A stretch of DNA of 33,585 nt from an uncultured Spirochaetota bacterium (GTDB taxonomy: Bacteria > Spirochaetota > Spirochaetia > Treponematales > UBA12059), in the NCBI GenBank assembly GCA_937873275.1, contig CALMRC010000164.1:1-33585 (forward strand), read 5' to 3'. The notes below the pieces were generated by a model. That model worked only from the letters and a program-made list of their open reading frames with translations. It did not search any database and was not told where the DNA came from. Within the stretch, counting starts at the first letter, position 1; each line of letters opens with the position of its first letter. A program made the position numbers and the translations under genes. Positions 1-33,585 of this stretch are shown here, piece after piece.

Positions 1-2
1 CC

Positions 3-590
3 AGCCAGAGCTATTTGAACTCGGGAACGTTCACCTTCACCGCGTCGACCTCCGATAGCGGGACTCCGCTCTCGGGAATCTGGAAGGTGGAGTTCTACAA
101 GGACACGTCCAGTACCGGGTTCACGAACCTGGTGAATACGGATTCTACGTCTGCCTACACCTGGGCGTGGACCACGAGCGCGGAGACGGAAGGGGCCTAC
201 TATATCAAGATCCGTGTGTACGATGTGGCGGGCAATATATCCACGAGTATCCTGACCCGGTACGTCGATCGGACGGCGCCGTCGATCGCCTCGCTGACGA
301 ATACGTATAACGGCGGCAGCCAGAGTTATCTGAACTCGGGGACGTTTACCTTCACGGCTTCCGTGTCGGATGGATACGTGGGTGTCCAGAAGGTAGACTT
401 CTATCGGGATACCTCGAGTTCCGGCTTCACGAACCTGATGGCGACGGACACGGCGTCCGCCTACACCTGGGCCTGGGGAACGTCTGCGGATGCGGCGGGG
501 ACCTATTACATTAAGATTCGGGTGACGGACAATGCCGGCAACGTTTCCTCCACCTATGTCATCCGATATCTTGATAAAACTGCACCCACT
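3..590 (+). repeat. Two tandem Ig-domain-coding repeats, period 315 nt
   Basis: The segment starting at nt 3 (agc cag agc tat) recurs at nt 318 (agc cag agt tat). This gives a 105-codon period. Near-identical blocks in both copies encode SQSYLNSG, GFTNL, SAYTWAW and YYIKIRV. Many differences are at third codon positions, which indicates selection on the protein. More copies probably lie upstream of the window. Confidence 0.8.
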
Positions 591-1292
591 GGCTATCTCT
601 ATGTCGGTGGTACAACCAATCCGGCCAGCATTACCTCAACGTACACGACGGTCTACTTCTACATGTCCGACAGTCCTAGCGGATTGTACCAGCGAAGCAT
701 CTACAATGGGTCATCTTGGCTTGCATATGAGACGTATTCGACCAGCAAGGCTTGGTATCTACCGCCCGGCAACGGCACGAAGTACTTCTATTCGTATTTC
801 AAGGATTACGCTGGGAATATTACAAGCGGTTACATATCGGATTCCGTGACGGTCGCGGAAACATACTCGAGCCTCTCCCGTGCAGACATCGCTATGGACC
901 GGTCAGACCAGGTCGGGGACAGTAACTCGTACATGTCCACCGCCGCGATCAACCTGAGTGACGGATATGTTGCTGCAGGTCAAATTTATACCTACTACAC
1001 CAGTTCGGGGCGGTACGGGAAGTTCGAGATTGTCAGCTTTAACAAGACCGAGATTATTACTTCTGTTCCCCTCGTAATCTGGTCCAATGTCCTTACGATC
1101 AATTTGACGACATACAATGCCGACGGATCCGTGTACAAAAGCAAGACAGGCCTGAAAATCAGGGGTACCTACCATTGCGACCTCGATGAAGGGCTCGAGA
1201 CCTCGACGGGTTCGGATTTCTGGTGGAGGCAGGACACCAGCACGACTCGGTATCTGGTGCCGGAAAACAGCGCGAAGTTCTTCAGGTGGTAG
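3..1292 (+). CDS. C-terminal part of an Ig-repeat surface or exported protein (5' truncated)
   Basis: The reading frame is open to the left edge, so the N-terminus lies outside the window. The visible 430 residues begin with two bacterial Ig-like (Big-type) repeats. Each carries an LNSGTFTFTASxSD start, a YTWAW core and a YYIKIRVxDxAGN strand, and ends in a D(R/K)TAP linker. A third, divergent segment (around nt 590-860) ends in DYAGNITSGYISDS. A distinct C-terminal domain of about 145 residues follows and contains no repeat. Proteins of this build are usually secreted or anchored adhesins or cell-surface scaffolds, and no catalytic motif is visible. Base composition is clearly less GC-rich than in the flanking metabolic genes, especially from about nt 590 onward. 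That is common for surface proteins and may indicate transfer. A strong terminator follows directly. The repeat-domain call is firm; the function is unknown. Confidence 0.75.
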   Translation, partial: SQSYLNSGTFTFTASTSDSGTPLSGIWKVEFYKDTSSTGFTNLVNTDSTSAYTWAWTTSAETEGAYYIKIRVYDVAGNISTSILTRYVDRTAPSIASLTNTYNGGSQSYLNSGTFTFTASVSDGYVGVQKVDFYRDTSSSGFTNLMATDTASAYTWAWGTSADAAGTYYIKIRVTDNAGNVSSTYVIRYLDKTAPTGYLYVGGTTNPASITSTYTTVYFYMSDSPSGLYQRSIYNGSSWLAYETYSTSKAWYLPPGNGTKYFYSYFKDYAGNITSGYISDSVTVAETYSSLSRADIAMDRSDQVGDSNSYMSTAAINLSDGYVAAGQIYTYYTSSGRYGKFEIVSFNKTEIITSVPLVIWSNVLTINLTTYNADGSVYKSKTGLKIRGTYHCDLDEGLETSTGSDFWWRQDTSTTRYLVPENSAKFFRW

Positions 1293-1316
1293 TAAGGTAA
1301 TAGCGAGCTAGACAAC

Positions 1317-1343
1317 ACGGCCCGGGGATTTTCCCCGGGCCGT
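1317..1343 (+). terminator. Rho-independent-type terminator after the Ig-repeat gene
   Basis: A perfect 12-bp stem (1317-1328 paired with 1332-1343) with a TTT loop starts 24 nt after the stop codon. It is followed by a short T-containing tail. It isolates the surface-protein gene from the SDR gene. Confidence 0.75.
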
Positions 1344-1501
1344 TCCATTTCCGGCGCCCGCCCCCGCATGCTACAATCTCCCGGTTTCCCGGGGGCGCCG
1401 AAGCGGCCGGTGTCGCGGAACGCCCGGAGGCCCCGCCGGGCTCTCCCCGTCCGGCCGGAGTTTCCAGATCCCCGCAAGCATCGTGTCACGAGGAGCGCGC
1501 C

Positions 1502-2275
1502 ATGGACTACCTTTCCTCCCTTTTCTCCCTCTCCGGAAAGACCGCCCTGGTCACCGGCTCCAGCCGGGGCTTAGGTCTCGTCCTGGCCCGGGGCCTCGCA
1601 AGGGCGGGGGCCCGGGTGGTCCTGAACGGCCGGGAGGAGGCCGTCCTTGCCACCGCGGCGGACCGACTCCGTGCCGAGGGGCTGGACGTCGCGGTCTCGG
1701 CCTTCGACGTGACGGATTCCGCCCAGGTGGACGAGGGGATCGCCCGGGCGGAGTCAGCCGCGGGGCCCTTCGAGATCCTGGTGAACAACGCGGGAATCCA
1801 GCGGCGCAGGCCCCTGGAGGACTTCCCGGAGGAGGATTTCCGGGCGGTGATGGAGACCAACCTGACCAGCGCCTTCCTGGTGTCCAAGCGGGTTGCCCGG
1901 GGGATGATCGAGAGGAAGTCCGGGAAGATCGTGAACGTCTGCTCTCTCCAAAGCGAGGTGGGACGGCCGTCGATCGCCCCCTACGCGGCCTCCAAGGGGG
2001 CCCTGAAGATGCTGACCCGGGGTATGGCGGTGGAATGGGCCAAGTACGGGATCCAGGTCAACGCGATCGGCCCGGGATACTTCAAGACCGAGATGACCCG
2101 CGCCCTGGTGGAGGATCCCGACTTCGACCGATGGATCCGGGGCCGGACCCCGGCGGGGCGCTGGGGGGATCCGGAGGAGCTGGTCGGCCTCCTCGTATAC
2201 CTCTGCTCCCCAGCGTCCTCCTTCGTGAACGGCCAGATCGTCTACGTGGACGGGGGGCTTCTGGCGGGGATCTAG
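1502..2275 (+). CDS. SDR-family NAD(P)-dependent oxidoreductase, gluconate 5-dehydrogenase-like
   Basis: This is a classical short-chain dehydrogenase of 257 aa, the usual length. The Rossmann motif TGxxxGxG is at residues 18-25 and NNAG at about 95-98. The catalytic Ser148, Tyr161 and Lys165 (YAASK) are present, and a C-terminal VDGG motif is seen. The opening (LFSLSGKTALVTGSSRGLG) and the VNAIGPGYFKTEMT stretch resemble the gluconate 5-dehydrogenase / 2-deoxy-gluconate dehydrogenase subgroup, which acts on sugar acids in the cytoplasm. Substrate assignment within SDRs from sequence alone is weak. An AGGAG ribosome site lies 6 nt before ATG 1502. The gene appears monocistronic: a terminator lies upstream and brnA converges downstream. 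Confidence 0.85.
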   Translation: MDYLSSLFSLSGKTALVTGSSRGLGLVLARGLARAGARVVLNGREEAVLATAADRLRAEGLDVAVSAFDVTDSAQVDEGIARAESAAGPFEILVNNAGIQRRRPLEDFPEEDFRAVMETNLTSAFLVSKRVARGMIERKSGKIVNVCSLQSEVGRPSIAPYAASKGALKMLTRGMAVEWAKYGIQVNAIGPGYFKTEMTRALVEDPDFDRWIRGRTPAGRWGDPEELVGLLVYLCSPASSFVNGQIVYVDGGLLAGI

Positions 2276-2320
2276 GAGCGTGGTGGTATCGGAATTGACG
2301 GGCGTTGCGGGCCTGGCTAT

Positions 2321-2554
2321 CTACCGGACGTGCTGGTTGATGAACTCCCGCAGGGCCATGTTGATGAGAGTCTGGTACCCGATCTTTTCTTCGCTGGCCT
2401 TTTTCTTGAAAAACAGGATCAGGTCGTCATCCAGTCGGATGGAAGTGGAAACTTTCTTGGGATTGTAAAACCTCCCTCGGATGCCCTTGGAGAAGTCATA
2501 CTCGGGGAGAAGCTCGAAGGCGTCTTCAGATTTCCTCATACTGTCTTCGCTCAT
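2321..2554 (-). CDS. brnA: BrnA-type antitoxin (ribbon-helix-helix)
   Basis: This 77-aa protein is charged at the N-terminus and ends in a ribbon-helix-helix signature, STSIRLDDDLILFFKKKASEEKIGYQTLIN. That is typical of the antitoxin partner of BrnT. BrnA proteins bind the toxin and repress their own operon. The gene overlaps the end of brnT by 29 nt if ATG 2554 is used. A second in-frame Met at 2539 reduces the overlap to 14 nt. The order toxin then antitoxin is the standard BrnT/BrnA arrangement. Base composition is lower in GC than in the neighbours, which suggests a mobile cassette. It converges on the SDR gene. Confidence 0.85.
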   Translation of the reverse strand: MSEDSMRKSEDAFELLPEYDFSKGIRGRFYNPKKVSTSIRLDDDLILFFKKKASEEKIGYQTLINMALREFINQHVR

Positions 2555-2810
2555 TGGAGGTCGCCTCCCTTGCGGATATTATCCGTACGACCTCTTCTCC
2601 ATCCGCGTTGAAGAATAGGTTCGCGACAACCAGGAGCTTCCGGGTTGTCGATCGGCCCAGAGTGACCCACCTCTCTTCAAAATAGGAATACCGGTGATCA
2701 AGAAAAGAAACATGCAGAGGGTCGTCGAATATTTCCCGGGCTTCGGAAAAAGAAACTCGGTGCTTCCATTGGTTGATGGAGTCCTTTTCCGGATCCCACT
2801 CAAAGAGCAT
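2526..2810 (-). CDS. brnT: BrnT-family ribonuclease toxin
   Basis: This 94-aa protein has the family hallmarks in order: FEWDPEKD near the N-terminus, a KHRVSFSEAREIFDDP block, EERWVTLGRS in the middle, and RIISAREATSNERRQYE at the C-terminus. BrnT toxins have a RelE-like fold and cut RNA to arrest growth under stress. I chose Met 2810 because the family starts M(x)FEWDP and because a near-consensus promoter sits directly in front of it. The frame upstream of 2810 (to 2933) looks non-coding. There is no Shine-Dalgarno sequence, so translation is predicted to be leaderless. Function is by family knowledge; activity here is untested. Confidence 0.88.
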   Translation of the reverse strand: MLFEWDPEKDSINQWKHRVSFSEAREIFDDPLHVSFLDHRYSYFEERWVTLGRSTTRKLLVVANLFFNADGEEVVRIISAREATSNERRQYEEI

Positions 2811-2845
2811 ATGGAGAGTATAGCTATATGTAGTTACAATGTCAA
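2811..2845 (-). promoter_or_regulatory. brnTA promoter with an operator-like palindrome over the -10 box
   Basis: On the minus strand a consensus TTGACA (2840-2845) is separated by 17 nt from TATACT (2817-2822). Six nt then precede the brnT ATG. A perfect 10-bp palindrome, TATAGCTATA (2819-2828), overlaps the -10 box. This is a plausible BrnA autorepression site. With a normal start point, transcription would begin at or beside the A of the ATG. Confidence 0.75.
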
Positions 2846-2969
2846 TACAAATTTGCCGTATATATGCGGATGCGTACCAAACCGAACGAGGAAAGCCGGA
2901 CTCTGGATCATCCTTGAAAATCCTCCATCGCATAGAGGAAATTCAAGGTAAACGACAAAGACCGGATTA

Positions 2970-3944
2970 TTACCTAGTTTCTATCGCTGCAGCCGCCTCG
3001 TCGATGGCTTTCAGCACCCCCGCGTCCAGCTTGGGCACCAGGTCCAGGGCCTTCATGTTCTCGGCTACCTGCTCGGGACGGCTGGCCCCGGTGATCACGG
3101 TGCTGACCCGGGGGTTCCGGGCGCACCAGGCGATGGCCAGCTGGGCCGAGGTCGCCCCCAGGTCTCGGGCGATCGGCTCCAGGCGCTTGGCCGCGGCCAC
3201 CTTCCGGGGCAGTTCAGGATCGTCCCGAAGCCACTCGTAGCCGGACAGGGACAGGCGGCTCCCCTCGGGGATGCCGGCGGCGTACTTGCCCGAGAGGACT
3301 CCCGAGGCTAGGGGGCTCCAGGTGGTCAGCCCCAGGCCGATCCCGTCGTAGAGGCGTGCGAACTCGACCTCGACCTTGTCCCGTCGGAGGAGGTTGTACT
3401 GGGGCTGCTCCATCTGGGGCTTGCGGAGGTTGCGCCGGTCCGCGATGTCCCAGGCCTCCCGGATCTGGTCCGCGGACCATTCGCTGGTGCCCCAGTAGAT
3501 CGCCCGGCCGGAGGCGACGATGTCGCTCATGGCCCAGACGACCTCCTCGACGGTCGTCTCGGGGTCCGGCCGGTGGCAGAAGAGGAGATCCACGTAATCC
3601 AGTCCGAAGCGCTCCAGGGATCCGTCGATGCCCTCCAGGAGGCGCTTGCGGTTCAGGGTATTCTTCTCGTTCGGACCCTCCGCCAGGCCCCAGTAGATCT
3701 TGGTGGAGACGAGGTAGCTGCCCCGCCTCCAGCGGAGCTTCCGGAGGGCCGCGCCCATGATGGATTCCGAGGCTCCCTGGGCGTAGGACTCGGCGTTGTC
3801 GAAGAAGTTTACCCCCGCATCGTACGCCGCGGCCAGGGAAGCGGCCGCGGCGTCGACGTCCACCTGCTTTCCGTAGGTCACCCAGGAGCCCAGGGAGAGG
3901 GCGCTCACCTGGATCCCCGCGGACCCGAGACGTCGATATTCCAT
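2970..3944 (-). CDS. Aldo/keto reductase, voltage-gated K+ channel beta-subunit-like (AKR6-type)
   Basis: This 324-aa AKR has the full catalytic tetrad: Asp49, Tyr54 ([11 protein letters not shown]), Lys82 (STKIYWG) and His124 (LFCHRPD). The opening ([19 protein letters not shown]) and the insert-rich length match the bacterial relatives of Kv-beta subunits. These are NADPH-dependent reductases of small carbonyl compounds. It is a cytoplasmic enzyme whose physiological substrate cannot be read from sequence. Its ATG lies 1 nt after the stop of the RluA-type gene, so it is the last gene of the DUF493-rluA operon and is probably translationally coupled. Confidence 0.88.
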
Positions 3945-3945
3945 T

Positions 3946-4056
3946 CTATTCTTCGCTCTTGTTGGCGGCTTTTTCCTTCTTTTCCTTCCGCTTTTCCTTG
4001 AGGGTTTTCTGGGCCTTCTTCTTGGGTTCCTTGGCCTGCTTGCTCTTTTCTTTCAT
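3946..4056 (-). CDS. Possible independently translated 36-aa lysine-rich protein nested in the rluA-like frame
   Basis: ATG 4056 is preceded by GGAGGA at ideal spacing, and a promoter-like pair lies about 100 nt further upstream. The product starts [16 protein letters not shown] and continues as Lys/Glu/Ala repeats to the stop, likely one charged helix. Small lysine-rich proteins of this style often bind nucleic acid or ribosomes; here that is only a guess. It lies in the same frame as the pseudouridine synthase. It is therefore either that enzyme's tail, a separate small protein, or both. Confidence 0.5.
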
Positions 4057-4881
4057 GTGTCCTCCTCCGGGGACCGCAGTTCCGGGTCCCGCCGTATCCG
4101 CGCCGCCGGCCGGGGTTCCGGCCGCGGGGGAGGGCCGATGCTTAGCCCCCCCGGGTACATAGTATAGGCCTTTTTGCCGGCCGCGCAAAGGCCGGAGGAA
4201 GCTGTCCGGTACGGGGCTCTCCGCCCGGACCGTGCCGCCCCCGAAGGGCCGCTCGAGCTCGATGGACACCGCGTGGAGGGCCAGCCGTCCGGCGGGGTCC
4301 GTGCGGGCCCCGTACCGGGAGTCCCCGGCGACCGGGTGACCGAAGGCGGACAGCTGGGCCCGGATCTGGTGCTTCCGGCCGGTCTCCAGCTCCAGCTCCA
4401 GGAGGGAGAAGCCGCCCCCCGTCTCCAGGAGCCTCCACCTTGTCACGGCCCGGAGGGCTCCCGGGCTTCCCGGCGGCGCCTCGTACACCGTGCCGGCCCG
4501 GTTCTCCCGCAGCCAGGAGTCCAGGACCCCGGCTTCCCCGGGCGGCGTCCCCTCGACCAGGGCCGCGTACCGTCGGGTGCGCACGAGCTGGTTCCACCGG
4601 TCCATGAGCTCCCGCTTGGCGGCTCCTCCCGTGGCGAACACCACCACCCCGGAGGAGTCCCGGTCCAGACGATGCACCACCGCCGCGCGCCCCTTGGGAT
4701 TGCGTCGGCGGATGTGCACGGTGACCCAGTCGTAGAGGCTCCGGGACCGGCCCGACGAGCCCTCGGGGGCGATGGTGGGGAGACCCGCGGGCTTGTCCAC
4801 GATGACCAGGTCCTCGTCCTCGTAGAGGATCTCCGGGGACCCGGGGCGCGGGGAAGCCCGGCCGGACCGGGACGACTTCAA
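3946..4881 (-). CDS. RluA-family RNA pseudouridine synthase with a lysine-rich C-terminal extension
   Basis: Pseudouridine synthases of this family isomerise uridine in rRNA or tRNA. The core reads [16 protein letters not shown], then [14 protein letters not shown] with the catalytic Asp in [33 protein letters not shown] follows near the C-terminal side. The start is a TTG (4879-4881) that overlaps the TGA of the DUF493-like gene (TTGA). The upstream part of the frame is shadow. The enzyme core should end near residue 240. The frame then runs without a stop through a Pro/Gly-rich linker and a Lys/Glu-rich segment to the stop at 3946. That tail could instead be a separate small gene (see 3946-4056). 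No S4 domain is visible. It is the middle gene of an operon with the aldo/keto reductase. Confidence 0.8.
4161..4188 (-). promoter_or_regulatory. Internal promoter candidate in the 3' part of the rluA-like gene
   Basis: On the minus strand TTGCGC (4183-4188), a 16-nt spacer and TATACT (4161-4166) mimic the fecR promoter (TTGCGG-16-TATACT). Transcription from here would run into the lysine-rich small ORF with a leader of about 100 nt. The site sits where the conserved enzyme domain ends. Confidence 0.45.
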
Positions 4882-5189
4882 ATCGCGGCCTTCACGTAGG
4901 GTAGCTTGCCGACCTCGGAATAGACCGCGTAGAACTGGGCCCGGTTCCGGACGGTGATGCGGCTGCCGAAGCGGCCGTACTTGGCCCCCGGCTTCGCGAC
5001 GCCCTGGAGCAGGGAGCATTCCACGCCCAGGCGGGCGTAGAGAGCCTCGAGGTCGGACTGGATGGAGGCTCCGTCCGCGAGGACGTAGATGATCCGGAGG
5101 TCGAAGGTGACGGGAAAGCTCATCTGGGCTCCCCCGAAGGGGGCGCCGCAGGACTCGGGGATGACCCCCTCGTCGGGATTGGGTTCCAT
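4878..5189 (-). CDS. DUF493/YbeD-like small protein
   Basis: The product is 103 aa from ATG 5189, or 81 aa from Met 5123. The Met 5123 start has a GGGGGAG stretch upstream. The pattern SFPVTFDLRIIYVL, then [32 protein letters not shown], matches the ferredoxin-like fold of the YbeD/DUF493 family. These are small cytoplasmic proteins of uncertain, possibly regulatory, function that are often near lipoate or RNA genes. It is the first gene of the operon with the RluA-type enzyme (TTGA overlap) and the aldo/keto reductase. It reads divergently from truA across the 36-bp repeat array. The family call rests on pattern memory only. Confidence 0.6.
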   Translation of the reverse strand: MEPNPDEGVIPESCGAPFGGAQMSFPVTFDLRIIYVLADGASIQSDLEALYARLGVECSLLQGVAKPGAKYGRFGSRITVRNRAQFYAVYSEVGKLPYVKAAI

Positions 5190-5253
5190 GGGACTACGAT
5201 GCCATGGGCGGCGGCGGCGTGTCGAGACCGGTTGGATCTTGTCTATGCGAAGT

Positions 5254-5421
5254 TCAGATAACTCGCGTCGGGGCCGAATTATGCATACCCCACTTAATTA
5301 GCGAGGGTGCCGAAATATGCGCGCCTCACATAACTCGCGCCGGCGTTCAAATATGCATGCCTCACATAACTCGTACCGCAGCCCCATTATGCATGCTTCG
5401 CATAATTCGCGCCCCGGTCAT
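5254..5421. repeat. Degenerate 36-bp tandem repeat array in the truA / DUF493 divergent spacer
   Basis: The gene-free stretch 5190-5524 is dominated by this array. Units start at 5254, 5290, 5326, 5362 and 5398 (the last is partial), and a fragment precedes at about 5241-5253. Each unit has a conserved 12-nt start (TCACATAACTCG in units 3 and 4), a variable 11-nt GC-rich middle, and a conserved 13-nt end (AAATATGCATGCC-like). Unit junctions form inverted repeats. The best is ATTATGC-N7-GCATAAT, centred at about 5394. The AT-rich conserved blocks contrast with the GC-rich genome. The array could hold multiple operators for a dimeric regulator, or it could be a selfish tandem repeat. It is open in the truA frame and would encode a 12-aa ITRxGxxxCxPH repeat. 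Confidence 0.8.
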
Positions 5422-5488
5422 TCCGGAAGTCTCCGATGTCCCCGTAGCCGCCCGACATTTACGGCGCCCCGGGGTTCCGCCGCACCGC

Positions 5489-5517
5489 TTCCCTAGCGCC
5501 ACAGGAATGTATATCCT
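5489..5517 (+). promoter_or_regulatory. truA promoter candidate
   Basis: TTCCCT (5489-5494), 17 nt, then TATCCT (5512-5517) lies 7 nt before ATG 5525. The -35 is weak. The spacing equals that of the other no-leader promoters in this window. Confidence 0.4.
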
Positions 5518-5524
5518 TGGATCC

Positions 5525-6286
5525 ATGCGGAACCTGCTGTTGATCCTGGCGTACGACGGAACGGCCTACAAGGGCTGGCAGAGGCTGCCCGGCGCGGGCA
5601 GGACCGTCCAGGAGGCGGTGGAAGCCGCCCTGGGGCGGGTCCTGGGGGAGGAGACGGCCATCCTCGGGGCGGGGAGGACCGACGCCGGGGTCCACGCGGA
5701 AGGTCAGGCGGCCAACTTCCACACGGCCTCGGACCGGGATCTCCAGGAAATCCTGGCGGACCTGAATGCCGCCCTGCCCCGGGACGTGGCCTGCCGTTCC
5801 CTCAAGGAGGTTCCCGAGCGCTTCCACGCCCGGTACTGGGCCGTCGAGAAGACCTACCGGTACCGGATCCATTCCCACCCGATCCCGGACCCCTTCTCCC
5901 AGCGCTACAGCCTCCACGTCCCGGAGTCCCTGGACATCCCGGCCATGGAATCCGCCGCGGCGGAGCTGGTCGGGAAGCGGGATTTCTCGGCCTTCGCCAA
6001 CCACCGGGGATCCAAGAAGGGATTCGAGCGGGAGCTCCGGACCGTCAGGGTCCAGAGGAACGGGGCGTTCGTGGACATCCTGTTCACCGCGGACGGCTTC
6101 CTGTACAACCAGGTCCGCATCATGACCGGGGCCCTCCTGGAGGCGGGTCTGGGCCGGCTCGGCCCCAAGGACGTGCGCCGGATCCTGGAGGGCCGGGACC
6201 GTTCCGCCGCGCCGGGAGCCGCCCCCGCCCAGGGGCTCTGCCTGGTCCGGGTCGAGTTCCGTCCCGACCTTCCCCCTCCGGAATGA
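5525..6286 (+). CDS. truA: tRNA pseudouridine(38-40) synthase TruA
   Basis: The 253-aa product makes pseudouridine at positions 38-40 of the tRNA anticodon arm. The family signatures are all present. They are LAYDGTAYKGWQ at the N-terminus, GRTDAGVHAEGQAANF with the catalytic Asp, KTYRYRI, and DFSAFANHRGSKKG. FLYNQVRIMTGALLEAGLG is near the C-terminus. I start at ATG 5525 because the family begins with residues like MRNLLLILAYDG. The frame stays open upstream to 5204 only because the 36-bp array lacks stops in that frame. The TGA overlaps the ATG of the radical SAM gene (ATGA), so the two are coupled. It has no clear Shine-Dalgarno sequence. Confidence 0.95.
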   Translation: MRNLLLILAYDGTAYKGWQRLPGAGRTVQEAVEAALGRVLGEETAILGAGRTDAGVHAEGQAANFHTASDRDLQEILADLNAALPRDVACRSLKEVPERFHARYWAVEKTYRYRIHSHPIPDPFSQRYSLHVPESLDIPAMESAAAELVGKRDFSAFANHRGSKKGFERELRTVRVQRNGAFVDILFTADGFLYNQVRIMTGALLEAGLGRLGPKDVRRILEGRDRSAAPGAAPAQGLCLVRVEFRPDLPPPE

Positions 6287-7989
6287 GCGGTCCCGCCAAG
6301 GTCCTCGTCGTCGCGGCCGGCCTGGGCGGTTCCGCCCGTCACGTTCCCCTCGGGGCCGCCCGGATCGTCTCGGCCCTGCGGGCCCACCCGGCCACGGCGG
6401 GACGGACGGACCCGGAACTCCTCGTACGCCTCGCGTCCGGGGCTTCCGCCGACCTCGTCCGGGCAATCCGGGAACGCGGGCCCCGGGCGGTCGGGTTTTC
6501 CCTCTACGTCTGGAACCGGGACCTCCTCCTGGCCGCGGCCCGGGATCTCCGCCGGACCTGCCCCGGCATCGTCCTCTTCGCCGGGGGGCCCGAGGCCACG
6601 GCGGAGCCGGAGGGAGTCCTTGCGGAGGGGCTCCTGGACTTCGCCGTGGCGGGGGAGGGGGAGGAGTCGGCTCCCCTCGCCCTGGGGCGCGTCCTGGCCG
6701 GAGCGTCCCCCGGGGACCTGCCGGGGATCGTCGTCCCGGATATCCGGGCCGGGGAACCCGGCGTATCCGGAGGAGCGCTCTACGATCCCGATCGGGAGCC
6801 CGAGGTCCGCGCCCGGGCGGACCTGTCCCGCCTACCCTCCCCGTACCTGGACGGGACCCTGGACGTGTCGGAGTACGGGGGCGCCCTCTGGGAACTCGCC
6901 CGGGGCTGTCCCTTCGCCTGCCACTTCTGCTACGAGTCCAAGGGCTGTCGGGGGGTGCGGCGGTTCCCGGACGACCGGGCCCGGGACGAGCTCCGGGCCT
7001 TCGTCCGGGGCGGCGCCCGGGAGGTCTTCGTCCTGGACCCCACCTTCAACGCGGATCCCGTCAAGGCCCGGGAGATCCTGGCCCTCTGCCGGCGGGAGGC
7101 CCCGGGCATCCACTTCACCTTCGAGATCCGCGCGGAGTTCCTGGACCCCGCCCTGGCCCGTCTTTTCGGGGCGATCCCGTGTTCCGTGCAGGCGGGGCTC
7201 CAGAGCGCCCGTCCGGAGGTCCTGGCCGAAGTCGGTCGCCCGGGCTTCGACGGGGCGGAGTTCCGGCGCAAAATGGGGATGCTCTCCCGGGAGGGGGTCG
7301 TCTTCGGCCTGGACCTGATCTACGGTCTGCCCGGGGACGATCCGGCCGGGTTCCGGAAGAGCCTGGACTACGCCCTATCCCTGGAACCCAACCACCTGGA
7401 CGTGTTCCGGCTCTCGGTCCTGCCGGGCACCGTCCTGGCGGACCGGGCCGCCGCCCTGGGCCTGGAGCGCGAGGACCGGCCGCCCTACGGGGTCCGGTCC
7501 TCCCCGACCTTCCCGGCGGGGGACCTGGCCCGGGCGGAGGACCTGGCCCGGGCGGCGGACTACTTCTACACCCGGGGGCGGGCCGTGGGCTGGTTCCGGA
7601 CGGTACTCCGCCCCCTGGGAGGCTCCCCCTCGTCCTTCCTGGAGAGCATCGCCGGACGGGTCCGGGAATTCGCGGGCTCCCGGGAGGATCCGCCCCATCG
7701 GGAGATCGAGGCCTTCCAGCTGGAAATCCTGGAAGCAGCCTACCGGAGCGCCGGGGCGGAGGGGCTCTTCGCGGGAGCCCGGGACCTGGTGACCCTCCAC
7801 GGCGCCTGGACCCGCGCCCTGGCGGACGGGCAGACGACCCGGCTCCGTCTGTCCCGGCATCCGGACGTCCTGTTCGGCCCGGCGTCCCGGGACCTGGCCC
7901 GCATGGTCCGGACCGTGCCCGAACGGCCGCAGGGGTGGCTCGTCCGGCCCGGCCGGGAGGGCCCGGTCCTCGAGCCCCTGAGGGGATGA
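6283..7989 (+). CDS. B12-binding-domain radical SAM protein (DUF4080-like)
   Basis: This 568-aa protein has three parts. Residues about 1-150 look like a cobalamin-binding Rossmann domain (GFSLYVWNRDLLLAAA, FAGGPEAT, VAGEGEE), although the DxHxxG signature is not obvious. Residues about 195-430 form a radical SAM TIM barrel with the cluster motif Cys209-x3-Cys213-x2-Cys216 (CPFACHFC). Beyond 430 lies a C-terminal domain of the kind called DUF4080. Such enzymes cleave S-adenosylmethionine on a 4Fe-4S cluster; the substrate of this subfamily is not known to me. It overlaps truA by 4 nt, so an RNA-modification role is conceivable but not shown. Confidence 0.85.
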   Translation: MSGPAKVLVVAAGLGGSARHVPLGAARIVSALRAHPATAGRTDPELLVRLASGASADLVRAIRERGPRAVGFSLYVWNRDLLLAAARDLRRTCPGIVLFAGGPEATAEPEGVLAEGLLDFAVAGEGEESAPLALGRVLAGASPGDLPGIVVPDIRAGEPGVSGGALYDPDREPEVRARADLSRLPSPYLDGTLDVSEYGGALWELARGCPFACHFCYESKGCRGVRRFPDDRARDELRAFVRGGAREVFVLDPTFNADPVKAREILALCRREAPGIHFTFEIRAEFLDPALARLFGAIPCSVQAGLQSARPEVLAEVGRPGFDGAEFRRKMGMLSREGVVFGLDLIYGLPGDDPAGFRKSLDYALSLEPNHLDVFRLSVLPGTVLADRAAALGLEREDRPPYGVRSSPTFPAGDLARAEDLARAADYFYTRGRAVGWFRTVLRPLGGSPSSFLESIAGRVREFAGSREDPPHREIEAFQLEILEAAYRSAGAEGLFAGARDLVTLHGAWTRALADGQTTRLRLSRHPDVLFGPASRDLARMVRTVPERPQGWLVRPGREGPVLEPLRG

Positions 7990-8039
7990 GCGGGCACGGC
8001 GGGAAGGACCCGTAGCGGAGGGACGCCGAGGGCTCCAGG

Positions 8040-8068
8040 TTGAGACTCCCCCGGGTATGTGATATTGT
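8040..8068 (+). promoter_or_regulatory. Promoter of the lipoprotein protease gene
   Basis: TTGAGA (8040-8045), 17 nt, then TATTGT (8063-8068) lies 9 nt before ATG 8078. No Shine-Dalgarno sequence is present. The predicted leader is only a few nucleotides. Confidence 0.5.
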
Positions 8069-8077
8069 TCGGGCACC

Positions 8078-10069
8078 ATGATGAAACACCTTCGTCTCCT
8101 CGCCGGGGTCCTCGTCGCCGGGGCGTTCCTGTCCTCCTGCGTCTCCGCTCCCACCGCGGGACGGGCCTCCTCGGGGCTCTCCCCCAAGGTGGCCGCCCTG
8201 GTCGACGAGGCGGTTTTCGAGGTGGTGGTCAAGAAGGCCGCCGCCGATTCCCTGACCTACGACAAGCCCCTGGACTGGAATTCCGTACCCTACGCGATCC
8301 GAACGGACGAGTACTATTCCATCGGGACGGCCTTCGCCGTGTCCCGGACCGACCTGGTCACGGCCTTCCACGTGATCGACCTGGGCGAGGCCAGCCTCGT
8401 GTACGACGCCTACTACATCCGGGATTCCCGGGGCGGCGTCTACGAGGTGGACTCCGTGAAAAGGGGTTCCAACGAGCGGGACTTCCTGGTCTTCACGGTC
8501 AAGGGCCGGACCTTCGACCGGTACTTCGAGTTCCAGAAGACCTTCACGACCGGCGCCCAGGTGTACAGCGTGGGCAACGCCCTGGGGGAAGGGATCGTCG
8601 TCCGGAACGGCCTGATTCTCGGCACGATCCCCGAGGAGGAATCCGGCCGCTGGCAGCGCCTCAAGTCATCGGCGGACGGGAACCCGGGCAACTCCGGGGG
8701 ACCCCTGATCACCCCCGACGGAAAGGTCGTGGGGGTCGTGGCGGCCCTCAAGGACAACATCCTGTACTCCCTGCCCGCCGCCGCCCTCCTGGACGTCCCG
8801 GAGGGCACCCTCCGGTTCCGGCAGCGCCTGACCTACGGGCACCTCCTCCTGGCCAACACCCTGACCAAGGTGTACGAGACCGAGACGGCCCTGCCGGCCC
8901 CCTACCGGGAGGTCCGGAAGGCCGTCACGGACCGATACGTCCCCGCGTACGACGGGGCGATGAAGGAACTCTTCCAGGCCGCCCCGGCCTACCTGGACGG
9001 ATCGGCCAACGCATACCTTCTGTCCGCCGTGGCGGACGCTTCCTTCCCGGAGCTCGCCTTCGTGGACAAGGACGACAACCAGTGGAAGATGAGCGACCTC
9101 AAGGTCGATCGCTTCAACCTTCCCGACGACGGGTCGGTCCTTCAGGCCAAGGTGGGGGGCTATTCCTTCCTCAAGGTGGACCTGCCCAAGACCATGAAAC
9201 TCGACTCGGTCCTGTCGGATCCCAGGACCCTGATGGACCTGATCCTGAAGGGCGTCTCCCTGGAGCGGGGTCTCGGGGGAAACGAGAAGTACCGGATCCT
9301 CTCCTTCGGCGCGCCTTCCGAGACCGGGGAGTACCGGGACCGGGCCGGCCGTCCCTGGCTGCGGGCCCGATGGACCGTGGAGTTCGAGGACCGCGCCCTG
9401 ATCGCCTACATCCTGCCCCTCCCGGACGGCCCGGCGGTGATCTGGACCTACCAGCCCACCGGCAGGACCGGGGTGTACGACTGGGATCTCCGGGCCGTCT
9501 GTGACCGGGTGCAGACGGGGTACAAGGGCACCTTCCCCGAGTGGGAGCGGTTCCTGGCCCTGGGGCGGCTCCTGCCGGACGCCTTCAAGGACGTGGCATT
9601 CCGCTGGTCCGAGGCGGACCGGACGGTCGCTCTCCGGACCCCGGAGTTCTCGATGACCGCGGGCCCCGAGGTCTTCCCCTGGACGGCCGCGTCCTCCCTC
9701 TTCCTGAGCCCCGCCTACTACTTCCAGGGCGGGAAGGTCCGGTACGGCTTCCGCAAGCTCCTGGTCCAGCGGGACGTCCGGGGCCGGGACTTCGCCATCC
9801 TCTACAAGAACATCAAGCCCGATTCCCGGCTGGGCGCCAAGGCCGCGGAGGGCTGGGACGCCCTCGTGACGGCCCGGGCACCCTTCGACGGCAAGCCGGG
9901 CATCAACCCCAAGGACAACGTCGGCGCCCTGGGCGCCATCCTGACCCGGTCCGAGGCTTCCGCGGACGCCCTGTATTCCCTCTACCTTTCCATGGAGGAG
10001 CCCGGCGGCGAGGAGGCCCTTTCGGCGCGCTTCGGCGCCCTGAAGTCCGGGATCGAGTTCCAACGATAA
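8078..10069 (+). CDS. Lipoprotein with N-terminal trypsin-like serine protease domain
   Basis: The 663-aa product has a lipoprotein signal with lipobox LSSC (Cys21), so it is exported and lipid-anchored. Residues about 80-230 form a trypsin-like (S1, HtrA-type) domain. The triad is His98 (VTAFHVI), Asp135 (NERDFLVF) and Ser206 (GNPGNSGGPL). No PDZ domain is recognisable after it. Instead a region of about 430 aa follows that I do not recognise. It may be a substrate or envelope-interaction domain. The intact triad predicts an active envelope protease. The tandem ATGATG offers two starts 3 nt apart. The gene stands alone and MFS follows after 49 nt. Confidence 0.82.
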   Translation: MMKHLRLLAGVLVAGAFLSSCVSAPTAGRASSGLSPKVAALVDEAVFEVVVKKAAADSLTYDKPLDWNSVPYAIRTDEYYSIGTAFAVSRTDLVTAFHVIDLGEASLVYDAYYIRDSRGGVYEVDSVKRGSNERDFLVFTVKGRTFDRYFEFQKTFTTGAQVYSVGNALGEGIVVRNGLILGTIPEEESGRWQRLKSSADGNPGNSGGPLITPDGKVVGVVAALKDNILYSLPAAALLDVPEGTLRFRQRLTYGHLLLANTLTKVYETETALPAPYREVRKAVTDRYVPAYDGAMKELFQAAPAYLDGSANAYLLSAVADASFPELAFVDKDDNQWKMSDLKVDRFNLPDDGSVLQAKVGGYSFLKVDLPKTMKLDSVLSDPRTLMDLILKGVSLERGLGGNEKYRILSFGAPSETGEYRDRAGRPWLRARWTVEFEDRALIAYILPLPDGPAVIWTYQPTGRTGVYDWDLRAVCDRVQTGYKGTFPEWERFLALGRLLPDAFKDVAFRWSEADRTVALRTPEFSMTAGPEVFPWTAASSLFLSPAYYFQGGKVRYGFRKLLVQRDVRGRDFAILYKNIKPDSRLGAKAAEGWDALVTARAPFDGKPGINPKDNVGALGAILTRSEASADALYSLYLSMEEPGGEEALSARFGALKSGIEFQR

Positions 10070-10118
10070 GAGGGCCCCGGGCCCGGCGATCCCGCCGGAC
10101 CCGCCGGGAAGGATTTGT

Positions 10119-11411
10119 ATGCTACTCAAGGAAAAAGTTCCGACGCCGTTTCCCCGGGAAATCTACGCCCTCTTCGTCATCCGCCTCGTGGTGTCCGCGG
10201 GAAGCTTCGTGAACCCCTTCCTGGCCATGATGCTGACCCTGAAGCTGGGGTACGACGAGGCATCCGCGGGGGCTTTCATGTCCGCCGTGGCCGTCGTCTC
10301 CGCGGCGGGTCTCCTGGCGGGCGGGAAGATCGGGGACTCCCTGGGCCGCCGACCCGTCCTGGCGGTCCTGCAGGTCTTCACGGCCCTGTCCTTCGCGGTC
10401 TGCGCGGCCGTCGGGTTCACGCCGGCGACGCCCTTCGTGATCGCCCTGGCCCTGGGCGCCCTCTCGGGCACCTGGCCGGTCATGAACGCCGTGGTGGCGG
10501 ACTGCGCGCCCCCGGAGAGGCGGAAGGAGGCCTTCGCCCTCCTCTACTGGGGGAACAATATCGGGTTTTCGATCGGACCCCTAGCCGCGGGATTCCTGTT
10601 CTCCCGGGCTCCCCGGCTCCTCTTCCTGGGGAACGCGGCGGCCCTGGCCGCCGCCGCCGCGACGGTCCTCCTCTTCGTCCGGGAGACGAACCCCCTCCTG
10701 GCCGCTGCGGGTCCCGAACCGGAGGGAAACGCCGGGAAACCCTCCGGGGAGCCCGGCGCCGCCGGGACTCCGGGACGGTCCCCGGGCGGCTCGGGACGGG
10801 GCGGCACTTTCCGTATCCTCGCCGCGGACCCGGTGCTCCTCGTCTTCGCCGTCCTGGCGATCCTGACGGCCTTCGTCTACAACCAGCATACCTTCGCCCT
10901 GCCCCTGTTCCTCCAGGACCTGCTCGGCCCGGACGCGGGACCGAAGGGCTTCGGGGCGGTCATGGCGGCGAACGGACTGACCGTGGTGGCCTGCACCGCC
11001 CTGGTGGCCGCCCTGTCCCACCGCTGGCCGGCCCTGCTTTCCGTCGCCGCGGGTACCCTGTTCTACGCCCTGGGATTCGGCGCCTACGCCCTGGCCCGGG
11101 GACTCGTACCCGTACTGGTCTGCACCGTCGTCTGGACCCTCGGGGAGATCCTGGGGGCGACCAACACGAACGCCTTCATCGCCGAGCGGGCTCCGGCGAC
11201 CCACCGGGGCCGGATCAACAGCGCCGTCTCCTTCTGCTACTTCCTCGGAAACGCCCTGGCGCCCCTGGCCTCGGGGCCGTTCATCCGGGCCCTGGGATCC
11301 CGGGCGGTCTGGTGGCCCATCGGGGTCCTGGCGGGTCTCGGTGCCCTGGGGGGTGCCGCCCTGTACGCCTGGGACCGCGGCCGGGGTCCGGCGAGGTCCG
11401 TTCCCCTCTGA
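10119..11411 (+). CDS. Major facilitator superfamily transporter
   Basis: The 430-aa product has about 12 predicted hydrophobic segments. A canonical MFS motif A (GGKIGDSLGRRPVL) lies between TM2 and TM3. A long Gly/Pro-rich cytoplasmic loop (about residues 195-230) separates the two six-helix halves. Such proteins are proton-coupled efflux or uptake carriers of small molecules. The overall style suggests a drug- or metabolite-efflux type (MdtG-like), but the substrate cannot be inferred. The start has GGAAGG 6 nt upstream of ATG 10119. The protease gene upstream and the cNMP-binding gene downstream each have their own promoter. Confidence 0.85.
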   Translation: MLLKEKVPTPFPREIYALFVIRLVVSAGSFVNPFLAMMLTLKLGYDEASAGAFMSAVAVVSAAGLLAGGKIGDSLGRRPVLAVLQVFTALSFAVCAAVGFTPATPFVIALALGALSGTWPVMNAVVADCAPPERRKEAFALLYWGNNIGFSIGPLAAGFLFSRAPRLLFLGNAAALAAAAATVLLFVRETNPLLAAAGPEPEGNAGKPSGEPGAAGTPGRSPGGSGRGGTFRILAADPVLLVFAVLAILTAFVYNQHTFALPLFLQDLLGPDAGPKGFGAVMAANGLTVVACTALVAALSHRWPALLSVAAGTLFYALGFGAYALARGLVPVLVCTVVWTLGEILGATNTNAFIAERAPATHRGRINSAVSFCYFLGNALAPLASGPFIRALGSRAVWWPIGVLAGLGALGGAALYAWDRGRGPARSVPL

Positions 11412-11419
11412 TACGAAGC

Positions 11420-11448
11420 TTGTACCGGATCCCCGGGGAGCCTACAAT
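11420..11448 (+). promoter_or_regulatory. Promoter of the cNMP-binding protein gene
   Basis: TTGTAC (11420-11425), 17 nt, then TACAAT (11443-11448) lies 6 nt before ATG 11455. The nearest purine-rich stretch (GGGGAG) is about 20 nt upstream and inside the promoter spacer. Translation is therefore probably leaderless. Confidence 0.65.
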
Positions 11449-11454
11449 GAAGCC

Positions 11455-12108
11455 ATGGGCAGCGCATTGACCGAGAAGTGTTTCCTGGCCGGCGAGGCGG
11501 TATTCCGGGAGGGCGATCCCGGGGACGTGATGTACGTACTCCTCGCGGGGGCGGTGGACCTGAAGAAGCGGGTCGAGGGCGGGGAGACGGTGCTATCCAC
11601 CGTCGACGAGGCGAACGAGTTCTTCGGGGAGATGGCCCTGATCGACGGCCGCCCCCGCTCGGCCTCCGCCGTCGCGGTCCGGGACACGAAGCTCCTGGTG
11701 GTGGACCGCCCGGCCTTCGAGTCCATGATCCTCACGAACGGGAAGTTCGCCCTGAAGATCATCAAGGTCCTCTCGGAGCGGATACGCTCCTCCAACGACC
11801 TCGTCTCCGACCTGATCGAGACCCTCCCCAAGGAGAGGATCCAGCGGGGGATGGCGGACTTCGGCCTGCGGTTCGGGGAGAAGATCCACGACGGCGGGAT
11901 CAAGGTGCACCTGGGGGACCTGAAGGCCTGGGTCAACGGCCGCATGGGCATCGCCCTGGACGACCTGGACGCCGCGATCTTCCGGATGCTCAAGGACGGC
12001 GTCGTCCGCTGGGCCGCGACCAGCGCCCAGACCAAGGAGCACATCGTCCTGCCCGCGGACTTCCTGGTCCGGGTCGACCGCCGCGCCGCGGAACGCCCGG
12101 CGCTCTGA
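11455..12108 (+). CDS. Cyclic-nucleotide-binding (Crp/Fnr-like) protein
   Basis: The 217-aa product has an N-terminal cNMP-binding beta-roll (about residues 10-120). It reads FLAGEAVFREGDPGDVMYVLLAGAV and then the phosphate-binding cassette FFGEMALIDGRPRSASAVA. The Arg of RSA would contact the cyclic phosphate. A long helix follows. The C-terminal roughly 85 residues are predicted to fold like a winged helix but lack a clear Crp recognition helix. It could be a DNA-binding regulator or a sensor protein. It ends 22 nt from the convergent end of trkH. That proximity hints at a link to K+ uptake but does not prove one. Confidence 0.8.
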   Translation: MGSALTEKCFLAGEAVFREGDPGDVMYVLLAGAVDLKKRVEGGETVLSTVDEANEFFGEMALIDGRPRSASAVAVRDTKLLVVDRPAFESMILTNGKFALKIIKVLSERIRSSNDLVSDLIETLPKERIQRGMADFGLRFGEKIHDGGIKVHLGDLKAWVNGRMGIALDDLDAAIFRMLKDGVVRWAATSAQTKEHIVLPADFLVRVDRRAAERPAL

Positions 12109-12130
12109 CGCCGGGGTCCCCGGGCCTTGG

Positions 12131-13585
12131 TCACCTCCTCCAGAAGGCCCGGGTGAAGAGCACGAAGATCGTGTAGATCTCCAGCCGTCCCGCCAGCATG
12201 GCGAAGGACAGCCACACCTTGATCCCGTCCTGGAAGAACGCGTAGTTGAAGGCGGGGCCCACCCTGCCGAATCCGGGGCCGATGTTTCCCACCGTGGCCA
12301 GGCTGGCGGTCAGGGAGGTCAGGATGTCGTATCCCCCGGACGCCACGACCAGGGTGGTGGCCAGGAGGAGGAAGATGTACAGGAGCACGAAGGCCGCGGT
12401 ATCGTAGATGATGTTCTTCCGGAGGGGCTTGCCGTCCACGAAGATCCCGTAGATCCCCCGGGGATTCAGCAGGTACTTCATCTCCGTGAAGGCCATCTTG
12501 GACAGGAAGACGATGCGGATGACCTTGATGCCGCCCCCGGTGGATCCGGCGCAGCCCCCGATGAACATCAACAGGAACAGGACCGTCTGGGACAGGGGCG
12601 GCCACCGGGCGAAATCCGCGGTGGCGAAGCCCGTGGTCGTCAGGATGGAGGACGCCTGGAACCCCGCGTACCGCAGGGCCGTTCCGAAGCCCTCGAAGGT
12701 GCCTGCCCGCCGGAGGTCCCAGGCGATCAGGAGGGCCGCGGCGGCGAAAATCCCCAGATAGGTGCGGGCCTCGGAATCCCGGAAGACCGAAATGGCCTTG
12801 CCGGACAGGAGCTTGAAGTAGAGGCTGAAGTTGAGCCCCGCGGCCAGCATGAAGACGGTGATGACGACGTCCACGTACCCGGACCGGTAATGGCCCACGC
12901 TAAGGTTTTTCGGGGAGAATCCCCCGGTGGCCATGGTGCCGAAGGTGTGGGTAACGGCGTCGAACCAGTCCAGACCCCCGGCCATGAGCAGCCCGATCTC
13001 CAGGACCGTCAGGGCAACGTAGATCAGCCAGAGGATTTTGGCCGTGGAGGAGATCCGGGGGGTGATCTTGTCCACCGAGGGACCCGGGGTTTCCGCCTCC
13101 ATGAGGCCCAGGCCGCCGACTCCCAGGAGGGGCAGGATCGCCACGGTCAGGACCACGATGCCCATGCCCCCCAGCCAGTGGGTCGTGGACCTCCAGAGCA
13201 GGAGGGACCGGGGAAGGACCTCGATGTCCGTGAGGATGGAGGCTCCGGTGGTCGTGAAGCCCGAGATGGTCTCGAAGAAGGCGTCCACGTAGGTCATCGT
13301 CCCCGCCAGGGTGAAGGGGAGGGCTCCCAGGGCGGAGGAGAAGACCCAGGCCAGGGCGACGAAGAGGAAGCCGTCCCGGGGGGGCAGGGTGATCTTGCGG
13401 TTCGTGACCTTCCCGATCCAGGCCAGGACCAGGCAGGCCGTGCCGATGCCCACGGGAACCCCGAAGGCCCGCAGGGCCCGGGAGCCCTCCCCCAGGAGAA
13501 GTCCGGCGGCCAGGCAGACCGCCATGAAAGCCGACACGATGCCGAGAAGGATGGCCAGGATGCGAAGGAGGGGCTTACCGGCCAC
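12131..13585 (-). CDS. trkH: TrkH potassium uptake channel subunit
   Basis: The 484-aa polytopic inner-membrane protein forms the K+-permeating subunit of the Trk system. The four pseudo-repeated pore loops are visible. They are SGFTTTGAS, GTMATGGFS, ILTTTGFAT and SLATVGNIGPG, each with the filter glycine. The SxHxxGGMG-like element (THWLGGMGIVVL) and GGCAGSTGGGIKVIR are also typical. The start overlaps the end of trkA by 11 nt. Both subunits are therefore made from one mRNA. No c-di-AMP riboswitch is apparent upstream of the operon. Confidence 0.95.
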   Translation of the reverse strand: MAGKPLLRILAILLGIVSAFMAVCLAAGLLLGEGSRALRAFGVPVGIGTACLVLAWIGKVTNRKITLPPRDGFLFVALAWVFSSALGALPFTLAGTMTYVDAFFETISGFTTTGASILTDIEVLPRSLLLWRSTTHWLGGMGIVVLTVAILPLLGVGGLGLMEAETPGPSVDKITPRISSTAKILWLIYVALTVLEIGLLMAGGLDWFDAVTHTFGTMATGGFSPKNLSVGHYRSGYVDVVITVFMLAAGLNFSLYFKLLSGKAISVFRDSEARTYLGIFAAAALLIAWDLRRAGTFEGFGTALRYAGFQASSILTTTGFATADFARWPPLSQTVLFLLMFIGGCAGSTGGGIKVIRIVFLSKMAFTEMKYLLNPRGIYGIFVDGKPLRKNIIYDTAAFVLLYIFLLLATTLVVASGGYDILTSLTASLATVGNIGPGFGRVGPAFNYAFFQDGIKVWLSFAMLAGRLEIYTIFVLFTRAFWRR

Positions 13586-14987
13586 GCCGCCCCCCGAAGA
13601 TTTCCTCCAGCTTCTCGATCAAGCCCTTCTTCGTCAGGATGCCCACGGTGTCCCCGGGATGCACCAAGGTTTCGCCGGTGGGAATGGAACTGGAGCTGCC
13701 GTGGAGCACGAAGGCGGCCAGGGCTCCCTTGGGGATGCCCAGATCCCGGACCTTCCGGCCCGAGGCGGGGGAATCCTCCTGGATGGAGAGCTCCACAAGC
13801 TCCACGTCGTCCTCGTGGAAGGCGTGGAGGGTGCGGATGTTGGCCTTCCGGACGATGTTGAGGATGGAGGAGGAGACGACGGAACGCATGCTGACAAGGG
13901 CGTCCAGCTCCAGCTTCGGGGCGAGCCGCAGGAAGGAGTTGTTGACGAGGAGGGCGATGGCCCGTCGGGCCCCGAGCTCCTTGGCCAGCCGGGCGGTCAG
14001 GATGTTGTAGCTTTGGGCCTGGGTGACGCAGACGACCAGGTCGGCGTTCCCGGCCCCCTCCCGCTCGAGGGCGTCCTCCTCCACCAGGTCGCGGTTCACG
14101 ATGGAGATCGAGGGGAAGCGGTGGGCGAACCGCTTGGCGTGTTCCCGGTTGTCGTCGATGACCGTGATCTCCGGCCCCGAGTGCTTGGAGAAGACCGAGA
14201 AGAGCCGGCTCCAGGGATGCTTGGAATCCTGCCCGGAACGGAGGAGCCCCTCCACCACGCGCTCCGCCACGGTCGTCGCCCCCACGATCAGGACCTTCCG
14301 GATCTCGGCCTGGGGTTCCGCCGCGGGACCCAGGATCTCGTCCAGCACCTTCGGTTCCGCCAGGAGGTAGACCAGGTCTTCCTCCCGGATCTCGAAGTCC
14401 CCGGCGGGAAGGGTCAGGCCCCCGTCCCGGACCACCGCGGGAATCAGGAACTCCAGGCCCACGGCCTTTCGGATCTCCTGGATCGTCCGGCCCGGGAACC
14501 GGGGATCCTCGGCGGCGGGTATGGACCGTAACCGGATCCGAGCATCCTGCAAGGGCAGCATCTCCCCGGAAATCCCCTCCCGGGCGGCCCGGAGTATGGT
14601 CTGGGCCGCCTCGATCTCGGGATTGACCACGTGGTCCACCCCCAGGAAGCTCTTGCTGGCGGAGCCCAGGGATCCGTAGTAGGAGCTCCGGACCCTGGCG
14701 ATGGTCCGGGGCTTGGGGAAGGCGGAGGAGACGATCCCGCAGGCGACTATGTTCGCCTCGTCGGCGCCCATGAGGGAGATGAACCAGTCGGCCTCCGCCG
14801 TCCCGGCCCGCTTGAGGGCTTCCGGATCGATGCCGTCCTCGTTCAGGACCAGACAGTCCAGGGCGTTCGACGCGAACCGGGCCTTCTCCGGGTCCTTCTC
14901 GATGAGGATGACGTCCTTCTTCTCCTCCACGAGCTCCCGGGCGATGGACGCGCCGACCATCCCGGCGCCGACGATGACGATCTTCAT
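13575..14987 (-). CDS. trkA: TrkA, cytosolic gating/NAD(H)-binding subunit of the Trk K+ system
   Basis: The 470-aa product is a tandem RCK protein. The first nucleotide-binding Rossmann fold starts at residue 1 (IVIVGAGMVGASIA, with acidic IEKDPEKA), followed by a TrkA-C segment. A second Rossmann-like half has KVLIVGATTVAERVVEG and TVIDDN, followed by a second TrkA-C (DVELVELSI through TVGILTKK). It assembles as a ring under TrkH and gates K+ entry according to NAD(H) or adenine nucleotides. The second glycine motif is degenerate (GATTVA), so that lobe may not bind NAD. It precedes trkH. Confidence 0.93.
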   Translation of the reverse strand: MKIVIVGAGMVGASIARELVEEKKDVILIEKDPEKARFASNALDCLVLNEDGIDPEALKRAGTAEADWFISLMGADEANIVACGIVSSAFPKPRTIARVRSSYYGSLGSASKSFLGVDHVVNPEIEAAQTILRAAREGISGEMLPLQDARIRLRSIPAAEDPRFPGRTIQEIRKAVGLEFLIPAVVRDGGLTLPAGDFEIREEDLVYLLAEPKVLDEILGPAAEPQAEIRKVLIVGATTVAERVVEGLLRSGQDSKHPWSRLFSVFSKHSGPEITVIDDNREHAKRFAHRFPSISIVNRDLVEEDALEREGAGNADLVVCVTQAQSYNILTARLAKELGARRAIALLVNNSFLRLAPKLELDALVSMRSVVSSSILNIVRKANIRTLHAFHEDDVELVELSIQEDSPASGRKVRDLGIPKGALAAFVLHGSSSSIPTGETLVHPGDTVGILTKKGLIEKLEEIFGGRRGR

Positions 14988-15073
14988 GACAGCCCGATAC
15001 TACTACAGAATGGAGGTTTTGACTGCCACCCCGTTAACCTTTTTTTAATGCCCCGGGCCGAGGGGGATAAAGA

Positions 15074-15101
15074 AAAGCCCGGCCGCGAGGGGCCGGGCTT
15101 T
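15074..15101 (-). terminator. Terminator of the RRM-protein gene
   Basis: An 11-bp GC-rich stem (15074-15084 with 15091-15101) has a 6-nt loop. On the minus strand it runs into TTTTCTTTAT. It lies about 40 nt past the RRM gene stop. A second small hairpin (15106-15112 with 15117-15123) sits between them. Confidence 0.75.
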
Positions 15102-15139
15102 CCGCCCCCCGGGAATCCGGGGGACGTCGGCGCTGGTTT

Positions 15140-15436
15140 TTAGTAGTTGTAGTCGCCGCGGTCGCGGAACTCGCGCCGGGGGCGCTCCTCGCGGGGATTC
15201 GCCTCGTTGACGCGGAGCTGGCGACCGTCCAGGGCGACGCCGTTCAGGGCGGCGATGGCGGCGGAGGCGGCTTCCGGGGTAGCCATCTCCACGAAGCCGA
15301 AGCCCTTGGACTGGCCGCTATAGCGGTCCACGATGATGTTCGCGGACAGGACCTCGCCGTACTGGGCGAAGTGCTGGCGGAGGCGGTCATCGCTGGTGCT
15401 GTAGCTGAGGTTGCCGACATAGATCTTGCTAGCCAT
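15140..15436 (-). CDS. RRM-domain RNA-binding protein
   Basis: The 98-aa product is almost entirely one RNA recognition motif. RNP2 is IYVGNL (residues 5-10) and RNP1 is KGFGFVEM (44-51), with the aromatic residues that stack on RNA. A short Arg/Glu-rich tail ends in DRGDYNY. Small single-RRM proteins of this kind (Rbp type) occur in cyanobacteria, spirochaetes and others. They are thought to act as RNA chaperones or cold-response factors. I start at Met 15436 because MASKIYVGNL is the family start and AAGGA is upstream. The frame further upstream is not conserved-looking. The 492-nt gene-free region upstream leaves room for a long regulated leader. Confidence 0.92.
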   Translation of the reverse strand: MASKIYVGNLSYSTSDDRLRQHFAQYGEVLSANIIVDRYSGQSKGFGFVEMATPEAASAAIAALNGVALDGRQLRVNEANPREERPRREFRDRGDYNY

Positions 15437-15928
15437 GTGTAGTCCTTGCGGTCCCCCGCTCTGCGGCCGGGGACTCTCGTGAAATTCCGTCCCGACGGAT
15501 CGGGACGTTCGAGGATCTTTTCTTTGCATGTGCTTCTTGGAAGAGGGGAGAGCGGCTCATCGACGTCGGGGAAAGGGAAGGGCGAGCGGAGCGGCGCAGG
15601 GGTGGCATGCGAGAATGCGCGCGCGAAGCGGTCGATTCGTTCCTTAAATCCAACAGTTCAGTTTCCGTTCAAGCTACTCTTCGTACGAATTCGTGCAGAG
15701 AAGAAGATCATTCTCCTGGTATACCATCGCACGACGGCGCCGTATACCACGGTGAACCATACACCGCTTTTGTCGGCTCGTCAAGGTCCGTTCTCGAGCC
15801 TTTTGATGGCCGGCTTTTTTTATTCGATTACTCATGATAATCTCACCCCGCCCTGACCCGCCCGGGAGAGACTATGCCGCCCCCGGCATGGGGACGGAGA
15901 TTCCGCGGCGGCCCCGCGAGGAGGTTCG
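15437..15928. other. 492-nt gene-free divergent spacer between the RRM gene and the PlsC-like gene
   Basis: I see no convincing gene here. It contains a perfect 8-bp hairpin (15488-15495 with 15500-15507) that would lie in the RRM leader. It also has a perfect palindrome TGGTATACCA (about 15718-15727), followed by two related GTATACCA/CCATACAC boxes up to about 15770. These look like an operator cluster. A 7-T run lies near 15815-15821 and a GATAAT -10-like box is at 15836-15841. The 15640-15850 part is much less GC-rich than the flanks. Confidence 0.5.
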
Positions 15929-17197
15929 ATGCCCGAGTGGTACCAGGACGCGGCGTGGAGGATCCTCCGGTCTACCCGGGGCCGGGATCTCCGTGCCCGG
16001 TACAACGTCTCCGCCCTCTTCCGGGATCCGGAACCCCGGGAATCCTACGTCCTCTTGGCCAACCACGCCCATCGACGGGACCCCTGGGTCATCGGATCCC
16101 TTCTTACCCGTACGATCCGGTATATGGCGAACCTGGAAGGAACCAACCCCGCGAAGGCCGTCTTCGCGGACCTGGTGGGGGCCTACGGGAAGCGCAAGGG
16201 AGCCCCGGACTACGCCGCCCTCAAGCGGACCCTGGACCTGGGCCGCGCCGGGGAGACCCTGGGGATCTTCCCCGAGGGGGACCGTTCCTGGGACGGCCGG
16301 CCGGCATCCCCTCGCCCGGGCCTGGGCAAGCTCCTCCGGGTCCTGGGCCTTCCCGTGCTCCTGGCCCGACAGGAAGGCTCCTACCTGACCGGCCCCCGGT
16401 GGGCCGAGCGGGAACGGCGGGGGCGCTGGACCGTCGAGTTCCGGGTGCTGTCCCGGGAGCGGGTCCTGGAAGAGGACCCCCCCGTACTCGAATCGGAGAT
16501 CCGGTCCATCCTGGCCGAGGACGACCTGCGGGAACCCGCCCTCCGGCCGGTGCGGTTCGAGTGCCCGGAGCCCGCAGCCGGGATCGGCCGCCTGCTCTGG
16601 CTGTGTCCCTCCTGCGGCGGCGAGGATGTCCTGGGTGGCGCCGGGGATCGGATAACCTGCCGGGCCTGCGGCGCGGCCTGGACCGTCGACGGGAACCAGC
16701 GCCTGGCCGGGGGACCGGCCGGGACGGACTACTCGGACCTTCGGGACTGGACGGACTTCCAGCGGGCCCGGCTCGCGGAGAGGATCCGCTCTGCGGAGCC
16801 GGTCGGAGGTTCGCCGGGCCTCGGCGCCCCGGAACCCGGCGCCCCGGCACCGGATCCCCGGGCCGTGGGGGCCGCCCTGCCCGGCTCGGAGGGCCGGAAG
16901 GCCGTCGTGTCCTCCGGGGACGTGGAACTGAGGAAACGGACGGGCCGGGGGACCGGGACCTTCGGCCGGGGTCGGCTGGAGCTCTTCCGGGACGCCCTGG
17001 TATTCCGCCCGGCTGGAGGCGGGAATCCGGCGGCCTTCGATCCGCTCCGGGTCCGGTATTTCGTGGACAATTTCAACAACTACTGCGAATATTCCTACGG
17101 AAGCGGCCGGTATCGGCTGCTTTTCCGGGGCGGAAACGCCTTCAAGTGGATCGAAGCCCTGGAAACGCTCCGGGGCGGCGGAGGAGAATCGACATGA
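15929..17197 (+). CDS. PlsC-type acyltransferase with an internal zinc ribbon
   Basis: The 422-aa product has an N-terminal glycerolipid acyltransferase domain. The catalytic HX4D box is at His46-Asp51 (NHAHRRD) and the FPEG glycerol-phosphate motif is at 114-117 (FPEGDRSWDG). This predicts transfer of an acyl chain to lysophosphatidate or a similar lysolipid at the inner membrane. Unusually for the family, residues 226-247 form a CPSC/CRAC zinc ribbon. A further domain of about 150 aa, which I do not recognise, follows. Typical PlsC proteins are about 240 aa and lack these parts. GAGGAGG lies 6 nt before ATG 15929. The end overlaps the next acyltransferase gene by ATGA. Confidence 0.82.
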   Translation: MPEWYQDAAWRILRSTRGRDLRARYNVSALFRDPEPRESYVLLANHAHRRDPWVIGSLLTRTIRYMANLEGTNPAKAVFADLVGAYGKRKGAPDYAALKRTLDLGRAGETLGIFPEGDRSWDGRPASPRPGLGKLLRVLGLPVLLARQEGSYLTGPRWAERERRGRWTVEFRVLSRERVLEEDPPVLESEIRSILAEDDLREPALRPVRFECPEPAAGIGRLLWLCPSCGGEDVLGGAGDRITCRACGAAWTVDGNQRLAGGPAGTDYSDLRDWTDFQRARLAERIRSAEPVGGSPGLGAPEPGAPAPDPRAVGAALPGSEGRKAVVSSGDVELRKRTGRGTGTFGRGRLELFRDALVFRPAGGGNPAAFDPLRVRYFVDNFNNYCEYSYGSGRYRLLFRGGNAFKWIEALETLRGGGGEST

Positions 17198-18078
17198 GCC
17201 TTTCCAGGTTCCTTCAGAGCGGGTTCATGCCCCTTTTCGTGCGCTGGGCGCCTTCCGGCCTCGGCCGGGCCGTGTTCCAATTCCTGGGCAAGCTGTACTA
17301 CAATTTCGCGAACCGCCGGGAGCGCCGCCTCATCCGGCGCAACGTCCGGGACATGCTGCGGACCGCCTGGAACAAGGAAGGCGGGACCGTCACCGGCGAG
17401 GTCTTCGAGGGGATCTTCGACCATTACTTCGAGAAGCTCCTCTTGGCCTCCAAGCCCGCGAATTACCTGGAGAAGTTTCTGCGCCGCCGGGTCGCCCTGG
17501 TCCACGAGGACGTGATCCGCCGCTCCCAGGAGCGCGGGAAGGGAACCCTCCTGGTCACGGCCCACTGGGGAGCGGAGGAGTTGATCCCCGCCATCCTCTA
17601 CCTTCGGGGCTATCCGGTGACCGTCATCCTGGAGACCGCGACGGAGCAACTCCGGAAGATCCTGGAAACCCAGACCGCGGGGCGGGACGTGGAGCTCCTG
17701 TTCGCCTCGGATCCCGAGGGCGTCCTGGGGCGCATCCTGGACGCCCTGTCCCGGGGGCGGGTCCTGGTGACCCAGTGCGACGAGGTGGACGCCTGGCGCC
17801 GGAGGAGGAACCGCACCATCCAGCTCTTCGGCCACACCCTCTTCTTCGACCACACCCTGGACTTCATCGCCCACCGGTCCGGCGCCTCCGTCGCCGCAGT
17901 GTTCTGCCGCCGGTTCCCGGGCCTGCGGTATCGGCTTATCTGCGAGGAGATCGCCCCGGACGGGGCCGCGGCCCACGACGTGGCCAAGCGCTCCCTGTCC
18001 CTCTGGGAGAGGTACACCCTGGAGGCCCCGGAGCAGTGGCACCAGTGGAAGAAGTGGGCGGAGATGAAGGTCATTTAG
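17194..18078 (+). CDS. LpxL/HtrB-family lysophospholipid acyltransferase
   Basis: The 294-aa product has the HtrB/LpxL-type HX4E box at His124-Glu129 (VTAHWGAEE). It follows a membrane-associating N-terminus, and a CDEVDAWRRRRNRTIQLFG region follows it. The family acylates lipid A or other glycolipids at the cytoplasmic face of the inner membrane; PatA- and NltS-type relatives act on other lipids. The acceptor lipid here is unknown. Start ATG 17194 overlaps the stop of the PlsC-type gene, so two different acyltransferases are made together. This is consistent with a shared lipid pathway. The stop codon lies inside a long palindrome. Confidence 0.82.
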   Translation: MSLSRFLQSGFMPLFVRWAPSGLGRAVFQFLGKLYYNFANRRERRLIRRNVRDMLRTAWNKEGGTVTGEVFEGIFDHYFEKLLLASKPANYLEKFLRRRVALVHEDVIRRSQERGKGTLLVTAHWGAEELIPAILYLRGYPVTVILETATEQLRKILETQTAGRDVELLFASDPEGVLGRILDALSRGRVLVTQCDEVDAWRRRRNRTIQLFGHTLFFDHTLDFIAHRSGASVAAVFCRRFPGLRYRLICEEIAPDGAAAHDVAKRSLSLWERYTLEAPEQWHQWKKWAEMKVI

Positions 18079-18112
18079 CGATCGAGAAGCGAACGCTTCT
18101 CGATCGCTAAAT
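18073..18112. repeat. 40-nt perfect palindrome overlapping the acyltransferase stop codon
   Basis: A 19-bp perfect stem (18073-18091 with 18094-18112) encloses only AA. It begins inside the last two codons of the LpxL-like gene. No T-run follows on either strand, so it is not a standard terminator. It may be an RNA 3'-end hairpin or a mobile palindromic repeat. Confidence 0.8.
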
Positions 18113-18115
18113 ATT

Positions 18116-18150
18116 CGCTATCCCGGATCCCACGGGGATCCGGGATAGCG
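18116..18150. repeat. Second long palindrome, 3 nt after the first
   Basis: A 16-bp perfect stem (18116-18131 with 18135-18150) has an ACG loop. Its arm ends resemble the first palindrome (TAGCG), but the core sequence differs. Confidence 0.8.
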
Positions 18151-18214
18151 GCTGCCCAGAACAAGGTTTCCCGGAGGCGAATAGGATTCGGCAAACCGTC
18201 TGCCCCGGATAGGG

Positions 18215-18244
18215 TTCTCCGTGTCCTCCGTGACCTCCGTGGTT
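18215..18244. repeat. Dispersed CACGGAG 9-bp-period repeat copy
   Basis: TTCTCCGTG TCCTCCGTG ACCTCCGTG GTT has a 9-nt period. Its reverse complement reads ACCACGGAG GTCACGGAG GACACGGAG. Related copies lie at 19247-19264 and on both arms of the 31106-31341 element. It sits just upstream of the fecR promoter. Confidence 0.7.
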
Positions 18245-18275
18245 GAATCTAGAAAAGGCCATCGGGTCAAATTCT

Positions 18276-18303
18276 TTGCGGTTCCGCGGTTTCGCGATAT
18301 ACT
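18276..18303 (+). promoter_or_regulatory. fecR-like gene promoter
   Basis: TTGCGG (18276-18281), 16 nt, then TATACT (18298-18303) lies 7 nt before ATG 18311. No Shine-Dalgarno sequence is present in the 25 nt upstream. Confidence 0.6.
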
Positions 18304-18310
18304 TCTATAC

Positions 18311-19237
18311 ATGAAAGCGAAGTTGTTCCTGTTGGTGTTCGCGGGTTGCGCCTTCCTGGCCGCCGCCCAGCCCGTCGTGCAGGTGGACTGGGTCGAGGGC
18401 GTCGTGGAGCGCATGGTCGGGTCCGCCTGGCGTGCCGTCGACATCGGCGACAGCTTCGGGACGGACACCACCCTGAGGCTGGCCAAGGGAGCCAACGCGG
18501 AGCTGACGTCCGGCGGCGTGCACGTTCGCCTGCTGGCTCCCGGGACGTACAAGCTCGCCGACGCCTTCGCCAAGGCCAAGGGCGGGTCCCCGGCCTCGGA
18601 TGCGGCGGCCAAGATCGCCAAGCTGGCCGGCAAGGGCGACTACAACCTGGTGACGTCCACGACGGCGGGCGTCCGGGGGGATCTCCAGTCCGGGGCGCCT
18701 CCGGCCAGCCTCCAGTGGGACGAGGGGCTGGATCCCGCGTCCGCGGGTTCCGGCGGATCCGACGGTACCGACGAGGATCCCTACTCCCCGGTGATCGCCC
18801 TATTCAGCCAGGGGAACTACCAGCAAGCCACGAAGAGCGCCCGGGATCTCCGGCTGTCCGCGGCGCCCCAGGCCTCCTTCCGGTCCGCCTATTGGGAAGC
18901 CGCCTCCTTCTTCGCCCAGGGCCTCGCCCTTCCGGCCATACGGACCCTCGAGAAGGCGGAGCCGGATCCCGCGGCCCCGGAGTACCGGGCCGCGGACTTC
19001 CTGGCCGCCCGGATCTGGATGGAGCTGTCCGAGTGGGAGAAGGCCCTGGCCTCCCTGAACCGCTACGGCGCTCCGGACGCTCCCCTGGGAGACCGCCAGG
19101 CGTCCTTGCTCCTGGCCTCGGTTTGCTACGATTCCCTCAAGAAGAAGGCGGACTCCCGGAAAGCCCTGGAAGCCGCCCGGGACCTGGATCCCTCCAGCGA
19201 CCTGGGCAAGGAAGCCGCCGCGCGATTGGGGAAGTGA
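18311..19237 (+). CDS. FecR-domain exported protein with TPR-like C-terminus
   Basis: The 308-aa product starts with a signal peptide (MKAKLFLLVFAGCAFLAAAQ). A FecR-like domain follows (about residues 22-115). It has DWVEGVVERMVGSAWRAVDIGDSF, then LRLAKGANAELTSGGVHVRLLAPGTYKL. The mature part continues with an acidic linker and helical repeats of TPR character from about residue 160 to the end. Proteins like this are periplasmic or surface scaffolds. A partner sigma or anti-sigma gene typical of true FecR signalling is absent here, so iron sensing should not be assumed. I use Met 18311 because the signal peptide and promoter fit it. The longer frame (from 18221) starts inside the dispersed repeat. 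Confidence 0.78.
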   Translation: MKAKLFLLVFAGCAFLAAAQPVVQVDWVEGVVERMVGSAWRAVDIGDSFGTDTTLRLAKGANAELTSGGVHVRLLAPGTYKLADAFAKAKGGSPASDAAAKIAKLAGKGDYNLVTSTTAGVRGDLQSGAPPASLQWDEGLDPASAGSGGSDGTDEDPYSPVIALFSQGNYQQATKSARDLRLSAAPQASFRSAYWEAASFFAQGLALPAIRTLEKAEPDPAAPEYRAADFLAARIWMELSEWEKALASLNRYGAPDAPLGDRQASLLLASVCYDSLKKKADSRKALEAARDLDPSSDLGKEAAARLGK

Positions 19238-19262
19238 TTATTCCGGAATCACCACGGAGAGC

Positions 19263-19296
19263 ACAAAAAAGGACGGCCTCGGCCGTCCTTTTTTGT
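19263..19296. terminator. Bidirectional terminator between fecR-like gene and liv operon
   Basis: A 15-bp stem (19263-19277 with 19282-19296) has an A6 run on the left arm and a T6 run on the right. It can stop transcription from both converging units. The truncated dispersed repeat abuts its left edge. Confidence 0.85.
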
Positions 19297-19399
19297 GGCA
19301 ACGAAGCCCTGAGGGCTTCGTCGAGCTTCACGAAAATCCGGCCTCGGCCGCCCTTTTTTATGGCAACGAAGCCCTGAGGGCTTCGTCGAGCTTCATGAA
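19274..19399. repeat. 65-bp direct tandem duplication of a hairpin cassette
   Basis: 19274-19334 is repeated at 19339-19399 with few differences. Each unit has the GGCCTCGGCC/T-run terminator core and a second hairpin (CGAAGCCC-TGA-GGGCTTCG). Confidence 0.8.
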
Positions 19400-19463
19400 T
19401 ACCTGATCTCGACAGTAGAGATGAGGCTCCTGCGGAAATTCGACGAACGCCGGTTCGTCGCTG

Positions 19464-19490
19464 CAAGGACGGCCGCTACGGCCGTCCTTG
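19464..19490 (-). terminator. Hairpin whose loop is the livF stop codon
   Basis: A perfect 12-bp stem (19464-19475 with 19479-19490) has a loop that is exactly the TAG stop codon of livF (19476-19478). Its core AAGGACGGCC/GGCCGTCCTT matches the terminator at 19263-19296. No T-run follows. Confidence 0.75.
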
Positions 19491-20198
19491 CGCGGCTTCC
19501 CCCAGATACGCCGACCGCACCTTGTCGTCCGCCAGGAGTTCCTTCCCCGGCCCTTCCAGGGTGATCCGTCCGGTTTCCAGGACGTAGGCGTAGTCCGCGA
19601 CCTCCAGGGCCGCCTTCGCGTTCTGCTCCACCAGCAGGACCGTGGTCCCCGCCTTGTTGATCTGTCGGACGATGTCGAAGATCATCTTGACGATGAGGGG
19701 TGCCAGGCCCAGGGAGGGCTCGTCCATCATGAGCAGTGCGGGCCGGGTCATCAGGGCCCGGGCCACGGCCAGCATCTGCTGTTCGCCGCCGGACAGGGTG
19801 CCCCCCTTCTGCTTCATCCGCTCCTTGAGGCGGGGGAAGAGCCCGAAGACCATCTCCCGGTCCGCGGCGACCCCGGTCTTGTCGTTCCGGGAAAAGGCCC
19901 CCAGGGCGATGTTCTCGTCCACCGTCAGGTTGGGGAAGATCCGCCGTCCCTCGGGCACCAGGACCACCCCCTTCTGGACGATGTCCTTCACGGGACGGCC
20001 CGTGAGGGGCTCGCCGTTCCAGGAAACGGAGCCCGAGGAGGGTTTCACCAGGCCGACGACGGCCTTGAGGGTCGTGCTCTTCCCGGCCCCGTTGGCTCCG
20101 ATCAGGGTCACGATCTTTCCGTCCGCGACTTCCAGGTTGATGCCCTGCAGGGCGTGGATGCCTCCGTAATGCACGGAGAGGTTTTCGATCTTGAGCAT
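19476..20198 (-). CDS. livF: Branched-chain amino-acid ABC transporter ATPase LivF
   Basis: The 240-aa product is the second ATPase of a HAAT-type importer for leucine/isoleucine/valine or related amino acids or amides. Walker A is GANGAGKST, the ABC signature is LSGGEQQMLAVARAL, Walker B is LLMMDEPSLGLAP, and the switch region is VLLVEQNAK. The Q-rich EQQ signature and EPSLGLAP are typical of LivF rather than LivG. The ATG overlaps the livG stop by 1 nt (TGATG). It is the last gene of the operon, and its stop codon lies in a hairpin loop. Confidence 0.95.
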   Translation of the reverse strand: MLKIENLSVHYGGIHALQGINLEVADGKIVTLIGANGAGKSTTLKAVVGLVKPSSGSVSWNGEPLTGRPVKDIVQKGVVLVPEGRRIFPNLTVDENIALGAFSRNDKTGVAADREMVFGLFPRLKERMKQKGGTLSGGEQQMLAVARALMTRPALLMMDEPSLGLAPLIVKMIFDIVRQINKAGTTVLLVEQNAKAALEVADYAYVLETGRITLEGPGKELLADDKVRSAYLGEAAQGRP

Positions 20199-20953
20199 CA
20201 GTCCACCCCCAGGTAGGCTTCGATGACCTTGGGATTCTTCTGGATCTCCTCGGGAGTACCGTGCGCGATGGTGACCCCGTAGTCCAGGACGTACATCCGG
20301 GAGCAGACCCCCATGACCACCTGCATGTGGTGCTCGATGAGCAGGATGGTTAGGTCGTAGGCGTCCCGGATGTGGACGATGAAGTCCATGAGCTCCAGGG
20401 ACTCCTGGGGGTTCATCCCCGCCGCGGGTTCGTCCAGGAGGAGCAGGGAGGGCTTGGTGGCCAGGGCCCGCACGATCTCCAGCCGTCTCTGCTTGCCGTA
20501 GGGGAGGGAGACCGCCGACTCCGAAGCCGCGTCCGCCAGGCCCACGGACTCCAGGAGCGACATCGCGAACTCGTGGGCTTCCCGGTTCTTCCGGAGGTAT
20601 CCGGGGGTGTGGAGCGTCGAGGTGAAGAAATTCACGCCCATCCGGAGGTGGCAGGCCACCAGCACGTTCTCCAGGACGTTCATGTCCTTGAACAGGCGGA
20701 TGTTCTGGAAGGTCCGCGCGATGCCCAGGTCGGTGATCCTGTGGGGCGGGGCTCCCGTCACGTCCTTGCCCCGGAAGGAGATCCGGCCCTCGGTGGGCGT
20801 GTAGACCCCGGTGATCATGTTGAAGGCGGTGGTCTTGCCCGCGCCGTTCGGCCCGATCAGGCCGACGATCTCGTTCTTCTCGATCTCCATGTTGAGGTCC
20901 GCCACCGCGGTGAGGCCCCCGAAGCGCATGGTCATGCTCTCGGTCCGAAGCAT
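20198..20953 (-). CDS. livG: Branched-chain amino-acid ABC transporter ATPase LivG
   Basis: The 251-aa product has Walker A GPNGAGKTT followed by FNMITGVYTPTEG. The LivG-type block GIARTFQNIRLFKDMNVLENVLVA follows. A degenerate signature LPYGKQRRLEIVRALA takes the place of LSGGQ, as is usual in LivG. Walker B is LLLLDEPAAGMNP and the switch is LIEHHMQVVM. It pairs with LivF as the nucleotide-binding dimer under LivH/LivM. It is coupled by 1-nt TGATG overlaps on both sides. Confidence 0.95.
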   Translation of the reverse strand: MLRTESMTMRFGGLTAVADLNMEIEKNEIVGLIGPNGAGKTTAFNMITGVYTPTEGRISFRGKDVTGAPPHRITDLGIARTFQNIRLFKDMNVLENVLVACHLRMGVNFFTSTLHTPGYLRKNREAHEFAMSLLESVGLADAASESAVSLPYGKQRRLEIVRALATKPSLLLLDEPAAGMNPQESLELMDFIVHIRDAYDLTILLIEHHMQVVMGVCSRMYVLDYGVTIAHGTPEEIQKNPKVIEAYLGVD

Positions 20954-22023
20954 CAGAGTCCTCCCTTCCCGCCGGACTTGCGGCGCGGCAGGAGGCCCGC
21001 GGCGGAAAACATGTCCCAGGAGAATTCCTTGGTTCCCATGAGACCCTTCTGTCTATAGAGCACGACGATCATGAGCAGGAGCGAGAAGATCACCATGCGC
21101 AGGCCCGGCAGGCCGTTGGTCTTGATGAACAGGAAGTCCATCGGCATGTCCAGGAAGCGCAGGGCCTCCATGAGCACGGTCACGATGATGGCCGCGAGCA
21201 CCGACCCCGTGATGGAGCCGTTCCCGCCCAGGACGACGATCAGCAGGATGTTGAAGGTCAGGGTCAGGATGAACATCTTGGGGTCGATGGTCGTGATCAT
21301 GTGGCCCAGCAGGGCCCCTCCGACCCCGGCGAAGAAGGAGGAGGTGACGAAGGAGACGATCTTGACCCGGGCCACGTGGACGCCCATGGCCTCCGCGGCC
21401 ACCTCGTCATCCCGGACGGCCTTCATGGTCCGCCCGTAGCTCGACCGGAGCAGGAGGACCAGGAACAGGACCGTGAAGGCCGCGCAGCCCCAGACGACCC
21501 AGGTGGTGGAGTACTTGGGGATGCCCTTCAGTCCCTGGGCGCCGTTGGTGAGGGTCTGGGCGTTGGTGATGAGGACCCGGATGATCTCGGAGAAGCCCAG
21601 GGTGGCGATGGCCAGGTAGTCGTCCCGGAGGCGCAGGACCGGGGCCCCGATCAGGAAGCCCACGAAGCCCGCCGCGGCTCCCGCCGCCAGGAGGGCCAGG
21701 AGGAAGGGGAGCTGGACGTCCTTGAGCCAGGGCACCACGGGAGCCAGGAAGAAGTTCATCTCCTTGAGGGAGGGGGACATGGTCAGCAGGGCGCTGACGT
21801 AGGCGCCCACGGCCATGAAGCCCGCGTGTCCCAGGGAGAAGAGCCCCGTGAACCCGTTCACCAGGTTCAGGGACAGGGCCAGGATGATGTAGATGGCCGA
21901 GAGATTCAGGATCCGCACGGCGAAGGGGCCTAGGAAGGCGTCCCCCGCGGCGATCAGCCCCGCCAGGGCCGCCAGGGCGACGGCGTTCCGGATCCAGGTC
22001 CGGGGAAAGGGTTTCTTTTCCAT
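20953..22023 (-). CDS. livM: Branched-chain amino-acid ABC transporter permease LivM
   Basis: The 356-aa integral membrane permease has the family blocks ALSLNLVNGFTGLFSLGHAGFMAVGAY, LRLRDDYLAIATLGFSEI, the coupling-helix segment YGRTMKAVRDDEVAAEAMGV, and GGNGSITGSVLAA. The start at ATG 22023 (MEKKPFPRTW) lies 2 nt after the livH stop. The frame remains open further upstream but there it is livH shadow. A Lys/Arg/Gly-rich cytoplasmic tail ends the protein. Confidence 0.94.
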   Translation of the reverse strand: MEKKPFPRTWIRNAVALAALAGLIAAGDAFLGPFAVRILNLSAIYIILALSLNLVNGFTGLFSLGHAGFMAVGAYVSALLTMSPSLKEMNFFLAPVVPWLKDVQLPFLLALLAAGAAAGFVGFLIGAPVLRLRDDYLAIATLGFSEIIRVLITNAQTLTNGAQGLKGIPKYSTTWVVWGCAAFTVLFLVLLLRSSYGRTMKAVRDDEVAAEAMGVHVARVKIVSFVTSSFFAGVGGALLGHMITTIDPKMFILTLTFNILLIVVLGGNGSITGSVLAAIIVTVLMEALRFLDMPMDFLFIKTNGLPGLRMVIFSLLLMIVVLYRQKGLMGTKEFSWDMFSAAGLLPRRKSGGKGGL

Positions 22024-22025
22024 GG

Positions 22026-22919
22026 CTACACCTTCACCGTCTGGGCCTTGCCCAGCAATCCCGCGGGCTTGACCAGGAGCACCACGATCAGGAGCACGAA
22101 GGCGAAGGCGTCCCGGTATCCGGTCAGCTCCGGCAGGAAGGCCACGATCATGATCTCGATGATCCCCAGGAGGAACCCGCCCAGGACCGCCCCGGAGATG
22201 TTCCCGATCCCGCCGATGACGGCGGCGATGAAGCACTTCAGTCCCGGCATCACGCCCATCAGGGGGTTCAACTGGGGGTATTTCATGGTCCACATGATGC
22301 CGCCCAGGCCCGCCAGGAGGGAGCCGATGCCGAAGGTGAAGGAGATGGTCTTGTTGACGTCCACGGCCATGAGCCGGGCCGCGTCCAGGTCCGTGGACAC
22401 CGCCCGCATGGCCAGCCCCGTCTTGGTCCGGTTCACGATCCACAGGAGCGCGAACAGCCCGGCGAAGGTGATGACGGGGATGAAGAGGCTGACCGAGAGG
22501 ATGGAGACGGAGCCGAATTTGACCACCGTGTCGAAGAGGGGGATGCTGGCGAAGCTCTTGGGCCGGCCCCCGAAGATCACGATGCCCAGGTTCTCGATCA
22601 GGAAGGAGGCGCCGATGGCGCTGATCATCACGGAGATCTTGGGGGAGTCCCGGAGGGGGCGGTAGGCGATCCGCTCCAGGCCCATCCCGAAGAGGGAGGT
22701 GAGGCCGATGGCCACGACGAAGGCGACCCACCAGGGCATGAGGAGCAGGGAGATCGCGTAGAACGCGAAATAGGGTCCCAGCATGAACACGTCGCCGTGG
22801 GCGAAGTTGATGAGCCGGAGGATGCCGTAGACCATCGTGTAGCCGATCGCAATCAGGGCGTACAGGCTCCCCAGGCTGAGCGCGTTGGCGAGTTGCTGGA
22901 AAAAGGTGGACAACTCCAT
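22026..22919 (-). CDS. livH: Branched-chain amino-acid ABC transporter permease LivH
   Basis: The 297-aa permease has the LivH start pattern (LANALSLGSLYALIAIGYTMVYGILRLINFAHGDVFMLGPY). It also has ERIAYRPLRDSPK, the coupling segment TGLAMRAVSTDLDAARLMAVDV, and GGIGNISGAVLGGFLLG. It forms the transmembrane pore with LivM. The start is ATG 22919 with AAGGA about 10 nt upstream. It follows livK after a 132-nt spacer with a strong hairpin, which would let livK mRNA exceed that of the membrane parts. Confidence 0.95.
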   Translation of the reverse strand: MELSTFFQQLANALSLGSLYALIAIGYTMVYGILRLINFAHGDVFMLGPYFAFYAISLLLMPWWVAFVVAIGLTSLFGMGLERIAYRPLRDSPKISVMISAIGASFLIENLGIVIFGGRPKSFASIPLFDTVVKFGSVSILSVSLFIPVITFAGLFALLWIVNRTKTGLAMRAVSTDLDAARLMAVDVNKTISFTFGIGSLLAGLGGIMWTMKYPQLNPLMGVMPGLKCFIAAVIGGIGNISGAVLGGFLLGIIEIMIVAFLPELTGYRDAFAFVLLIVVLLVKPAGLLGKAQTVKV

Positions 22920-23006
22920 GGTACGGATCCTTTTTCGGGCAGAATAAAAGGCCCGCGCCGGCGGCGCCCGATGGCGGTCCCGTAGCGCGGGCTGGTCACG
23001 GCCGGC

Positions 23007-23027
23007 CCGCCGGGAGATTCCCGGCGG
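23007..23027 (-). terminator. livK-livH intercistronic hairpin (partial terminator or mRNA stabiliser)
   Basis: A perfect 9-bp stem (23007-23015 with 23019-23027) has a 3-nt loop and lies 24 nt after the livK stop, with no T-run. Such hairpins after binding-protein genes usually raise the binding-protein:permease ratio. Confidence 0.6.
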
Positions 23028-23051
23028 CCGAGAGGGTCCGTGCGGATTCGC

Positions 23052-24209
23052 TTACGGATTGACCGTGGTCTTGAAGACGAACTTGCCGTCCTTCACTTCC
23101 TTGATCACCGCGCTCTTGATCGGGTCCCCGTTGGCGTCCAGGGTGACGTACCCGGCGGCACCCGCGAAGCCCTTGGTCGCGGCGATGGCGTCCCGGATCT
23201 TGACCGGGTCGGTGGAGTCGGCGCGCTTGATCGCGTCGATCGCCAGGAGGTAGCCGTCGAAGCCGAGCACCGCGGTGCCGGAGGGCAGCTTGCCGTACTT
23301 CTTCTGGTACTCCTCCACGAAGGTCTTGGAGAGCGGGGTGAGGGGAGCGTCGTTGTCGAAGAAGGCGGACATCACCGCGCCCTCGACGGCCTGCTTGCCG
23401 ACGTTCACGAACTCCGCGATCTCCCAGGTGTCGCCGCCCAGGAAGGGGGCCGTGATCCCGAGCTCCCGGGCCTGCTTGATGATCAGGGCGCTCTCGGTGT
23501 AGTTGCCGGGGGCGAAGATGACGTCCGGCTTGAGGCTCTTGACCTGGGTGAGCTGGGCGGAGAAGTCCTGGTCGTTGGTGTTGTAGTTGAGCTCGGCGAG
23601 GATGGAGTTGGGATCGCCGGTCAGTTGCTTGAAGGCGTCGGCGAAGAACTTGGCCAGGCCCACGGAGTAGTCGTTGGACACTTCGCGGATGATGACGGCC
23701 TTCTTGGCTCCCACGTCCTTGAAGGCGTAGTTGGCCATGACGGTGCCCTGGAAGGGATCCAGGAAGCAGACGCGGAAGTAGAAGTCGTTGTCCTTGGTGA
23801 CCAGGGGGTTCGTGCAGGACAGGCCGATGGCCGGGATCTTCTTCTCCTTGAAGATGGGACCGGCGGCCATGGACAGCCCGGAGCCCCAGGAGCCCAGGAC
23901 CACGTTCACCTTGTCGCTGTCCACCAGGCGCTGGCCGGCGTTGGCGGCCTCGACCTTGTCGGACTTGTTGTCGGCGATGACCAGCTCGATCTTGTATTCC
24001 TTGCCGCCGACGGTGACGGTGGGATACAGGCTCTGGGCCAGGCGGATGCCGTCGACTTCCTCGGCCCCGCCCGCGGCGTTGGCGCCGGTGAGGGGCTCGA
24101 AGACTCCGAACTTGATTACGTTGGCGTCCTGCTTGGCGGGACCGGAGCCGCCGCAGCCGACCAGGGCCAGGGCGACGAGTACCGCGAGGACGATCGCATA
24201 TCGCTTCAT
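23052..24209 (-). CDS. livK: LivK-type branched-chain amino-acid binding lipoprotein
   Basis: The 385-aa product starts with a lipoprotein signal (MKRYAIVLAVLVALALVGC, Cys at the LVGC lipobox). It is therefore lipid-anchored rather than free in the periplasm. The mature part is a Peripla_BP_6 fold. It has FGVFEPLTGANAAGGAEEVDGIRLA, then ELVIADNKSDKVEAANAGQRLV, VLGSWGSG and VIFAPGNYTESALIIKQARELG. Ligand class (Leu/Ile/Val, amides or urea) cannot be fixed by eye. I use ATG 24209 with AAGGAGG upstream; the upstream extension lacks a signal peptide. It is the first gene of livKHMGF. Confidence 0.93.
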   Translation of the reverse strand: MKRYAIVLAVLVALALVGCGGSGPAKQDANVIKFGVFEPLTGANAAGGAEEVDGIRLAQSLYPTVTVGGKEYKIELVIADNKSDKVEAANAGQRLVDSDKVNVVLGSWGSGLSMAAGPIFKEKKIPAIGLSCTNPLVTKDNDFYFRVCFLDPFQGTVMANYAFKDVGAKKAVIIREVSNDYSVGLAKFFADAFKQLTGDPNSILAELNYNTNDQDFSAQLTQVKSLKPDVIFAPGNYTESALIIKQARELGITAPFLGGDTWEIAEFVNVGKQAVEGAVMSAFFDNDAPLTPLSKTFVEEYQKKYGKLPSGTAVLGFDGYLLAIDAIKRADSTDPVKIRDAIAATKGFAGAAGYVTLDANGDPIKSAVIKEVKDGKFVFKTTVNP

Positions 24210-24252
24210 AGATGCCTCCTTGTGAGCGATTTTCTGCGAGGTTGGATGCCCT

Positions 24253-24281
24253 ATGGTACATTCCGAATCGATACTTGTCAA
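24253..24281 (-). promoter_or_regulatory. livKHMGF promoter
   Basis: On the minus strand TTGACA (24276-24281) is followed by a 17-nt spacer and TACCAT (24253-24258). This gives a normal leader of about 35-40 nt and a good Shine-Dalgarno sequence, unlike the no-leader promoters elsewhere. Confidence 0.65.
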
Positions 24282-24295
24282 ACTGTTTTCCTAAG

Positions 24296-24323
24296 TAGAA
24301 ACGATGTTTCTATTCTCGAAACA
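24296..24323 (-). promoter_or_regulatory. Operator-like GAAAC/GTTTC half-site cluster upstream of livK
   Basis: TAGAAAC-GAT-GTTTCTA (24296-24312) is a perfect 7-bp inverted repeat. A third half site, CGAAACA, is at about 24317-24323. The cluster starts 15 nt upstream of the -35 box, a position typical of an activator site. Confidence 0.5.
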
Positions 24324-24407
24324 TGAATTCCCCAACGGACAACCGTCGGACCGCGGCCCGGACGGCCCGCGGATCCGCGTAGGCGGCGCCCGAATTCACG
24401 GGGAACG

Positions 24408-24436
24408 TTGAAAACCCGGGGCCGCTCCGGTATATT
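24408..24436 (+). promoter_or_regulatory. msrB promoter
   Basis: TTGAAA (24408-24413), 17 nt, then TATATT (24431-24436) lies 7 nt before ATG 24444. There is no Shine-Dalgarno sequence; the intervening 7 nt are A/T-rich. Confidence 0.7.
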
Positions 24437-24443
24437 CATTATT

Positions 24444-25085
24444 ATGAAAGTCAACATTAAGGCGATCCGTCCCGGCGTACCGGTACTGGCCGCCCTCCTG
24501 GTCCTGGCCCTCGCCTCCTGTATCCCCCAGGGCCCTTCGGACGGGACGACGTCGGGTTCGGAGTCGGACGGCCGGGACCTTCGGCCGTTGACCGTACCGG
24601 CGCAGAACGGAGGAACCCTCGTGATCAAGAAAGCCGCCGACCCCTCGAACGTATGTTTCGTCCCCTCCGAGGACGTGAAGAGCCGTCTGGGCGACGACGC
24701 CTACGCCGTGGTGGCCCAGGGCGCCACGGAGCCTCCCTTCCAGAACGCCTACTGGAACAACCACGCCCAAGGGATCTACGTGGACGCCGTGGACGGAACC
24801 CCGCTGTTCACTTCCCGGGAGAAGTACGATTCCGGGACCGGGTGGCCCTCCTTCTGGTCCCCGGTGTCCCAGGACAAGCTCGAGTTGGTGGAGGACCTGT
24901 CCTACGGGATGCGGCGGATCGAGGTCCGATCGAAGTCCACCGGGGCCCACCTGGGCCACGTCTTCGACGACGGACCGGCCCCCACGGGACTGCGGTACTG
25001 CATGAACTCCGCGTCCCTCCGCTTCATCCCCCGGGAGGACCTGGCGAAGGAAGGCTACGCCGATCTGGTCAAGCTCTTCGAGTGA
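24444..25085 (+). CDS. msrB: Lipoprotein peptide-methionine (R)-S-oxide reductase (MsrB)
   Basis: The 213-aa product has a lipobox (LASC, Cys26), then a MsrB domain from about residue 60. The signatures are TEPPFQNAYWNNHAQGIYVDAVDGTPLFTS, KYDSGTGWPSFW, GHVFDDGP and RYCMNSASLRF. The catalytic Cys is Cys186. The two CxxC pairs that bind zinc in many MsrB enzymes are absent, so this is the zinc-free type. The envelope location suggests repair of oxidised methionines in exported proteins. The gene reads divergently from livK and has its own promoter. ATG 24444 is preferred because the signal peptide starts there. Confidence 0.9.
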   Translation: MKVNIKAIRPGVPVLAALLVLALASCIPQGPSDGTTSGSESDGRDLRPLTVPAQNGGTLVIKKAADPSNVCFVPSEDVKSRLGDDAYAVVAQGATEPPFQNAYWNNHAQGIYVDAVDGTPLFTSREKYDSGTGWPSFWSPVSQDKLELVEDLSYGMRRIEVRSKSTGAHLGHVFDDGPAPTGLRYCMNSASLRFIPREDLAKEGYADLVKLFE

Positions 25086-25228
25086 CGCCCTTGGGCCGTC
25101 CGGGGACGCGCGCAACCGAACGGGGAATCCCCTGTCCAACCTGGTGAGCGCGCCCCGGGACGGCATCCCGGACGACATCCCCGAGTGACGGGATCGGCGG
25201 CGCTCTACACCGCCCTTCCGGGAGAATC

Positions 25229-25900
25229 ATGACCGAACGAACGCTTCCGTACCGCTCCGCCCACGAACGGCCCTATAGTCTCGGAGAGGAGATCGCCAAC
25301 GGGGTGACCCACGGGGCGGGAGCCCTGCTTTCCGTGGCCGCCCTGGTGATCCTCGTGGTCTTCGCGGTCCTCCGGGGAAGCCCGATGCACGTGGTTTCCT
25401 ACGCGATCTTCGGCGCCTCCCTGATCGTCCTCTATACCATGAGCGCCCTCTACCACTCGGTCACGAACCCCCGGGTGAAGCGGGTCCTGGAGATCCTGGA
25501 CCACTCCTCCATCTACGTCCTCATAGCGGGAACCTACACCGCCTTCGCGTTGACGGCCCTGCCCCCGGCCCTGGGCTGGTGGATCTTCGGCGTCGAGTGG
25601 GCCCTGGCCCTGGCGGGCATCGCCCTCAAGGCCGTCTGGTTCGACCGCTGGAAACTCGTCTCGGTCCTGGGCTACGTGGCCATGGGCTGGATGATAGCCC
25701 CCGCGGTCGGCGCCTTGCGGGAGAACCTGCCCCCCGAGAGCGTCGCGTTCCTGGTGGCCGGGGGAATCGCCTATACCGCCGGCGCGGTCTTCTACGTGAT
25801 CAAGCGGGTGAAGTGGTTCCACGCGGTCTGGCACCTCTTCGTCCTGGCCGGCAGCACCCTGCACTTCTTCTCGGCCCTGACGGCCCTTCCCGGGGCGTGA
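25229..25900 (+). CDS. Hemolysin III / adiponectin-receptor-like 7-TM membrane protein (YqfA family)
   Basis: The 223-aa product has seven hydrophobic segments. It carries the family metal-site motifs: EEIANGVTHGAGALLS, MSALYHS, DHSSIYVLIAGTYTAFAL and FHAVWHLFVLAGSTLHFF. In the PAQR/HlyIII superfamily these His/Asp residues bind zinc and may support a lipid hydrolase activity. Bacterial members influence membrane lipid homeostasis, and the 'hemolysin' name comes from a heterologous assay. ATG 25229 has GGGAGAA about 8 nt upstream. The 143-nt spacer after msrB contains imperfect GC-rich inverted repeats but no clear terminator. Confidence 0.92.
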   Translation: MTERTLPYRSAHERPYSLGEEIANGVTHGAGALLSVAALVILVVFAVLRGSPMHVVSYAIFGASLIVLYTMSALYHSVTNPRVKRVLEILDHSSIYVLIAGTYTAFALTALPPALGWWIFGVEWALALAGIALKAVWFDRWKLVSVLGYVAMGWMIAPAVGALRENLPPESVAFLVAGGIAYTAGAVFYVIKRVKWFHAVWHLFVLAGSTLHFFSALTALPGA

Positions 25901-25916
25901 GGGATACCCGGAACCT

Positions 25917-26510
25917 CTAGCCGAACAGTACGCGGGAGGCGCGGCGGAACGCCTCCTCCCGGCCCGGGGGATCCACCCGCAGGACCGGGGCGCCGGGGTA
26001 GCGGGCCGCGAGGGCGTCCAGGAGTTCGGGGCGCACGACGAGGACCGCCGCGGACCCGCGGCTCGGGCCGGGATCCGCAATCCGGAGGGTCCGCTCGTCC
26101 AGGAGCCGGAGGGACGGCTCCAGCCCCGCGCCCAAAACCAGCTCCACCGGTCCGACCTCGTCCAGGACGACGAGACCCGCCCCGGCCTCCAGGGCCGCGC
26201 GGACGGCCCGGTTCGCCGCCTCGAAGCCCTCCGCCGAGAAGCTCCATCCCTTCCAGCGGGGGCCGCCCAGGTCCCGGATCGTGGAACCCAGCTCCCGCTC
26301 CTCCCCGGTCGCGAGGTCCCGGACCCGGCAGCCGTTCTTGGCTCCCTCCGGCCCGAACACCGCCGGACAGGCCGCGCCTCCGGCGGGCAGGCCCCGGGAC
26401 CGGGCTTCCCCGGCCAGGCGCTCGCAGAGGGTGGACTTCCCGGCTCCCCGGTCCCCGGTGAGAAGGACGACCCGGAGCGTCGAGGCGGGGGCCGGGCCGG
26501 GGCCGCTCAC
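25917..26510 (-). CDS. THEP1-like nucleoside triphosphatase
   Basis: The 197-aa P-loop protein has Walker A TGDRGAGKSTL near residue 20 and Walker B with the THEP1-type LVVLDEVGPVEL. This matches the nucleoside-triphosphatase (THEP1/DUF265, RecA/KaiC-fold) family, which hydrolyses ATP, GTP and other NTPs. The cellular role of the family is unsettled. The start is GTG 26510, overlapping the stop of the upstream acyltransferase-domain gene (GTGA). The apparent upstream extension of the frame is shadow. Its end lies 16 nt from the convergent HlyIII gene. Confidence 0.8.
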   Translation of the reverse strand: MSGPGPAPASTLRVVLLTGDRGAGKSTLCERLAGEARSRGLPAGGAACPAVFGPEGAKNGCRVRDLATGEERELGSTIRDLGGPRWKGWSFSAEGFEAANRAVRAALEAGAGLVVLDEVGPVELVLGAGLEPSLRLLDERTLRIADPGPSRGSAAVLVVRPELLDALAARYPGAPVLRVDPPGREEAFRRASRVLFG

Positions 26511-27286
26511 CCCGAGAGCTCCGCGAAGGACGATTCCACGTATTTCCGGAGCCGGTTGATGAACCGGGCCGCCGGGGCCCCGTCGATCAGGTCGTGGTTG
26601 AAGACGGCGGTCAGGTTGATCATCTCCCGGATCCGGACCTCGTCCCCGCGGACGACGGGCTTCTTGGCCACGCTGCCCACGGCGAAGGAAGCGGCCTTGG
26701 GACCGCCGGCGTAGGGAATCACGAAGCCGGGTACGTTGGAGAACATGCTCACGGAGGTGACGAAGACCGTGCCGGACAGGTCCCGGACCAGGGCGTGCCG
26801 GCGGAGAACCGACCGCATGAGGGCCAGTACGACGGGGCGGGGGAGGATGCCCAGGAGGCGTTGGAGGCCCTTGGAGAAGACGTACCCCGTGTGGTCGTCC
26901 CCGGCGTCCTTGGACGCCGCGATCTCCCGGTCCACCTCGGCCAGGGTCTTCCGGTTGATGTCCCGGACGATGTACTGCTTCGGATTCCGGGTCCCGGACG
27001 TCTCGATCTCGATGGGGATGTTGACGTCCACCTCCGGGAAGTAGGTGGTCTTCCGGTAGTCGATCATGGCATTGAACTCCGGGAATTCCTCCAGGCACTT
27101 CCCGATGGCCTTCAGGAAGAAGGCGAAGAGAGAGCCTCCCGCGCCTCCCGCCCGGAGTCCCCGGAGGTGGCGGCGCAGGTCCGTCACGTCGAACTCCAGG
27201 AGGGCCAGGAAATTGTGGCTCCCCGTAACGAGGTCGAATCCGTACATCGAGAGTTTCCGGAGAAGGGTCGTCTTTTCCCGTCGCAT
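26507..27286 (-). CDS. Stand-alone 2-oxoacid-dehydrogenase E2-type acyltransferase catalytic domain
   Basis: The 259-aa product matches the E2/chloramphenicol-acetyltransferase fold. The trimer active-site motif HX3DG is present at His231-Asp235 (FNHDLIDGAPAARFI). It also has FLKAIGKCLEEFPEFNAMID, VDVNIPIE and TVFVTSVSMF. Lipoyl and E1/E3-binding domains are missing. No E1 or E3 genes are near, so this is not a normal dehydrogenase complex. It probably transfers an acyl group from CoA to an unknown acceptor. AGGAG precedes ATG 27286 and a TACAAT box is at 27304-27309. It overlaps the THEP1-like gene. Confidence 0.82.
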   Translation of the reverse strand: MRREKTTLLRKLSMYGFDLVTGSHNFLALLEFDVTDLRRHLRGLRAGGAGGSLFAFFLKAIGKCLEEFPEFNAMIDYRKTTYFPEVDVNIPIEIETSGTRNPKQYIVRDINRKTLAEVDREIAASKDAGDDHTGYVFSKGLQRLLGILPRPVVLALMRSVLRRHALVRDLSGTVFVTSVSMFSNVPGFVIPYAGGPKAASFAVGSVAKKPVVRGDEVRIREMINLTAVFNHDLIDGAPAARFINRLRKYVESSFAELSG

Positions 27287-27329
27287 GGCCGCTCCTGGGA
27301 GGGATTGTACCGGAAACGAAGCTTTGAAC

Positions 27330-28523
27330 CTACTCCCGTCCCGGATCCCGGCTCTGGATCTCCACGGCTCCGAGGTCCGGGGCCCGCCCGGAGGTCCGGG
27401 GAAGGCCCCGCTGGTCCAGGCTCGGGCTGCCCGCCGGCGAGCTCCCCGCGTCCACGACGGGACTCCCCGGAAGCGGCAGGCAGGTCCACGTCGGACCCCC
27501 GTGGTCCCCCAGGGGACCCAGGAGGGGATCCCCGGAAAACGTGCCGGATCCCGTCGGATCCCTGCCCAGCCAGAGGTTCTCGATCCGCACCTCCGAGTCC
27601 GGGTTCTCGAGCTCCACCAGGAAATCCCCCGCGTCGTTGCCGGCCACGATGGTGTTCCGGATGACCGCGGAGGACGCGAGGAAGAGGCCGGCGCCGTAGG
27701 AGTTGGGGGCCCGGTTGAACGCGATGGTGCAGTGATCGACCTCCAATGCCCCCTTCGAATGGAGGGCCCCGGAAACGCTCTCGTTATGGACCAGGGTGCA
27801 GTTCCGCAGGGTGAGCGTACCTTCGCAGCAGTTCTTGACGGCCCCGCCTTTTTTCCGGGCCCGGTTGTACGCGAAGGTGCAGTTCTCGAGGAAAACTTCC
27901 CCCCGGGAATTCTTGATCCCTCCCCCGCTCCCCCGGCTGGCGGCGTTGTCCTCGGTGAAACCCCCGGCGGCCTCGTTCCGCAGGAACATGCAGTCGAACG
28001 CCCGGACGGATCCGCCCCGGTTCTCGATTCCGCCGCCGCACTGCCCGACGTTGTCGGCCAGGACGCAGCGATCCAGCCAGAGGGCGCCGTAATTGAGGAT
28101 CCCGCCGCCGCCCCGGGGGCAGGCGCCCTTCGGATTCCCGTGCCGGAGGGTGAGATCCGAAAGGACGACGGTCACTCCCTCCGCGACCCGCAGGACCCGC
28201 TCCGTGGAGGACTCCGGGGAGGCGGAGGCCTGGAGCAGGGTCTCCCGGCTCGCCGATCCACGGAGGAAGATATCCTTGGTTACCTCGATCTCCCCTTCCG
28301 TGAACGCCGTCCCCGCCAGTTCCAGCACGCTTCCCGCCGGAACGGAGCGCAGGGCTTCCCGGACGGTCGGGAAATCCCGGGCCCCGGGGCCCACCGTCAC
28401 CACCTTCGCCCCGGCGGACGGGACCGGCATTCCGGGCCGGACGGAAAGGCCCGCCAGGGGGGCGGCCAGCAGTCCGAGACCGATGAAAAATCCGAGAGCC
28501 TTCTCGTATCCCCTACGGACCAT
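27330..28523 (-). CDS. Exported right-handed beta-helix protein (choice-of-anchor Q-like C-terminus)
   Basis: The 397-aa product has a hydrophobic signal segment (GFFIGLGLLAAPLAGLSV) and then a VTVGPGARDFPTVREAL start typical of pectate-lyase-fold proteins. Repeated turns such as GGGILNYGALWLDRCVLADN, GGGIENRGG and NCTFAYNRARKKGGAV form the helix. The end has GDHGGPTWTCLPLPGSPVVDAG and DQRGLPRTSGRAPDLGAVE, the signature of the choice-of-anchor Q group. Several Cys are present, unusual for this fold. No lyase catalytic residues are recognised; an adhesin or polysaccharide-binding role is possible. Met 28523 has GGAGG very close. A GTG at 28532 is an alternative start. Confidence 0.82.
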   Translation of the reverse strand: MVRRGYEKALGFFIGLGLLAAPLAGLSVRPGMPVPSAGAKVVTVGPGARDFPTVREALRSVPAGSVLELAGTAFTEGEIEVTKDIFLRGSASRETLLQASASPESSTERVLRVAEGVTVVLSDLTLRHGNPKGACPRGGGGILNYGALWLDRCVLADNVGQCGGGIENRGGSVRAFDCMFLRNEAAGGFTEDNAASRGSGGGIKNSRGEVFLENCTFAYNRARKKGGAVKNCCEGTLTLRNCTLVHNESVSGALHSKGALEVDHCTIAFNRAPNSYGAGLFLASSAVIRNTIVAGNDAGDFLVELENPDSEVRIENLWLGRDPTGSGTFSGDPLLGPLGDHGGPTWTCLPLPGSPVVDAGSSPAGSPSLDQRGLPRTSGRAPDLGAVEIQSRDPGRE

Positions 28524-28711
28524 TTCCTCCACCTTTCTCCGGGAATCCGGCAACCGGCCGCAAGCCGGACCCTGGACTCGGCGGCACCAGGATACCATGA
28601 TTTCGGCGGCCCGTCGCCTTGACGGGGGCCGCGCTCTTGTCGTATAAAAAAAGTCAACTATTCTATCCGAATCCCGCCGGTCCGGCCGTTTCCGGGTTCC
28701 CGCGATTCGGC

Positions 28712-28717
28712 TATACT
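28712..28717 (+). promoter_or_regulatory. -10 box of the small lipoprotein gene
   Basis: TATACT lies 17 nt before ATG 28735, with a poor -35 (TTTCCG, 28689-28694). Unlike the no-leader promoters, it leaves space for the GGAGGA ribosome site at 28725-28730. Confidence 0.45.
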
Positions 28718-28734
28718 TGCCCCTGGAGGACTCC

Positions 28735-28893
28735 ATGAAGACCAAGCTTCGTCTGTTCGCAATTCCGGCCGCCGTGCTGGCGATTCTTCTGGCCTCGGGA
28801 TGCGTTTCCGCCCCGAAGGAACCCGAGACCGTCCCGGCCGGCCAGACCGAGCCCGACGCCGGCACCGCGGCGTCCGAGGACTGGGAAGGCTGA
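28735..28893 (+). CDS. Small (52-aa) lipoprotein
   Basis: ATG 28735 has GGAGGA at 28725-28730. The product starts MKTKLRLFAIPAAVLAILLA and then SGC, a lipobox with the modified Cys at residue 23. About 30 residues follow, rich in Pro, Glu, Thr and Ala, ending EDWEG. It resembles entericidin-like or other tiny surface lipoproteins in size only. The mature part has no recognisable domain. It precedes the fumarase genes by 31 nt and could share their transcript. Confidence 0.75.
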   Translation: MKTKLRLFAIPAAVLAILLASGCVSAPKEPETVPAGQTEPDAGTAASEDWEG

Positions 28894-28924
28894 ATCCCGG
28901 CCTTGAATTCCAAAAAGGTATGAC

Positions 28925-29770
28925 TTGAGAACGATCGACTGCTCCGAGGTACGCGCGGCCGTCGCGGCCGAGCTGATTCGCACAAACCGGGAGATCGGCC
29001 CGGACATCCTCGCCGCTCTCGAGCAAGGCCTGAGGGTCGAGGAATCGTCCGCGGGTCGAGCCGTCCTGGGGCAGTTGATCGAGAACGACCGGCTCGCCGC
29101 CCGGGAGGGACTCCCGATCTGCCAGGACACGGGTATGGTCATCGCCTTCGTGACCCTCGGCCAGGAAGTCCACTTCACCGGGGGCTCCTTCCGGGAAGCC
29201 GTCGACGGGGCCGTCCGGGACGCCTACCGGGAGGCGGGGCTACGGAACTCCGTGGTCCGGGATCCCCTGTACGGCCGGGAAAACACCGGGGACAACACCC
29301 CCGCGGTGATCCACCTGGACCTGGTGCCCGGGGACGGGCTTGAGGTCGACCTGATGGTCAAGGGATTCGGGAGCGAGAACATGAGCGCCTTGACCCTCCT
29401 GAGCCCTTCGGAGGGCGAGGCGGGGGTGCGACGCTTCGTCCTGGACGCCGTCCGCAGGGCGGGACCCAATCCTTGTCCCCCCATCGTGGCGGGACTCGGG
29501 TTGGGCGGCACCTTCGAGCAGTCCGCCCTCCTGTCCAAGAGGGCCCTGCTCCGACCCCTCGGCCGCCCCAATCCCGACCCCCGGTACGCCGCCCTGGAGC
29601 GGTCCCTGCTGGAGGACATCAACCGCCTGGGCATCGGGCCCGCCGGCCTGGGAGGTCGGATCACGGCCCTGGCCGTCCACGTGGAGACGTATCCCACCCA
29701 CATCGCCTCCATCCCGGCGGCGCTCAACATCTCCTGCCACGCCTCCCGGCATGCGAGGGTCACCCTGTGA
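28925..29770 (+). CDS. Class I fumarate hydratase (Fe-S), alpha subunit
   Basis: The 281-aa product is the N-terminal-domain subunit of the two-subunit [4Fe-4S] fumarase/tartrate dehydratase family. It interconverts fumarate and malate in the TCA cycle. The three cluster cysteines are Cys66 (PICQDTG), Cys184 (PNPCPP) and Cys271 (NISCHASRH). KGFGSENMS and GLGLGGTFE are family motifs. The start is TTG 28925 with AAGG upstream; no in-frame ATG fits. The TGA overlaps the GTG of the beta subunit. The fumarase-versus-tartrate distinction is not certain, but the TCA role is more likely. Confidence 0.92.
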   Translation: MRTIDCSEVRAAVAAELIRTNREIGPDILAALEQGLRVEESSAGRAVLGQLIENDRLAAREGLPICQDTGMVIAFVTLGQEVHFTGGSFREAVDGAVRDAYREAGLRNSVVRDPLYGRENTGDNTPAVIHLDLVPGDGLEVDLMVKGFGSENMSALTLLSPSEGEAGVRRFVLDAVRRAGPNPCPPIVAGLGLGGTFEQSALLSKRALLRPLGRPNPDPRYAALERSLLEDINRLGIGPAGLGGRITALAVHVETYPTHIASIPAALNISCHASRHARVTL

Positions 29771-30342
29771 CCCCCTCCGCGGGCGACGGGGCGCGCGTCA
29801 TCCGGACCCCCCTTGACGAGGGGACCGTCCTGTCCCTGCGGGCGGGGGACGAGGTACGCATCAGCGGGACCGTGTACGCCGCCCGGGACGCGGCGCACGC
29901 CCGACTCCTGTCCCTGCTCCGGGACGGCAAACCCTTGCCCTTCGATCCCCGGGGGGCCGTGATCTACTACGTCGGTCCGACCCCCGCCGCCGCCGGCTTG
30001 CCCTGCGGGTCCGCGGGCCCCACCACCAGCGGGCGCATGGACGGCGCCACCCCGGCCCTGCTGGACCTGGGGGTGAAGGGAATGATCGGGAAGGGCCTCC
30101 GGTCCCCGGAAGTGATCGAGTCGATGCGGCGGAACGGGGCCGTCTATTTCGCGGCCACCGGGGGCGCCGGAGCCCTCCTGGCGCGGCACATCACCGCCCT
30201 GGAGGTCGTTGCCTGGCCGGAACTCGGGCCGGAGTCCCTGAAGCGTCTCGAGGTGTCGGAGTTTCCGGCCATCGTGGCCGTGGATCGTCTAGGCGGGAAC
30301 CTCTACGAGGAAGGGCCCGCCCGGTACCGCCGGGACGCCTGA
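29767..30342 (+). CDS. Class I fumarate hydratase (Fe-S), beta subunit
   Basis: The 191-aa product contains the C-terminal domain of class I fumarase. It has RTPLDEGTVLSLRAGDEVRISGTVYAARDAAHARL, then AVIYYVGPTPA, GPTTSGRMDGATPALLDLGVKGMIGKG and YFAATGGAGALLA. The TTSGRMD stretch is the family substrate-binding site. GTG 29767 overlaps the alpha-subunit stop (GTGA), so equimolar translation is likely. It is followed after 19 nt by the ThiF/MoeB-like gene. Confidence 0.93.
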   Translation: MTPSAGDGARVIRTPLDEGTVLSLRAGDEVRISGTVYAARDAAHARLLSLLRDGKPLPFDPRGAVIYYVGPTPAAAGLPCGSAGPTTSGRMDGATPALLDLGVKGMIGKGLRSPEVIESMRRNGAVYFAATGGAGALLARHITALEVVAWPELGPESLKRLEVSEFPAIVAVDRLGGNLYEEGPARYRRDA

Positions 30343-30361
30343 TCCCGGGGGGAGGTGGAGG

Positions 30362-31147
30362 ATGGAGGGGAATCCCGGGGACCAGTCGAGATACGGCCGA
30401 CAGCTCGGATTGCCGGGAGTCGGACCGGAGGGGCAGGCCCGCCTCGCCGCCGCCCGGGTCCTGGTCGTAGGGGCCGGAGGTCTGGGCTCACCCATCCTCC
30501 TCTACCTGGCCGCCGCGGGGATCGGGACCCTGGGCGTGGCGGATCCCGATACCGTGAGCCTCTCCAACCTCAACCGCCAGATCCTCCACGGACCCGGCGA
30601 CCTGGGCAGGCCCAAGACGGAGTCCGCCCGGGACAAGCTGGCGGCCTTCCGCCCGGACCTGGACCTTCGTCTCCATCCCCGGGCACTGGACGACGGGAAC
30701 GCCACGGAGATCGTCGCCGGATACGACCTGGTGCTGGCCGCGGTGGACAGCCGGGAATCCCGGCGGGTGATCAACCGGGCCTGTTACGCCCGGGGCGTGC
30801 CGTGGATCGACGGCGGGGTGGACGGCTTCGAGGGCCTCGTCTCCGCGTATCGTCCCCCCGGAGGGCCCTGCTACGAGTGCCTGACCCGGGGCGCCCCGGA
30901 CCTGCCCGGCCGCGTCCCCCAGCTCTTCGGCGCCCTGGCGGGCACGGTGGGCCTGCTGCAGGTCCAGGAGGCCCTGAAGATCCTGCTGGGGATCGGGCGG
31001 CCCCTGGTCGGCCGGGTCCTCTTCTACGACTCCCGGGAGCCCCGGTTCGACGTGGTCGAGGTGCCCCCGGACCCTTCCTGCCCCGTCTGCGCAAATGCGC
31101 GATCTCCAGGAATAAACCACAGAGGACACGGAGAGCACGGAGTATAG
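30362..31147 (+). CDS. ThiF/MoeB/HesA-family adenylyltransferase
   Basis: The 261-aa E1-like enzyme adenylates the C-terminus of a small ubiquitin-fold sulfur carrier. The nucleotide site is VLVVGAGGLGSP (about 33-44). DPDTVSLSNLNRQ holds the Asp and Arg contacts, and Lys85 follows. Zinc is held by Cys170/Cys173 and Cys240/Cys243. The usual ThiF-type Cys in the crossover loop is not seen. No ThiS, MoaD or MoaE gene is adjacent, so its pathway (thiamin, molybdopterin or other sulfur transfer) is open. The last 13 or so codons (after CPVCANA) lie in the dispersed repeat, which provides the stop. GGAGG precedes ATG 30362. Confidence 0.88.
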   Translation: MEGNPGDQSRYGRQLGLPGVGPEGQARLAAARVLVVGAGGLGSPILLYLAAAGIGTLGVADPDTVSLSNLNRQILHGPGDLGRPKTESARDKLAAFRPDLDLRLHPRALDDGNATEIVAGYDLVLAAVDSRESRRVINRACYARGVPWIDGGVDGFEGLVSAYRPPGGPCYECLTRGAPDLPGRVPQLFGALAGTVGLLQVQEALKILLGIGRPLVGRVLFYDSREPRFDVVEVPPDPSCPVCANARSPGINHRGHGEHGV

Positions 31148-31341
31148 AGCCTTGAACCATAGATCTGACAAGATGAACAAGATAAAGAAGGATGAACAGG
31201 ATAGTGGTTGAGTGTAGGGGCCATTCGGCAATTCTTCTCTTTTATCTTGTTCATCCTATTTTGATCTTGTAAATCCTATCCTTCCTATGGTTCCATGGCC
31301 AGGTTCCCCGTGACCTCCGTGAGCTCCGTGGTGAGTCCTGG
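31106..31341. repeat. About 235-bp fold-back element made of two nested inverted repeat families
   Basis: The outer arms match after reverse complementation: CCAGGA (31106-31111) with TCCTGG (31336-31341). The 9-nt-period CACGGAG blocks are at 31117-31142 and 31306-31331. GAACCATAG is at 31154-31162 and 31285-31293. The inner arms carry GATGAACAAGATA-like units at 31168-31200 and, inverted, at 31243-31280. The unpaired centre is about 31201-31240. It is markedly AT-richer than its surroundings and encodes no transposase, so it resembles a non-autonomous mobile or fold-back repeat. The spacer 31148-31349 holds nothing else. Confidence 0.75.
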
Positions 31342-31349
31342 ATTCTCCT

Positions 31350-31991
31350 TCATTCTTCCAGCCCGAAGACCACCTCCGCCCGGTCCACCGGCAGGTCGAA
31401 CTTCCGGCAAAAGGCCAGGGCGATGGCGGAGAGGGAGGAGGCCGCCCGGTCCCGCACGGAGGGCTCCTCCGAGGTCTTCCGGGCGATCTCCTCGAACCGC
31501 ACCGTCAGGGCCGCCCGCACGGATTCGATCATCCGCCTCTCGTCCAGGAAGATGGACCGATCCAGGACCCGGGCTTCCAGGGTTTCCGTGCGCAGGGCGG
31601 GCGTCCGGGTCCGGAGGGGAGGGGTCGCGACGTAGAGGACCCGATCCCTCCGGTTCAGGCGCACGGACCAGCGATCCGGATCGTCCAGGTCCACGGCCCA
31701 GGAGAGCTCCGCCCAGGCGGAGAGCTCCACGACCGCGTCGGAGCGGATCCGCAGCAGATCCCCGAGGGTCGTATCCCCGAAGAGCTGACCCTTCGCGGTC
31801 TCCCGGACCGTGAGCCGTTCCCGACCCTGGACCAGCACGAGCTGTCCGGTCTCGGAGAGTCCCTCGACGTAGGTCAGGAAGTCCCGTTCCACGTTCTTCC
31901 GGGGCAGCGTCCGAAGGGCCAGGTAGAGACCCGCCGCGACACCCAGGGCCAGGAGCAGGGCCCCGGCCAGGACCGCAGTGTTTTTCCTCAT
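31350..31991 (-). CDS. Membrane-anchored protein of unknown function (possibly DUF4230-like)
   Basis: The 213-aa product has one N-terminal membrane segment (about residues 7-26) and an extracytoplasmic remainder. The central pattern (GQLVLVQGRERLTVRETAKG, then ELSWAVDLDD and YVATPPLRTRTPALRTE) weakly recalls the DUF4230 family. In that family a beta-rich domain is followed by charged helices. I cannot confirm this, and no catalytic motif is visible. It has its own promoter with ATG 6 nt after the -10 box and is convergent to the ThiF-like gene across the fold-back element. Confidence 0.65.
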   Translation of the reverse strand: MRKNTAVLAGALLLALGVAAGLYLALRTLPRKNVERDFLTYVEGLSETGQLVLVQGRERLTVRETAKGQLFGDTTLGDLLRIRSDAVVELSAWAELSWAVDLDDPDRWSVRLNRRDRVLYVATPPLRTRTPALRTETLEARVLDRSIFLDERRMIESVRAALTVRFEEIARKTSEEPSVRDRAASSLSAIALAFCRKFDLPVDRAEVVFGLEE

Positions 31992-31997
31992 GCCTTC

Positions 31998-32026
31998 AGG
32001 ATAGACCGCCCCGGGCCCGGACGCAA
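31998..32026 (-). promoter_or_regulatory. Promoter of the membrane-anchored unknown gene
   Basis: On the minus strand TTGCGT (32021-32026), 17 nt, then TATCCT (31998-32003) lies 6 nt before ATG 31991. It has the same geometry as the brnT and cNMP-binding gene promoters. Confidence 0.55.
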
Positions 32027-32090
32027 CCTCGAGGGAGCCGGCCGGGCCGCGGCGGCACCGGAGCCCGGAACGGACCTAGGCCAAATGAAA

Positions 32091-32112
32091 CGGCCGCCCC
32101 GGGGGGCGGCCG
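32091..32112 (-). terminator. Terminator after the exported COG4939-like gene
   Basis: A 10-bp all-GC stem (32091-32100 with 32103-32112) runs into TTTCATTT on the minus strand. A second hairpin (32121-32127 with 32130-32136) lies between it and the stop codon. Confidence 0.75.
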
Positions 32113-32146
32113 CCGAACTCCGTCCCCTCGGGGACGAGGGTGCGGA

Positions 32147-32854
32147 TTACTTGCCGATCGGCTTCCGGTTCTCCCAGGCGTTGCGGATGGCGGCCAGCAC
32201 GTACCCGTGGGGGTCGTTGATGCTCATCGTGGCTCCGGTGCGGACGTCGGCGACGACCTTCTTCCCCGCGGCGTCGAGGGCATCGTACTTGGCCTTCTCC
32301 GCGGCGTCCTTGGTTTCGGGATTGAGGGGACGGCCGTTCTTGTCGTTCGTGTACTTCTTGTACCACGCTTCGACCTGGTCCACCGTCATTCCCCGGAAGA
32401 TCTTCTCGAAGGCGTCCATCTGCCGATGCCAGTCGTTCTTGGGGTTCATGCCGTAGGCGTCCCCGCGTTCCCGCTTGGTCTTCCAGGCCAGGACGTCCGC
32501 GGTGGTGGACTCGACGGTGTTCGGGGAGACTCCGGAAACCTTCTCCGTGGCGTGGTCGGTCACGTTGTAACCGGGGGTTCCGGGCCAGCCGGCGAAGTGG
32601 GGCATGGACTCGCCGTCGTAGTTCGGGGTGCTGACCTCGAGCTCGTCGATCTCGATGTCCACGATCCGGCCCTTCTTGTCGAAGATGACGGCGCCGAACA
32701 CGTAGGTGAAGCTGTAGACCTGGGTGCCCGTGGAGTCCTTGCCGGGACCGACCCGGAAGACCGTCGAGCGGCCGAGGCCGAAGCTGGTGCCTTGGGCTAC
32801 CGTGAAGGACAGGACCACCAGGGCCAGGACGAGGAACGACGCGATTCTTTTCAT
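32147..32854 (-). CDS. Exported protein, COG4939/FMN-bind-like
   Basis: The 235-aa product has a clear Sec signal (MKRIASFLVLALVVLSFTVAQG) without a lipobox Cys. The mature part begins with a beta-rich segment (TQVYSFTYVFGAVIFDKKGRIVDIEIDELEV) like the FMN-bind / major-membrane-immunogen group. It then has an aromatic region (PHFAGWPGTPGYN, NPKNDWHRQMDAFEKIFRGMT) and a Lys/Ala/Asp-rich helical part. The C-terminus reads ATMSINDPHGYVLAAIRNAW, which in FMN-bind proteins follows the flavinylated Thr. Here GATMS could be that site, but this is inference. AGGAGA precedes ATG 32854. A monocistronic unit with its own terminator. Confidence 0.65.
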   Translation of the reverse strand: MKRIASFLVLALVVLSFTVAQGTSFGLGRSTVFRVGPGKDSTGTQVYSFTYVFGAVIFDKKGRIVDIEIDELEVSTPNYDGESMPHFAGWPGTPGYNVTDHATEKVSGVSPNTVESTTADVLAWKTKRERGDAYGMNPKNDWHRQMDAFEKIFRGMTVDQVEAWYKKYTNDKNGRPLNPETKDAAEKAKYDALDAAGKKVVADVRTGATMSINDPHGYVLAAIRNAWENRKPIGK

Positions 32855-32901
32855 CTTGTTCTCCTGAAATAGGTATAGTGGAACTTGAATCTAGCGGGAG
32901 T

Positions 32902-32930
32902 ACTTTATATCGGATTTTCCATTTAGACAA
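32902..32930 (-). promoter_or_regulatory. Promoter candidate of the COG4939-like gene
   Basis: On the minus strand TTGTCT (32925-32930), 17 nt, then TAAAGT (32902-32907) lies in a distinctly AT-rich stretch. It gives a leader of about 40 nt with a Shine-Dalgarno sequence. Confidence 0.4.
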
Positions 32931-32973
32931 GAAAATTTTATCTAAATACTCCGAAATATCCCGGATCGCGATC

Positions 32974-33507
32974 TCAGGGGTAGGCGATCCGGAGGGTCGG
33001 GCGTCCCGTTTCCACGCGAATCTCGTAATGGGCCCCCTCGATCCTGCCGCCGCCGTTGTCCGGGAGGGTAAGCAGGGCGAAGGTGGGCCCCCAGCCGTTC
33101 CGGGGCCGGGAGAGGCTGCCGGGATTCAGCAGCAAGAGGCCGTCCTGGTAGGACTTGTGCGGGACATGGGTATGGCCGAAGAGGCAGGCGGACGCCCCGG
33201 CTTCCCGGGCCGCCAGGATCATGGGCAGGGGGGACCCCGAGGCCAGGGCGGCGTGGCCGTGGGAAACGTAGAGGAGGCGGCTCCCCGCCCGGGCGATCCG
33301 GCTGGGGGGGAGGTGGGCATCCGAGTCCATGTTCCCCTTGACCTGAAGGCTGGGCAGGGAACGGAGCAGCCCCGGGGGGAGCCGATCCAGGTCCCGGGCC
33401 CCGTCCCCCAGGTGCACGAGGAGGTCCATTCGCGGTCCCAGAATGCGGAGCACGAGCTCCAGGTTCCCCGGGTCCCCGTGGGTGTCGCTGACCACGAGGA
33501 TCTTCAT
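32974..33507 (-). CDS. YfcE/MJ0936-type metallophosphoesterase
   Basis: The 177-aa calcineurin-like phosphoesterase has the metal-ligand motifs in order. They are DTHGD (residues 8-12), HLGDGARD, KGNMDSD (the GNxD position), SHGHA and FGHTHVPH, followed by NPGSLSRPRN. Proteins of this family hydrolyse phosphodiesters in vitro with Mn or Ni; natural substrates are unclear. The ATG overlaps the stop of the upstream gene by 4 nt (ATGA), so it is at least the second gene of its operon. Confidence 0.93.
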   Translation of the reverse strand: MKILVVSDTHGDPGNLELVLRILGPRMDLLVHLGDGARDLDRLPPGLLRSLPSLQVKGNMDSDAHLPPSRIARAGSRLLYVSHGHAALASGSPLPMILAAREAGASACLFGHTHVPHKSYQDGLLLLNPGSLSRPRNGWGPTFALLTLPDNGGGRIEGAHYEIRVETGRPTLRIAYP

Positions 33508-33585
33508 TCGGGTCCCTCGCCGTATCCGTCGTCCAGTACCAGGGCGTCCTTCGCCTGGGCTTCCGCGGCCAGCCGGGTCGTTTCG
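33504..33585 (-). CDS. C-terminal end of an unidentified gene (cut by the window edge)
   Basis: The frame is open to the right edge. It encodes 26 terminal residues starting ETTRLAAEAQAKDALVLD and ending in an acidic GYGEGPE tail, then TGA overlapping the phosphoesterase start. Too little remains to name it. Confidence 0.6.
   Translation of the reverse strand, partial: ETTRLAAEAQAKDALVLDDGYGEGPE

Follow-up and report, generated by a model that had tools for sequence, protein, structure and literature searches.

Tandem 36-bp palindrome arrays in a spirochaete genus as candidate docking sites for an insert-less, integron-like recombinase

The truA spacer holds a five-unit palindromic array

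The window analysed here, that is, the whole stretch of 33,585 nucleotides, contains truA and an operon of a DUF493-like gene and an RluA-family pseudouridine synthase gene, which diverge from a spacer occupied by a tandem array (Table 1). The initial annotation placed the array between truA and a DUF493-rluA operon; the truA and RluA-family assignments stand, while the DUF493 one is a weak match. The listed start of the RluA-family ORF is probably too early, the true start lying further in, and the ORF beginning at 5204 is truA over-extended through the array. The truA frame is open across the array in this genome, as first remarked, but both congeners (G001 and G002) have stops in that frame, which means that coding of the 12-aa repeat is not conserved; a coding repeat was rejected.

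The array consists of five units with an exact 36-bp period and ends at about 5410-5417. Its period-36 self-match is 0.67, compared with a maximum of 0.43 over periods 10-60 in 2000 dinucleotide shuffles. Each unit is best described as a 29-bp imperfect palindrome followed by a variable 7-bp spacer, with the family consensus GCGAATTATGYGAA-S-TTCRCATAATTCGC for the palindrome. Within a unit the inverted arms TTATGYGAA and TTCRCATAA are separated by 1 bp, and 17 bp lie between the facing arms of adjacent units. The right arm of unit 3 contains CACATAAC, whose reverse complement GTTATGTG is as in the R' box of the attC sites of G001. The 36-bp tandem array of the initial annotation is borne out by this analysis, with a slightly longer span, and its inverted repeats are correct, including ATTATGC-N7-GCATAAT at 5387-5407; its division of the unit into 25 and 11 nucleotides is the same array in another phasing.

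Table 1 Positions of the features discussed, in window coordinates unless a contig or locus is given
Feature	Position	Strand	Score or match
Whole array, 5 x 29-bp imperfect palindromes with 7-bp spacers	5238..5417	.	
Unit 1 palindrome, degenerate left arm	5238..5266	.	profile score 23.5
Unit 2 palindrome	5274..5302	.	profile score 27.6
Unit 3 palindrome	5310..5338	.	profile score 33.7
Unit 4 palindrome, CACATAAC in right arm	5346..5374	.	profile score 25.6
Unit 5 palindrome	5382..5410	.	profile score 31.0
truA	5525..6286	+	TIGR00071, above cut-off
DUF493-like gene	4878..5189	-	weak Pfam match, E 0.019, below cut-off
RluA-family pseudouridine synthase, next in the DUF493-like operon	3946..5019	-	good family match
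C158 recombinase of this genome, 438 aa	G000:C158, L045:1426-2742	-	homologs L055-L071
G034 integron-like recombinase, with attI core and attC-like sites	G034:C1:2031591-2032394 (L069, L078)		

An Rfam scan of the window gave no match, and the exact palindrome TTATGYGAASTTCRCATAA returned just three unrelated single matches among 84,980 species searched. A literature search with the sequence strings retrieved dif/pdif papers and primers only. Several known classes of repeat were considered and rejected. A hairpin or single-strand role was discarded, as the complementarity of the arms, within units or across spacers, did not exceed that of partners drawn at random from that array (p = 0.87 and 0.22). 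A CRISPR array requires a constant repeat and spacers of about 20 bp or more, as opposed to the 7-bp spacers and variable arms seen here. An attC site, defined as a hairpin R''-L''...L'-R' that borders a cassette and spans about 57-141 bp or more, does not fit either: the units are 36 bp long, adjoin no cassette and show no phase-specific complementarity, and an attC or CALIN identity was set aside. Elsewhere in the window, at 19274-19399, a 65-bp unit is present in 1.9 copies (95% match) with the inverted repeat CGAAGCCCTGAGGGCTTCG inside.

Arrays recur in intergenic spacers of the genus

A second array in the genome was found by a degenerate pattern, and further ones by a covariance model of two-unit windows. 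This genome (G000) carries six arrays in all: in the truA spacer, between flgF and a MocR-like aminotransferase gene (contig C11), between a tatD-like and an outer-membrane protein gene (C51), between tetR and an OmpA-like gene (C113), between the convergent ends of a membrane protease-like and an ABC-F gene (C73), and beside a recombinase gene (C158). The setting is divergent at truA, flgF and tetR. The congener G001 has arrays at truA, flgF, tatD, tetR, the recombinase and arsR, and G002 has one at truA, yet none at its recombinase. Every array in the three genomes is intergenic. The search of the genome and its relatives proposed in the initial annotation returned about six arrays here and others in the congeners, none of them inside genes. 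The search covered 59 genomes of the order and gave no convincing array beyond the genus (best other match E 7.5e-4, in G052), and the truA loci of the other genomes of the family had no array. In the flgF spacer of G001, an 11-bp tandem repeat, CCC(G/T)GCGAATC, directly follows the 36-bp array (L022:1639-1693).

A dedicated regulator of truA or RNA modification, as first suggested, is unsupported because the same array occurs at flgF, tatD, tetR, the attI region of the recombinase and the convergent gene ends on C73. A MITE or other mobile repeat was likewise rejected, as no 13-mer is common to the flanks of arrays from different loci.

Arms are conserved over spacers while the arrays turn over

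The truA array can be aligned unit by unit across the three species. Between G000 and G001 the arms are 69% identical and the spacers 32% (p = 0.0008), a difference that supports the initial proposal of palindromic half-sites for a DNA-binding protein. A similar result was obtained for G000 and G002 (arms 64%, spacers 32%, p = 0.004), while the difference between G001 and G002 (82% and 71%) was not significant. Since the arms are more conserved than the four-fold sites of truA in the G001-G002 pair only, the constraint on the arms holds relative to the spacers. Homogenisation that maintains a shared motif could contribute to the similarity of the arms.

At flgF and tatD the flanks are 88-94% identical, while the arrays themselves are not aligned by blastn, and the number of units at flgF varies (8 versus 3-4). 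Some arrays are homogenised, spacers included. The arsR array of G001 is absent from the counterpart spacers of G000 and G002, which are short, and the C73 array is absent from G002. Four sites are common to two species, namely the truA, flgF, tatD and tetR spacers. Together, the orthologous sites and the differences in presence suggest that the positions are mostly old and that the arrays at them turn over, being gained or lost.

An insert-less recombinase is followed by attC cassettes

The recombinase on C158 is a tyrosine recombinase that scores 211.6 bits against the XerA/integron integrase NCBIfam model (cut-off 220) and 207 bits, in two pieces, against the integron integrase model TIGR02249 (cut-off 265). 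The distance from its KGxKDR to its HxLRH motif is 75 residues, whereas 116 residues separate these motifs in canonical IntI from related genomes. The missing stretch of about 41 residues corresponds to the IntI-specific insertion (the additional I2 domain), and its absence sets the recombinase apart from the integrase of a classical integron. Canonical IntI above the cut-off was present in 3 of the 11 genomes tested (G024, G008 and G010), and the remaining eight (G000, G001, G002, G034, G026, G041, G042 and G025) have the insert-less type only. G008 carries canonical IntI and an insert-less recombinase in one genome (G008:C33 and G008:C11). Two other Xer-like recombinases of G000 lie on contig C84.

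AT-rich cassettes follow the insert-less recombinase in genomes that have no canonical IntI. Six attC-like sites were found after it in G001, four in G041 and one in G034, which may be Treponema primitia ZAS-2. The adjoining attC cassette array of a classical integron is present in G001 and G041; on the short C158 contig of G000 no such array was seen.

Array arms resemble the arms of attI

The array profile, trained without any sequence from a recombinase locus, has matches immediately beyond the 3' ends of two recombinase genes, the one on C158 and its ortholog in G001. In G000, about nine units of the type TTC-R-Y-ATAATCTCGCGC, mostly 36 bp apart, are flanked by the recombinase gene on one side and, on the other, by an AT-rich ORF that matches a PD-(D/E)XK nuclease. 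This ORF (L049:82-1017, minus strand; PF14281) adjoins the recombinase array and is probably the first cassette. In G001 the recombinase is succeeded by two units and then by CACCTAA-TAATTG-TTATGTGCA, which forms the crossover core; the cassette array beyond it carries six long attC sites, whose R'' box is ACATAAC and whose R' box is GTTATGT. In G034 the arms of the attI core TTCGCATAA-AAGGAG-TTATGCGAA equal the consensus arms of the arrays. A unit-like palindrome precedes this core, and the profile match there scores 18.0, little above chance matches in AT-rich DNA (16.4).

Additionally, we took the attI right arms of ten genomes from other genera to build a half-site matrix; these arms were chosen by eye, and a clear left arm is missing in four. 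On the ectopic arrays this matrix scored 3.8 at one arm phase and 2.5 at the other, while all other phases stayed below -9.9 and the maximum of the random control was -14.9. This contrast owes much to TTA; when only the six columns that follow it are scored, their actual order ranks 2 of 720 permutations. The attC R' boxes of G041 (GTTAGGC) and G008 (GTTAGAT) agree with the attI arms picked in those genomes. Since the matrix peaks at exactly the two arm positions, each array resembles a tandem series of attI arm pairs with the 6-bp core missing. The window array has gaps of 1 bp and 17 bp only, versus the attI crossover core with its arms about 6 bp apart and G|TT, a core that the recombinase loci of G001 and G034 do have. 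The window array lies on a separate contig from the integrase gene, whereas the C158 array and the G001 array at the orthologous recombinase are beside theirs. The attI connection is not visible from the window itself.

Discussion

We propose, with a probability of roughly 60%, that the truA array is a set of tandem double-stranded docking sites for the genome's own cassette recombinase, derived from an attI arm pair; the C158 recombinase is the most likely binder. On this proposal, which is drawn from sequence comparison, each 36-bp unit would be a recombinase arm pair copied from attI. At the integron, units of this kind separate the recombinase gene from the first cassette and run up to a crossover core made of a left arm, 6 bp and a TTATG arm. 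The ectopic sites, truA included, have arm pairs alone; with neither the 6-bp core nor a cassette, these arrays should bind the recombinase without recombining or taking up cassettes. Binding at truA might interfere with a promoter, titrate the recombinase or be a tolerated by-product, and the array would have at most a side effect on neighbouring promoters.

Several other explanations have to be weighed against this one. The arrays could be neutral or selfish tandem repeats that arose from an attI-like seed, expanded by slippage and spread without serving a function, which we regard as unlikely. Such a repeat, already named as an alternative in the initial annotation, agrees with the dispersal of the arrays, with their presence in some congeners and absence from others at the arsR and C73 sites, with the differing unit number at flgF, with the homogenisation of some arrays down to their spacers, and with the unalignable arrays inside near-identical flanks at flgF and tatD. 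It fits less well with arms that remain similar at truA while the spacers saturate, and it sits poorly with the confinement of the arrays to spacers, with mostly orthologous positions and four sites shared by two species, and with the lack of common flanking ends that would mark a mobile element.

It appears quite unlikely that the arrays are operators at which a nucleoid protein or a dimeric transcription factor binds cooperatively in 36-bp steps, with the attI array as one target. Palindromic units do occupy several divergent or upstream spacers (truA, flgF, tetR and arsR), and their arms are conserved over the spacers. However, the C73 copy lies between two convergent gene ends, the neighbouring genes have no function in common, and the array arms equal attI arms of other genera, which have no such arrays. 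Furthermore, 36 bp is about 3.4 turns, which would place neighbouring units on different sides of the helix. More improbable still is a docking array of the host XerC/XerD, with a chromosome-dimer or topology function, rather than of the cassette recombinase. XerC/XerD are conceivable binders because Xer arms are similar, TTCGCATAA being a Xer-type arm known from pdif/dif sites, and because the host dif site was not found: a pattern search for it as the source of the arms returned nothing conserved. The two Xer-like recombinases on C84 would be at hand as well. Against them stand the identical 36-bp unit type beside the cassette recombinase and the identity of the arms with attI right arms of other genera.

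Docking by the cassette recombinase can be set in a wider picture, which we offer tentatively: one lineage of integrons in spirochaetes would take up cassettes by means of an insert-less recombinase, and one genus would have amplified the attI arm pair into 36-bp arrays at fixed chromosomal spacers, sites at which the recombinase would bind but not recombine and might regulate the neighbours or be titrated. Counting against docking by this recombinase, ectopic arrays are absent from most recombinase-bearing genomes, and G002 has the truA array with none at its recombinase. The arrays are most likely more than an ordinary tandem repeat: they would be binding repeats of the attI type, linked to an integron-like system whose recombinase is unusual. 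If the recombinase does bind them, integron recognition sites have spread over the chromosome as fast-turning, non-recombining docking arrays, of which we found no description in the literature. A paradox has been stated (PMC4792948) as to what could have selected for the I2 domain ahead of attC sites, or for attC sites ahead of the domain; an insert-less integrase with attC cassette arrays may bear on it. The extra domain is regarded as the distinguishing feature of IntI (PMC9024848), and IntI searches that rely on it could overlook insert-less systems.

Three known systems invite comparison. The dif/pdif sites of XerC/XerD, like the attI core here, have TTCGCATAA and TTATG arms that flank a centre of 6 bp. 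In the arrays, by contrast, the arm order is reversed and the gaps measure 1 and 17 bp, which leaves no recombination centre. The chromosomal integrons of Treponema are reversed, and Treponema primitia was reported to show no trace of integrons (PMC3607928). As in those reversed integrons, the integrase is transcribed towards attI and the cassettes, and the attC R' boxes are of GTTA type; unlike them, the recombinase here is free of the IntI-specific insertion and the attI-arm arrays are dispersed. A further parallel is offered by class 1 integrons, whose attI has the accessory direct repeats DR1 and DR2, extra integrase-binding repeats beside the crossover core (PMC8946536). Both systems would share repeated GTTA-type arms and binding repeats next to the attI core; DR1 and DR2 are two repeats in one place, whereas here 2 to about 9 palindromic 36-bp units are accompanied by core-less ectopic copies.
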